Positions 1 to 64,000 of a DNA stretch of 64,000 nt are shown here, in pieces; the first letter of the stretch is position 1, and every line of letters starts with the position of its first letter. The notes under the pieces are model-generated. The model saw nothing but the letters and a program-made list of their open reading frames with translations. It ran no database searches and was not told the DNA's origin. This DNA comes from Polychytrium aggregatum (lineage: Eukaryota > Chytridiomycota > Chytridiomycetes > Polychytriales). The stretch is taken from the NCBI RefSeq assembly GCF_025602895.1, contig NW_026516230.1, positions 310,001-374,000 on the forward strand. The letters are read 5' to 3'. Position numbers and translations under genes: made by a program.

Positions 1-414
1 GTCGATCCAGAAAGAAACGGGACAGTCATCCATCCGACATCAATTGGCCACACACAGAGCCACTCAAACTCGGGTCCATTGACCCATGGGGCATCCACCA
101 CCAATTTCCGACAGGACCATCCCCCTATGGCCCCAAACCGAATGCCGAGCGATTCGATGATTTATGGATCAAAGCATGCATCGAGCGACCCACAAGACCA
201 TAGATCAAACTTTTTGGAGGTAAATTACCAGGACAACTCTGTCCCAGGAACAGGCACTCGATATGCATCAGCAATGCCCCCTGCACCTTGTGGCCCATCA
301 GTCTCGCCACCACCTCGTAGTAGCTCGATGGTGAAAGATCCGCAGGATGAGCATTTCGTTGATTACTACAGCGCATTTCAGACCCAAAGCGGTGGCAGCT
401 CGCAACATCCTTGA
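1..414 (+). CDS. 3' end of an unrecognised protein gene (partial)
   Basis: Frame 1 is open from the first base of the window to a stop at 412-414, giving 137 residues. The translation is rich in Ser, Pro, Asn, Gln and His and reads like the disordered C-terminal tail of a longer protein, with few of the Arg/Cys-rich runs that noncoding GC-rich DNA gives in this window. No domain is recognisable. The gene would converge on the minus-strand membrane-protein gene ending at 579, leaving 164 bp between the two stops. The 5' part lies outside the window, so start, exon structure and function cannot be judged. It could instead be chance open sequence. Confidence 0.4.
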   Translation, partial: VDPERNGTVIHPTSIGHTQSHSNSGPLTHGASTTNFRQDHPPMAPNRMPSDSMIYGSKHASSDPQDHRSNFLEVNYQDNSVPGTGTRYASAMPPAPCGPSVSPPPRSSSMVKDPQDEHFVDYYSAFQTQSGGSSQHP

Positions 415-578
415 CGACTGATATCTCAGCATCACAAATAAAACCAGATCTTGATTGACCCTGCAAATCCATGTCTTTCACTCGGCGTTGCTCTTCGCGG
501 CCTGCAAGCCGCTGGGATGGTATTCTGACTCGACACAGACTGGATCGACTATCACATACCCTCATTCGATCGGCGGTA

Positions 579-2639
579 TCAGCAGATGTGTGGGCTGTCT
601 GGCATCGAAGCAGACCGCTTGATGCTCGTTGTCGACTCTGCTGCAGCCTCAGCCTCCTTCTTCGAAACCTGGCTCGACGGCCGCTGTAGCTTCCGGATCA
701 AGAACGCCCGCCGGGACTCTGCCTCGCTTACGATGCAAACAAAGTAAGCAACCGAACAGGACTGCGGAATGGCACTGATTTGGTAGCGGAAGAAAACTGG
801 CTGGATGAAGTGGAACAGTAGAAAGTTGCCGATCGATATTATCGGGAGTAGCGGAAGGTAGAATGTCGACAGGAGACCAGATTGAGCCGAGGCCGAAAAG
901 AGGGCGATGACGACGTTGGTCAGGCTTCGGTGAAAGGTGACCATTTGCACGTTGGCAGATATACCGTTTGACACCGTTGCCAGATGGCTGAGGATCCATC
1001 CGCTGATGTTCAAGATCGATATGAACAGGATCACCATCTGCACCGCCCGTGCGGACGACCGCACTGTCTTGAACAGAAGCAGTAGATTTGGGATGATCAG
1101 AACAGCGGGAAAATAGATCATCTGGGCCCCAGTTTTCCACGCCGGGCTTGGAATTTCCGAGCTCGGGTCGATCCAACTGAGGAGAATCGGAACAATGGCG
1201 CTCAGGAGATTGATCAGGGTGGTGATGAGATGTTGCTGCATCGCCCGCTTGTTTCGATGTCTGCAACATCGACACGGGTTCCGCCGCGACGATGGAAAGC
1301 AGTCAGGAGGCAAGGTGGTTCTGGATGAGTCAAGCAATCAAGTTGGATTTGCGGAATTACACATGGGCACCCAGGGCTGCAAAGGCGCCGTCATTCCACC
1401 ACGAGTTTTGAGCACCCTGAACACGCGATAAGGATTAACGTACTCTCGAAACTCCAACTCCAGAGCCGGATTCCTGAAGCGCAGATCCACCCAGCTGTGC
1501 CACAAGGCTCGAATCCGATCCCTCAACGATGGACGCTGTTGGTCTTGGCGGGTCGGATTGGCACGATAGAACGGGAAGATGTGCTCGCCAGAGGTTATCG
1601 ACTTTTCCGAAAAATAGGTCTGGAGGTCATCGACGAACTCTGTGTCCCAGTGTTCCGGTGAGTATGGTGTGCGTTTAGCCATGAGATATGCGTCACAGCT
1701 GATCGAGCTCTGGAATCAAGAACAACCGAGGCAACACGGTAAGCACGATGCAGAGCCGAGGCGGCGCTTCTGTGGGAGCGGCTTGGACAGGGGTGCTTAC
1801 ATCGATGAATGATGCCATGATTCCACTGGCAATGACCTTGACGTAGTCAAAGGTGATGGTGATGCCTTGAATGCCAAAGTAGTCGTTCGGCTCAAGAATC
1901 GACCAAGTAATGCCGCTCGCGATCACAAAGAGGCCGAATTCGACGACGATCCAAGATGTGGGCTGTTTGGTGATGGCCGATATGCCAAAGACCAAGCCGG
2001 CGTATCCGGAAGTCTCCCAAACGATTCGGGAAACTCCCTCGATACTGGTGCCGTCCAAGACCAGGGATGCCAGCGAAGCAACAGAGCATAGCGCCACGAA
2101 ATTCGGGGAGTAAACCAGATATTGCCGAAGGTTTGGGGACCGGAGCAGTATCAGCTCTATGAGGATGGTAAAGCAGCTGACCGCCAAACCCGGCATATCT
2201 GGACGAGCAAAATGAGACAAACATGGTGTGTCAACACGGCTCAATTATGGCCTGTGAAATCGGCTCGCTCTGCCACAGCAAGGATCATGGGACCCGCAGA
2301 TCCAGTGCTCTTGGTGCATAGAGAGCAGCTCGGCTGTGGGCAAAGTGTACCTCCGAGACTCATGCCTCGCAAGAGTAAGTTGACGGTCACATCGAAAACG
2401 TAGACGATATGCAATGTAATGTTGATGGTAAATCGCTTGGAGCTTGTCTTGGTGTAGGCGATCCACTCCTGTTGAGCGGGGTGGAAGTGGGTTTATTAGC
2501 ATTACGGCAGCTTTGCCACCGCAGCTTGGATATGGGTGCGCGGGCAGTCGGATGATCCCAAGGATATCCACGAACATCAACTCACAGGTTCGCATTCACT
2601 ACGCAGGCTCATGCGATAAACGATTCCTCCGGGTGGCAT
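579..2639 (-). CDS. multi-pass membrane protein of unknown function
   Basis: Five exons on the minus strand (2639-2586, 2468-2351, 2198-1801, 1709-1363, 1260-579) join in consistent phase to 532 residues. The introns have GTGAGT, GTACAC, GTAAGC and GTGTAA donors. The start at 2639 (MPPGGIVYRM) is the first ATG in the frame that feeds exon 2. The protein has a short N-terminal tail, about five hydrophobic helices up to roughly residue 190, a soluble loop of about 115 residues with many Arg, Tyr and Phe, then about five more hydrophobic segments and a basic/acidic Ser-rich tail. The layout suggests 9-10 membrane spans with a large central loop. I do not recognise the family; a receptor-like or transporter-like protein is possible. 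Its 3' end faces the gene ending at 414. Confidence 0.6.
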
Positions 2640-3290
2640 CGTCGCTTGGAACGGTGGCCTGGACCTCGGAAACACAGCAGTATCTGGCAATCCGAGCGAA
2701 ATAATGCAAGGAACGAAGGAAAGTCTGGATCTGGCTCTGTTGGGGAGCGTGGATGATATAGGTCAGCCACAGTGACGTCATATCCAATCATGAACGAATG
2801 TGATGAAGGTCCATCGAGAACGGTGCGGGATCTGGGCCCTCCGGCATCAAGCGACCCAGTGCATCGTTTAGATGGATGAGGGCAAGTCATCTATGCTGGA
2901 TGAAGCTTTGGCCGAGAATCTTAATGGTATAGATTATATTGTGTCGCTGCCGGGCCGCCGACCACAACCGTGTCGGGGGTCCGGGCAGATGTGTATCCAA
3001 AAAGTGAAGGTCGGCGGTGCAAGTGCTGCTGCTGCTGGTGGTGGTGGTGGTGGTGGTGGTGGTGTGGGCGACCAGCCAACGAGGATGCTTCATTGGCTGG
3101 AGCTGTGTCGCTGTCGTCCAGAGATCGACGGGGACAATGTGTCCAGCGGGCCAGAGGAGCTTGGAGATGTTGCCTGGTTGCTGCGTCCGCACGAGCTTCG
3201 CGAGAATGAAATATGTACATGAAGTGAAGTCTGGGTGCGAGCGATCGCTGGCGATTGTACTTGGGCCTTGCTTGGACCTGCGGGGTGTCG
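2640..3290. other. intergenic region with (GGT)n tract
   Basis: This 650-bp stretch holds the 3' flank of the bZIP gene and the upstream region of the membrane-protein gene, both on the minus strand. A run of about nine GGT triplets lies at 3037-3064, directly after a short GCT run. Open frames crossing it translate to Gly, Val or His runs and are not convincing genes. Confidence 0.5.
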
Positions 3291-6206
3291 TCAAGACCCG
3301 ATCAGGATGCTGCGTGTGCCGGCTGCCTCGAGGACCCGCATGGCCCGGACCACCGTCAGCGGAGAGAGGCACGGAGGAGGCGATACGAGGATGGTCGAGA
3401 GGGCCGGCGCCGAGAGGGAGGTGTGGAGGGCGTGGATGATTCCGTCGGTCCACATCGCCAGGTCCAGGCTGCTGCCGTCGTCGGGCAGCCCGTTGCTGGG
3501 TCGCCCTTCACCGGCTGCCGCAAAGACCAGCGACAGAACCGACACCCAGATCTGCACCATCGACACCATGAGGTGCCACGGCGAGACCGAGGCTGCCAAA
3601 GACAGGGTCGCTGCTGCTGATGTTGTCGATGTTGCTGATGTCGCTGTCGGTGTTGTTGGTGTTGTTGCTGATGTTGTTGATGAGAAGGGTGCTGAGGAGG
3701 TTGTTGTTGGGAACGCTGCGGAGAGCGTCGTCGAGAGTGGTGTTGAAGGTGTTGTTGAGGATGTGGCCGAGGACGGCAAGGGTGTGGTCGCTGGCTGGGA
3801 ATAGAGCCGACGACAGGAACGGGATGCCGTCACAGGCCGGGGTGCTGTCGAGTCCCCGGCCAGAGTCAACGACCGACCCACCAGCGCCGCCAAGAGCGAC
3901 CCCAACGTCGCCGCCGTCCACAAGTGGAGGCGAGAGGCTGGAGGGGCACCAGGCCAGCTGCCCGGGGGCGATCGAGACATCCACGCCAGCATTGCCTCGG
4001 CGGGAGAGCAGGGTGGACTCCGCGGCAGGGACACCCCGTCAGAGCCACGACCGTCGACGCTGTGGTCGTCGTCGTCGTCGTCGTGATTGTCGTCAGTGTG
4101 GGTATCGGCGTCCGTGACATCTGCGTGCGCCGCGCCGTCGCTCAACATGCATCCATCGCCATGGACAACCACACTGGCCCTGCTCGTTCCGATGGCGCCG
4201 AGTCGGTCGCTGATACGGGCGATGCGGCCCCGGGAGGCGGCACGGCCAATACGAGCAACGTCAGCGAGACCATCGGCCCCGCACCGCCGACACTGACACA
4301 GGCGACCACATCCCTGCGCGCAGTGGCCTGCGGGACAGAGATGCGCCGCCACAACATCCACGACCGTGGTCAGTTGCTGTGAAGTCGGCGGCCGGGGCGG
4401 CACGGACCGGCGCGGTGAGCGAGGAGCTTGCGACGGACGCGGCGGACACGCAGACGGCGGACGCTGACGACACATGGACGGCCATGGCAGAGACTCGGGT
4501 GTTGGGAGCGCTGTCGGCTCGCCAAGTCCACCTGTGAGAGGAGAGAGGGGAGAGAGTGAGTGGGTCACAGCCAGAGCGGCTGTCGAGAGGGTTGTCTGTG
4601 GAGGCGTGGAGAGTGTGGCGGGCGGTTGCGGTGAGAATGAGAACGGTGCGTAGGTTGGTGCTGCAAGCGGCAGTGCTGCAAATGGCAGTGTCGTGGACGA
4701 CGGGTGCGAGAACAAAGAGAACGGAGTGCACGGCAGCAAGGCGGCCGGCGACCCCGGAGTGAGCACGTCTGGGGGAGGAGTGAGCAGGTCCAGCAGTGGG
4801 CTGAAGGTCGGCGTGGTTGCGGGAGGAGTGACTGTCGATGAGAACGGCGACAGGGCCAAGCCCGAGGCCAACAGCCCCTGGGTCGGGACAGGGAGACCCG
4901 TGGGACCGAGTGCAAGTGTCGATGGCAGACGGTCGGTGCTTGCGATGGCGGTGGTGGTGCTGGTGGAGGCATGCTGGTGGGTGGGCGGGAACAGAGCGGC
5001 GGCGCTTGGCGGCGACAGCGAGGCGAGAAAGTCGGCCCCGTCAGTACTCAGGTTGTCGAGCGACAGGAACTCGGATGCAATGCTTCCGTCACTTGGCGAC
5101 GACAGGTCGGCCGGGTGGAACAGATCGACCGACCACAGCGCGTGGCTCGACGGAGGAACGGAATCGTACGAGCTCGGTCCGACCGACAAGGGATGGTCCA
5201 GATCACCCAGATGCATCGGGAACAGATCGCTGGGACAGGAGCCCGCGAGCAGCGACGGAGGGACGTCCTGTGAGAACAGCGGGACATCCTGGCTGTCGGA
5301 AAGACCAAACATGTCCTGGAACTCCACGGAGGCATGTGAGGTGGCGTGGGGCGGCGTGGCCAATTCGGCATCGGCAGATGACAGAATGTCGGGGTCGTTG
5401 GTTGTGTGGTTGGTGGTTGTGGTGTGGTTGGTGGTGGTGTGGTTGGTGGTGGTGGTGTGGTTGGTGGTGGTGTGGTTGGTGGTGGTGTCGCTGCATTCCA
5501 TGCTGCTGTTGGTGGTGCTGGGGGCCGGACCTGCCTGCATCGCCGACGCCAATGCGCTGAGCTGGTCCTGCAGCGCACGGACCTGGCTGGACATGGCGCT
5601 CAGCTGGTCGTGCAGCTGCGAGTTCTGGTCCTCGAGGAGCTTGACCCGCTTGCAGACGGCCCTGTTCTCCTCGACAAGCAGCGAGTTCTGCGACTCGAGA
5701 TCCTCGACGTGCTTGCGCTTCTTCTCGCGCGAGTTGTGGGCCGAGATGCGGTTGCGCTCCATGCGAGCCTTGAGGATCTCGGAGCGATCGACGGCGGAGC
5801 GGGAGCGGCTGGCCAGAACCGGGTTGGTGGGCGGATTCGTTGGTGGGTTCGCAGCTGGACGAGAGGGGCCGTGAGCCGACAGGGCATTGAGCGGCAGGGC
5901 TGGAAGGAGGTCTTGGTGCGTCGGTGGGCACGAGACCGACTGAGTGTGTGGGCTGTCGGGAAGCTCGAGGTCGGCGCTTGGAGATGAGTTGGAGCTGGAT
6001 CGAGACGGCGATGAGGCTGGCGAGGCTGGCGAGTCCGAGGCCGCTGCCGTCGATGGAGACGGCGAGAGCATTGGAGGATCAAAGATCGACAGCTCGGCGG
6101 GATCATTCACCAAGCTCTGACGCGATTGGTTTGAGTGGAGCGGCGTTTGCTGACCAAATGCCTCAGAGAATGTACTTAGCGGCGCAAACCACGTTGAGTT
6201 GGACAT
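3291..6206 (-). CDS. large bZIP transcription factor, HAC1/XBP1/ATF6-like basic region
   Basis: A single exon of 971 residues. I chose the ATG at 6206 (MSNSTWFAPL); the frame stays open to 6455, but that extension reads like leader sequence. Residues about 146-166 form a bZIP basic region containing NRISAHNSREKKRKH, which fits the consensus N-x-x-(A/S)-A-x-x-(S/C)-R. A heptad leucine zipper follows to about 222. The NR..A..SREKKR pattern is closest to the HAC1/XBP1 unfolded-protein-response factors. N-terminal of the bZIP is Ser/Pro-rich sequence. After it come a TTTNH repeat (5398-5492), a long Ser/Thr/Pro-rich region and, near residues 877-899, a hydrophobic segment starting WHLMVSMVQIW that could span a membrane. 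The last 72 residues would then be lumenal. No intron was needed, unusual for this window. DNA binding is well supported; the UPR link is inference. Confidence 0.75.
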   Translation of the reverse strand: MSNSTWFAPLSTFSEAFGQQTPLHSNQSRQSLVNDPAELSIFDPPMLSPSPSTAAASDSPASPASSPSRSSSNSSPSADLELPDSPHTQSVSCPPTHQDLLPALPLNALSAHGPSRPAANPPTNPPTNPVLASRSRSAVDRSEILKARMERNRISAHNSREKKRKHVEDLESQNSLLVEENRAVCKRVKLLEDQNSQLHDQLSAMSSQVRALQDQLSALASAMQAGPAPSTTNSSMECSDTTTNHTTTNHTTTTNHTTTNHTTTTNHTTNDPDILSSADAELATPPHATSHASVEFQDMFGLSDSQDVPLFSQDVPPSLLAGSCPSDLFPMHLGDLDHPLSVGPSSYDSVPPSSHALWSVDLFHPADLSSPSDGSIASEFLSLDNLSTDGADFLASLSPPSAAALFPPTHQHASTSTTTAIASTDRLPSTLALGPTGLPVPTQGLLASGLALSPFSSTVTPPATTPTFSPLLDLLTPPPDVLTPGSPAALLPCTPFSLFSHPSSTTLPFAALPLAAPTYAPFSFSPQPPATLSTPPQTTLSTAALAVTHSLSPLSPLTGGLGEPTALPTPESLPWPSMCRQRPPSACPPRPSQAPRSPRRSVPPRPPTSQQLTTVVDVVAAHLCPAGHCAQGCGRLCQCRRCGADGLADVARIGRAASRGRIARISDRLGAIGTSRASVVVHGDGCMLSDGAAHADVTDADTHTDDNHDDDDDDHSVDGRGSDGVSLPRSPPCSPAEAMLAWMSRSPPGSWPGAPPASRLHLWTAATLGSLLAALVGRSLTLAGDSTAPRPVTASRSCRRLYSQPATTPLPSSATSSTTPSTPLSTTLSAAFPTTTSSAPFSSTTSATTPTTPTATSATSTTSAAATLSLAASVSPWHLMVSMVQIWVSVLSLVFAAAGEGRPSNGLPDDGSSLDLAMWTDGIIHALHTSLSAPALSTILVSPPPCLSPLTVVRAMRVLEAAGTRSILIGS
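5398..5492 (-). repeat. imperfect TGGTTG/GGTGGT repeat coding for Thr-Thr-Asn-His units
   Basis: A run built from GGT and TTGGTGG units inside the bZIP reading frame. On the minus strand it encodes repeated TTTNH and TTTTNH motifs just after the leucine zipper. It keeps the frame open, so it is part of the protein as a low-complexity linker. Confidence 0.7.
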
Positions 6207-6627
6207 GCTGCCAGATGCCTTCAGCAATCCACGGACGACTCGGTGCAAAGGGCGAGGGGCGATGGTGGAGAAACGATGACGACCGAGGCTGGGAACAGCG
6301 GGCCGTTTTGAAGGGGTGCGGACTGGCAGCGCCAAGAAGCCACGCGTGCGCAGCTCCAACTGGAGGCTGCTGATTGGCTGTGTGTCCATGTGGCGCATGC
6401 GCAGTCGGAGCCACACGTTTCTGGCAAGAACTGAGATTGATAGTGGAGTGATCAAGAAGAGGTGTATTCGCAGCGCGGATGGTGGTAGTCGTCGTCATCG
6501 CAACGGGTGTCCGATGGTTTATTCAGCGCGCTGTATTCGTGTTTTGAAGAACCGACACCAAGCTGCTTGATGTATGTGCGGATCCTGCCACCAAGGGCCG
6601 ATCGAAAGGCGACCACACGGCTGGCCA
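6207..6627. other. upstream region of bZIP gene / 3' flank of PNS1
   Basis: About 420 bp between the bZIP start and the PNS1 stop, both on the minus strand. The bZIP frame stays open to 6455 here, so an alternative upstream start is possible; the extension (residues -83 to -1) is Arg-rich. I saw no other gene or clear promoter motif. Confidence 0.4.
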
Positions 6628-9129
6628 TCAGGCTTGGCCAAGCCCCCAGGTTATGGAGGGCCAGGTCTCTCTGAGCCTCTCAAAGAGCTCGGGTCTGAGC
6701 TTCTCCATCGTTGCAGGGTCCTCGGCGATGCATACGTAGGTGGCCGACACACCGGCTTTGATGACACACATCATCGAGAAGAAACTCGTGAAGCCGACTA
6801 CCATGCCATAGCTGCTGAGCATCATAAACGTTTCAGGGCTTTGTGGGATGTTTTTGTTGATCACAGCGGCAGCAAGGGCCGTCAAGGAACCGATGACGGC
6901 AGCAGAGAAGCTGCCCAGGCCGATGACACGGCCGATGATGTTGTCGTTGATAAGCTGCGGTTATCAATAGAGCCAGGACGAGCAGTTAGTCAGACACATG
7001 CCAGCTCGTTTGAAAGCCAAAGACACAAGAAGCGCAGACCGGACGCAGGTGGCAGAACACTTACTACTTCGATGCCGCGTGCCTGAAACAAGCCCCAGGT
7101 CGCCTTGCCACTCTCACAGTAACCCGTGCCATAGATGGCCATGTGGGTGAAGGCGTACTACATGGAGCAAAGCAAAGCAGAGCAAAGCATTGGTCCCTCT
7201 TAGTGGATTGGTACACAAGGATCTGGCATCGGCTCGACGCTGCCTTCAAGATCTCAAGCACAAGACTCTCAGACTTACGCGGTTGAAGTAGCATATGACA
7301 TCGCCGATACTCATGAAGAGACACTGGCAGCAGCAGCCAATGAAGGACACGCCAGAGTTGAGGTCGGTGGGAGAGTTGGACTGTGAGCCTCCAGATATGA
7401 ACCGCAGGGTCTGCAGAATGGAAATCAGCAAGGATCCAAAGCAGATTGAACCGAAGCTTGTGGTCAGGGCCCGCGCGGCCGATTTGGCTGTCGGATTTGA
7501 CGTGCCGACACGCAGCTTTGTGGATCCGGGGACCTGCGTTCCGGTAAAGTAGACAGTAGCATAGAGGCCCGAGCAGATGACATAGACGGTGTTGTAGATG
7601 ACTTGTTGCGTCCAATAGAGTATAAACACTGAAAGCCGCAATGGGTGTCAGCGAGCAGTCACAGGGGGAGAGCAAGCTCTGAGATGTCGATACCTATGTG
7701 CGTCGTGACCAGACAGCCTTACCAAAGCCGATCATTAAGCCAAAGATGGCGCCAGGACTAAAGCCCTGGGGTTGCTTGGAGGTTGTGCTCCAACCATTGG
7801 CAGCATATATAAAGATGCCAATCGAGGTGAAGATCCAGACGAACTGGAAGCACAGGCTAAGGATGACACCCAACAAGCCAGTCAGGATCGCGGCCGGGAA
7901 CTGGCTCGAGATCCTTGTCACGGTTTCAAGCCTATGTGGTCGGGTGCGGGCCAGATGGTTTGTAGTCAGAAGCACGAAATCAACCGACATGATAAGCTGC
8001 CGGGCTGTTGCGGACTTACAAGACCGAGGCAAAGGGAATCCTGGTGCGCAGATAAAAGTAGAACCAAGCGTAGAGGCCCGCTATGACGAGGCAGAAAAAC
8101 CCGGTGATGTAGCCGGGCAGTGCGTTTTGACAAAGCATCAAAACGGCGGCGGCAACAAGCAGTGCGCAGAAAGCCCAATATGAAATCTTGATCATCTGCC
8201 GGGGGAACCTGTTACAATCAAACCAAAAGGATGCGACATGAGTGTCTCGGCCATGGAGTTGTCGAAGCAGGCGTGTCTCGACGAGTGGGGGGCTGATTTC
8301 GCAACATCGGTCGGACCATAGGGACATGAAAAGGGGGCACCGAGTGTGCTGTGGCAGTGAATACGTACTTTTGCAGCAGGACGAACCAAATGGCGACAAA
8401 GCCCACAGAGACCACAAGCACGACGCCAATGACGTAAGCCAGATCAACGACAACAATCCCGAAATCCCCAGAGCCGACTTGCGAGACGACCACGGGGATT
8501 CCGATACATGCAGCAAAGATAAAGACTCCGAGGCAGAGAACAAAGAGGACCACGGCCCACGGGTCCTGAAACAGAGGTTTCCCGCCACCGCGGGTCGGTT
8601 GTATGTCGGTCAGCCGGACGGGCAGCCAAAGTGACAGTGTTCATGCAAGCTGAATACAGGAATAACCGCAATGCACTCGTACCTGCCACTTGCGGTCGGC
8701 CACAATAACAGGAGGAGCACCGCCAGGCAGCGGCAGCTTCCCAGCCCCAGGCCCTGAGTGGCCAGAGCCCAAGCCGAATGCCGCGGACTGCGACGAGAAG
8801 GGCGGGGGCGGATAGGAATAAAACTGGCCGTGCTGGCCGCCTTGCTGAGCATACTGATTGTCTTGCTGAGCATACTGATTACCTGGATGGATATACTGGT
8901 TGCCTTGCTGAGCATACTGGTGGACGGCCTGGTCGTACGGCTGCGGGTTGGGCTGGCCGTATTGGTATGGATGAGGGGGAAGGTGCTGTTGCTGCTGCTG
9001 TTGCTCGCCAAGCGTCTGTCGGCTATCGGGCAGATTGGTGTACCCAGCCCGGCTCATTGAGCCGCGAGGGTCCCGAACAAAGCGGTCTTGCGGCTCCTCC
9101 TGGTGGGCTTTGGGAGATAACATGTCCAT
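6628..9129 (-). CDS. PNS1: PNS1/CTL (SLC44-family) choline transporter-like protein
   Basis: Seven exons (9129-8683, 8565-8369, 8208-8020, 7931-7723, 7628-7279, 7157-7065, 6954-6628) join in phase to 603 residues. The fifth exon carries the family signature: ILYWTQQVIYNTVYV, then RALTTSFGSICFGSLL, an exact type of match to PNS1/CTL proteins. The next exons carry the YFN...YAFTHMAIYG motif and the final membrane segments. The first about 149 residues are cytosolic and rich in Gln, Tyr, Asn and Pro with NQYAQQG-like repeats; about ten membrane helices follow. The family sits in the plasma membrane and is linked to choline-related transport, though the substrate of fungal PNS1 is not settled. 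I chose the ATG at 9129; the one at 9057 is a possible shorter start. Confidence 0.92.
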
Positions 9130-9629
9130 GAGAGTGACTGGGGGGCTGCCAAGCAGACCGCTGCGATGGCAAAGGGCCGTCTTTTGAGTTTCGGCCGCCC
9201 TGCTTGGCACCAAGCACCGGGCTGTGCACGGAATCTGACACGTGATCGTACACCGCCACCCAAACCACACTCGACCCGCACTCGACCCGATCACGCCTGT
9301 GGCGCAGTGGAGGCGGCCTATAAATTCCTCCGCCGCTCTTCGTCCCTCTTTCGCCTGCATCGTTCACCCAGTTCCTTTGGCATGGGCGCTGACCGGCTGC
9401 GATCCGTCGCAGTCCATGGGCTCTCGCTCTTGCTGGGAGCTGGAATATCAAGGACTCGTTCCACCGCCTTATCTGCCTCATTTTGTGGTTTCCATCCTAT
9501 AATGTGGTTCGTCTGTGCGGAAACATTCCTCGCGCGTGGCTTGCAAATGCTCGCCTCCTCCGCTCCGTTGAGCAGTGAGGAGCTGCCATTTGTCCCACGG
9601 CCGTCCCGCGGCTATCTCGCCGACGGCAC
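9130..9629. other. intergenic region upstream of PNS1
   Basis: 500 bp between the PNS1 start and the stop of the TPGS1-like gene, both minus strand. It has a TATAAAT-like string near 9319 on the plus strand (ATTTATA on the minus strand). No gene is visible; open frames crossing it are Arg/Ser/Pro-rich. Confidence 0.35.
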
Positions 9630-11239
9630 TCATCGATGGGTCAGAGCGGCGATCGGCACAGCCCGCTCCATCAGCGCCTGGACTGTGTGGCTGTCGACGA
9701 TCTCCCGTGTGAGCTGAAAGTAGATGATCGAGGCGCTGCTGTATGAAGGCACCCGGGCAGCACGCTCGGTCTGGAAGGCCCTGTGGACAATATCGACTGC
9801 GAGCTCGTGCGGAAGAACCAGCACGCTGAATGTTCACCAACTGTCAGCGCTGAATGTCAAAAGTGGCCGTTGTGGGGCGGCACCCACGATCGCACGCGGC
9901 TCTTGCCGTCTGATGGCTGTCGTGAGACGATGTGCCTGTTCTGCCAACCCCAGCAACGACGGCCTTGCTGATCAACGACCATTCGAGCGGCCTCACCTGA
10001 ATCCTTCCAGTCGGCATAGCCTTCGTTTGAGATAGTCGACATAGATGTCTTCCAGGATCGAGATGTCCTCGACCGTGAACACATCGTCGCTGTTGACGTG
10101 CTGGCGACCAGCCATGAGGTTGTTCTGGTGGAAGGTCGACAGAGTATCGCGCAAGATCTCCTCGCACATCTCAAAGAACTCTGTCGGACGTTGGGCTGTC
10201 TCGGGTTACTGTTTCCCGATCCGAATCCTCTTGCCAGCTGCCCGGCTCAGTATTCTGCGTTGCGGCGCGACCACACTGCTCACCCAGAAAGCTAAAATAT
10301 GTCCTGAACACCTTGATGAACTCGGGGATCGGCAGCTGAACCGTCTGTTTGTCCGGCTGCATCGATGGGTGGTGCCAGAGGTCTGGGATGCACAGCCCGA
10401 GAGAATAGCTCGCAATCTCGGCAGCCCTCTCGACGATCTCGCCCGGAAAATCGGTGCAGATCAGCTCAGCAAGTTGGTGGAGCTCGAGAGCCGTATGTCG
10501 ATCTTGATGCGAGTGAGCCAAAGGTATCGCCATTAGCCCGAATCGCCCAAGAGGATGGGAGGCGAGACGATGGGCGATGATGCATCGCTGGCAGGCGCTT
10601 TCACCGGCAGATCCGAGCCTGCATCTGCATCAACTCCATCCGTTTCAAGGGACCCGAACCTGCTTTGGAGTTGAGGATGCTTTCCAAGAGATGCGCAAAC
10701 GAAATGCGGTTGCGGGTCGTTGCTTTGACGTATTCAAAGTCGCGAAGCAAGATGTTCGTCCCAAGGCGCACACTCTCGAAACTGGAGAACCACCCGAGCC
10801 ATCGTCAGTATCCCAGCGCGCAAATAAATGGGGCCCATAGTGACGGAGAGGAGGCATGGCGCCGGGCTGGTGTGCGCATCAGACGTACTAATCGTAAAGG
10901 TAGTTCATGGGCTTCTCGGGACGGTCTTCCAGTAGTTTGATGAGAACATCCTGCGAAAGCACGCTCTCAGTCGCTCATCTCAGGCCGTACTGTTCGGACG
11001 GCACCGCTCGGGCCATACTGCTCGGATATGCGCCGGCTGCAGCTTACTTCGAGATAGACACTCAGTTTGTGATGCTCTGTCAGAGGATTCGGGGTCAGTC
11101 CAAGTAGTCAAGAGATGGGCCATGAGCCACGCGAGCCGATACCCAGGCCACTCTCAGACGAGAAATGCCGATGCGCACCGAGATAGTCTCGGGTAGCCAG
11201 CTTGTGCTGCAGAATGCTCGTGAGACTCTGGGGGCCCAT
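9630..11239 (-). CDS. TPGS1-like tubulin polyglutamylase complex subunit (probable)
   Basis: Seven exons (11239-11143, 11076-11048, 10950-10889, 10781-10660, 10502-10284, 10180-9997, 9825-9630) keep phase throughout and give 302 residues, close to the roughly 290 of animal TPGS1. The N-terminal part LIKLLEDRPEKP...YLYDYFESV matches the TPGS1 pattern LLKVLEARPEEP...FLAHYFE, a short RIIa/Dpy-30-like helical segment. The following region RNRISFAHLL and a later acidic helical stretch fit less obviously. TPGS1 belongs to the complex that adds glutamate chains to tubulin in axonemes and basal bodies, which would suit a flagellated zoospore. The second exon is only 29 bp. The gene structure is well supported; the family call rests mainly on the N-terminal motif and is moderate. 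Confidence 0.6.
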
Positions 11240-11729
11240 CGACAGCGTTGATGGCGGATGAAGAAACGATGGGATAGGCGATGAATCGGGCCTGGCGAAC
11301 GACAGAAGGCTCTCTCGACAGAAGAATGAAATGCCCGGGCCATCGCAGGACATCCCCAGGAACAGCGGCAGCGTCCGTGATTGGGATGCGCTTGAGTCCA
11401 TCCGGTCGAGGATATCACCGTCATGCTTCGGATGCAGCGATCGTGCAGGTGCGAACCAAATGGCAACCCAAATGGCAACCCAAATGGCAACCCAAATGGC
11501 AACCCAAATGGCGACCCGAACTCCGAAGTCTGCCTGATCAGCCCAAACGCAACAGCCCCGCCCGCAACGCTCTCTTGGCCAAGATCTGCAGCACCTCCGT
11601 CTCGTGCCAGCCGCATCCCGGTCTCGCTCTGCTTCGTCCTGGTCCTGATCTGCTTTGTCCCGGCCCAGACGGCCTCGATGCACGCATCCCGTCTCCATCT
11701 CCGTCTCAGATTTCATCTCCATCGCCGCA
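11240..11729. promoter_or_regulatory. shared divergent promoter region with 12-bp tandem repeat
   Basis: The 490 bp between the TPGS1-like start (minus) and the SHG1-Tudor start (plus) must hold both promoters. At about 11456-11515 a 12-bp unit (caacccaaatgg) is repeated about five times almost perfectly. No further gene is visible; the long frames crossing it encode only the repeat (AIWV or MATQ runs). Confidence 0.55.
11456..11515. repeat. 12-bp tandem repeat, about 5 copies
   Basis: Unit aaatggcaaccc, near-identical copies; the last copy carries a substitution (ggcgaccc). It lies in the divergent promoter between the TPGS1-like and SHG1-Tudor genes. Confidence 0.85.
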
Positions 11730-14440
11730 ATGAGCCCCACCTTTGCCCTCTCGTCCCCCGATGATCTACTCCTCTCTCTCAAGCGCCGCGGCATCTTTGA
11801 CGAACTTCGGAAAGAGCTCCTGGACGCCTTTCAGTCGTCTGAGGAGGGCAGCCAATTCACCGTACGCATTCGATCCCTCCTCGCCAGCGAGATCGAGGCC
11901 ATTCGGCCAGGCAACAGTAGGATCGAGATCCACCGAGAGCTGATGGACAAGTCGACAAGGTAGCTGACCTGTCCTCACTACAGAGAGGACATGCATGAGT
12001 ATCAACTGCTTCACCCCTATCACCGACAGACTCCCATGTCGATTCCGGTGTGTCCCTCCCCCTTGATACAGCGGCGAGTGTATATTCCGCTTTCTCTGAC
12101 CACCCTCGATGCTCATGGCGCTTGATTGCTGATCACCAGAAGCAAGCCCCTGGCTGAGGCCGTCACCTTTGCCAACTCAACAACCATGCTCCATTCGAAA
12201 GACTTCATGGACCGCATCCGAGTCCGAATCGAGGATGCCATCTCGAAATGGCGTGACGAAGGGCAAGGTCGGTCATTATCTGTGGTTCGATATTCGGACT
12301 AATCGCTCGCACCGTCGTATCGAGCGGAGGGCAACCAAACGGCTCACGGACTTACACACAGTCTCTGGATTTCATCAATGGCGGCCCTAGATCGCAGCAC
12401 ACAAGCCAATCCCTCGCCTCAAGACAACCGGCCCGATCGCAACTCTCAGGTCCCGTCTCAACCCAAACCCGAAGCACCGACCCTGGTCGAACCAGCTCCC
12501 GAACACCACACATCCACGCAATCCAGCGGCGATGATACCAAGCCGAATACTGCAAAACCAGAGCCGAATACTGCAAAATCAGAGCCGAATACCGCAAAAC
12601 CAGAGCCGAATGCATCCATAATCGAGCCTTCGCATGTTTTAGCTTCCTCCGACTTGCCCGAACCCAAGGAGCCACAACCACAACCCAAGGACATTGACAA
12701 TCAAGGCAACCAGGACAGTCCTATCCACGAGGGTTCGTGAGCTTGAAAACACTGTCGCTCAGCACAGAACGGAAAAGAACTCACTGAGGTCATACCTCCA
12801 AGTGCATTTACCTCGCATGCACTCATTCTCACCGGGTTGTTACGACACCGCCCAGATCCCAATAATGTGCCCCAGGACGACGATATGGACATTGACAGCT
12901 ACGACCAAGAACAAAGCGACCAGAGTGCCATGCAGCCGGTGGAATCTTCAAGATCTACAGATGATCAACTTCTCATTGTACAGTCTCTGAGCCAACCTGG
13001 CGCTCCAAGCGTTGCTATGCAGCCTGATGCTGGCCCGCAACCCCAATCTCTGGGCGGCGACAGTCTGTTGACAGCCGACTCGACCAAGGCCGATGAACTC
13101 ACCGCCAGTTCGCTGCAGCCTCAGGGGCCTTCCAAACGGAGTCGATCCAGCTGGGCTGCTGGTGAGGGCGACACGATTGCGAACGATGCCCCGCTGCCCA
13201 AGAAACCCTTGCTCTCAGACGACTCGACAGAGCCACCAGCGTCCAAGGCACCCAGCACCTCCGAAGGAGCCACTGCCGAAGCAGAAGCACAGGCAAGTCA
13301 TACAGAACCAAGCACGTTGCAGGGACTTGACTCATACCCAGCCCCTGCCTCCGCGGCGTCGGCCCCGTCCACGCCCACCGGCTCCAAGACACCCGCAAAT
13401 AACATCAAGACGGAAGAGAGCGAGCCTGTGCACAAGAGAGGTGCGCTTGTTGCGGCGTTCGTGCCCATTCCATCGGACGAAGACAGCGACCTAGGGCTCA
13501 AGTGCTTCATTGTCAAGATCAAGAGACTCAACGCCGAGAAACAGGTGAACAACGACTCCCACAGCGACGAATATGTGATTTGGCGGAATCACCATGATCT
13601 CGTGTGGCTTGGAGATCAACGTGCGCTTAGCTTTGGCCCATACAAGCAAGCAAGCTTACTCCCTCCCTTTGCAGACCTATGTCGTCGTCGACCCCGACCC
13701 GGAGGCCCTTGACGACGGCAGCATCGAAGACACTTGGGACGTCCATCCCGTCAGCATCGTCAATTACAAATCGAATGTATTGGCAGAGCTTCTCCGAGCA
13801 GGCGATCGAGTCTATGCGCTCTACCGCGAGGCCCCCGATGCGCCACTCTCAACCGAGTTCTACGAAAGCACCGTCATCAAGATCAGCAAGGTATTTACCA
13901 GAGAGGGACAGGGCATCCGCGGCGACTGGTCCCCTCGTCTCTATACGTCTGCTTTGCTTTCAGTCCCTCGGTGCAACTGGTGTCTCTCCTTGAATCGCTA
14001 CTCTGCCTTGTTTTCGCCACATTGGTCTCTGGATGCACCCTCTTCCTGTCCCTCAACAATTGCTGATGTGGCCTTCCGACCGCCTCCAGAACATCGTGTC
14101 CGTTCGCTACTCGGACGGGGATACAGGCACGGTTCAGCGAGACGAACTATTCAAGCTTTCGTCTGACCACCACGACCGTCTCAAGAAGCACATTCAGACG
14201 CACTATGCCAGTCTCCTCTCACCCAAGCCCAAGGCCAAGACCAAGGCCAGCTCCAAGACCAAGGGCAAATCGCGAGCTGCCAGTGGCAGCAACAGTACCG
14301 GAGACTCCAACGCCGCCACACCCACTGCTGCCTCGGCCGCTGGGACGCCCAAGTCGAAATCGAGATCTGGATCGGCGGTGACAAGCCCCTCATCCTCCTC
14401 GTCGTCATCGCGGAAGAAGATTGCTCGGTCAGACTCGTAG
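11730..14440 (+). CDS. COMPASS SHG1/BOD1-domain protein fused to a Tudor-like domain
   Basis: Six exons (11730-11959, 12140-12267, 12391-12732, 12856-13544, 13675-13890, 14090-14440) join in phase to 651 residues. Residues about 8-115 match the SHG1/BOD1 family: DDLLLSLKRRGIFDELRKEL, then a second helical part ending RIEDAISKW. SHG1 is a small subunit of the Set1/COMPASS histone H3K4 methyltransferase. A long disordered region follows, with a repeated PNTAKPE motif (12538-12612) and Pro/Ser/Gln-rich sequence. At about 485-560 comes a barrel-like module, DRVYALYREAP...FYESTVIKI...VRYSDGDTGTV, that resembles a Tudor fold. The tail is Lys/Ser-rich. The donor of exon 3 is a weak GTTCGT and the exon 1 donor GTAGCT is also weak. 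Yeast Shg1 has no such C-terminal part. Confidence 0.75.
12538..12612 (+). repeat. 21-bp in-frame repeat (PNTAKPE), about 4 copies
   Basis: Unit like gccgaatactgcaaaaccaga, inside exon 3 of the SHG1-Tudor gene. The multiple-of-three period keeps the reading frame. Confidence 0.75.
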
Positions 14441-14790
14441 AGGGTCTCGAGAGACAAGTCGCGCACCAAGCTGGGCTCTGATGATGCTGTCAAGTGCAAA
14501 TCCGACATCATCGCCCATCGGCAACAGTATGATTGTCACGCGATTGACGACTGGCTCTTGGTGGCAGCTATCAATTGTATTTTCTGGTCCTTGCTGTGGC
14601 CGCGAATGGACATTTAATACACGATGCTCCAGTGTAGCCCGTTCCATTTCGCTTTGAGCTGCATAGCTGATTGCACACTATAGAGTGAGCATGGCAATCA
14701 ACAGAGCTGCGTGACAGGAAGGACCATGAAAGTGGCAAGCGCACATGCAGGTGGCACCGCGAGCATAGCCGTGTATCAGCCGAGCAGGTC
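14441..14790. other. convergent intergenic region
   Basis: 350 bp between the stop of the SHG1-Tudor gene and the stop of the LRR gene. It should hold both 3' untranslated regions and is locally AT-richer around 14600. Nothing else recognised. Confidence 0.45.
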
Positions 14791-17700
14791 TCAGTCCCGA
14801 ATGTAATCGCAAAACGTTTGGGTGAGAAACTGGCTCAGCCCCGGATCCTGTCGCCCCCCAAGATCTAGCGACGGACCACCGACGTGGATGCGACTCCACC
14901 AGGTGTTCCTATCAATCTGCCCGGCACTACCGCACTCGGGGGCGACGCACAGGTCAGCGTCATTGAAACAGCATGATCCGCTGAAAAGGGCGGGTCCGTC
15001 GCAAGGATGTGGATCTTGACGGCGCAATGTGCTGGATTTCGTTGAGGGCATCACAGGGGCATCGGGCTGTGAAGCAGGAATCTCAGCGGTAGATGCCGGC
15101 GTCTCGGCAGAAGATATGGCTCTGTTCGAGGTCGAAGGACAGGGACAATGCCGGAGCGTACTGCGACTTGAGGCATATGAAAATACCGAGGCGAGCTGCA
15201 GCGAGTTGAGGAGTGGCTTTCCGTTGCAGTCCAGATTCAGCTTGACTGCGATGACGTAGACGACATCCCCCGGAAGATGGATCTGAGGCTGGCTCTGGGT
15301 GTGGTCGACAAAGACCAGCGTCCGAATGACATTCAGCAGCCGTATGGCCAGTGCCCGCATCCTTTCGAAGCGCACCTTGTTTTGATTGCAGACAGCCTCG
15401 ATGCTCTGGAACACTGGCCAAGAAACACGCATCTGTGGGGCTAAGGCGAGGTGCTGCCGTTGCCGCTGTGGCATCCGGCCAAAGTGCAGATCGGCTCCCG
15501 AGCGGCTGTTGGCGGCGTGGGTCGAATCCACCCGAAACACTTCAAGACACCTGTTCTTCTCGCTCGCAGCCAGCAGCGCTTGGGCCGTGTCGCTGGGCAT
15601 AGAACCTGTGGACAGTAGCGGATCAAGCAGCCTTGTCGCAGAGAGACACTTGAGGACATTGTTGTGTTTCAGAAGTTCACTGAGCGAGGTCAGCACAAAA
15701 GCCGACATTGGTATCTCGTCCATGACCAGCGACTGGAGTCCACGGTAGCTGCTCTGCCGAGCCAGGGACCCAAAGAGGGAAGCAGCGCCAAGGTCACCAA
15801 TTGTCGGGTTGAACGACAGATCCAGGTGGCGCAGGCTTTGGTTGAAAATGCCGTCGGAGTTGGGCTCGCAAAAGACCTTGGCCAGACTGCGGGCGCCGCC
15901 GTCGTCGATCAGATTGTTGGACAGCACCAAATATTGCAAGCCTTGGCTCGCCATCAATGCCGCGGCGATTGATTTGCAGCCCTTGCTCGTGATGCGGTTA
16001 GATGACAGATCTAGAAGAACAAGCGAGCGACTGAGCGCCGTCTGGGTCAGCGCGCGCGAGAGTATGGCGACATGCTGGTCTGCGATCGAGCAGGACTCGA
16101 GAATGAGTCGCGACAAGACTTGGTTCGAGTTTGCCTGGGCAGACTCGGAGAGAGCCGAAAAGAATCGAAGCTGCTCTGTGGCGGTGGCAAACAGATCGCC
16201 CTTGATCCAAAGCTGTGATACCCCGCGATTTACCGAGGCGGCCAGCTCTGCGAGTTTCTGAGAAACATCAGCATCGACACTGCCGTTGTCATCGCTCCGA
16301 TCGTCCCGATCACCACTATGGGTCGAGCCAAGGTCTGGCAGCGTTGGGGAAGAATCGTCCTGGACAAATCGCAGTTGATAGAGTCGGCAGCGACGCGCCC
16401 ACAGACAGTGGATGATTCTTGCTATCGACGGCGAGCACTTGAAGTTTGTAAATAGGTCTGCTAGAGTACCCCAGTGCAGAAAACGAATGGATGTGTTGAT
16501 GCGCAAGCCTTCGGCGATGTGTGTGGCTGCAGCTGGATGGGGGATGCCGGCGAAGCTGGAGAAGGACTTTGGATAGAGCGAACATGAATAGCGAGCTTCC
16601 TTGCAGCGAAGCACCCGCAGCGATCGACTGAAAGCCAGGGCATTGCTGATTGCTTTCCATGCCTCCTCTGTGGCGCTGATGGACGACAGATCAATATCAC
16701 GCAGTCCCAGGGGGGTCGAGTCAGTTCCGAAGGTGTTCTTGGTTCTCCGGAGGGCCTGAAGGACATTGGAGCTGAAACAAGCGTCTGTTGCTTCAGGAGC
16801 CCCCTCTGGGTTTGGCAGTTTGCTTGTCTCAGCGATGTCGGCGTTGAGTATCGTGCTCAGCCATCCGGCTCCGATTGTGGTGATCTCATTGCCGCTCCAG
16901 TCGAGGATATCAAGGCCGCCGTGGACAGCGACGGCTGCCAACAGTAAATCCGAGTCGTTGCACTCCCAGGCCATCCACCCTAGACCAAGTTCTTTGAGAG
17001 CTGCGAGAGATACTATCGTGTGCGCTAGGCTCTCGGCCGCAGGTGAGTGGTCCTCCATGACGATTGCGGCACGCCCCACGTTGCCGCACAGAATGAGACT
17101 TTGGAGAGTTGGTGACCCCCGAAGGGCTTCGCAGATGTCCCTGATGCCGGTGCCGCTGAGGCCGTTGAAGGCGATATCGAGGGCGACCAGGCTGTGGTGG
17201 TCTTGCAAGATGCGGGCCAGTTCGCGAGCACCGACATCCCGCATCATGCAATAGGGCAGCTTGAGCTTAGCCAGCGGACGGGGGGCAGCCAATTCACGGA
17301 ATCTGGGCAGTCCAAAAGTTCTCGGATTGCGGCGATCGAGCGACGAGTCCCGGAGAAGACCAGCAATGTCCTGGATGTGCTCGGGCGAAAGGTGGTCGAG
17401 CTGCGGGCGACGGGACTCGTAGCGGAGACGAGGGCCAATGCGCTGATCGCACGAGTGCTGGTTGCAACTGTCGTCCTGGTCGCTGATATCACCGGTATCA
17501 GCGTTACTGTCGCCGAATGAGGAGTGCCCGTCGATGGAGCCCTGGCCGCCGACGATCACAAGCTCGCGAACGCCGTGCCGAGCGGTGCTGTCCGCCAGCA
17601 AGTCGAAACCCAATGGGACACGGATGGAGGGCTCGGATGCCAGCGACCCGAGCCGTTCGAGAGGCACAGGACTGGTGACAGCGAACCGGCGCATCTGGTC

Positions 17701-18207
17701 GCAAGCATCAGGCGACAGGGCGGTGCCGTCCGAGAGCAGAGGGTCGGGGAACTGCCGGAGGAAGAGCACCACTTTCCGGGCCTGGCAACTCCGAAAGTTG
17801 TGGCCGGCGCCCAGGCAAAGGGCACACGACGATTCCAGTGGGTGTGGGAAGTGGAAGCGGCCACGACGGCCCGCTGTCGTCCCGGGAAAATGCCGGCACA
17901 GTAGCGACAGCAAGTCCAGCAGCAGGTCCAGCCCGTCATCATCGTCGTTGTCGATGTCGATGCCGCCGTTGCCGGTTTGCAGTGCAGCCAGTCGCCGGGC
18001 AAGAAACTCGGTGCGGGTCAGGTACCTCGGGTCAAGGCGAACGATGCAGGCCAGGGCAGTGGCCGGCTTGAGGGAGAGAAGAGGGATACCGACCAGGGTC
18101 GAGTTCTGCAGCGACGGAATGGCCGGCAGGGCCGTGCGGGATGCTGGGATGGCTTCGCCGAAAGGGCCCGCTGGATCGAGAGACGAAATGCGGTTGGTTG
18201 TGTTCAT
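14791..18207 (-). CDS. leucine-rich-repeat (ribonuclease-inhibitor/NLRC3-type) protein with CCHC zinc knuckle
   Basis: One intronless frame; the ATG at 18207 gives 1138 residues (the frame is open to 18345). Near residues 128-141 the spacing C-x2-C-x4-H-x4-C (CALCLGAGHNFRSC) is a zinc knuckle, the kind that binds RNA or DNA. From about residue 290 there are leucine-rich repeats of the RNH1/NLRC3 type, for example LVALDIAFNGLSGTGI and LQYLVLSNNLIDDGGARSLA. They are interrupted by an acidic Asp/Ser loop around 640. The C-terminal 200 residues are Ser/Pro/Cys-rich and have no recognised fold. No NTPase or signal peptide is seen. The LRR part probably binds a protein partner; function and target are unknown. 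It lies downstream of the RCC1 gene on the same strand. Confidence 0.8.
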   Translation of the reverse strand: MNTTNRISSLDPAGPFGEAIPASRTALPAIPSLQNSTLVGIPLLSLKPATALACIVRLDPRYLTRTEFLARRLAALQTGNGGIDIDNDDDDGLDLLLDLLSLLCRHFPGTTAGRRGRFHFPHPLESSCALCLGAGHNFRSCQARKVVLFLRQFPDPLLSDGTALSPDACDQMRRFAVTSPVPLERLGSLASEPSIRVPLGFDLLADSTARHGVRELVIVGGQGSIDGHSSFGDSNADTGDISDQDDSCNQHSCDQRIGPRLRYESRRPQLDHLSPEHIQDIAGLLRDSSLDRRNPRTFGLPRFRELAAPRPLAKLKLPYCMMRDVGARELARILQDHHSLVALDIAFNGLSGTGIRDICEALRGSPTLQSLILCGNVGRAAIVMEDHSPAAESLAHTIVSLAALKELGLGWMAWECNDSDLLLAAVAVHGGLDILDWSGNEITTIGAGWLSTILNADIAETSKLPNPEGAPEATDACFSSNVLQALRRTKNTFGTDSTPLGLRDIDLSSISATEEAWKAISNALAFSRSLRVLRCKEARYSCSLYPKSFSSFAGIPHPAAATHIAEGLRINTSIRFLHWGTLADLFTNFKCSPSIARIIHCLWARRCRLYQLRFVQDDSSPTLPDLGSTHSGDRDDRSDDNGSVDADVSQKLAELAASVNRGVSQLWIKGDLFATATEQLRFFSALSESAQANSNQVLSRLILESCSIADQHVAILSRALTQTALSRSLVLLDLSSNRITSKGCKSIAAALMASQGLQYLVLSNNLIDDGGARSLAKVFCEPNSDGIFNQSLRHLDLSFNPTIGDLGAASLFGSLARQSSYRGLQSLVMDEIPMSAFVLTSLSELLKHNNVLKCLSATRLLDPLLSTGSMPSDTAQALLAASEKNRCLEVFRVDSTHAANSRSGADLHFGRMPQRQRQHLALAPQMRVSWPVFQSIEAVCNQNKVRFERMRALAIRLLNVIRTLVFVDHTQSQPQIHLPGDVVYVIAVKLNLDCNGKPLLNSLQLASVFSYASSRSTLRHCPCPSTSNRAISSAETPASTAEIPASQPDAPVMPSTKSSTLRRQDPHPCDGPALFSGSCCFNDADLCVAPECGSAGQIDRNTWWSRIHVGGPSLDLGGRQDPGLSQFLTQTFCDYIRD

Positions 18208-18569
18208 CGATGATGTGCTTAAAAGTGCTCGCTGTAGTGGACAAGGCCGGGGAATGCCAAGGACTCGGACTCGAATAGAATAGAATTGAAAAGAGGGTGT
18301 TTGCTGTGTTGGATAGCGACGCTGGGTCGGTTGAGTACTGCCCAAGCAGATGGAGGCCGACCGTCTCGATCGCCCGCTGTGGGGCGAGGTGCTGCATCGA
18401 AACCCTCACTGCCCGGCAGCCAGACAATGCGATCGATGGTCCTCCAATCGCGGGATCTATGTAATTCGACTGCTTGTCGATGATGCTGCGACCCCGCGAG
18501 AAGGACGCCCGGATCGAGTATCTTGCAAATGCCTGTCGCGACGAGGAGAAGATGCGTATATTGCCACCA
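18208..18569. other. region between RCC1 stop and LRR start
   Basis: About 360 bp that should contain the LRR promoter and the RCC1 3' flank. Both neighbouring frames run partly into it, but no independent gene is supported. Confidence 0.35.
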
Positions 18570-19760
18570 TCAAACTCTGCGATCTGCAGACCGGATGCAA
18601 ACCAGCGAGTGGCCACATCCGCACCCAGCTACACTCACCCGGCCCACAATACCCTCGAGGATCGTCGGTTCGCAGTCCCGGGTGGCTCCGTTTCCACAGT
18701 TGCCGTGCTCGTTCCATCCCCAGGCATGACACCGCCCATCCTCGTCGACGGCCAGGACATGTTCAGAGCCGCAGACGATCGACGAGACTCGGCCGCATTG
18801 CAGCGGTATCCGCACGGGCTTCCAGCAGAGCGGTGTCGGCTGGCTTGCTGTCGCTCCTGAGCTCCGAGCAGCAAGTTCGTCGTGCTTGATCCCCAGCTGG
18901 CCATGGTCGTTGCGGCCCCAGGCATAGACCGCTCCGGACGCCGTCAGGGCCATGCTATGCGACCATCCGCTGCAGACCTGGCGCACCGGGTCGGTTGTAG
19001 CCTCAGGCAAGTCGATGCGCCGGGGGACTGCCGTGGACTTGATCGACGATGGCTGCTGTCCAAGCTGACCATGTCTGTTCCAGCCCAATGCATAGATCTC
19101 CCCATCGAGGGTCAAGATGATGGTATGTTTCTGGCCGCATGCGACAGCCGCCCCGTTGTCGATGCCTTGAATGCGCAAAGGCTGGAACGGAGCCAGGTTT
19201 GATTTGCTGTTGCCAGCGTCGCTCTGACGCTGCCCCAACTGCCCAGATCGATTGCATCCCCATGCCCAGACCTGGCCGTTCTCCAGCACGGCGACGGTGT
19301 GTCGGATCCCGCAGTCCACATCCACAACTGGCCCGGGCAGGCCACGGACTGATGTTGCAGTGCATGACGACTCGGCACCGCCGGTGTCGTAACCCAACTG
19401 GCCGTACCGATTCTCGCCGAATGTCCAGAGGATGCCGTCCTGGTCCAGCGCAGCGGTATGGTTCCACCCGCAGCGAACCTTGGCCCATCGATGACTCGGC
19501 TGCGTTTGGACAAGATCAGCTTGAGAGGACGCCTTGCCCGGTTGGCGACCGAGTTGGCCCTGAGAGTTGTCGCCCCAGGTGACGAGCGATCCGTCGTCAA
19601 GAACCATAGCCGAATGATTTGCACCGCCGCTGAGTGATACAGCAACGGCCGAGATCAGGAAGCTGTCTTCAAGGGCGGGCTCAGGACAGTGGGCATCGCT
19701 CGATGAAGCAATCCCGAGCTGCCCGTGCGAGTTTGATCCAAAGGCAAGAAGCGCAGACAT
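18570..19760 (-). CDS. RCC1-repeat protein, ATS1/SERGEF-like
   Basis: One intronless frame of 396 residues beginning MSALLAFGSNSHGQLG. Seven or so RCC1 blades are visible through repeated motifs such as WGDNSQGQLG, FGENRYGQLG, WGCNRSGQLG, LGWNRHGQLG, WGRNDHGQLG and WGWNEHGNCG, separated by CGxxHTxxL strands. The length and the blade at the very N-terminus suit the ATS1/SERGEF group more than nuclear RCC1, which binds Ran. ATS1 is linked to tubulin and diphthamide-related functions in yeast; SERGEF to secretion. Which one applies cannot be decided here. A seven-bladed propeller with no other domain is clear. Confidence 0.85.
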   Translation of the reverse strand: MSALLAFGSNSHGQLGIASSSDAHCPEPALEDSFLISAVAVSLSGGANHSAMVLDDGSLVTWGDNSQGQLGRQPGKASSQADLVQTQPSHRWAKVRCGWNHTAALDQDGILWTFGENRYGQLGYDTGGAESSCTATSVRGLPGPVVDVDCGIRHTVAVLENGQVWAWGCNRSGQLGQRQSDAGNSKSNLAPFQPLRIQGIDNGAAVACGQKHTIILTLDGEIYALGWNRHGQLGQQPSSIKSTAVPRRIDLPEATTDPVRQVCSGWSHSMALTASGAVYAWGRNDHGQLGIKHDELAARSSGATASQPTPLCWKPVRIPLQCGRVSSIVCGSEHVLAVDEDGRCHAWGWNEHGNCGNGATRDCEPTILEGIVGRVSVAGCGCGHSLVCIRSADRRV

Positions 19761-20507
19761 GGGCGATGCGGGTTGATCGGATGAGGGTGCCGCGCTGGGA
19801 GAGGAGGCTGCACCGGATTTCGTTGTGGTAGTTTGGTTGCAAAGAGCGACTTGCGCTGAGCCGATGTGTATGGAGTGGGCACGAGGCGGATGAGGGTGGT
19901 GATGCCAAGCGGGGAGAACGATGGTGTTGCCAGTCTGCAGGTATATCCCAAGACGAGAGGATGATGAGCACTGCTACTGGTCAAGCAGGGATGGTGGATG
20001 ATCAGGCAGAGAGATCCATCGACGCGATGGCGGGAAACGGCAGGCAATTCGGAGTGAGAGCAGCGGGCTTGATGGTGCTGGGTTCAAAGGTGGATTGCAT
20101 TTCCAGTCAGTGCGATGTAAAAACGAAACACCCAGTTGAGTTCTTCAGGTCTTGAATTCTCACTTCACCAAGGAGGCTGGCATTGTGATTGCCTCTGAGA
20201 ATGGCGATGCATCGTGGAGCAAGGGAAAAGTAGGAATGGATCACCAAAGGAGATTGACCAGATGTATTCAAGACTGTGCTCCCCCAAACAACAGGCAGCG
20301 AATGTGAAGAAACCAAAGGTGCACTGTCTCGTTTCGTTACAAGCATACTATATAGCACGGACCGATGCTATGCTGAGAAGAAATACGACCATAAATTATT
20401 GCTGAAGCTCGGCTTGGGTTGGCGAAGTGCAATTGGCGAAGTACAATTGGTGAAGTACAATTGGCTTGCAAGAGATCATAGAAGTTGCGAATAGTGAGGT
20501 GAGGCGT
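19761..20507. other. intergenic region, AT-richer part with short repeats
   Basis: About 750 bp between the M43 protease stop and the RCC1 start, both minus strand. The part from 20100 to 20465 is clearly AT-richer than the rest of the window. At about 20427-20466 a motif like gaagtacaattgg recurs three times. No convincing open frame. Confidence 0.4.
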
Positions 20508-22266
20508 CTAGAGAGCAAGGAACTGGAGGGCGCCGAGGATGGCGGTGCCGATCAAGAGGGCCGAGACAGTGGTGGCGGCAGCACCGGACTTGCGAGGAGT
20601 AGGGGTGCTGGAAGGCTGGGTCTGAGTTCGGTTGTCGGCACGGAAGAGGTTCCACTGAGCCTGCATGCGCTGGATTTGACCGGGAGTGAAGTTGTTCTGG
20701 CACGAATCCATCGAGTAGTCCATGAAGTTGCGGACGGGGTCCAGTCCAGGGTCAAGAGGGCAAGTGTCTTGGTTGAGAGGGCAGAGGCTGGAGTCGGTGG
20801 CCTGTTGGGTAGGATGGGAGATGGTGAGTTGGTTGTTTCGATCGGCCGGTATCTCGATGAAGGTTTCGGCATGGTGCAAGGCGCCCTTCCTCATATCCCG
20901 TATAGAGCCCAGGCCGAATGAGACCTGCGGCGCGAGTATCGAGATCTAGCGTGCAGCAGGGAAGCCAAGTGTACTTACAGCAGCCTGTTGGGGAGTGTCA
21001 CTGACGTAGTCTCCAGGCTCAGAGCAGCCACCCTGGAAAGTATGGTACAGTCCCAGCCCTGTGGTTTCCAGCGGCGAGCGGTAGCAAGGCGTCAGAAAGT
21101 GTAGCGGCGATAACGAGCAGCGAATTGACGATTGTCGATTCCGCACGAGGCCCTCAACGATCGAGTCGCTCAGGTGGCAATGTGAGTGACAACAGGACAT
21201 TGCATCGCAGGTGCCGATACTCACAGTGTCCAACTTCGTGGGCCAGCGTTGTCGAGTTGATCTTGTTGACTTCGCTGGCGCGCATGATGACACCGTCCTG
21301 ACCAGGGTGGGCAGCATAGTCACTGGGGAAGGCAGCAAGGCCAAGGAAGTTGGTGTCGCTTGCTCCAGGAAGAGCAATCTCGCTAACGGTGTAAATGTTC
21401 AGAGTGCTTGCACCACCCTTTCGGAGGGCCGCCTTCATCTCGCCAAGGAGATACTCTTCCTCGTTTGTGGTCGCTGTGAGATGTATGAAGGAACATCGAT
21501 GAGACGAGTCAGTTCAGAGCTGTCCAGCCAATACGCTCACGAGAGTATTTCACACGGCGACGAGCTCGCGATGCAATCCGGGGCAGCGGTCGTGATCAAA
21601 CACGTACAAACATGAGGATTGAACCACGAGACATTGTTGAAAGTGTCGACGCCCTTGACGGTGAACTGGAATGTGGTAAACTTGGCGTAGATGGCCGACA
21701 TGTAGTTCATGGCGACCTGGATGTCGTTGTTGCTGATGTTGGAGGTGGCAGTGGCGTTGGAGCCCAGATGCCAGTAGACATCGATGTTGACGTTGCCGGT
21801 GGCAGCAAAGATCTGCGTTCGACGGGAATGCGATGTGAGAACCCATATACTCGCGAGCAGTCCAATGCATGCCGAGCCATGGATAGGGCGATCCAAAGAC
21901 GGCCATGCAATTCAGTTGAACTGCGATCGATGCTTACCTTGGGGAGCGAGTTCTGCTCAATGTATCTTTGAGTGCGCTAGATGGTGATCGATTGTAACCC
22001 GACAGAGCAGCACAAGCCGGAGAATATGGTTATGCGTTAACGTCCGCGGTGCAAATGGCACCCCGTGAGGGTTGAAGACCAAGCTAGAGGCGACGTGGGC
22101 CTTCGATATCGGCAGAGGCGAGCGGGAATGCGTTTGCTTGTTGTACCTGGTTGGCAAGCATGGCGGCAGCGGCGTCCTGGGGATGCGAGCCGCAGAAGGC
22201 ATCGACCGACACAGCGCTCATGGAGCTGGCGGCGAGCAAGAAGAGGAGGGACTGGGCGATGGTCAT
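20508..22266 (-). CDS. secreted M43 (pappalysin/cytophagalysin-type) metalloprotease, probably GPI-anchored
   Basis: Six exons (22266-22147, 21976-21938, 21812-21608, 21473-21225, 21058-20979, 20801-20508) join in phase to 328 residues. A signal peptide spans about residues 1-23 (MTIAQSLLFLLAASSMSAVS). Splicing exon 4 to exon 5 creates the zinc motif HEVGHWLGLYH at about 200-210, the extended HExxHxxGxxH of metzincin family M43. It is followed by GGC and the conserved DPVRNFMDYSMDSC with the Met-turn and FTPGQIQRMQAQW. The protein ends in a Ser/Thr/Pro linker and a hydrophobic tail after SGAAATTV, typical of a GPI attachment signal. It should act at the cell surface or outside the cell on proteins. 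An alternative upstream ATG at 22347 would only lengthen the leader. Confidence 0.93.
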
Positions 22267-23397
22267 TTGGGCGATTGCTGAGAGCAGGATCGAAAACAGT
22301 GTTTGAGGCAAGAGACAGAGGCGGGCTGAGGAGCTGATGGTGTGCAAACCGGGGCAGCAGACGCCGGGCTATTTATGCAGATCGCCCGCGGGCACATCCG
22401 CGGCAGCACTGGTCCCGCATGGAGGATGACCAACAGCGCCTCTGCCCTTGTTGCCGCCATGCATGCGTGGCAGCCTCCTTGGGCTGGTGATGTATGGATC
22501 TCGAGATGACAAGGCCACGGGGTGGCGATGCAACGGTGAGCCGTTGTGCTGTACATGGTGCTGGTCAGCTGCGGTGGGCCGGGCAGGGGGCGGGAGCAAG
22601 CCAGGCTGACGGGCGAGGGGCTGGCAGACGGTGGCACCTCCTGAACAGCGGCGGGGTGGTCGCCGATAGCGATGCGGATACAAGGCCCTTGGTCGGGGCT
22701 GGTTGGCTTGAAGGAGAACGACCGGGGCGGCTTGAAGGAACTCAGCCACAGCCCCGATCCGACTGGATACCCCCGAGTGATCCATGGCGGGGGGCTGCAA
22801 AGGTGCCGGACCGGATGATACAGAGCGAGCACCGGATGATGCGGAGCAGCAACATCGGGATACAACCACAACGCGGGACAAGATCGTGGCACCGGACCAC
22901 GCGCGCTGTATATGTATACCGCCGTGCGCTGTGCGACCGTGGCGCTTGTGTGGCACGTCGGTGCGACCGTGTTCCGTGGATGCAGGCCGTTCTGTGCGTG
23001 GAGCTTCGGCCAATGGGCGCATGCCGGATCGATCCGCCCCCGAGTGGATGGATCCAGCGGGCTCGCACGTGGTGCGCAGCCGTCCCGGATTCTCGGCGAT
23101 GCGCGGTCAGGGCTTGGGCCTTTGCGCCGCCCGTCGCCAAACCGCCGATCCATCTGCCGATCCATCTGCCGATCCATCTGCCGATCCATCTGCCGGTCCA
23201 TCTGCCAACTCGTTCGTCCCTCGGCCCCCGCGATCCGCGATCCCTTTGTAAAGGTGCTTGTCGAGGACAAGTCGAACCGGAGCTGCTCCAACTGCCATTC
23301 GCCTTCCAAACGGCTCTGTCTCTCGCTCGTACCGGCGCCAACCAAGACCATCCCAGACTCTTCCTCTTTGGCAACCAAAGCGGGATACATCGGCTGA
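22267..23397. other. long divergent intergenic region with 12-bp tandem repeat
   Basis: 1.13 kb between the M43 protease (minus) and RMD1 (plus) starts. A 12-bp unit (gatccatctgcc) repeats five times at about 23149-23210. A TATATGTATA string lies at 22911-22920. A minus-strand frame of 470 codons crosses the region, but it is Arg/Pro/His-rich and its repeat part reads DRQM, so I treat it as noncoding. Confidence 0.5.
23149..23210. repeat. 12-bp tandem repeat, about 5 copies
   Basis: Unit gatccatctgcc, nearly perfect, in the divergent region between the M43 protease and RMD1. Confidence 0.85.
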
Positions 23398-25330
23398 ATG
23401 ATGAAGGCACTCTTACAACAAGGCTCGGCTGCCATCCGCCGCATCAGGGCCGCCCCGCCCCATATGCAGATGCCAGCGTGCTCCTCGAGTGGACCCAAAA
23501 TCCTCGCCCCGCTTTCAGGCGGACAACTGCAACGATGGAGCCAGCCAGTCGTGGGCTTGACTCCCGCCTGGCTGTCACGCCGATATAATGCGGCCTTCTC
23601 AATCAAAGAGGTGAGCACACATTCCCACGGCCGTGTCGAATGTATCCCGACCTGTGTCCGTCCCCGGGGTCGCACTTTGTTTCAACGACCTCAACTGTTC
23701 GGTGCACGATCCATGGCATTTACTCGCGGCTCACGCACCTTTGCCTTCTCGACAATCGACGCCCAGCTCTACGACAACATCGACCGGAGAAACACCAAGG
23801 CAAAGAAAAAAGCCGGCGTGCGCGATATCATCAGCGAGGAGGCATATGTCCCCGCGGCTCCGGGATTCACGTCGCCGACGCCTCAGGTCAGGACGGTGCT
23901 GGAGAGAGTGGCTTGGATATGCCGTGCATCTGAAGAGTCAGCGTGACGAAAATGGGTTGCAGTCTCTGTCGGGCTTGACCGCACTTGCATTGGATCGTCA
24001 GGAGCATATCGACTCGTGCTGATACTGCATCCACTGCATCACCGCTGCATCCACTGCATCCACCACCTTCATCGTCTCACCGCGACAACTCAATCCGCTT
24101 CGATCGAAACCGCCTTCCGCGCTGCAGCTCCACAAAGCCAACGCCTTCTGCACCGCCGAGAACTACCACTTTTCCAACCTACTCCCCATCCTGCAGAAAA
24201 AGTACATTCTGCATCCCTATATCGCCGATGATGTCTACCACATCCAGCTGCCCGAGCCCGGTGTATCTCCTGGTTCCTCCGAGGGTGCACCACGACAGCC
24301 AAGTGCTGCTGAGGCCTTCATCTTCAACAGCGGGACGGTCGTCACCTGGGGAGCCACGGAGGCCCAAAACGAAGCCCTGCTCGAGGATCTCAAGGCCGTC
24401 GAAGTGAATCGATACAAGAGCCCCGAGACAGAGTGGTTCGATTATCTCCACGATCCTTCGGTGTGAGTCTCACTGGCGCTATTGCAAGCAGAGCCCCTCT
24501 TTGTCCCTTCTTCATATGGCCGACGGTAGCATCGCACCCAAACCAAGTACCGCGGGGCTATCCTGCTTCTATGCGTGGTTGTCTTGGTCGATATTCTAAC
24601 ATTCTCCATCCATTCAATCGCCCCACCCCATCCGTCGATCCTTTACAGCGCAGGCGGGCTGGTATCAGACACCATAGTTCTCGGCAGCAGGCTGCCCACC
24701 CACCAGGCAATGCTAGCGTATTCATCGGGTCTCGTCCGGAGTGTCAAGCTTGCCGCCTTCGAGGAGCTTCTCGACAACCATCTCTACAACAACCGACAAA
24801 TCCCGCAGTACCTGCTGCTGGGCAAGAAGCTCCCCGTCGGCCGAGCCGCCATGTTGCGCAATCTCGGCCAGCTCTTTAGCCTGCGCGGACACGTCAACCT
24901 GCACTCGGAGCTACTGGACTCGCCCGACTTTTGCTGGAGCAACGACCGCATGGAGGAGGCCTTCTCGGCCATTTCCAAGAACCTGGATGTGACAGCCCGG
25001 ATCTCGGTCTTCAACAAGAAGCTCGACTACGCCAACGAGCTCGGCGAGGTGTTGCGGAACCACCTGCACGAACAGCACTCGCTCAAGCTGGAGTGGTGCA
25101 TCATCATTCTGATTTCGATCGAGATTCTCTTCACCATGATCCACTACATGGAGCGTTTTGGTATCCTGGACATCGAAGGCATGGCGGAGAAGTGGAAGGC
25201 GCGCCACCGCTCCATCGACGAGGCCGAGGTCCAGTCGATGGAAGACACCATGGTCGAGTCGACCATGACGGACGGCATAACCCTTTACGCCGACAAAAAG
25301 CACGGTCCCTCAAATAGCATCTCTGTGTAG
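23398..25330 (+). CDS. RMD1/RMND1 family (DUF155) mitochondrial protein
   Basis: Three exons (23398-23886, 24128-24462, 24649-25330) join in phase to 501 residues. The first about 110 residues are Arg-rich and lack acidic residues, consistent with a mitochondrial targeting sequence. The DUF155 core begins in exon 2 with NAFCTAENYHF and continues through GTVVTWGATEAQNEALL and AYSSGLVRSVKLAAFEELL. A C-terminal membrane span lies at about 424-441 (WCIIILISIEILFTMIHY), near the end as usual in RMD1/RMND1/Sif3 proteins. Human RMND1 supports mitochondrial translation; yeast RMD1 is less well understood. The start could also be one codon later, or at the downstream ATG at about 23713 if part of the leader is an intron. 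Confidence 0.88.
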
Positions 25331-26009
25331 AATGCGCTGATGTCCAGACTTTTCATGGCCGAGGACCCATTCACAGCATTCATCAAAGGCACATCGCGAC
25401 GCGCCTGCCTGAGCGAGACTATGGTGGGGAGAGCTAAGCTAGAGACAGAGATGGATCAATGAAGCACCCTTGTCAACCACCATCCGATTCTCTGAGGCAC
25501 GCGTGAGAAAGGGAGAGGGCGGCAGCGGTTCGCCGCCACTCTGCTCATTCCTTGGACGACCTGTATTCGACACCTCAGAGGTGCAGGCGCACATTCGAGT
25601 CACTCGAAATACACTGTCGTCGCCGGGTTGGGTGGGGTAAAACACGAGGCTCGATAGTGTGGGCCGTGCACAAACCCAGCCATCCACTTGCTGGGGACGC
25701 TAAACAGCACCCGCCCCGCCTCCCGATATCACTGGCGACGTTGGATTGGGTTCCGTTGAGCACGGCACGGCGCGGCCGATACTATGGCTCCGAGTATCGG
25801 CGAATTCCATCTCTCTCATTTTCAAATATCTCTTTCTTTTTGTGTCTGTTTCTTTGTTCGGAAGTACGGGGCGGGGCGGGGCGGGGCGGGGCGGTGAAGG
25901 GCTCTGGGTGTTTTTGGAACGGTATGAGCTTGAGCCGATGTGGGAAGTGTTGCACGGGACAGCGTCGATGGTGTTGTGATTTGTGGAAGCATCTGATGGC
26001 TGGCGCAGT
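25331..26009. other. convergent intergenic region with GGGGC repeat
   Basis: 680 bp between the RMD1 and NIPSNAP stops. A run of four to five ggggc units at 25867-25893 could form a G-quadruplex. No gene seen. Confidence 0.45.
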
Positions 26010-28295
26010 TTACTTGAGAGGCGAGAACGAATTGGCGCGGAGGATAAAGCCCTGCATGCGGTCGATAAGACGCACTGACAGAGACGTAGGTGGGATAAGA
26101 TGAGCAGAGAGCATAGCCTTGGATGGCTGGCTGTCGCCAATAGCCTGCAAGGGCGCTACGTGCAGGAAGCTGATCGGCTGAACTGAAGGGCAGCCACAGA
26201 TGTAGCAGGGGACGAGATGGTCCTTTTCGAGAGCAGCCGCGGCCACTCACCGGTTTTGTAAACTGTCTGTGACCATCCCTCGACCTGCCACGCGGCCTCT
26301 CGTCTCTCCTTTCGGGTTTGGAGATCGCTATGAATACATCCGAAGCCACGGGCAATCAGTTAGAACAGTGCCCGTTTGGCCGGCTGAAGCGTTATTGGCG
26401 GATGAGCGAGGCTCGAGGAGTCTCTGGCGAGCGAGAGCATGTGATACTTACGGATAGACCCACATGTGATGGACATAGTTGAGATGGCCAAGCTGCGAGA
26501 ACCAGGCACCAATCGGCTGGACGTGCTTGCGGCGAGCCTCGAGTCCGCGACGCCTTCGAGACACAGCGATTCAGCATGCGCATACACAATCCTCCATGCT
26601 CAGTGCTGACCTCATTTGGAGAATCCAGACAAGAGCGAATGGATGGGCGTTTGTTGCTCCAGCTCCAGCACCTACCATTCAGTCTCCCATTCCAGCAGGC
26701 GGCCGGGCTATGGATATGCATATGCATCCAAATACGATGGCAAGCATCAAGCGAGCAACGCCGTGTGTGGGAAAGGACATTTTTGTTTGCCCGAAAGGCA
26801 TTCGTCATCGAGAAGAGCGACTGTGAGCATGCAGACCGAGCAGTAACTCAATCAAAGCCAGATCCGTGGCGACGGTCGGACACAGCGACAGGCAAGCCCG
26901 GGTTGAAGCGACAAAGTACCGATCGAGACCACGTTATCAGTTTCCAAAGACACGATCAGACCCACCTTCAGCTGATAGGTTCGCAGCTCGTAGACGCCAC
27001 CGTGGGCAGCGGGAGGACTGCCTGCCCAGAAGGCAAACTCGAGCATGATCTGGTTCTTTCGCTGGCGCAGCATCGGGCGCAGCTTCTTTTCAAACTCGCG
27101 GTGTGCCTGGTTGACGCATACCCATGCAGCCAAGTTGTCAAGTTGTGCGAGCCATGGACACGCATGAATGGAGATCTGGAGGTCAGCAATGCACCTGTGG
27201 CCGGTCGGCAGAGGATCCAGCAGCCGAGCGGATCGGCTGAACAGCAGTTTGACGCGTCGTTGCCCCTGGTCGTGCTCCTTGGACCAGGGTCTGAAGAGTC
27301 CAGGCCGCCGCCTCCCCGGCGATAGCACGGATGCATACCAGATCCTGAGCCAGCAGCGCCTTGGTCTCGGTGTATCCCTGGACGGCATGCGACAACATAG
27401 ATCAGTTTCGGCTGTCGACTTGGGCTAGAGACCGGCCAGGAAACCTGCCCATCGACATACCGGATAGTGATTGTATTCCCAAACGTGCACTGCCAAGGGG
27501 GAGACCGAGCCGTGGGTGAGAGATCGGCCATGGCGACGAACGGGCGGGCCGTCAGATCTGATGCCGTGATGGAGATCCTCGAGCAAGGAGTTCGCCAGAA
27601 TGGCTTACCGGCCTGGTCCAGGTCGCCGATTTCGGTGGTCCAGCTGCCAAACAACTTGACCTTGAAGGCCGGATCCTCGGCCACCTTGGTGTAGCGCTCG
27701 CCCCTGGTAAGAGAGGAGGGCCGTCGCAGCTGTGAGATCGGTGCGTTCGCACAGATCGATTGTGCTCTCTGCGTAGAGGCAGCACCGGACTTACACCAGT
27801 CCGAGATAATCGTCCCAGGCCTCGGGCTTGACGTCATGGACTGCACGGCCAAGCATATGAGATGCGTATTGCTACGGGTGAGAAGTGCGAGCATCGGCGT
27901 GCCAAGACCAACCTGACGCTCTTCTGGAACGGGCCGACGCAGTGTAACGCAAGCAGGCTTGAATACAGCTGACGATACATACTCTGGAGCTCGTGGACGT
28001 ACTTGCCCCTGGCCAGCAACTTGGAATGGGTATCCTGGACTTCCTGGAACGGCGAGTCGTCCTCGGAGACGCCATGGAGGATGGACTTGACGATCGACTG
28101 GGCCTTTCCGGCGACGGTGGTCTTTGCGGGAGGGGGACTGGGTGGCACCGAGCCCGCAGCCGCATCCGAGAATGCGGTGGCGGTTATTTCGGGGAACTGG
28201 CTCAGCATAGCATTCCTGTGGAGGGCACGGAAGGGGATGCGGGCGTGGCCGAGGTGGGGGAGGCGAGAAAGCGGACGAGCGACCAGAGGAACCAT
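26010..28295 (-). CDS. NIPSNAP family mitochondrial protein
   Basis: Ten exons (28295-27983, 27840-27795, 27703-27609, 27489-27461, 27377-27339, 27106-26966, 26707-26676, 26553-26452, 26327-26251, 26074-26010) all keep phase and give 312 residues. The chained protein follows the family order: KYVHELQ and HDVKPEAWDDYL, LFGSWTTEIGDLDQAVHVWEY, RQRKNQIMLEFAFW, GGVYELRTYQLKPG, LLEWETEW, FSQLGHLNYVHHMWVYPDLQ, REAAWQVEGW. The N-terminus MVPLVARPLSRLPHLG is Arg-rich and fits mitochondrial import. The family has two ferredoxin-like repeats and is tied to mitochondrial quality control; its biochemical activity is uncertain. Several exons are only 29-46 bp. A GGGAGT hexamer array lies just upstream of the start. 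Confidence 0.93.
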
Positions 28296-29108
28296 TTGGG
28301 CGGCGATGGGTGGTGGGAGTGGGAGTGGGAGTGGGAGTGGGAGTGGGAGTGGAAGTGGGAGTGGGAGGAAAGCTGATCGAGGGAGGAGGAGGGGCAGCAA
28401 TGGTCAGGCCGAGGGCAGGCGGGCAATGAGCGTGCTTGCAGGCCTGGTGACTTGCGGCCACCGGACCAACGAAGCCGCACGCCAGCGACGGCATGGCCGT
28501 TGCTCTGATGGACTCGCAGTGAGCACCCGGTGGTCCCCGTTCGCAGTCGGCGGTGCGATGAACAGCAGCGGGCAAGCCAGCCGTATATTGAACCGACGGT
28601 GATGAACAATCAATGAGACGATACACCGTTGGTCGAGGTTGGCACATCAACCTGCCGGGCTCGGAAATCACAAGGATACGCATCACCAGTCGGCCTCCGA
28701 TAGCTCTGAATCTGATGATTCCGAGTTGAGCATCGGCTCACATCGACGATTCATGATGCCACAGTTTAATCGCTGGAGCACGTTCATTTGTGGCAGACCT
28801 CGAAGAGACTGGCCGTATCGATCACGGTTCCAAATGTACATTCATGATTCCAATTGCATCGATCATGGTCCCATTGCATCATTCATGATCCCAATTGTAT
28901 CGATACTGCGATGGATTGGACGGCCTCTCTGGACAGCGATCGATGCTGTGGATTCGCCTGACTGCCTGCACAGGAGCACTCTCTTTGGCGTGCCCCGGAG
29001 CGTCGCCGTCCGCTGAATGCAGTATCCATTGCGGCATGATATCGCTCGAAACTGTATTCATGTCTTGCGGGAGAACCGGAGCATAGCAACAGAGCCAAAC
29101 ATCACCGG
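28296..29108. other. intergenic region with hexamer array and short direct repeats
   Basis: About 810 bp between the NIPSNAP start and the ZNF830-like stop. A (gggagt)n array at 28311-28368 sits immediately upstream of the NIPSNAP ATG. At about 28838-28908 the string attcatgat(t/c)ccaattg recurs, with catcgat between copies. A 125-codon plus frame (28639-29016) has no recognisable features. Confidence 0.45.
28311..28368. repeat. GGGAGT hexamer array
   Basis: About nine copies of gggagt, one with a substitution (ggaagt), directly 5' of the NIPSNAP start codon on its noncoding strand. Confidence 0.85.
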
Positions 29109-30172
29109 CTACAGCTCCTTGCTCCTCCATCCAAAGGCGTCTTCGTCTTCGTCTTCGTCTTCGTCCTCATCCTCGTCTTGGTCGAGAGCGGCCGATGTGT
29201 CTTCCATTTCTTGATCGGCATTGCCCGTGATGCCTGCCCGGGCTGTCATGGTGTCTCTCGAGTCGACTTGCTGCATCCGCTGTCGTGATGCCTTCAGCTC
29301 CTGTAATCGCGCCGCAAGCGACATCTGCTCCTGCTGCTCTTCAAGCCCTCGGCTGAGGCCAAGCTCTTCGGCTTCAAAGTCGTCTGCGACATCAAAGGCT
29401 CGAGCCTCTTCCTCGATGGACTTTTGGAACTCGGCGATCTGATCTTGCAGCGCGCGTTCGGCATCTTGCTCATGCTGATATTGCTCCTCCTTGGTGGGCT
29501 GGTCAAAGAAGTTGGACGGGAGCTTGTCGAGCGCCGGCTCGGGTGTGGCTTCGGCCTCGGGTGCTGCCGGTCCAGCGGCCTGATCAAAGAAGCCGCTTGG
29601 GAGAGCCGACAGTGCACCCGTGCTCCCGGCCGTGGTATCAAGTCTCATTTTCTTTGCGGACGACTTTTGCGCCTCGTCGTCCTCACTCGGCTCCTCGTCG
29701 CTGTCATCGCCGTATCCCTGTGCCAGTAGGCCCGTCACGGCAGAAGCCGATGGAGCTGCTGACTGACGAGTCTTTGGCGGGGCAGCGGCTTGGGCGGTCG
29801 CTTTGGTTGGAGCTGGACCTGGGGCCTGTGCCTTCTGCTTCAGCTGAAGAAGCGCCTCCTTATGAGACTTGCTTGCCAAATGCGCCGTGAACAGTGCCTC
29901 TTTGACCGGGACATTGCAGACGGCTGCGAGCAGTAAATCGAAGGTACATATGCGGGCGGGTGCATAAAGTAGCGCTGCGTTAATGCCGGTCCAGAAACGA
30001 TGCAGCATCCTACCCACCGAATACGATCGATGCCACAGAATGTGTCGAGATCGGTCCAGCGCCGCTCACCGCACTTGAGTTTATCGCCGTCGTACTTGGC
30101 CAGCGGATGGCTGACCCGCTTGACCACCCGGGCTGATTTGGCCTGCTTCAGTAGGCTTCGGACGTCGCTCAT
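29109..30172 (-). CDS. ZNF830/CCDC16-like zinc finger protein
   Basis: Two exons (30172-30070, 29923-29109) join in phase to 305 residues. The junction completes a C2H2 finger at about residues 34-54: C-x2-C-x12-H-x5-H within KCAVCNVPVKEALFTAH. Upstream is the short basic N-terminus MSDVRSLLKQAKSARVV. Downstream come an Ala/Pro-rich linker, two LPxxFFDQ motifs typical of the ZNF830 family, a long coiled coil (EEQYQHEQDAERALQDQI) and an acidic (DE)n tail from a TCGTCT repeat at 29139-29182. ZNF830 is nuclear and associated with spliceosome components and genome stability. The unspliced frame that reads into the intron gives no N-terminal finger. Divergent from SWC4 with 260 bp between starts. 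Confidence 0.88.
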
Positions 30173-30310
30173 GTCGCAAACGGCCGGGTGGATCGGGAAG
30201 AGAGCCAGATCGCAGCGAAGGGCGGGGGTCGCTCCAAGGCAAAATCGCAAGGCGGCCTGGCTGGCGCTTGGTTGCTCGCTGCTTGGTCCTCTCGGACCTG
30301 ATCCAACCCT

Positions 30311-30351
<41 letters not shown>

Positions 30352-30432
30352 GGCGACAGATCCACCAGGACCGCAAGCTTGCCTCCAGGCCCAACCGAAC
30401 CCAACCATCCCTCCCAGGCCGCGCTCACTGCA
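30173..30432. promoter_or_regulatory. compact divergent promoter with (CTG)n tract
   Basis: 260 bp between the ZNF830-like start (minus) and the SWC4 start (plus). A run of about 12 ctg triplets lies at 30313-30349. In the SWC4 frame it would encode poly-Ala if translation began at the in-frame GTG/ATG further upstream (30268). Confidence 0.5.
30313..30349. repeat. (CTG)12 trinucleotide tract
   Basis: Uninterrupted ctg triplets in the ZNF830-SWC4 divergent region; the strand sense alternates between Leu, Ala, Cys or Gln runs depending on frame. Confidence 0.9.
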
Positions 30433-32035
30433 ATGTCCACCAAGCTGGCGAGCGGCATTCCGTCGCTCCAGATCACCCCAAAACCCATCCCGACCGACTC
30501 GTCGACACCAAGCAAATGGTAGGGCAGGCGTGCAGAGGCGGCCCTTGGCTCTGCATCCATTGCTGCAGAAGGATCGCCACCAGATTCGATTAGTCGACGG
30601 TGGCACTTGGGTTTGGTCTGCATTGAGCGAGCCGCTGCGTTTTCATCGGTCGATGACCGCAAAGCCTCCTGCTCATTCGCTCACCGGCCATGTTCTCGCC
30701 GCTTCGTCCACAATGCCAATCTCCTGGATATAAAAACAGGCTCTGGAAGCCCTTTGTTGTTCCGTCACGAACAGACGGCCTCGTTCTCAGTCACTGGGAG
30801 AAATCGACCGGCGACGATTCGGGTGCGTTGGCAGGATCGTCGATGCTTCCGAGTCCCAGATGCTCTGTGGCTCCGGGCCGGTGCAGGAGCCAAAGACGGT
30901 GATGTCGATATCCAACATGGCTCGTCGGACTGATTTCTCTGTCTGCGGACCCGCTACGATCGCCAGAAAAACCACCTGATTTCACCTTCCGGGATTTTGG
31001 TATCGTTCAGTACACCGACGAAGAGTACCGGACCCATCTCGAAGGTCAGCGACGAACATTTTACACATCTCCTCTGTCTTTGCTGCGGCGTGCGATCGAG
31101 GACAGAGAGCATGAATCATATCTTGGACGGCCGATGAGCCACCTTGAATCCTCACGGCCCGATAACCAAGCCTCACATCCGTCCCCATTCGGGACATTGT
31201 TTTGCATTCGGCAGATCCAGACTGGACCAAGGAGGAGACCGACTACCTGTTTGGCTTGTGCAAGACATATGACCTGCGCTGGTTTGTCATTCACGACCGG
31301 TACGAGTTCCCGGGGAAGATGCGGACGATGGAGGTGAGCCATCTGTCGAAACCTGTGCCTCTCGTGGATGCTGTTCCCTGATCGAGCGTCACTGAATCCC
31401 CGGCGCATGCAGGAGCTCAAGGACAGGATCTTTGTCATCAACAACAAGCTGGGCTCTTTGAAGCTGATCCCGCAGAACTACAAGTTTGACAAAAACAAGG
31501 AAGTGGAGCGCAAGAAGAACCTGCGAACGCTACTGGGCCGCTCGAGGGAGCAGATGATGGTGGGTCACTGGATCCTGAGCTGCAGGGCTGGACAGCGCAA
31601 TCGAAAGCACCGTACATGGCACCGAAGCATGTGTCCAGACCCACCACAGGCTATTGATCTCGGCCTGGCTCACGCTGATCGCATTGTCGCATTAGGAGGA
31701 GGCATATCTGGTCTACGAGCTTCGCCAACGTCAGCAAAACGAAACCCGGACTGCTCGCGAGCGAGATCTGTTGGTGTCGGATCTGCGATTCATCGATTCC
31801 ACAAGCATAGGATCTCAGAAACCCACAGGCTCGGGCGAGGCTGCAGCGACTACGACTGACCATTCAGAGAGTCTCAGGGTACGTCGGGGGGGGGGCAAGA
31901 TTGGCTCTATCAGACCAATGGTCTTGGTTTGGCGAATGGATTTGGAGCCGATGGTTGCGCTGAAAGATAGCATTGGCTGAAAAGTCTGTGTGGCCGACTT
32001 GCCCATTTAATATCTGTACCACCACCACCACCACC

Positions 32036-32092
<57 letters not shown>

Positions 32093-33048
32093 GGCAGAAA
32101 AAGAAAAAGTCGCTCCAGAAAATCGTTACAGCCACTCCAGGCACCCCGGCGGCAGAGTCGCCGAGCCACGAGGGACGTCATCTCAAGAAATCGCACACGA
32201 AATCCGCCGAATCTGCCGAGGGTGAGCTGCTCTGCTGTTGCCAGGGATGTTGGCAGCAAGTGCGCGCAATTCGTTTTTATGCTTCATGGCTGGATCAAGG
32301 CCAGGACGATATGCTGGGAAGGGGAGTGTGTGTGTTTGCTTTGCATCGAGCCGAGCTGTACTTGTTTTGCTGACATGGCCGCTCTCAAGCTTTGGATTCG
32401 CCTCTGAAGAGCGCGAAGCCCCAGGCGATGATTTATGCTCGAAGTCAGAAGCTGACGCCGCTCAAGACAGCGTTAATACCCAAGGTCCACCACATGCTGG
32501 AAGAGCTCGGAGTTGGTAGGCTTCATCGCCATTGCCACTCGCGCCGGTCTCACGTTTCTGTAGCCTCGGCGTCCTGCTGTCCTCGCCTGCCCCTTACATC
32601 TGCTTCTGGTGACTCTCGCTCCAGCGATTCGGCCGCGCATGCCCACGGCCCAAGTTATGGCCAAGTACGAAGAGCTGCGATCCAACATCCAAATCTTGAT
32701 CGAGCTGAAGCGCCAGCACGAAAAGGCCGAGCACGAGCTCAAAATGCTCACTGCCAAGAAGCACGGCCATGAACACGACGGAGCCGGAAAGCGGCCGTCG
32801 CTTCATCCGGGCGGGAGCATGGTGAGTCGTGCACTCTGTGGAGTCGGGACGCCAAGCGCAGACTCGTGCATATCCTGTGCATTCACCAAACCGCTACGGG
32901 TCACATTCGCTGCCTTTGCTGCTTTCTTCTTGGCTCACCTGCTCACATTCGGTTCGCTGCCTCGCTGGCGACTTTATTCCCCATTCATACACAGCTCAAA
33001 CGAAGCTTGGGCACCCCCGGCATGACCCCCAACAAGCGGCAGCGCTGA
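30433..33048 (+). CDS. SWC4: SWC4/DMAP1 subunit of SWR1 and NuA4 chromatin complexes
   Basis: Ten exons (30433-30518, 30740-30822, 30967-31044, 31215-31333, 31413-31559, 31696-31878, 32098-32221, 32390-32515, 32625-32821, 32995-33048) join in phase to 398 residues. Joining exons 1 and 2 restores the conserved W-x-W-x-P-F...TDG...HW block (KWLWKPF, SRTDGLVLSHW). Next come YTDEEYRTHL and the SANT-like DWTKEETDYLFGLCKTYDLR with WFVIHDRY. The C-terminal half has KLTPLKTALIPKVHHMLEELGV and a coiled coil ending with Lys/His-rich sequence, as in DMAP1. SWC4 bridges SWR1 (H2A.Z exchange) and NuA4 (histone acetylation). The N-terminus may extend upstream of 30433, since animal and fungal homologues have about 60 more residues there. 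Confidence 0.9.
32020..32093. repeat. (CAT/ACC) microsatellite inside a SWC4 intron
   Basis: A run of accacc then catcat units filling the intron between 31878 and 32098, ending four bases before the acceptor CAG. The exon that follows is in phase. Confidence 0.85.
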
Positions 33049-33512
33049 TGCCGTTGATATGTCCATTTGCACCCTCGTATCAACTGGCCGGCTGTAGGAT
33101 TTGGGAAGGGATTGTATTGGAACGCAACACGCATTTAGCCAGTCGGATAGCGCCGTAGCATCTCGACATCAAGAGTGTCGAACGACTCGCTGGCTGTGTT
33201 CTGGGTCTTGGGCATCTCTGGTGGTGGAATGACTCAAAGTGCTTGGTGAACCCGAGTCTCCGTGGACTCGATGGGTATCCCTTTTCTCGCCTGCACGAGG
33301 CATTCCCAAAGATAGCCATAATGCCAGCCGTTATTGGTCCTTGCTGGACAAATACCCTAGGGTGCGACAGAGTCCAAAAGGTTAGAGTCCTGCCAAAGAT
33401 CGCTCAGCCATCACCCCCTGTCGTTGCTGCTTCAATGGACTCGGGTGCTTACGCTGGTAGTCTTGAAGGATAAGGGGCACTTGAATCTGCAGCCGCGGGC
33501 GTTGGAGTTACA
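33049..33512. other. convergent intergenic region
   Basis: 460 bp between the SWC4 and ABC ATPase stops. No gene or notable structure seen. Confidence 0.4.
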
Positions 33513-35412
33513 TTAGGCCACGGCGGCCCTCACCTCGACGATACTCACGGCTCCGTATGAATCGCACACCATCCCATTCACACATCGTCCCAGCGATGCA
33601 GCCAACAGAACACGCCGTTACCTTGTTGACAGCCTGCTTGACAATGACGCCGTCTTCGAGATAGAGCAATCGGTTGGCATAACACTCGACGTCGGGGTTG
33701 TGAGTGACCTGGCGGGAATCGCTCGCTGAATCAGTTTGCTGGTCACTCCCGGAAGGAGCCCATGCTATTCCCTCATCCACGGCAAAGAAAGCGAGCCTGT
33801 GGATCCTGGCCAAGCCCGTGCCTACCATGACGATCGTTACTTTGTCCTGCTGGTTGATGCGCAGGATCAGGTCCATGACGTCAATGGTGTTGCTGCTGTC
33901 GAGATCACCGGTTGGCTCGTCCATCAACAGGATCTGAGGTCTGTTCGAGAGCGCCCTTGCAATGGTGCTGCCGGGATCGGAGTAGTAGTAGTATTCGCAG
34001 AGCAACAGGCCGTCAGTCCGAGATCTCTCCCAACCAGAGTTCCAGAGTACCGGTCAACCCCTTCCCCAGCCACTTACACCCGCTGCTGTTCGCCTCCAGA
34101 GAGCTCGGAAGGGAGGTGGTTGACTCGATCCCGCAGGCCAACCACTGCAAGGGAAGAAGCATCGGCAGTTAGTCGACATTCATGGTCGCCGCACTTTGCG
34201 CCTTGATATGGACGTCCAGACGACCATAGTTCTTCATCGCCATCACGACTAGAATCATTTCCATCACCATCACCATCATCACCATCACCATCACCATCAC
34301 CATCACCATCACCATCACCATCACCATCACCATCACCATCACCATCACCATCACCATCACCATCACCATCAAGCCTCGACTTACTCGCCAGCAACTCGAG
34401 CGCTCGTTCGCGCCGCTGTCGTTCGTCCAGCTCGTTCGCAATCGCCATCGGAAGCTCGACATTCTCGAGGGCCGTCATCGTTGAAAGCAAGTTGAATGTC
34501 TGGAAAACAAACCCTGGGCGAGAACAAGACATTGTCGATTGTATCCCCCCCCCGCCACGAAGCAGGCATAACGGGTGAGAAAAAGAATGCGAAACGGCGA
34601 CGGATACATGCTGGTGGGTGATGGGCTCGGAACGAGAAGTGTCGTGAGCTTCCCCCCCCCTTCACTCCCGTCCCTCAATCTCCCAGGCGACAACGGTAGG
34701 TCTCGGGCTTGGGTTCCACTCGTCCTCCCTCCATACCGATCTGTCGCAGACGCAGGTTCGAGAGGAACCGATCTGTGCATCGGTTGTCGATCTGGTGCCC
34801 CAGGATCTCTGTCGCCATATGAATTGTCAATAGATGGACCGAGCGAAACGGTTTGTATCGACAACAGGACCGGCAGAGGTCGCTGAGGCAGCATCATCGA
34901 CTCTTGGCTCCGTCCAACTCTCGGTTCGACAGTGCTGCCCATCCGGTTCCTGCAGGTCTTGTGCCAACCGCCCAGATGCATCGGATCTGCAGCCATACCA
35001 ATGTTTCCCTGTGTCAGGGTGTCGATGGTGCCGAGGATGTTGAGCAGGCTAGTCTTGCCGCCTCCAGAGGGCCCCCGGAGCATCACAAACTCGCCCTGGC
35101 CGATGGGATCAAAGTCCGAGTCGTCGCTGAGGTGGATGTCATTGAGGGCGGTGATGACCTCGCCATCGGGCAGATGGTATTCTGGATCCAGCGGGCGGCG
35201 CATGATACAAGAGAGGCAGCAAGCAGTGCGTCAGGCTTCATGGCTCCGGAATGGGGATCTGCTCCAGATGAGAGTCGAGAGCACTGACGAACCATGAGCA
35301 TGGCTCTGACACTCCCCGTCAGCCAAGGCGCCGAGTGCGCATGCTCAGCGAATATCACAGCCTCACAGCTACCTTTCCTCAGGTGCTTGATGACGATTGC
35401 GGGGACGGTCAT
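33513..35412 (-). CDS. LolD/MacB-type ABC transporter ATP-binding protein
   Basis: Eight exons (35412-35373, 35181-34999, 34808-34737, 34513-34385, 34144-34078, 33967-33826, 33708-33622, 33533-33513) join in phase to 246 residues, a stand-alone nucleotide-binding domain. Walker A is GPSGGGKT (about 50-57), the Q-loop is in FVFQTFNLLS, the signature is LSGGEQQRV (about 156-164), Walker B is ILLMDEPTGDLD (about 176-187) and the switch histidine is in VMVTHNPD (about 213). This MPT...GDLD pattern is that of bacterial LolD/MacB lipoprotein or macrolide exporters and of the small eukaryotic ABCH group. No membrane domain is fused or adjacent, so its partner permease is elsewhere. The last exon is 21 bp; read-through of the preceding intron would instead end at 33508. 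Confidence 0.88.
34257..34374. repeat. (CACCAT)n array inside an ABC-gene intron
   Basis: About 19 near-perfect hexamers filling most of the intron between exon 4 (ends 34385) and exon 5 (starts 34144). It begins a few bases after the GTAAGT donor. Confidence 0.9.
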
Positions 35413-35812
35413 TTATTCAGAATCCACACACAGTTCAAGTCGATACGAGGCTATGGCTTTGAAGGGCGCTGAAGTGAAGCGGGCTGCAGGGGGCGGCGGC
35501 AGCGCAAGGTCGATATACTAGTGCCAACGACACCAACGACGGTGATCACAGCGGTGCCGGTCGCTCAAGGCACAGAAGGAAGAGCAGTGCTGGACTCGAT
35601 CGGCAGGGCACATGAGGTTCTCAGCACTTGGCGGGCGTTTTGCAGGGCGGGTGGTTGGAGGAGCTCAGCGCGGGAGGTTGGCATTTGGACCCATAATCCT
35701 CTCCTGCGCGCCAATATTGTTCGTCGGCGATGCGGCGATTCTGCCAGGACGGCGACGAGCTCCTGATGAGCCCGAGAGCACCAACGGGGGAGGAAGTTGA
35801 AGAGCAGAGATC
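35413..35812. other. upstream region of the ABC gene
   Basis: 400 bp between the ABC start and the tubby-like stop, both minus strand. No gene or clear motif recognised. Confidence 0.35.
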
Positions 35813-38443
35813 CTACTCGCAAGCGATCTTGCGGTCGAAGCTAGATGTGAAACCGTAATGCCCATCGATACGTAAATGTGCAGACGGGCAGATGTGAGCT
35901 GTAGTGGTCGAGTGCGCTGAAGCCACATGGATGCAAATATTCGCACGGGCGAGCGAGGACATTGACAGCCACCGATACACACCTCGAGATCGCTATCAAA
36001 AAGCCCTGTATCGGCGATAGCGGATACTGAATATCCAGGTTGAACCGATTCGAACTCACTACAAACGGCGGCAAGGCTTAGGATCGAGCGAGTCATCTGC
36101 TGGACCGACTGCAGCGATGCAGCAACACAACACTGTTCTGCCTCCTTCAAAGGCGAACGTGTGCGCGGCAGTCAATGTGGCTAAGGCGGTAGATATGACT
36201 AAGGCAGTAGATATGGCTAAGGTGTTCGATGTGGCTTACCTCGTCCAAACTGCATGACGATGTAGTCCACTGAGTGCCGGTGACAAGGAATGGCGACGAA
36301 GAGTTGGTGAGCAGGGGTGATGGCAAGTGGTTTCCCTGTCTCTGCTAAAGTGCATGTCGGCCGATCGGACAAGCCACTCACGGTCATGGTCGTGGACAAT
36401 TTGAAAGTTCTTGACGGACGCAACGGTCACTCGTCCGTCGAAGCTGAGCACGTATGAATGTGTTTCTGACGCGGAGAGATGGTGGCATCGATGAGGGCCA
36501 TTCGTGGCAGCATCGAGAAATTGGGGCAGCAGTGGCACGGCAGCCAAGGAATGGTACCGAGTGCCGGTATGCCATGGTCGGTTTCTGAGATTCCTGCCTC
36601 AAGGAGATATGCTGACTCCGAGCCGACAGCGACGGATGGACTTCAGTCGGACCGGCCTTCCCACGGCGGACACTCACCATCGTTCCATTGGGGTGGTTTG
36701 TTGTGCAGCATGACAAGATCCTTCTTTGCATCGCTCTTGATCAGACTCAAGAGCACTTCCTTGTCCTGGGTGTGATGAACGAGAGTCAGGAAAGGCTGAT
36801 GCGACAGGCGATGTTCTCCGTCGACAGCCAGGATGCGGAGGATTCGTCGCGCGCCAGTGGCGATACCTTTGAGAACGGAATGTCGTTCTGCTCATCCTGC
36901 TTGTTCATCGTCGGCAGGATGATGGAGATCTTTCTGGGCCCTTTGAGTCCCAGAATGTTGGGTTCCTATGACCGTTGTCATGTTGATGAGAAGGCAGTGT
37001 CAATTCACCGCGAACGCACTTGTTCCGAGATGCCGAACACGGACCCATCATCCCGCAGCATGCACCTACATAGAGAATGCCCACTTGCTCGACCAGCGGC
37101 GGTCTCTCGGGGCCGCCCGAGCCAGGTTGCGGGGTGCTCTTCAGCGCCGAGCCGGTGTATCCGGTTCCGATAAAGTTCGAGCTGGATGATGGCAGCGGCA
37201 GCGTGAGTGTGAGTGTGGCGGCATCGTCGATATGACCCTCCAGAAGGCTGCAAGACGCAGGTTAACTCGTTCAGCTGGTGGAGCGGATACCAACCGGAGC
37301 CTGCCGACCATCTGGGTGTTTGGCGAGTTTGTCGACGAATCCAGACTGACGATATAGTCCGAAGTCTTTGTCTTGCGCCGCTTTCGAGCCGAGAGGGCAA
37401 ACAGCGCGGGCGATCCGTCGTTCTGCTCGATCATCATGTGGAAATGCGGAAACATTTTGGTCCTGCCCTCTCGGTAGCGAATGATGTGACATAGGAGCCG
37501 CTGGCCGGGGGGAACGGGCCTGGGGAGGACCCGGCATTGGCGAGGTGGGCAAGACGATGAGCAAGTGCCCGGAGGACCAAGGAGCAGCACACCTTCAAAC
37601 CAAGGGATAGAGGCGACGACGAAGGGCAAAGGGCCGCCATCGGACAGAGCCTACCGAAAGAGCGAGTTGATGTAGTCTCGCCGAGTGAGCTCCGATAGGT
37701 CCGTGTCATCATCCGAGTCGTCGACAACGGTTTGCCGGCTGAACGACATGTTGATGGGCGGAGAGGCCAGGGAAGGCTGGGCAGCGGCTGTTGGCTGGGC
37801 CGTTGTTGGCTGGTCGCCGGGAATGAGGCAAGGGATGTGGAAGATGTGGAAGATGAGGCGGATGAGGAGGCAAAGGGAGAGGACACAACAGGACCCCGGC
37901 AGGACCGGCGATGCGGGCGTGTGCGGCGGTGTGCGGGGTCGACAGGATGGGATGCAATGAATGGTAGAGTCGGTGGGATGGGCAGTAGAGTCGTTGTTGT
38001 GGATGAGAGCGTTGATGGGATGAGCGACAGAGATATGGTTGAGCACCGGCGCAATGAATCCTTGCTCGGCGAGTCTTTGCTCCGACAGTAGCCGATCGCT
38101 GTGTGATAATATCTCACCCATCCAGCACGAGCAGTTGGCATGGACAGAGCGCATGTCGGCTTACCTCCACACCCACAACGGCCTCCAGCGACGTCGAGCT
38201 CGACATTCTCGAGTCTTCTTCAATCAAAGGTAGCGACAGCTCGGCCGGATGGATCTGCTCCGAGGACGAGGCCACGGGCACTTGTTCGAGACCATCGCTC
38301 TCGTCCTCCTCGGCAATCGACTCGCTGCTGGAGTATCGCAGCGACGATCTGGAACGAGACTTTGTTACGCCTTCGTCCCGAAACCGGCGCGGCTGGGATG
38401 TCTCGGATGACGACGAGGGGACGTCCTCGGCGGAATGGTCCAT
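35813..38443 (-). CDS. tubby-like protein (TULP)
   Basis: Ten exons (38443-38165, 37809-37655, 37519-37295, 37181-37070, 36965-36867, 36765-36678, 36465-36382, 36269-36240, 36058-35983, 35840-35813) join in phase to 391 residues. The tubby domain fills the C-terminal 250 residues: [103 protein letters not shown] and the diagnostic end [10 protein letters not shown]. The N-terminal 145 residues are Ser/Glu/Pro-rich. If the first exon is not used, an ATG at 37749 gives a minimal protein. The domain binds phosphoinositides; animal TULP3 uses it to carry membrane proteins into cilia, which suits a zoosporic organism. Intron 8 (36180-36239) has an 18-bp tandem repeat. Confidence 0.92.
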
Positions 38444-39367
38444 GTGGCGAGCAGGCGAATGGATGGGCTGGTGATGATGGTGGGCTGAGGACGAAGCGAA
38501 CAGCAGCTGGAAGCAGATCGAAGACAGATCGAAGACAGATCGAAGACGCAGCAATGTCCTGATGGCAATCCAAGATGCACGGATGCGGGCGATTGGAGGG
38601 CGAGATGGAGACAGAGCTCTCTGGATGCGGCGATCGATGCGGCGATCGATGCGGACGGGGCGGTGTCGCTGTGGGGGGTTGTTGAGATGTGCGGCCGAGA
38701 CAATCGTCGTCGGGCAGTGCGGTCCATCATCCCCGGCATCGGTTGGGCGATATGTGAAGGCGATGTCGAATATTCGCCGTGAGATGTTAACGATAACATG
38801 TTAATGTGGGCGAGCGGGGTTGTTACTTGTTCGGCTCATTCGCCCATTCGGGTATGGGTGTTGCGGTAATCACTCGCAATTCATTCCGATCACGGCCATC
38901 GCACATCCCAAGCAACGACAGCAGTCCGTCGACAGTATACTTGTGCATATCGGCGGGCATTATCCCTCGCTGATAACATACTCAACATTGCCCAGCAATA
39001 TCACTCGCCGATATCCTTACCACTCAACAGCCATCAACTCAACACAGCCAGCAAATTAACACAACCAGCAACTTAACAGTATCAATGAGCAGTCGCCTCG
39101 GCTCGCCCCGCCGATTGTTCTGCATCGCCCGCCGTTCTCGCCAGACCTTCCAATCGCAGAGTTCCCGTCCTTTGTTTGCTGCCCATCGTCGTCGCTGTCG
39201 CTGTGGGGTCGGCCGGGGTCGTCTTGGCCTCGATATATCCCCTCTCCGGCGCTGCCCGCCGCCGTCCCCCTTGCTTTGATCCCAGCGCTGCATCCATCCG
39301 CCGTCCCGCCGAGCCGAAGCGACGCCGTCAACACTCTGCCTCCCCATCTGTCCACTGAATCCCTGCC
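38444..39367. other. divergent intergenic region with short tandem repeats
   Basis: 920 bp between the tubby-like and coactosin starts. A 12-bp unit (agacagatcga) repeats three to four times at about 38510-38547, and gatgcggcgatc repeats at about 38626-38660. AT-richer sequence (taacgataacatgttaatg) lies near 38788. No gene seen. Confidence 0.45.
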
Positions 39368-40736
39368 ATGGTCGAATTCCAAGGTGATATCGTCGCCGCC
39401 TACGAGGACGTTCGCAACGACAAGACCCCCACCAACTGGTAAAATGGCCTTCGCGTCGCCGAATCCCCTCGTGGTCAAGCACCGGCGCCCTGACGACTGT
39501 CTGCTCACTCTCCTCTGCTGCTGCAGGCTGCTCCTTGACTACATCGATGACAAGAGCGATGTCCTCTTTGTCTCTGCCACCGGTATGTGCTTGCCTGGGC
39601 CGCCGACTGCATCGGCCACGCTCAGAGGGCCAGCAACAGCCTCGAGCCAAGACACCGAGCAATGTCAGAGCGTCAAGGGTCCGGTGCAGCTCGTTCCTGA
39701 ACAGAGGCCCAGCTAATCCCGCCGCTGTATATCTCTGCTCTCATATCCCTCGGGTCCCATGCTCTCTGCGCGTATCCAGGCGCCGGAGGGCTTGACGAGC
39801 TGCGAGAACATCTGAAGCCCGAGAAGGCCTCGTTCGGCTACCTCCGAATGACGATTGGCAACGACGAGCTGAGCTTGCGCCAAAAGTTTGTTCTGATTTC
39901 CTGGTATGGATTGAGGGTTTTTGTTCGAACGGTGGTCCCGTAATATGTGCTGCTTCGAGCTATTGCCCATCTGTCTCGCAGCTCGTGACGCTGGTGGAGA
40001 GCTGTTGCTGCCGGTGCAGTGCAGTCGCTGATGGACAACGTTACTCGCAGGTGCGGTCCCCAAGTCAAGGTCATGAGAAAGGCCAAGCTCGCCGTCCACA
40101 TCGCCGATGTCAAGGGCATCATCAAGTCCTTTGCTGTCGAAATTGCAGGATCCACCTCCGAGGTAGGGTTCTCTCGAGTGGTAGCGGTGTTGCCACATCC
40201 GACCGAGGAAGCGAGGGGAGATCAAATCGGATATCTCGACAGTGTGCGGATACAGAGCAACGGTCTCCGTGGGATGGGAGGAGCAACATGAACCTGCATC
40301 CACGGCTCAAGCTCGTTGTTGCAGAGTGTGCAGCCATCGAGCTCGATCCTCCAGTGCAGGACACAACATATGTCTCGGCAGATTGGAATCTGGATGTGGC
40401 CCTGTTCGGTTCTCGAGTGGGCAACTAATGCCAACGGGTTGATCTGCGACTCCTCTCTAGGACTTGTCGGACAAGGAGGTCAAGTTGAAGGTCCAGAAAG
40501 CCATGGGTAGGTCTCGGATGTGGGATGCAGAGACCGAGATTCCTTGGATATGCGCATATCCTGAGTGTCTTGGTAGCCAACAGCTTGTCTGCAGCCAACA
40601 GCTTGACTGCAGCGAGGACATCACATTCGGCCGTTGTCTGCCGCTCGATCGAGACAGGCTTGAGGCCTCAGCTGACAAGTACTGCTATGCATCTCGCCCA
40701 GGTGCCAACTATGATCGCCAGGCCTCGCAGTACTAG
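39368..40736 (+). CDS. coactosin-like ADF-homology actin-binding protein
   Basis: Six exons (39368-39438, 39527-39582, 39780-39903, 40051-40162, 40461-40506, 40702-40736) join in phase to 147 residues, the usual size of coactosin. The order matches the family: IVAAYEDVRNDKTPTNWLLL, GAGGLDELREHLKPEKASFGYLR, KFVLISWCGPQVKVMRKAKL, HIADVKGIIKSFAVEI, and the tail GANYDRQASQY. Coactosin binds F-actin and counteracts capping. Most introns have good GTATGT/GTAGGT donors. Confidence 0.95.
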
Positions 40737-41331
40737 ACTCATCGATGCCAAATGCTGAAGTCGATTGGCCGAATGTGGGCGCGGATGAGACGAGACCAAC
40801 TCTCACCCTCTATTTACGATCCAATTTTCATGAACTCACCTTGCTCGAGCCACCTTGCCATTTCGTTCGACAATGGCGACTTTTATCGCTCACTATGTCT
40901 GCTCCGCCCTTGATATCGTCGTGTCATCGCTTCTTGCCAGCCGCATAAAATACATGGAAGTCCAGTTTGAATCATTGATCGACTCTGATTTGGCGTCGAC
41001 AAGCCTTGGTCAATTTATCCATGCATCTCAGAACCGTGATATTGTGTCAGTAGCCCGAATGATGCACGCTCGTCCCAAGACTAGATGACAAACACAACGA
41101 CGATCCGAGTCGATCGAATCTCTTGATGAGTCTGGATTGGCCAAAGTGTAACACGGCAGAGCGACCAGCACCCATCATATTATCATTACTGGTCAGCAGA
41201 GAACGCAAAATAGAGCCGTGATCCAGTGAGTTACTAGTATGAGAACGTGAATATCGATATGCAGCGCAACCTATTCGAGGACAACAGGGTTCAAGGCGAT
41301 GAAGGGTTTTGAAGCTGGGTACGGGACGATA
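40737..41331. other. convergent intergenic region, AT-richer
   Basis: 595 bp between the coactosin and NLR stops. A 77-codon plus frame (40855-41088) has a plausible composition but no start context, homology or splice support, so it is not called. Confidence 0.4.
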
Positions 41332-44300
41332 CTATCTGAGGAGCACTTCCAGCCGACCCTGAGCAATTTGATATCCCTGCTCAGCAGCTTTGCGGTACCA
41401 TTCAATGGCTTTGTCAATGTCCCTGGTGACACCCAAAGAATTTTCGTAGCATTGTCCCAAAAATGTCTGTCCGTATCTATTGCCTTGATCGGCCGATATC
41501 TGGAACCATGATATGGCTGCAGCGGGGTCACGTCGGACTCCATTTCCCCATAAAGAGCATCGACCCATCATCCACTGTCCATATGAGTTGTTTTGATCGG
41601 CTGACTTCGAGAACCACTCGAAAGCCTTTGGGTCATTTTTGGGAACACCACAGCCATAATAATAACACGCTCCAATCCAAACCTGGCTGTCACTGTGACC
41701 ATCTTTGGCGAGTTGCTCGAAGATACTTGCTGCCATTGATACATCCTTGGCGATTCCGAAGCCTTGGGCAAGGGAGACGGCAAACAGATGATTGCAGAGC
41801 CAATCGTGTGTGGATCCAAGTTGGCATAACTCGGCAAACTTCCGCACAGCAGGAGAGTAAGGTGTTGTGAATGAAGCACGTCGTACCGCGAGACCATTGT
41901 TCTCTCCAAGTGGGAAGATATTCGACTGATTGTCGCGAATGAGTTGGATTCCCTTCCGCTGATCTCGTTCGGTACCTCGGCCAAGATAGAACATCCAGCC
42001 AAGCATGTGAGTGGCGATGGGTTTGTGGATTGGATCATTGGAGTGGTCGTGGATATCTTGCCAGGAGTTGAAAGCATCGGAGTCACTCTGTGGTAAACCA
42101 AGACCAAGGAAGCAAGCCCAGGCGTGAAGGAATGTTTGGCTGAGGCTGGATTCATCGTGTCCCTGGTCAGCAGCCCACTTGTAGTAAGTCATGGCTCGAG
42201 CAGTATCAATCGATGTTCCGATTCCATATTCATGACATCGACCGAGGTGGAACTGGGCTTCACGATCCCCTTTGTTTGATTGCAGTTGCGATAATTCGAA
42301 ATAGTTCTTCCCTGCACTTGCATGGCCTTGATCAGCAGACTTCTGATACCAACCCAGTGCTCGAGTAGTATCAACCGATGTTCCGATTCCATGTTCATGA
42401 CATCGACCAAGGTGGAATTGAGCACCAGGATGGCCATGATCAGCAGACTTCTGGTACCAACCCAGTGCTCGAGTAGTATCAACCGATGTTCCGATTCCAT
42501 GTTCATGACAGCGACCAAGGTGGAGCTGTGCATCGACATTTCCAGCATTAGATTGTCGCTGTGATAATTCGAAATAACTCGTTGCGGCGTTGGCATGACC
42601 TCGATCGGCAGCCTTCTGATACCAAGTCAAAGCTTGCACAGGATCAATTGGTGTTCCGATTGCATATTCAAAACACCGACCAAGGTGATACTGAGCATCG
42701 ACATTTCTCTCGTCAGATTGTCGCTGTAATAATTCGAAATAGTTCTTTGCTGCACTTGCATGGCCTTGATCAACAGCCTTCTGGTACCAACCCAGTGCTT
42801 GAGAAGTATCAACTGATGTTCCGATTCCATGTTCAAAACATCGACCAAGGTGATACTGAGCACCAGGATGACCATGATCAGCAGACTTCTGATACCAACT
42901 CAGTGCTTGAGTAGTATCAACCGATGTTCCGATTCCATGTTCAAAACATCGACCAAGGTGGAGCTGGGCTTCACGATCCCATTTGTTGGATTGCAGTTGC
43001 GATAATTCGAAATAGTTCTTTGAGGCGCTTGCATGGCCTTGATCAACAGACTTCTGGTACCAACTCAGTGCTTGAGTAGTATCAACTGATGTTCCGATTC
43101 CATGTTCATGACATCGACCAAGGTGGAATTGAGCACCAGGATGACCATGATCAGCAGACTTCTGATACCAACTCAGTGCTTGAGTAGTATCAACCGATGT
43201 TCCGATTCCATGTTCATAACATCGACCAAGGTGGAGCTGGGCATCGACATTTCCAGCATTAGATTGTCGCTGTGATAATTCGAAATAACTCGTTGCAGCG
43301 ATTGCATGACCTTGATCAACAGCCTTCTGATACCAAGTGACGGCTCCACTGAGATCGATCGATCCACCGATCCCATTCTCCAAGCAGCGTCCGAGATGGA
43401 ATTGTCCGTCGGGATGCCCCTTCTGTGCTGCTCGATTGAACCAATGTCTTGCTGCAACTTGATCGCTGTCGGCCCCACGACCTTGTTCAAACCACAATCC
43501 AACCCGCATCTGTGCCTCCGATTCACCCCAATCTGCAGAGATCCTGAAACACTCAAGCGCCTTGCTCAGGTCTCCGTCGTTTCCCCGAGCCTCAAGGAAG
43601 CAGCCATGACTGAAGTGTGTCTGTGTGCAGAGTCGACCCGATCAGTTTGCCATCAAGGTGATCAATCGAGTGCGACCCAAAGCCATGACTCACCTGGATC
43701 ACCAGTGGTCGTCGATTCATCATGATCAGTGTCCCGTGAGTGCTGGTTTGGTGACAACTCCACTCGTACATTCCATGTGGAACCTTGCACATCTGATCTC
43801 CTTGCCGTATCCACTGCGGGATGTCAACCTTCTCCCACACACTCGAGAGTGTCAGTGGATCTGTGGAGACTTTCAGGAGTTCCTCGCCCGAGACTTCTGA
43901 CTGGACAAAGCATCCGTTGTGTCTGATCCACAGTGTGCGGTTGTCTTGCCAGTCAGTGGACTCGAGCAAGTCACCGTCCAAGGACAGGTTGATCGACTTG
44001 ACACCGGTGTCACAACCTTCGAGAGTGTGGATCAACTGGCCTCTGTGTCCGTCCCAGATCTTGATGGTCTTGTCGCTGGACCCTGATGCGATCAACTGGC
44101 CGTCACCAGAAACCGCCACAGCACTCACATCGGCAGTGTGCTCGATGGTGGTTTGGCTGGTGGTTGAGTTGGTGGTTTGGCTGGTGGCTTTGTTTGGCAG
44201 AATGCCGCTTGTGTCGACATCCCACAGCTTGATCGACTCGTCGCTGGAGGCCGACACAACCATTGCGCCATCCACCGATATCGCCACACAGTTCACCCAG

Positions 44301-47300
44301 TTGCTGTGGCCCTCGAGAGTCTGCTTCAGCCGGCCCGATTCTGCGTCCCAGATCTTGATGGTGTTGTCCCACGAGCCAGAGACAATGGTCCTGCCATCGG
44401 ATGAGATCTGAACAGAGGTCACATCTCTGCTGTGTCCATCGAGTGTGATTCGCTCGCCTGTGGATGACTTCCGGATCTCGATCGAGCCATCGCCAAAGCC
44501 AGACACAATCACTTGACCATTGGCCGACACAGCAACACTGTTGACCACGTTGCCGCCGTCATCCATCTCGTCGTCCCCATAATCAAAATCATCGTCAAAA
44601 TCATCATCATCGTCGTGGTCGTCGCAGTCACTGCCTCTCTCAATGGTCTGCTTCAACCGACCCGTGGTGGCATCCCAGACCATGATGCGTTTGTCGCTCG
44701 AGCCAGACACAATCGTGGACCCGTCCGCTGAAACAGCCACAGAGTGAACTTCATCGCTGTGCTTGTCCATCGACAGACACAGTCGGCCAGTGGAAACGTC
44801 CCAAACACGGACTGACTTGTCGTTGGATCCAGACACAATCGAGGCACTGTCAGGAAAGAACGAGATCGATCGCACAGCGTCGCTGTATCCTTTGATCGTC
44901 CGCTTCAACTCGCCAGTGGTGGCATCCCAGATCTTGATCATGTTGTCCCACGAGCCAGAGGCAATCAGCTTGCTGTCGGACGAGAGTGCAACACACGCAA
45001 CCTCGTCGTTGTGGCCATCGATGGTGAGGACTGCTTGGCCTGTGATGGCATCCCACACCTTGATGGTCTTGTCGTTCGAGCCTGATATGAACCACTTGCC
45101 ATTGGGTGAGATCGCCACAGAGTTCACTTGGCTCGAGTGACCAGTGAGTGTCATCTCACACGGATCCCAGGTGGGTGCTGGACCAGCCGTGACCAGGAAC
45201 GGGATCTTGTCCTCGAGCTGGTCGGCATATGTCTTGTAGATCGCCGTCTCCTTCGGTGTGAATGCATACCCCGAGTTGTACACCTGTGGTGCACTCTTGA
45301 TGATCGGGTCGGCAAACTCGCGGATGAATCGATACGTGTCCTTGACCAGTTCCTTCGTGGTGTCGTCGACGATGGTGCTGGGTGCCTTGGCGATCACTCC
45401 TCGCAGCACAGCCAGTTGCTCGATGATCGGCTTGACCACATGTGTGAGCGACCCACACTCGAGCCAGAAGAACACATGTGTCTTGACGAACCGAGTGAGC
45501 ACCGCTGCCACATCGACCATCTCGGGCGACTGCCACACCGGACTCGACTCGGCCTCTCCGTCCACACACCACACAAAGTGTGTGATCCAGTGGGCGACGC
45601 TATATCGCAGCGACGGCGTGATCTTGGCTGCGACCCTGTCCTCGAGGTCGGCGATATTGTCGTGAAAGTCGAAGATCTCGCAAATATTGATCACTGGCTT
45701 GTGCGAGAGGATCACACCGAGACATCTATTGGCAAACACCGTGTGGAAAGAGGTCGACACATGCCACGGATGGCCAGTCGATGCATCGCCGAGGAGATAG
45801 TCCGCCACCGACTTGTGGTTGAACTTGACCTCGGTGTTGGTGGACTGGCTGTCTCGGGGATCCAGTCCATTGGCGCCAGGATCGAGGACCAGAGTGAGGC
45901 TCTTGAGACACTCGCGAACGACGCCGATCTCGAGTCCAAACACATCGACGATGATCTGCGGGGTCAGGATCGACTGGGCCGTGGCGATCGCCGACACCAC
46001 CGTGACCAGCTCGGCTGGGTGGCTCGACTGCGAGTGGATCTTGGCGAATGTCTTGTTGTACAGCTGGCCGACATCGGCGGCGCTGTCGTTGATGTCCTTG
46101 ATCGTGGCGAGTATCACTGGGCCGTCTCTGGATGCTGCATCGACGGTGTTGAGGATCAGGTTGATCCACACGAATGTCTTGGACTGGTCCAGCAGGATGG
46201 CGACTGCCTTGGTGCGGTCCGAGTCACTGAGAGTGTCGTGCACTCGCAGTCGGTGGTGGATGAACACCTCGAGGTCACGGATGTTCTCCTCGCTCGAGGG
46301 TTCGATCGTCTTGGTCGGGACTCCATCGAATGCTGCCTTGATGTCCTCCTCGGGTCGGGATGTCATCAGCAACTTGAGCCACGGACGGGTCCTGTTCAGT
46401 TCGACGAAGCGCACGGCAAGCAGACTGAGCAGCTGATCGCGCGGAGAGCACTCGTCGAGTGCATCCACCAGGATCATCACCGATCCCTTGGGTCTGTAGT
46501 CGCCGATGGCTTCGAGTAGATCAGCAATCACGGCCTTGAACAGATCAGGGATGCTCATCTTGTCGAGGTCGTCCTTGGTGTGGCCAGCATCGAGGAGCTT
46601 GCGGCCGATCGGCGAGTGCCACTTGCACAGACCGTATGCGATGGTGTTCAACACCACTCGTGGATCGCTCTTGCGGATGTCATTGTATTTGAGGAACAGC
46701 GCCGACACCAGCTGGTTGGTGGCTGTGAGGATGTTGGCAATCTGGGCAGCAGCGACAGATTTGCCCACTCCAGCAACGGCATTGACCCACAGGACAGTGT
46801 CGGTGGTGTCTTGGTTGACCCAGTCGGTGGTTTGGTCAAACAGCCACTGGCGAGTACCCTCGACATACAAATCCTCGAGTGCACGTCTGTCCAGGGTCGA
46901 GTCGACGGGATCGAGGAGGGATCGCAGGAGCGAGTCCTGTTCTTTGGTGAGTTGGATGGGACTATCCTTGTGGTATGTTGCTCCTTGGACTGCTGCCGTC
47001 TTGGTCTTGGTGATCAGGTTTCGGATATTGGGGACAAGCCTGAGTTTGGTGGATGGGTGAATGAGTGAGTGGATGAGTGAGTGAGTGAGTGAGTGAGTGA
47101 GTGAGTGAGTGAGTGAGTGAGTGAGTGAGTGAGTGAGCGTTCAGGTTGTTCAGGTTTGGATATGATGATCAGTCGGCATGACGAATGACTGTTACCTCTT
47201 GAGAGCATTTTCATCAACGGCATCGAGAGCCTGGAGCTTCATCAAGTCGCTGAATGTCTGCTGGATGGTCATCGGAAGTCCGTCGACCAGTGGGCTCTTG

Positions 47301-48283
47301 TTGTGGATCGGAGGATAACGAGGAAAGGCGCTCGTGTTGGGAAGGTATTTCATGAATAGATCGTTGCCATCAACATGTCGCTTCGACCACATGAAGATTG
47401 GCTGGATGACAACATGCTGGCCGGTGGTGTCCTCATCCTTCATTCTCTTGAGAGCGTGCTGGATCTGTGGAGGGAGTGAGGGCGAGAGTGAGTGAGATTG
47501 GACTGGCCCACCCTCCAGCGTCGATGCTGTCGGCTCACTCGTTACCTCGAGCAACTGGTTGTCTGGCTTGAGGTGGGCCTCGAAGGTGCGTTTCAGACCC
47601 TCCTCCGACAGCAACAAGACAATCACATTCGATCGATACAGCCCGTTGATGAAACCCTGCTCCCAGTCAGCGCCGTCACAAAGGCAGAGGCTGTCGAGAT
47701 ATATATGGGCTGCTGTCTCGCCCCGACTGTTGGCCGACAGGGCTCCATGCAGGGCCATGGCATTAACGGTGTCACTGCTGACTCGATAGCTGCGACGGGT
47801 GTAAGGAGTCAGTTGGTGGCGAGTGGGTCCGATGAGATATGCGATGGCTCGCCCACCTGATGAACACATCGTGAATGTCATATTCCAACTGGCACTTCCA
47901 CTCTGCAGTCGGAGTCGCTGGAGTATAGTCTCGAGGCTGCATGATGATGATCGGTGGTGTATTTGCTGCTGCAAGGTGAGGGTCAGGCTGGATGGCGACA
48001 GTTGGCGGGTTGGAGGCATGTGCCGCTTGGGCCCTTTGCAGCTTCTTGATAGCCCCTGGCTTCATTCCGATCTCCTTCATGTCATCCACACTGAGGGCGA
48101 GAAGCTGGAACACATGGCTGATTGTCAGGAGCAGTTGGCTGATCGGCAGGGGCGCAGAGCGACATCCATGTTGCCTCTGCTCACCAGCTCGACCGTGTCG
48201 TATTCGTTTTCCAGAAAGTCATCCTTGTATCGAACAAGGTCGCTTTGCTGGAGGAACTCGTCGAAGGCGCCCCCTGGATCCAT
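41332..48283 (-). CDS. SAM-TIR-NACHT-WD40-Sel1 STAND/NLR-type protein
   Basis: Six exons (48283-48185, 48104-47857, 47789-47546, 47464-47196, 47039-43694, 43590-41332) join in phase to 2154 residues. SAM domain at about 1-59; Pro-rich linker; TIR domain from about 107 (EYDIHDVFISYR) through YLDSLCLCDGADWEQGF to about 285, with Glu159 at the position of the NAD-cleaving glutamate. NACHT P-loop NAVAGVGKS at 373-381, Walker B VMILVDALDE at about 474-483. Nine WD40 repeats at about 918-1325 with an acidic insert at 1092-1116. The last 750 residues are Sel1 repeats. The Sel1 frame has no Met before its first repeat, and a perfect CAG|GTGAGT donor plus in-phase acceptor link it to the WD40 exon; two separate genes remain possible. 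Likely a cytosolic sensor of non-self or stress that triggers TIR signalling. Confidence 0.82.
42190..43330 (-). repeat. near-identical 108-bp-period Sel1 coding repeats
   Basis: Blocks such as gtagtatcaaccgatgttcc, followed by gattccatgttcatgacatc, recur at about 42363, 42473, 42912, 43077 and 43185 with almost no change. The repeats encode GIGTSVDTT(Q/R)AL(S/G)WYQKSADHGHPGAQ units. The DNA is more alike than function alone requires, which suggests recent duplication or gene conversion inside the gene. Confidence 0.85.
47068..47136. repeat. (GAGT)n tetranucleotide array in an NLR intron
   Basis: About 16 gagt units in the 156-bp intron between the TIR-end exon and the NACHT-WD40 exon. It is intronic: the flanking exons join in phase across it. 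Confidence 0.9.
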
Positions 48284-49010
48284 GTCAATAACGCCTCGCG
48301 GGGTGGGTGTATGAGCGAGATCGGCCTGGTATCGTGGACGAGGATGCTGTCCTGTCGCTTGGGGCGATGGAGGCTGAGGAGATTTGGAGGGAAAGAGGAG
48401 GACAGAGGCCATTTCATCTCTCGCCCGAACGCCACCCATTCCGTCGACTCACTCGCCATCCACTTGTCGTCAACACTGTGCACACAATCAACCAGCAACC
48501 TGGTGTGCTTCTGGCTGCGACTCTCTGATGGCAACATACAGCTCTCATCTGTGATGGCCATCCTTTGAGATCCACCGGCTCCAAGTGCACAGCGTCAACG
48601 GACGATCAATGAAGCTCCACTCCACACTCAAGGTTCCAGAGCGGTCAGCAAACGACGCCTTGCCTGCGAGATATCCACGGACGGTGCTGGATGCTCGCTC
48701 TGACCGATCACATTCACCCATCAACCACCCACAGCGGCAGCCATGGATGCAGCAGCCGAGCCATCTCCGTCTCCGGTCCTGGATCGCGAAGTATGCTCCA
48801 GGAGTGGATGAGCAGCAGATCATGGGATACACCACCAGCACTAGCTGTCTGGGGTTCCTCAAGCCCATCAATAATCGCTTTTGTCGATGAGTTACTTCTG
48901 AGGCCGTCTCTATTATACTGAGCGGAAGTGGCGACATGCGAGGGTGGCAGAAGGGCCGCAATGCACATTATGCAGTGCGCTATAGTCATGATACATATTC
49001 GGGGATGTCC
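48284..49010. other. upstream region of the NLR gene
   Basis: About 730 bp between the NLR start and the MDM12 stop, both minus strand. Open frames here are shadows or Ser/Arg-rich. No promoter element recognised. Confidence 0.35.
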
Positions 49011-50904
49011 TCAGTCAAAGTCAAAGTCGTCGAGATCGTCGCGATGCGAGGGAGTGTCTTCTTCGTCCGCACCGAGCAGGTCCAGTGAGTGAAAGTTTGG
49101 AAACACCAGGTTGTCATCAATGAACTTTCGCAGCTGCTCCACGATAAACCGCTCGATCTTGCTGACATTCTTGAGCACTGTGTGAGAGTCCGTAATGTTA
49201 ACCCGGACGGTGTCAGCGGATTCTTGTGACGGGTCCCTCAGGTTTTGCCTGCGATTATTCCATGCTGGCGCAACAGCAGGTTGTCACTCGTGGCACTACT
49301 GCTATTCTCACCCTGGCGATTCTTGTCCCCGATTTCCGATTCGATGAATACATCCTGCAGCAGACTGGGGAATCGCACTGTGGCATGAGCTTGTCTGCCG
49401 TCCACAACCACCAGGGTTGGCTTCTATTGTCCTCCCCCGCATCGACGCCGTTCGCGACCGAGTCGGCTGATGAAGTAACGAGATGCACCGATGCCAGCGT
49501 CCACTCGGTGATCCATCCACTCGGCGATCCATCCACTCGGTGATCCATCCACTCGGTGATCCATCCACAACACAATACCTTTTTCCACTCTCCGGCTCTT
49601 GGAAACAAATATTGATGCGAGTTCCAAGATACGCAATCAGCAGCGTTCCTGTCGTTCAAATAATGTGGATCCAGTGCCCCAGTCAGTGCTTCTGTGTGGA
49701 TTATGATGTCCCACCAGTCATTCCGATGTGCACCGACTGCCCAATCGTAGCAGAAAGAGATCAGCGCTGTCGACCAGGAAGGATCGACACCATATCGGCG
49801 ATGCGAGGCCGCCGATGACCCAACCGACTGATTCAGCCAATTGATGGCTTGCACCCACCACTGAATGCAAATCCTGTGAGACTCAGGGTCAGGGGCAGCA
49901 CCATAAAGTTTGGCGTTGGGTGGTTGACGATCAGCTCGGTCGATATGGACAGGCGCATATTGCCCTTATACTCGACCAAAAGCTCGACCTGGGCATCGGT
50001 TTCCCGCTTCAGGCTCTCGGCCTGCTGGATCATGAGGTCCTCCGAGATCATGGTGTCTGGCCACATATTGCGTTCTGGATGCGGATGCCCTGGCGATGCG
50101 ACTACTGCGACTGCGGACGCAGGTTCGCCGCGAGACGGCGGATTGGAGTATCCCTGATCGAACGAGTAGTGAGACGCAGCAGAGCCCGGGTTGGAGCCCG
50201 AGACCAGGAGCCCCGGAAACGAAGTGCTCGAGAGCTGTGGTGTGAGTGCCCGAAACGGCGGCATCGTCGTCGACTGGGCCAGATGCAGGCCGACGCCGAT
50301 GGTGTTGGATGTTCGCCCGACGGCCTCGGTGATCGAGCCTCCACCATAGTCGTCCGAGAGTGGGCCATGTCGCTCGCCGCCGCCCCAGGCATATCCGTAT
50401 CCATCGGCGCTGCCTGGTCGGCCCGGTCCAAACTCGGAGCCGCCGAGAGGCGAACCATCGCTTGGGAGTGGAAAGCCTCGGTCGGCGCGCGAGTCAAAGT
50501 CATCGAGCGGTCCGCTGCCGTGCTGCAGGTCCAGGTCGTCCTCGTCGGGGAGGTAGAACTCGGTCAGCGGGTCGGTGATGTCCTTGATCTCGATGTTGGG
50601 TGGGATTGTGCCAAAGTCCAGGTCGATGATCGAGATTGGCCCAATGAACGACGGTCGGGTGAGATGCTCAAAGTGCTTGTTCAGGAAGTCTTGCAGATTC
50701 TTGGCGACGCCAGAGTCCAGCTTGTCCCTGCGGGTCCATCCCGAATGGCGACGGATTGCAGGCCCAACGAGCAAAGGGCCGAGAGTTAGGGAGTGAATGC
50801 TGGTACAAGACAACAGCCGGACGGGGCAATCCGAGGACATGCCTCGAGCCAGGGCCAGACAGCAGATTGGATGGGCGGTATTACCATTGGATGTCGAAGC
50901 TCAT
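49011..50904 (-). CDS. MDM12: MDM12, ER-mitochondria encounter structure (ERMES) subunit
   Basis: Five exons (50904-50885, 50727-49859, 49648-49579, 49364-49312, 49177-49011) join in phase to 392 residues. The 20-bp first exon encodes MSFDIQW with exon 2, the canonical MDM12 start, followed by DKLDSGVAKNLQDFLNKHF and RPSFIGPISIIDLDFG. A disordered Gly/Ser/Pro insert sits between about 73 and 245, as in other MDM12 proteins. Then come LVEYKGNMRLSISTELIVN, LLIAYLGTRINICFQEPESG, FIESEIGDKNRQ and VLKNVSKIERFIVEQLRKF with VFPNFHSLD near the end. MDM12 is a lipid-transfer SMP-domain protein working with Mmm1, Mdm34 and Mdm10. ERMES is a mark of fungi and some protists. The third intron carries a 16-bp tandem repeat (49497-49565). 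Confidence 0.96.
49497..49565. repeat. 16-bp tandem repeat in an MDM12 intron
   Basis: Unit like tcggtgatccatccac, four to five copies, in the intron between MDM12 exons 3 and 4. Copies differ by t/c changes (cggtgatc/cggcgatc). Confidence 0.8.
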
Positions 50905-51338
50905 GGCGACAGCGCAGTGGGAGGGATGCGGGCTGCAGGAGCTATCTGGAGGCCACGGCGAGGATGAGCGGCTGATCGAGGCAGAGGCCGGTTTGTCCTG
51001 CCAATGGCCGATTTTGTCCTGCCAAGGAAACGGACCTCGACAAAACACACAACTGCCTCGATCTCGCCCGGCCGAGAGCCGTGCCAGCATCCATCCAGCC
51101 ACACAGGCCGTTCCCCGCATCATCAAGCACCCCTCGGCATTCCCGTAGGTACCCCGCGGTCATTTCGTCGATATCTTGTCCGTCTCCGGGCGGCGGCATC
51201 GTTTGTTGATATTTGAGGCGCCCCCCACCATCAACAGCCGCCACCGACTTCCCGAAAACCTCGTTCCCATTCGCATTCTCATTCGCATTCTCATTCGCAT
51301 TCTCATTCGCATTCTCACTCAATCCCCATTCGCAGGCC
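50905..51338. promoter_or_regulatory. divergent promoter with 12-bp tandem repeat
   Basis: 434 bp between the MDM12 start (minus) and the RBR start (plus). A 12-bp unit (ctcattcgcatt) repeats about five times at 51265-51318, in the presumed 5' untranslated region of the RBR gene. In the RBR frame it would read FAFS, which looks noncoding. Confidence 0.55.
51265..51318. repeat. 12-bp tandem repeat, about 5 copies
   Basis: Unit ctcattcgcatt, nearly perfect, ending 21 bp before the RBR start codon. Confidence 0.85.
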
Positions 51339-52547
51339 ATGTCCTGTCAATGCTGTTTCGAAGTGGCTGAATCGGACCCGCTCGTGCAGTGCTCCTCGAA
51401 TCCGACACACATCTACTGCCACGCCTGCACTAACTCGGCCGTCGAGAACTTTGTCTTCCAAAAGAGCTCCAACTACGGCAAGCCTCTGGCCTGCTTCGGC
51501 ATACAGGGCTGCGAAGGTGTCCTCAAGAACGTCGGACCCGCCCTCGAGGGCCAAGACCCGCTCCAGGCTCGGCGATACAAGCACTCCCTCGAGGTCGGCA
51601 AGGCCGAGCAGTATCTGGAGATACCCCGGAACGGCCTGCGAAAGTGCCCGAGCTGCGGGTTCTACCAGATTGACGCCGACATGGTCCGCACGATCCAAGA
51701 ACGAGAGGAGAAGGAGCGGCGGGAGCAGGCCCAGTTGCTCTGGCGCTGGATCCAGGCGCTCTGGGGCACTGTCGTCGGGGTCACCATGGCGCTCTGGTCA
51801 TGGACGCCGAATCTGGTTACTCTCGATCCGGCTGAAGACTGGGAGGGCCTCCTGGCCGAGGACCCTTTTCCGTCGCTGAGTCTGGAAGAAGACACCGACC
51901 GCAGTAGCAGAAGCACCACCGGCAACGACCACTGGCAGCCTGGACGGTCGAAAGCATCAGTCCAACCCATGGCTGAGCCTCAAGTCGAGACCACCTTCCG
52001 ATGCTGCAACGATGACTGCCGAGCAACCATCTGCCTCCGCTGCACCTGCCCGATCGTCGGGGCCATCGACGAGCACCAGCGAGAATGCCAGCAGAGTCTC
52101 CGGAAGCTGCCGCGGCGAGACCGCCTTCAGCTGTTGTTCGACTCGGTCCTGGAGGAAGCTCGGTCCAGGGCCATCAAGCTTGTCTGCCCAAAGTGTCATC
52201 TCGCCATCACCAAGACCACGGACGAACGCTCCTGCAACAAAATGACTTGCCCAAACTGCCGCATCCACATGTGCTGGGTCTGCCACTACACCATCCGCGG
52301 ATACGACCACTTTTGCCATTGCCACCAGCAGCGCTGGCTGAACTTGATCTCGACCGTCAGCTCGACCACGGGCCGGTGCAGCGACTGCAACCGGTGTCCG
52401 CTCTACGAGTTCAGCACGACCGATGCACAGCGACGCAGCCTCGAGAAGGCCAAGAGCCGCTTCATGGAGGCGTATCCAGACTTTACTCCCCGCGACTGGC
52501 TGACGGCCCAGATCAAGGGATGGTGGAGGACACTCTTCAAGCGCTGA
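51339..52547 (+). CDS. RBR-type E3 ubiquitin ligase, RNF216/TRIAD3-like
   Basis: One intronless frame; the ATG at 51339 gives 402 residues (the frame is open to 51213, but that part is repeat). RING1 starts CQCCFEVAE...YCHACTN. An in-between-RING region (RCCNDDCRATICLRC) follows. RING2 at about 283-315 is CPKCHLAITK...RSCNKMTCPNCRIHMCWVC, where Cys299 aligns with the catalytic cysteine that carries the ubiquitin thioester. The following GYDHFC with a Cys cluster is characteristic of the RNF216 subgroup. Unusual is a hydrophobic stretch between RING1 and the IBR (LLWRWIQALWGTVVGVTMAL), which could be membrane-associated. Likely ubiquitinates proteins for turnover or signalling; the target is unknown. 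Confidence 0.9.
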   Translation: MSCQCCFEVAESDPLVQCSSNPTHIYCHACTNSAVENFVFQKSSNYGKPLACFGIQGCEGVLKNVGPALEGQDPLQARRYKHSLEVGKAEQYLEIPRNGLRKCPSCGFYQIDADMVRTIQEREEKERREQAQLLWRWIQALWGTVVGVTMALWSWTPNLVTLDPAEDWEGLLAEDPFPSLSLEEDTDRSSRSTTGNDHWQPGRSKASVQPMAEPQVETTFRCCNDDCRATICLRCTCPIVGAIDEHQRECQQSLRKLPRRDRLQLLFDSVLEEARSRAIKLVCPKCHLAITKTTDERSCNKMTCPNCRIHMCWVCHYTIRGYDHFCHCHQQRWLNLISTVSSTTGRCSDCNRCPLYEFSTTDAQRRSLEKAKSRFMEAYPDFTPRDWLTAQIKGWWRTLFKR

Positions 52548-52880
52548 GAAGCCCCACACCCATCGCTCGATGTGCGCAACAACAGCAGCAACAGCGATGA
52601 CTGCTGCAATACCGGACATGCTGATACCATTGTCCTTGGCTGCTAACCATACCCATCCCGCAGCCGTCGCCTCCTTGGCCATCGCGTCTCTCTCAAAGAC
52701 CGCACGGCCGTCCTGAATATCCACTCTCCGATGCAGTTTGTCGATGTCGCCCGTCCTGTACTCACATGCAGCATGTCTTCCTTTGTCTCGGTCGATTGTC
52801 TTGGTCAACATTTCCTCCTCCTTCTTGGTCTCTCCGTCTACTCTCGATATCATCTCCTGCATGTGCCGCCAGTCGCTCAT
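52548..52880 (-). CDS. candidate small gene: coiled coil plus hydrophobic tail (3' end unresolved)
   Basis: From an ATG at 52880 (MSDWRHMQEMISRVDG) the minus strand encodes a strongly charged, coiled-coil-like sequence with few Arg/Pro runs (ETKKEEEMLTKTIDRDKG, IDKLHRRVDIQDGRAVF). A hydrophobic stretch GIAAVIAVAAVVAHI follows at about 95-110. The composition is unlike noncoding GC-rich sequence here. The frame continues into the antisense of the RBR gene, so the true stop probably follows an intron that I could not place. It could be a tail-anchored protein, or chance. Family not recognised. Confidence 0.33.
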
Positions 52881-53359
52881 GGCAGTGTCCCGAATCCTGT
52901 GTCGTTGTCGATGCAATATCGTCCGCTCGCTTTTCCCATCGATAGTGCCGGTGTCTGGCAGCTCTGTGGCTCTGCCTTCTTCTGCGCTGTACATTCTTGG
53001 TTCAACATTTCTCTCTTGCCTGCGTCTGCTTCTCGCCCGACCAGATCAGACCCGACCAAACCAGACCAGGCTCGTGTTGCCGAGGAAAGTCGCTCGCGGC
53101 ATATATTGCGTGATCCGGCGGTGCCCCGTCGATGCCGGCGCCGCTGCATCCAAGCCGATGCACGAGTGTGCAGGTCATCAGGCAGAGTGATGTGTGCGAC
53201 CGACGAGACACAGATTCACGGCTGAATGCAGGTCATTGGCTGTATACACCCGAGCCATGTCCGGTATCGGCTCGGCCTCCACTGCGGCTGATATGCCATC
53301 CTATAGACTATTGCACAGACAATGTCGCCGACTCCACTGAGGTTCCGATAGATGCAGCT
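52881..53359. other. intergenic region
   Basis: About 480 bp between the candidate small gene and the CDC73 stop. A short cag-acca-like repeat lies near 53041-53070. No gene seen. Confidence 0.35.
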
Positions 53360-55759
53360 TCAGGCGAACTGGTTGCGCTTGTGAGTTGCGATCCACTCGT
53401 CCAGGTGGCTCCAGAAGTCGTAAACACTCTGGGCATCCAGGTGGCGACGGCTCTTGTGGATCTGCATGCACACCAAGGGATGAGCTGTCGTCAGATCCGA
53501 GCAGTCCCGATGGATGCTCGTGGCCACCGATGGCTTCCTGGCGACTTGGCGAAATAGCTGTCCAGTGCAGTCGACTGCTGATCAGGGTGATCATCAAATG
53601 TCCAACCAGAATGACCCACTCCAGTACTCACGTTCAGGACTTCGACATTCCAGTTAGCGCAGGGGTTCTTGGGGTCATCGGCGTACTTGAGCGCGAATCC
53701 CTTGACTGTAGCCATGAGAGGAAAGCAGCAGAGGGTATAATGTCAAGTGAGTTAAGAGGGCACAGTCTGTTGGATTAGATTGCCGGATCAAAGCGACTTT
53801 CGTCTCTTGCCAGAGTGACTGAGCGAACAACAGACCTTTCGAAAAGAGGTCCACGGGCTGGTTGTACTTCCATCGACTGAACTGCCAGGCCTGGCCCGTG
53901 GCAAAGACGGCGACGACATTGTCCCATTCCTCGGCCGTCAGCCGCTCCGGTGAATCGGTGATCTGGAAGGATTTCGGGCCAGTTCGGGTGGCGGTGTTGG
54001 GTCGCTCAATGGTGACAGGAAGCGGCTTTTGCTTGGCGGCCTGTCGAATCTCCTCAGACGGCTGGAACCTGTGTGTTGTCACCGTGAGATGCAGTCGATT
54101 GCGCTGTGGTTTAGTCGTGATGCAGGTATTCACGGCGAGTCGCGCTGAGCTAATGCGCAAATCGCAGATGAGTGGCAGCAGGGCGTTGTGGCGACGAGGA
54201 ACTTTGCGGGAGGCTGCCTTGCTTGATGGCTTGCCTGGCTTTGGACGATGGAGCGGAAGCCAGACCCGATCTGCCGCAATGGTGCCCTCATCCTCGCGCT
54301 GGCCAAAAGTACTCACACGCTGTCTCGCAGGAACTGTGGTGCATTGTACAGCGTGATCAGCGAAGTTGCAATGGCCGGGACAACGATAATGGGAGTGCCC
54401 TTGGCCTTGTTGTCCTGCCTGGAAGACGTCGGTTTTGACACCGAGGACGATGACGATCGCGGGTCCGCACGCGGCTTGTCTGAGGTATTTGAGATTGGGT
54501 GTGTTGTAGTCGGGGGCTGTGGTTTTTGCGGCAGACGGGACTGTGCGGCAGGGCGAGCAGGATCGCGGGGCGGACCGTTCTTGGCTGATGTGAGCCGAGG
54601 CAGGGTCAGGGGCATCGAAAATGGAGGTGTAAGCGAGAGTGGTGGACCAGCTCCGTGACTGCAACAGAGCAAGGAAGCAAGCTGGATGGCTGTCTCCCCG
54701 AAAGTACTTGGCTGGGCTGATCCTCCATCAGCTCGGACATACCTGCGGCTGTTGGTGGGTGCTGGGGCGGCGGCTGCTTGGTCCGCTTTCCGAAAATCTC
54801 TGCGGCCAGCTTTTGCAGGCCCAAAAAGTTCCTGGTGCTCTTGATGGACAGAATGCTTGCTCGGTTGTAGACGGTGCGCTCGTGGTCCGTGATCCATTTG
54901 ATCGAGTTCAGTCCCTGTAACCAGGGCATCAAGTCAGTCAGAGCAGCGGGCCTTTGTATCCCAGTTGGTGACTGGGAGGAGTCGGGAGCTATTCGGCATT
55001 GGATGCCGTCGGCTGTCAGAGCAGGCGTTGCCGACGATCTGCAGGTCCTACCTCGGCGGGCGCCACATCCAGACGTCCCCGTTTCGCAGCATCGACGTTG
55101 TCTTCAGCCGGGCGCTTGCCTGATTGACCGAGGAGAATGAATTATGTCGAGGAGACTCATCAATAGCCTTTCTCCCCCCCGACATGCGTGCCTCAGCCTT
55201 GTCCCAGTGAGTGCAGTGCTGCTCCATCCACAACGACTTTGGTACTCCGAGATCGGTCGTTCCCTGCCGCCTGTATCTCCTGCCTTCAGAGGGCGGGAAC
55301 CTCTGCCAGATCCAGCAGCCGAAGGCTTAACCGCACTCCGATCAAGCAGAGCAAGCAAATGAAATGCCGGACGAGTGGAAGTCGTCGCGCCGTCGTACCC
55401 AGAACAGAGTCGGGAATGTTCAGGTTGATGGCAGAGGCATCCAGGGTGCCGATGAGATATCCCTCCAGCTCCTTCCTGTGGATAAACGAAACCGTCTCGA
55501 TGTCGCGATCGCCGCAGGCTTGGAGATAGGCCGAGTGGTCGAGCTTGCGATACTGCAGAAAGTACAGGATGGTCTGGAGCGAGTACTCGCGATACGACGA
55601 CGGCTGCTGCAGCCGGAAGACCTTGTTTTCCGCTGGGAAGAGCAAGTAAGCGGCCTGGTCAATGTCAGACACCTGGGAGCCGGGGTCTTCGGTCCGGAGA
55701 AGGACATATTGGGTCTGGTCGACGGTGTATTTTCGCAAGAGGGCGACGGCTTCGGCCAT
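53360..55759 (-). CDS. CDC73: CDC73/parafibromin, Paf1 complex subunit
   Basis: Seven exons (55759-55399, 55119-55052, 54914-54743, 54584-54317, 54068-53836, 53705-53632, 53461-53360) join in phase to 425 residues. The N-terminal domain is visible: MAEAVALLRKYTVDQ, YREYSLQTILYFLQ, SFIHRKELEGYLIG. The second exon supplies KRPAEDNVDAAKRGRL, the third NSIKWITDHERTVYNRASIL. The Ras-like C-terminal domain is clear: GTPIIVVPAIATSLITLYNA, DSVFQPSEEI, EEWDNVVAVFATGQAWQF and the end HKSRRHLDAQSVYDFW. CDC73 works with Paf1, Ctr9, Leo1 and Rtf1 on elongating RNA polymerase II and promotes H2B ubiquitination and H3K4/K36 methylation, a pathway that also involves the SHG1/COMPASS gene at 11.7 kb. The exon 4 acceptor is the least certain junction. 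Confidence 0.93.
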
Positions 55760-56203
55760 GGCGGAGAGGGCTGGGTGGTCGATCGGCGACGGGAGCGGTG
55801 CGAGCTGAGGGATCCGGCGGAAGAGATAGTCTTTTCCACAGACACGGATAGGGACAGAAGATGCCGGTGCGCGGTGCAGAAGCGAGGGCGATCTGGAGTC
55901 AAGGCGACGCAGGGCCACGGCCGGTGTGAGCGGGCAGATACGGAGGTTTGGGAGTGCAGCCCGAGATCGAGACGACGATGCCAGGGCAGGCGATGGGCCG
56001 ACAAAGGGGCGGATCGACCGGGAGCGATGACGCGAGGGCTGGGGCAAGGGCTGGGCGCCGAGGGCAAGGGCTGGCCGCAGCCTTTTTTTCTCATCGTCAT
56101 GTGTCGATTTTTCCTCTGGGCTTTCCTGCGACTCGTCTGGTTTGCATCGGCACTGCTCGGCATCCACCACCCGCACCCGCAGACCGCCCCGCAGAGCCAA
56201 GCC
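55760..56203. promoter_or_regulatory. divergent promoter region
   Basis: 444 bp between the CDC73 start (minus) and the CS-Sel1 start (plus). Both frames are open into it; the plus-strand extension would add a hydrophobic leader (MCRFFLWAFLRLVWF) that I judge untranslated. No clear motif. Confidence 0.4.
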
Positions 56204-57677
56204 ATGATCATGGGCACCCCCGCACCAGCCCCGGTCCCCGTCCCGACCTTCCCGGACGGCGGGCTCTACACCTGGTCGCAGTCCAACGACCAGGTCGTCA
56301 TTGCCTTCCCTGTCTCGCGCGATCTGACATCGAGCATGGTCAAAATCACCTTCAGCGATAAGGCCCTCCTCTGCGTGATCGAGGGCGAGCCACAGCCCAG
56401 AGTCAAGGTGTGCCTTTGTCTACTGCCTCACATCGCACGCCGACCCAACACAGTACCTCATCTCTGCATACTCTGCCGAGGCCTGCCCATCCATTAACCC
56501 TTCCGACTCTGCCCACCGCCGCAAACAGGGCCAGCTGTTCCGGCCCATCAAGCGCAACGACTCGATCTGGCAGCTGGAGAAGAGCCAAAAGAACGGCAAC
56601 CAGCTTCTGACCATCCACCTCGAGAAGGCCCATGAGGGCGTGACTTGGCCGATGGTCGTCACTGCCGGCCTGTACTCGGAGCTCGATATGGACCCGCATT
56701 CGATGTACATCTTGGCCTCGCTCACCCAGGGCGAGAGCGAAGTCTCTCAGAACTGTCTGGATCTCTTCACCAAAGCCGCTGAGCTGGACTCGATCCCGGC
56801 GCAGCTCAAGCTCGCTGCCTGGTATGAGATCGGTCAGGAAGAGAGTCCCTCGATCCCCTTCCGGCAGGATCGCGAGCGGTCGCTGCTCTGGCACACCCGC
56901 GCTGCTCAGCTCGGCAATTCGGAAGCCTGCTACATTGTCGGCACCGTCCATGTGCAGGGCACCCATGGCGCATCAAAGTCGTATAGCGCCGGCCTCGAGT
57001 GGTTCAACCGCTGTATTGTCTCGGATCCCTTCCTGGCAGACACCCAGCCCAACATCTTTGTCGCAGCTGCCTTCCAGTCGGGCCTTTTGCTGATGGAGGG
57101 CGGCAACGGCCTCGGCGATCCTGATCCGGCCCGTGCCGCCGGCTTCTGGCAAAAGACCTCCAAAATGGGCCACCCTCAGTCGGCCTGGAACCTCGGCATC
57201 TTCTACCTGAATGGCTTCGGCGTCGAACAGGACATTCGCGAGGCCGTCCGGCTCATCACCATCGCCATGTCTCTCGACCCAAACCTTGCTCTGCCTCCAC
57301 AGCTGCAGTCGCTTCAGCCATCGAGTCTGCCGACGCTTGTCCGTGTTGCCGAGGAAGCCAAGGCGACGGGCATCAAGCCCGATCTCGACTCGCTCGTCTC
57401 GACCGTCCTGGCGCGCGAGATTGTTGCAAGTGCAGGTGGACAGGCCGGCGAGACGGCCGCGCTGCATAGCCAGCCGCTGACCACTGCCGAGCGCCGCAAG
57501 CTCAAGCAGAAGCAGAATAAGGAGAAGCGGCGCCTGCGCAAAAGAGCCACAGAACAGACTCAGTTTTGGCTCTCGGTCGCCACCGGCGTTGCGGCTGTCG
57601 CTGTCGGCAGCTTTATCTTGTTCCGCTACCGACAACCGATTGTGTCAGCCCTTGGTTTGGGCTCCAAGACCAACTAG
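56204..57677 (+). CDS. CS-domain plus Sel1-repeat tail-anchored protein
   Basis: Two exons (56204-56407, 56529-57677) join in phase to 450 residues. The N-terminal about 115 residues form a CS (p23/NudC-like) domain: LYTWSQSNDQVVIAFPV, KITFSDKALLCVIEG, DSIWQLEK and VTWPMVV. Sel1-like helical repeats follow at about 150-330 (QLKLAAWYEIG, AAQLGNSEACYIVGTVHVQG, GHPQSAWNLGIFYLNGFGVE). Then a Lys/Arg-rich coiled coil and a single hydrophobic helix at about 412-433 (WLSVATGVAAVAVGSFILF) before a short tail, i.e. tail-anchored with the domains in the cytosol. CS domains bind HSP90 or similar chaperones and Sel1 repeats act as scaffolds. The protein may recruit a chaperone to an organelle membrane. 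I know of no well-characterised relative with this order. Confidence 0.82.
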
Positions 57678-58308
57678 AACATGTCCTCGAAGCGGCCACG
57701 ATGCCCATGTGCAGTCCAACCGCACATAATCATGTGCTTGTCGCACCGCAACTGCTGGACCGGTGTGTACCTGCTCGCGAGCCAAACCTGATCTGCTCGA
57801 TCGGACTCTGTCAATCCGTCCAGTTTCCCGACGCTTGGCTTATTTGGACAAGTTGATTCGATGGTCTGTGTCGCCGGCCGTGGACTTGCATGGCCGGCTC
57901 GGAACGAATGTCGCCCTCCCGCCAAACTCGCCAATGCGGACCCTCTGCGCCGCTCTCTCCTTTGAATTGTCACAATCTTTTACATCGTTCCCAAAACGAA
58001 ACGGGACACCCTGTTTTGAACCAGGGCGTCGTTTTCTGGGACCTGAATACACCCACCCACCCATTGCATCTATGGTCAAACAATATGTCCAAGGAGACCG
58101 AGGTGGTGGTTGTCGTTGGCAAGGCGTCGTGGCGTCAAGGCAAGCGCTATGCATCTAGTCCCAGGGGGCAGTGCAAGTCGACTGTGGAGACCGGAGGGCG
58201 ACTGGAGGTCTTCACTCGGAGGTGATCCGTGTTATTGCAGATCGTATCGCTCACACAGCGAGACAGAGCGCTGCGGCCGCATTGATCCATCGCGATCGCC
58301 CTACATCC
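57678..58308. other. convergent intergenic region
   Basis: 630 bp between the CS-Sel1 stop and the Gemin2-like stop. Nothing recognised; locally less GC-rich around 57970. Confidence 0.4.
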
Positions 58309-60094
58309 TCAGTGTCGTTGGGTCTCGCCTCGCTGGGCTAGCGATGTGCCCGGTGTCCACTCTCGACTGTTCCTGAGTTGACCATCCCTTCGAGGAGATT
58401 GATGAGACACACCGGCGAGCACGAGCCTCCCAAAGTCGAACCGAGTGCGCCGGCGTTGATGATGATCAGTCGATGCTGTCTCGTGGTATACGCCTCCATC
58501 GTGGGCTGTGCAGCCTCGAGGTGCTCCTCCGGAAATGCCAGCCATGAACGAGGACTGCAGGCGACATTGAGCTTCATGCCACCATCTCGCCCTCTTCATC
58601 TTCGTCGATTTGACCCCGTCGTCGTTGTCGTTGTCGTCGTTGTCGTTGTCGTCGTTGTCGTTGTCGTCGTTCGATGGGCCATAAACGTCTGTCTGTCCGG
58701 CTTCGTTCCTCATTGGTTCACTATCCATTCGGCCCTGAACCTGGACGTCTTCGAAGTCATCCAGCTCGACCAGTTCGCCATCTTCTGCGTCGTCGCTCGG
58801 CTCCATCCCGGCTCCGCCCCGTTGCCGAGGCTCGACCAACTCGCTGGCATGCAGCGTCGAATGTTCGGAATCGTGCGGACGACCACGCGGTGGCGATATC
58901 GATGGCTGTGATCCATCTCTCCGTCCTCGGTAGTCCCTGGCCATGTTCTCGGCCCACTTGGAGTCGGAGAACTCGGTATCTCTGTGGATCCGCATGTAAA
59001 TGTTGTGAGGTCGATATCAGAGCACAGCATCGTTCGTTGCTCGAAAGCAGCTGGCGAGAAACCCCGACCCTCCCCGCACAAGCAACACCGAATCGCAAGG
59101 CGCCGTTGCAAGTGTGAGGCGATACCTGAGATCCTTTTGTCCAAAGAATACAGAAATGATGGAGATGACGATGTTGAGCGCGGCAACGATGGATGCCCCT
59201 GGGTCAGTTGTTTCGGGATCCAGCTCGGCTCGCAGCTTGATACACTTTCTGCACACGTCTCGCAGGACGGTGATCTGGTCCGAGGTCAGCAGCGGGTCAA
59301 GCCGCAGCAGCAAGGCAAACATCCACTGGCTCTATGAGGGGGAGGAAATGACGATGGGCAGTTACAACTTGGGTGGTAACAATCGGCTCGGTCCCAGATG
59401 CTGCTGCTACTCATGAGGCAATCTTGTCTACTTCAAGTACCTGGAGCACATTCTCAAAGTCCGAGTTCTGACACCAGCGGTGGCAGTGGCTCAGCAGAAT
59501 GACGACCTTGCTTTGATCGAGAACGTTGAGGATGCTCAGGAGAGGGTCGACCCGCTCAGAGACCTGGCTTCTGCCCAAGATCATTCGCTTCCAGCCCCTC
59601 TCGTCGCCGATCGCTGGCAGCCGCATCGCCGGCTTTGCCTTGGATCGTTGGTGTAGATACTGCTTCTGGATCGCAGCGTGTAACACGGAAAAGTCTTGGA
59701 TGAACTGGTCGATCCAGAGTTTTGACGGGCGATAGATGATGGCGCATGCAGGCTCCTGGTGCAGCTGAGGCGATCCAAAGTACATGGCCCGAATGTCGAG
59801 GGGATTCTTTGCCGCCCCAGAAGCTGCCGGGGCCGACTGTTGCTGGAGATGCGGCTCAAGCACGGCTGTCTTGAAGGACGGGTACATTTCGGCCTCTGTG
59901 CGCACCCGCTTCAGGTACTCGATGGCCGACATGGGCGGCGCATCTGGGTCGGCCGGGGTATCCGCTGCCCCGGCCAGCTGCTCCTCGTATTCATGGAGCG
60001 GGAAGGCACGTTTCTTGAGCGATTGTTCGATATCGTCGTCGTCGTTCAGCTGGCCGCTCCGGCGGCCGTCATGACGAGAGCGCTTCGGGGCCAT
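58309..60094 (-). CDS. Gemin2 (SMN-interacting protein 1)-like protein with long acidic tail
   Basis: Three exons (60094-59441, 59331-59126, 58981-58309) join in phase to 510 residues. The core matches Gemin2: MSAIEYLKRVRTEAEMYP, then WIDQFIQDFSVLHAAIQ, ILNVLDQSKVVILLSHCHRW in exon 1 and SQWMFALLLRLDPLLTSDQI with VRDVCRKC-like sequence in exon 2. Gemin2 holds Sm proteins during snRNP assembly with SMN. The third exon adds about 224 residues not found in animal Gemin2: an Arg/Ser stretch, an acidic region and an (NDNDD)n repeat from a GTCGTT tract (58617-58672), ending Arg-rich. The last 80 codons have odd composition, so the real stop might come earlier through an undetected splice. The start MAPKRSRHDGRR is basic. 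Confidence 0.82.
58617..58672 (-). repeat. (GTCGTT)n in-frame repeat in Gemin2-like tail
   Basis: Alternating gtcgtt/gtcgtc units encode Asn-Asp and Asp-Asp runs on the minus strand. Confidence 0.8.
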
Positions 60095-60380
60095 GGTCCT
60101 GGCGCAGGGCACACGGACGATGGGCAGAGTGTGCGATGGCAGACGGAACGATCGCGATGGGCTGCAGATGCCGGGCTGGATCTGATAAGCCGGGATGGAA
60201 GAAGAGAGCACCCTCGCTGGGCGAGGACGCTCTCGGTCTCTCTCGCCGAGTGCTGCGCTTTTTTTTTTTGTCGCTCTCTGGCCAACAAAACCCAGCTTCC
60301 ACCTCTTGCACTTTCGTCCAGCCAGGGACCGACATCCAAGAAGGGAGGAATCGGCAGCAGAACAATACCACAGCGTCATC
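60095..60380. promoter_or_regulatory. short divergent promoter
   Basis: 286 bp between the Gemin2-like start (minus) and UTP11 start (plus). A T11 run at about 60261-60271 is the only marked feature; poly(dA:dT) tracts often keep fungal promoters free of nucleosomes. Confidence 0.5.
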
Positions 60381-62158
60381 ATGTCGTCGTCGGCCTTCAA
60401 GTGAGTTCTGCTCGAGCGACAGTCCCGGGCGGCTGTGGCCCAATGTCTCCTTGCGGCAATCCGGTTTGCTCGGGAGGCTGGACGCATGGACCTGCGGCAT
60501 TGGCCATCCGGCTGGGCTACGGCCGTCGTGCGCCTCTAGAAAAGCGCATTTGCTGCAGCGCTGATGTGCTCGTCCTGACGCTGCAACCCCGCTGCCGTGT
60601 ATAGAAAAGCATTCCACAGTCGAGCGCACAAGGAGCGCTCTCAGCCTCTGGCGAGAGCACACCTGGGCCTGCTCGAGAAGAAAAAGGACTACAAGCTCCG
60701 TGCCAAGGACTACAACCTGAAGCAGAAGCGCCTCAAGGCCTTGCGCGAGAAGGCCTCGATGCGCAACCAGGATGAGTTCTATTTCAAGATGGTCAACTCC
60801 AAGACGAAGGTGCGGCAAAGACGAGGCCGGCCGTGTCTTGATCGACTGGACTGGGTCGCTGGGCGAGCAGCAGATTGTTTCGACCAAGAGACGCACCGAG
60901 AGCAAGTTTCACACCGATGGCGATGCTGCGTGCTGCATACTAACGATGCCTTGGCTTTACAATCCAGGGCGGTGTCCATGTCGAGGAGCGGAATCAACAC
61001 TTTGACCACGACTTTTTGACGCTGCTCAAGACGCAAGATCAGAACTATGTCAACTATCAGCGAAGCGTCAACCAAAAGGTGCGTCTATCGGCAGCTTGAT
61101 GGATGGCGTCGTAATTCGTTGGACACGCTGGATTGATGGATACGATCGGATTGGTGGACACGTTGGAACGTTGGATATCGCCGCATGGCGCTTTTGTTGC
61201 TCTGCATCATTCGGCGGTCCTGTTTGCGTCGTCGCTCAGATCTGGACACTGACGTCGCTCCTCTGAATCCAACATGCACACCCGTCGGACTCTGTCGACT
61301 CTTGAACGATGATTCACCTCGTCGAACGTCGCCGCACTGGATCGATGTGCCCCTCGCGGCTGTGGAATCGGAACTGCTCGACATGGCCCTGATGCCCTGA
61401 TGGCGCATGCTGACAACAGAAACTCGGGAAAATGGAGTCGAGTCTGCACTTTTTTGAAGGAGACGACGAGCCCGCCCAGGCGGCTGGCGGAGACAGGGAC
61501 GACGCTGCACCATCAACCAGTTCGGGATCGAAAAGCAAGGCCACACACACAGTCTTTGTCGATGACGAGGACGACGGTGAGTCACCTCGCTGTAGCTGCT
61601 GCTGGACTCGGCACAAGCACTGCCTGGTGCTCAGGAGACCGGTTGTGCCGGCAGGCGATGTTGGGTGCCTGGTGCTGACAAGCTGTTGGTCATGTCTGCT
61701 CCAGTCAAGCAGTTTGATGCTGCGGAGCACTTCCAGACCCCAGAGGAGCTGCTCGGGCGCAAGTTCAACAGGCCGACATACAAGCTGCTCGAGGAGGCCG
61801 AGGTCCAGGCTCCTGCTCAGCTGAGCAAAGCGGTACGTGCTTGTGTGGGTTATGGCGAGGGCCGATTGCATTGCGGCGAATGCCGATCATCTTGGTCGGG
61901 GACGTTCCTCCTCATATGCACTCGCCGTGCACGACGCTGATTGCTCTGTTCTTTGGGGCGCTGCAGAAAATGACCAAGCAGCGCGAGGGAGTTTACCGGG
62001 AGATTCTGTCTCGCACCGAGCGCGAGGAACAGCTGCGGAAGCTGCAGCTGGAACAGGACCTGCAGAAGGCGCTGATGGGCAAGGGCGCCCGCAAGAAGGT
62101 CGGCCACGACAAACGCGGCCTGGCCATATACAAGTGGCGAGCGGAGCGCAAGAAATAA
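60381..62158 (+). CDS. UTP11: UTP11, small-subunit processome protein
   Basis: Six exons (60381-60400, 60605-60809, 60968-61078, 61420-61576, 61705-61832, 61967-62158) join in phase to 270 residues, typical for UTP11. The 20-bp first exon encodes MSSSAF. Exon 2 gives [39 protein letters not shown] and [13 protein letters not shown], all hallmarks. Then come [12 protein letters not shown], an [11 protein letters not shown] block, [30 protein letters not shown] and the C-terminal [18 protein letters not shown]11 is a U3-associated nucleolar protein needed for 18S rRNA maturation. It shares a promoter with the Gemin2-like gene; both serve RNP assembly. Confidence 0.97.
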
Positions 62159-62501
62159 AGCCATGGCCGTTGCACTCGGTTGCACTCGGTCGCACTCAGT
62201 TCCACTCGGTTGCACTCGGTCCGTTCATGAGCGCCGAATCCTGCTCAGCACCGCCACAGTCGATGCACGTGTTCGGTGGACTGACCGCCGCCGCAGCCAA
62301 TCAGCGCTCGGCGGCATTACTGCCAAAAGCAGAAGCGCAGCACACGCGCGGCGATTGGTGCGACGATCGCAGCCGCCCCGGTTTCGGCCCGGCGTTAAAG
62401 CCGCTCGGGCGGCCGCGGAGATCTGTTCTGTCGCTCCTCGCCCGGAAAGGTCCAACGGAGACACCCACCCATCCCACCCATCCCACGGCCCTCAATCCGC
62501 C
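62159..62501. other. UTP11-DHCR7 intergenic region with 11-bp repeat
   Basis: 343 bp. A unit like ttgcactcggt repeats about five times at 62168-62222, right after the UTP11 stop. The rest is very GC-rich and should hold the DHCR7 promoter. Confidence 0.5.
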
Positions 62502-64000
62502 ATGGCCGTCACCCAAGACTCCACCAGCACCCTCAAGCAGCGCAACGTCAAGGCCTCCGGCTCCAGCGAGGCCACGGCCCCGACCCTGGTCGCTCAGACC
62601 GGCAAGACCTGGGGCCGAGCCCGCGAGATCGGCATCCTGACCATCATCGGCTCGTACATCACCGTCCTCTTTGCGCCCCTCTTTGTGGTCTACATGTGGG
62701 TCAGCTGCGACAAGTACCAATGCGAAATCCTTGGCCCCGCCAGCAAGCTTCTCACCTACGATCTGTCGGACTCGAAGAGCTGGATTGCATTCCTGACCGA
62801 TGACTTCTTCCCCAAGCCCACTGCAGGTGATCCGCTTGTTCTGATGCACACGTGTGATCCCTGCTTTCTGGAGGATCTGGGCATATGCAAACATGGACAT
62901 GGGGATCTGGGTATCGGAATATCCGGGGATCTGGCGGGCACCGCACTTGTCTGCTCATGGAGAGCGCTCAACTGTCCGGCTTTCGTCAACACACCCCCTT
63001 GCTCCTCCATCGTCGCTGAATCCGGGACTCGCGATCATATGTGCTGCATATCCCCCTTCATGCCACTGAATTTCCATCCAAATCCCTCCCCGTGTCTCTC
63101 TAACAACATACCCTTGCTCAATCCGCAACAGAGGGTTTCTATCTGTACTTTGGATGGCTGTTCTTCCAGGCCGCGCTGTACGTCTTCGTTCCCGCCAAGA
63201 TTGGCTATGGACAGGAGACCCCTGCTGGTCTGATCCTTCCCTATGTCGTAAGTGCAAGCAGCGCATGTGCCCCGAACGCCGATGGCCCAGATCGCAGATA
63301 TGTCGGTCCTCCGCCAATGTCTGCCGGACCCAACCCATTGTGCTTCTGACAACCAACCCTCGCACATGTCGCCCGTTCCGCTCCGTGCTCCAGGTCAACG
63401 GTCTGCGCGCCTGGTTCATCACCCACGCTCTCTTCATCGCCGGCTCCATCGGCCTCGGTCTCTTCCCAGCCTCGATCATCCACGACAACTGGGGCGCCCT
63501 CCTGATCTCGGCCAACGTCTACGGCTTCTTCCTCGCCTTCTTCTCGTACGTCAAGGCCAACCTCTTCCCCTCGCACCCCGCCGACCGCAAGTTCTCGTCC
63601 TCCTTCATCTACGATTTCCTGATGGGCATCGAGTTCAACCCCCGCATTGGCAAGTGGTTCGACTTCAAGCTCTTCCACAACGGCCGTCCCGGTATCGTCG
63701 CCTGGACCCTGATCAACCTGTCGTTTGCTGCCGCTCAGTACAACAACATTGGATACGTGACCAACTCCATGATCCTGGTCAACCTGTTCCACTTGATCTA
63801 CGTCCTTGACTTTTTCTACAACGAGGATTGGTACCTGCGCACCATCGGTATGTTGTGACGATCTGCAGCTCTCCGTGCACACGCTTTGGACCAGCGGCCG
63901 GCCATATCGCTTGCCTTGGGGTGGAAACGTCCCCGTCGACTGACGAGTCTACGCTCTCCATCAACAGACATTTGCCACGACCACTTTGGTTTCTGTAAGT
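62502..64000 (+). CDS. 7-dehydrocholesterol (delta-7 sterol) reductase, 5' part
   Basis: Four exons are visible (62502-62826, 63132-63247, 63394-63847, 63968-63994), giving 307 in-phase residues. The window ends on the GTAAGT donor of the next intron. The N-terminal [20 protein letters not shown] is followed by a first span ([20 protein letters not shown]). The ERG24/DHCR7-family core shows [72 protein letters not shown]. The FFNGRPGI and NE.WYL.TIDI.HDHFG motifs fit DHCR7 better than the C-14 or C-24 reductases. It reduces the delta-7 bond of sterols in the ER membrane using NADPH; the NADPH-site region lies beyond the window. Confidence 0.9.

Follow-up and report, generated by a model that had tools for sequence, protein, structure and literature searches.

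The window, a stretch of 64,000 nucleotides of Polychytrium aggregatum DNA (contig NW_026516230.1), carries on its minus strand a six-exon gene that runs from 48283 to 41332 and comprises 2164 codons with a single terminal stop. All five introns are GT...AG and the reading frame is preserved throughout. Exon/intron reconstruction together with Pfam confirmed the phase-consistent module order of the original prediction, SAM, TIR, NACHT-type NTPase, nine WD40 units and Sel1 repeats. The predicted length of 2154 residues required correction to 2164, and the Sel1 repeats, estimated at about 750 residues, measured 762. The features are as follows.

48283-48185, minus strand: exon 1
48184-48105, minus strand: intron 1, 80 nt, interrupting SAM
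48018..48271, minus strand: SAM domain, covering aa 5-62 and interrupted by intron 1; SAM_1 match at aa 9-58
48104-47857, minus strand: exon 2
47856-47790, minus strand: intron 2, 67 nt, interrupting TIR
47381..47882, minus strand: TIR domain, covering about aa 108-225 and interrupted by introns 2 and 3, from TIR_2 and a family profile
47789-47546, minus strand: exon 3
47546..47548, minus strand: Glu197 codon, which closes exon 3; putative catalytic glutamate of a NADase
47545-47465, minus strand: intron 3, 81 nt, interrupting TIR
47464-47196, minus strand: exon 4
47040..47195, minus strand: intron 4, 156 nt, with a 4-nt microsatellite at 47057-47137
47039-43694, minus strand: exon 5
45185..46999, minus strand: NACHT-type NTPase region, aa 301-905, from NPHP3_N and Walker motifs
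46786-46757, minus strand: Walker A motif VNAVAGVGKS, aa 372-381
46480-46451, minus strand: Walker B motif VMILVDALDE, aa 474-483
43952..45160, minus strand: array of nine WD40 units, aa 914-1316; unit 5 carries an acidic insert from 44629
43621..43693, minus strand: intron 5, 73 nt, phase 0, between the WD40 and Sel1 exons
41332..43620, minus strand: exon 6 (Sel1 exon), 762 aa and stop
41093..48890, no strand assigned: duplicated unit of about 7.8 kb

The splicing of the six exons is predicted from the sequence, and 48283 is a candidate start, additional ATGs lying upstream in the same open frame. Intron 4 is also present, with altered repeat length, in the copies at C201:287k and C201:383k. 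The intron 5 site is identical in four recent copies, and a similar donor is found at the end of the WD40 region in 11 of 30 loci. A diverged fifth copy on C57 has the same five modules, order and intron junctions, with a diverged sequence in intron 5. The Sel1 exon of the window gene has no methionine before codon 38, and these 37 codons show a pn/ps of 0.39 against C57. Given the shared module order and intron sites of the diverged paralogue, and given that the Sel1 codons preceding the first methionine are under purifying selection, SAM to Sel1 is likely to be one gene. We consider it very unlikely that two or three adjacent genes (SAM-TIR, NACHT-WD40 and Sel1) were wrongly merged by the model: in five copies the Sel1 exon lies about 1.53-1.58 kb behind NACHT, across an intron of 73 nt or similar at the same phase-0 site, and TIR exons 3 and 4 lie immediately upstream of NACHT in all 30 loci read. 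Such a merger would nevertheless fit with the Sel1 open frames of ~400-700 aa that are common in the genome remote from any listed NACHT locus, and part of the splicing is unforced by the sequence, since the 81-nt intron 3 of the window copy is stop-free and in frame. The C57 Sel1 exon has a methionine at codon 10, and so a separate start is possible for the Sel1 part of that copy.

Of the predicted domains, SAM_1 (37.7 bits, cut-off 23, aa 9-58), NPHP3_N, a NACHT-type P-loop model (98-100 bits, cut-off 24.8), WD40 (261 bits in 7 stretches) and Sel1 (452.7 bits in 13 stretches) exceeded their Pfam cut-offs, the last two by far, whereas TIR_2 (aa 113-208; 21-22 bits, cut-off 28) and the Pfam NACHT model (13.9 bits, cut-off 26.7) fell below theirs. 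The Walker A and B motifs, predicted to be intact, were both located, and a motif count agrees with the nine predicted WD40 repeats, the ninth being degenerate. Single-sequence AlphaFold2 modelled the WD40 region as an all-beta repeat with modest confidence (mean pLDDT 64.5 for the best model, 43-50 for the other four). Searching the PDB with the NACHT sequence returned a single chance antibody match and nothing else. The DNA of the Sel1 exon is built of tandem units of 108, 165, 273 and 438 nt, every one a multiple of three; near-identical units occur within the array, and its length differs between probable alleles.

The TIR assignment has support beyond its weak score against TIR_2, since 12 of 12 family members compared match this model with E values of 0.1 or below, the lowest being 9.9e-8, and the family TIR profile matches the SARM1 TIR at E 1.4e-4, its sole convincing relative in the PDB. 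Across the whole genome Pfam PF01582 (TIR) gave zero matches and PF13676 gave 27, the top ones being TIR genes outside the listed loci of the NACHT family. A scan of the TIR alignment against prokaryote genomes found no relative, and neither TIR nor NACHT had a match in PADLOC at E 0.01. Glu197 aligns with the glutamate of the SARM1 KEIVTAL motif. This residue is conserved in 20/20 TIR exons in the main comparison and in 6/6 in lower-ranked loci; in alignment A1 it is kept by 11 of 12 members, with glutamine in L064.

Both SAM halves were found in order upstream of TIR at 25 of 30 NACHT loci, with 0 matches in reversed controls, and the sibling genes L017 and L018 carry a tandem SAM (SAM-SAM-TIR). 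The SAM profile is closer to the SAMs of Caskin and Eph receptors than to those of SARM1. Among Pfam hits at E 0.1 or better, the first 300 aa (from 48283) contain no ARM domain and no HET match. Since the SAM fold serves oligomerisation and SARM1 likewise has SAM ahead of TIR, the two domains are better read as one cassette, and the predicted two stacked effectors are doubtful.

We further evaluated the copies of this gene in the assembly. The NACHT family has 77 matches at no fewer than 71 loci, many of them probably alleles, and 64 of the 71 have a listed TIR match on the same strand within 2.5 kb upstream. The usual layout is SAM-TIR-NACHT-WD40, and Sel1 lies directly behind the NACHT-WD40 part at five or more loci; the window gene is a member of this family, unusual for its extra repeat tail. 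The predicted flagellated fungus is supported by the radial-spoke and chitin synthase genes of the genome.

The 7.8-kb unit is common to C201:281.6-289.8k and the probable allele of that region on C42. A mobile-element origin was set aside (inspection by eye showed no target-site duplication at the boundaries, the ends having been scanned separately for repeats), and segmental duplication is the simpler account. Intact five-module genes are confined to the window and C201:287k/C42, given that the C57 copy has a frameshift and glutamine in place of the glutamate, and that SAM is undetectable at C201:383k. The unit was duplicated recently and some family copies are broken, as might be expected if the window gene were a decaying, unexpressed duplicate. 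The chance of this appears slight: its 2164 codons are open, the frames of two other copies are also unbroken, at 2291 and 2602 aa, and the exons flanking intron 5 show a pn/ps of 0.31-0.46 against C57.

Divergence within the family is uneven. At synonymous sites it is mostly 0.1-0.2 in NACHT as against about 0.6 in the TIR heads and WD40 tails, and some near-identical heads are joined to different tails. NACHT has the appearance of a hub of gene conversion, with heads and tails being reshuffled about it. Low NACHT divergence could also result from codon constraint on synonymous sites, or from a single NACHT segment that inserted, in a recent burst, among older heads and tails. The distances of the N half of NACHT are correlated with those of TIR (rho 0.39, p 0.003), and L012 is nearer to the window gene in TIR (84% identical) than in NACHT (79%), as either alternative would allow. 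We consider both unlikely, given that distances from the two NACHT halves are uncorrelated (rho -0.10, p 0.49). In addition, 52 of 75 NACHT nucleotide sites that differ among four recent copies show both states in 16 distant loci, against a background of 360 variable columns in 1677, as compared with 15 of 31 such sites in WD40, where 945 of 1185 columns vary. Among the recent copies the divergence of NACHT (1.9-3.0%) equals that of WD40 (1.2-2.8%) and exceeds that of TIR exon 3 (0-1.2%), whereas among 11 representatives it lies far below both (5.7% against 38.5% and 36.2%). The ranking of the 30 loci compared was based on similarity in NACHT, a possible source of bias towards a conserved-looking NACHT; in a second comparison, of six lower-ranked loci (NACHT 78-85% identical to the window gene), the contrast persists but is smaller, which leaves the odds as they were. 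We put at about even the chance that the family is a combinatorial repertoire, in which a NACHT core homogenised over dozens of loci by continuing ectopic gene conversion would be the exchange point for SARM1-like SAM-(SAM)-TIR heads and WD40 tails, with optional 3' exons, such as a hypervariable Sel1 array that varies in length even between alleles, joined by exon shuffling through a shared phase-0 intron.

These observations allow us to propose a function. The sequence has the make-up of a fungal NLR, with a NACHT-type NTPase bearing Walker A and B, an N-terminal SAM/TIR and a C-terminal WD40 and Sel1 region. Its domains and nucleotide-binding motifs, the retained glutamate, the single frame over six exons and a little-diverged NACHT core with varied heads and tails are seen in the sequence, and the protein is most likely an NLR whose TIR would consume NAD+ on activation. 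We anticipate that the WD40 propeller and Sel1 array would sense a ligand or a guarded cell protein, whereupon the ATP-binding NACHT would oligomerise with SAM assisting assembly. The TIR domains, once clustered, would then act enzymatically on NAD+ and consume it in the manner of SARM1, after which the cell would signal or die, with non-self as the presumed trigger and cell death as the presumed end. That the window gene is one intact gene for a receptor of this type, from a large family and working in this manner, seems to us somewhat probable. A scaffold or signalling protein with a non-enzymatic TIR and no immune role, for example in development, is a less probable reading that we hold to be doubtful. 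General interaction modules such as SAM, WD40 and Sel1 would suit it, as would the Caskin/Eph-receptor affinity of the SAM profile, and one copy has lost the glutamate. Against this, the size of the family, the change in Sel1 length between probable alleles and the reassortment of heads and tails are habits of recognition families, and the glutamate was retained throughout both sets of TIR exons. If the receptor reading is true, dozens of NLR-like loci of an unusual SAM-TIR type in one zoosporic fungus would mean that flagellated fungi possess extensive NLR repertoires as well as SARM1-like effectors, and would open head/tail reassortment to long-read population sequencing.

SARM1 is an NAD+ hydrolase of the order ARM-SAM-SAM-TIR. 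By sequence, the window family shares with it SAM before TIR, the aligned catalytic glutamate and the top match of the TIR profile, and the tandem SAM is matched in L017 and L018. The window gene differs in showing no ARM among the Pfam hits of its first 300 aa, in having NACHT-WD40 after TIR and in SAMs that are not specifically SARM1-like. Plant TIR-NB-LRR receptors carry NB-ARC and LRR; the window gene has the same plan of TIR head, NTPase switch and repeat tail, but with a NACHT-type switch and WD40/Sel1.

In the accessible parts of the literature on fungal NLR/STAND proteins (Dyrka 2014, PMC4986451; Wojciechowski 2022, PMC9815663; Daskalov 2023, PMC10197012), these likewise have an N-terminal signalling domain, a NACHT-type NTPase and C-terminal repeats, in large variable repertoires with different heads on similar NODs and length-changing repeat arrays. 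Their heads are HET, HeLo or Goodbye as opposed to SAM-TIR, and the window family also stands apart in its little-diverged NACHT with diverged heads and tails and in Sel1 after WD40. The available portions of a 2014 survey give no NLR hits in chytrids, and those of a 2025 survey give numbers in Chytridiomycota species starting from one. The layout was predicted to be new. We did not recognise the order SAM-TIR-NACHT-WD40-Sel1 in any description within the accessible portions of the open-access literature, but two-domain N-termini in fungal NLRs have already been described, and TIR in Chytridiomycota NLRs is stated as reported (PMC9815663; PMC10197012, as available in part). Podospora HET-E/HET-D/HET-R (HNWD), as far as the available text describes them, are also a multigene family with a NACHT-WD40 core and variable repeats, headed by HET in place of SAM-TIR. 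In HNWD the WD40 repeats are described to evolve concertedly, whereas in the window family it is apparently NACHT and the Sel1 array that do so; if true, this would be a fungal system that homogenises NACHT rather than WD40 repeats.

To evaluate the predicted SAM, TIR, NACHT, WD40 and Sel1 modules we rebuilt the gene model and scored each module against Pfam. On the minus strand (48283 to 41332), six exons and five GT-AG introns (80, 67, 81, 156 and 73 nt) form a single open frame, consistent with the original prediction of one phase-consistent gene, although with 2164 codons rather than the 2154 residues claimed. The start codon is provisional because an ATG-containing open frame continues upstream, and read-through of intron 3 is possible in this copy. 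Pfam matches include SAM_1 (37.7 bits, cut-off 23), WD40 and Sel1, and the predicted Walker A and B motifs are present, as are nine WD40 units by motif count. The NACHT assignment is borne out by the NACHT-type P-loop model NPHP3_N (98-100 bits, cut-off 24.8), whereas the Pfam NACHT model itself reaches only 13.9 bits (cut-off 26.7).

The predicted TIR is sub-threshold when the window protein is scored alone (TIR_2, 21-22 bits; cut-off 28), but 12/12 paralogous TIR sequences gave TIR_2 matches with E of 0.1 or lower (9.9e-8 for the strongest). A family profile built from these 12 and searched against PDB sequences gave 21 matches with E no higher than 1, the first 17 being SARM1 chains, from E 1.4e-4. 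The others, three VCAM-1 chains (E 0.04) and one acetyltransferase (E 0.5), look like chance. Judged by these sequence comparisons, the TIR domain of the family is real. In the profile alignment a near-invariant Glu (window Glu197) aligns with the Glu of SARM1 KEIVTAL, which we take to be the catalytic residue E642. It is retained in 20/20 TIR exons, 6/6 additional TIR exons and 11/12 alignment members, the sole exception being Gln in the diverged paralogue C57:273k. Other TIR_2 genes in the genome far outscore the window member (best 63.9 bits; G000:C386:1072842-1073114 and others).

The assembly (64.7 Mb, 418 contigs) contains genes for radial-spoke proteins and for chitin synthase, a combination consistent with a zoosporic fungus. 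Within it, the NACHT region gave at least 77 matches at at least 71 loci on at least 56 contigs (identity 63-100%), a lower bound with 71 of 168 first-look candidates scored. Many loci are near-identical pairs on separate contigs, probably uncollapsed haplotypes, so distinct loci number fewer than 71. Among the matches listed, 64/71 loci have a same-strand TIR match within 2.5 kb upstream. Each of the 30 best matches to NACHT is preceded by TIR exons 3 and 4 (30/30), and 25/30 have both SAM halves, in order (C half alone in two, neither in three; reversed controls of the SAM search gave 0 matches). SAM-TIR-NACHT-WD40 is therefore the family's usual form. Pfam SAM_1 was matched at E 0.01 or better by 9/11 SAMs of the family, whose profile best fits Caskin and Eph-receptor SAMs, with SARM1 SAMs weaker (E 0.003-0.008). 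Two loci carry two SAMs ahead of TIR:
L017, G000:C24:677316-680645, SAM-SAM-TIR preceding NACHT
L018, contig C161, SAM-SAM-TIR preceding NACHT
C125 and C374:142k resemble these loci. At L059 (G000:C334), behind a WD40 region that ends early, after ~38 residues, an open frame (~3838-4450) contains GGMGKS, a P-loop-like motif that by eye resembles NB-ARC, and is possibly another STAND gene.

We compared synonymous differences among 20 loci from the 30 best NACHT matches (190 pairs; 136-171 for WD40). Mean proportions stayed low in NACHT, at 0.06-0.13 for windows within aa 451-900 and 0.21-0.22 within aa 351-450; TIR exon 3 reached 0.62, and WD40 (aa 951-1200) 0.55-0.60. The 3' edge of low divergence is sharp (between aa 901 and 930, at the first WD40 unit). 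Given that these loci were ranked by NACHT similarity, six lower-ranked loci were added as a check. Between 11 representatives and the six, values were 0.16 (aa 451-900), 0.31 (aa 351-450), 0.66 (TIR exon 3) and 0.61 (WD40); within the six they were 0.16, 0.31, 0.36 and 0.54. On these figures the contrast persists outside the top-ranked set, but is weaker.

Among the 11 representatives, NACHT distances tracked neither those of TIR (rho 0.21, p 0.12) nor those of WD40 (rho -0.12, p 0.38), and its N and C halves did not track each other (rho -0.10, p 0.49). Shuffling of heads (SAM-TIR) and tails (WD40) is not wholly free, since TIR and WD40 distances are correlated (rho 0.57), the N half tracks TIR (rho 0.39, p 0.003), and WD40 distances fall as those of the C half rise (rho -0.38, p 0.005). 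In L035/L037/L040, L043/L045 and L050/L056, TIR exons are 0-0.4% apart and WD40 31-37% of sites apart; L046/L051/L053, by contrast, resemble one another in the head (1.6-2.8% apart) and, less closely, in the tail (11-15%). For L012, identity to the window is higher in TIR (84%) than in NACHT (79%). Among the four recent copies (window, C201:287k, C42:98k, C201:383k), NACHT has diverged as far as WD40 (1.9-3.0% and 1.2-2.8%) and further than TIR exon 3 (0-1.2%), with 3.7% in TIR exon 4 in 2/3 comparisons. At 52/75 NACHT sites differing among them, both states occur in 16 distant loci (360/1677 columns variable), a count that sites free to vary would push up to some extent in the absence of conversion; equivalents are 15/31 for WD40 (945/1185 columns variable) and 1/3 for TIR exon 3. 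Together, the divergence contrast, distance correlations and shared-state sites are read as gene conversion in NACHT, with heads and tails apparently reassorting around it as a hub.

Sel1 lies 1.53-1.58 kb behind NACHT at at least five loci (the recent copies and C57:273k), with 59 of 877 candidates scored, a count that more diverged tails may escape; as far as seen, it is a rare module of the family. Two further NACHT loci, with Sel1 4.7-4.8 kb downstream, are possible additional cases. Sel1 units recur with periods of 108, 165, 273 and 438 nt, each of which preserves the frame. The copy in the window is a 7.8 kb segmental duplicate (41093-48890) of the C201:287k/C42 locus, whose two versions agree over the 80 nt compared beyond either boundary. 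These two are probably allelic, and both are intact (2291 and 2602 aa; 872 and 1200 aa after exon 5). C201:383k has no detectable SAM. C57 has all five modules, with head 45-71% and WD40 tail ~90% identical, and its WD40 is frameshifted. The Sel1 exon's 37 codons ahead of the window's first Met have pn/ps 0.39 (window vs C57): this stretch is coding and has no start codon of its own in the window, which is what splicing to the WD40 exon would predict. The C57 Sel1 exon has Met at codon 10. A donor resembling that at the WD40 end occurs at 11/30 loci, of which three (L053-L055) then have another short tail motif, a hint that 3' exons are exchanged. Sel1 open frames not adjoining any listed NACHT locus are numerous, with ~48-57% identity to the C-terminal portion of the window array; they are a possible source of the tail.

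Two neighbours in the window gave domain matches:
49836-50900, minus strand, MMM1-type match, mitochondrial morphology family (29.5 bits, above cut-off 21.9)
51252-52544, plus strand, weak IBR-type match (19.9 bits, cut-off 24.3)
The latter is possibly E3-ligase-like, and its DNA had no match in the assembly besides itself.

Dyrka 2014 (PMC4986451) reports no NLR hits for chytrids. Wojciechowski 2022 (PMC9815663) states TIR in Chytridiomycota NLRs as reported and mentions a SAM_Ste50p annotation and double-domain N-termini for fungal NLRs, and Daskalov 2023 (PMC10197012) reviews how modules are combined and how repeats evolve in concert. Given these reports of TIR-NLRs, double-domain N-termini and combinatorial modules, this kind of receptor is already known; new within the literature searched are how large the family is, the occurrence of the SAM-TIR form in a flagellated fungus, the addition of a Sel1 tail and the low divergence of NACHT.

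By analogy with NLRs and SARM1, the receptor probably works as a sensor, switch and NAD+ consumer. WD40 and Sel1 would be sensors, NACHT would bind ATP and then oligomerise, SAM would support assembly, and TIR would consume NAD+, leading to cell signalling or death. The analysis itself shows only which domains and motifs are there and how they have evolved; the remaining mechanism we infer. The family differs from SARM1 in that its SAM profile is nearer to Caskin and Eph-receptor SAMs. Its likeness to SARM1 lies in the TIR profile's top PDB matches and the aligned KEIVTAL Glu, and the SAM-SAM-TIR order is common to SARM1 and the sibling genes L017 and L018.
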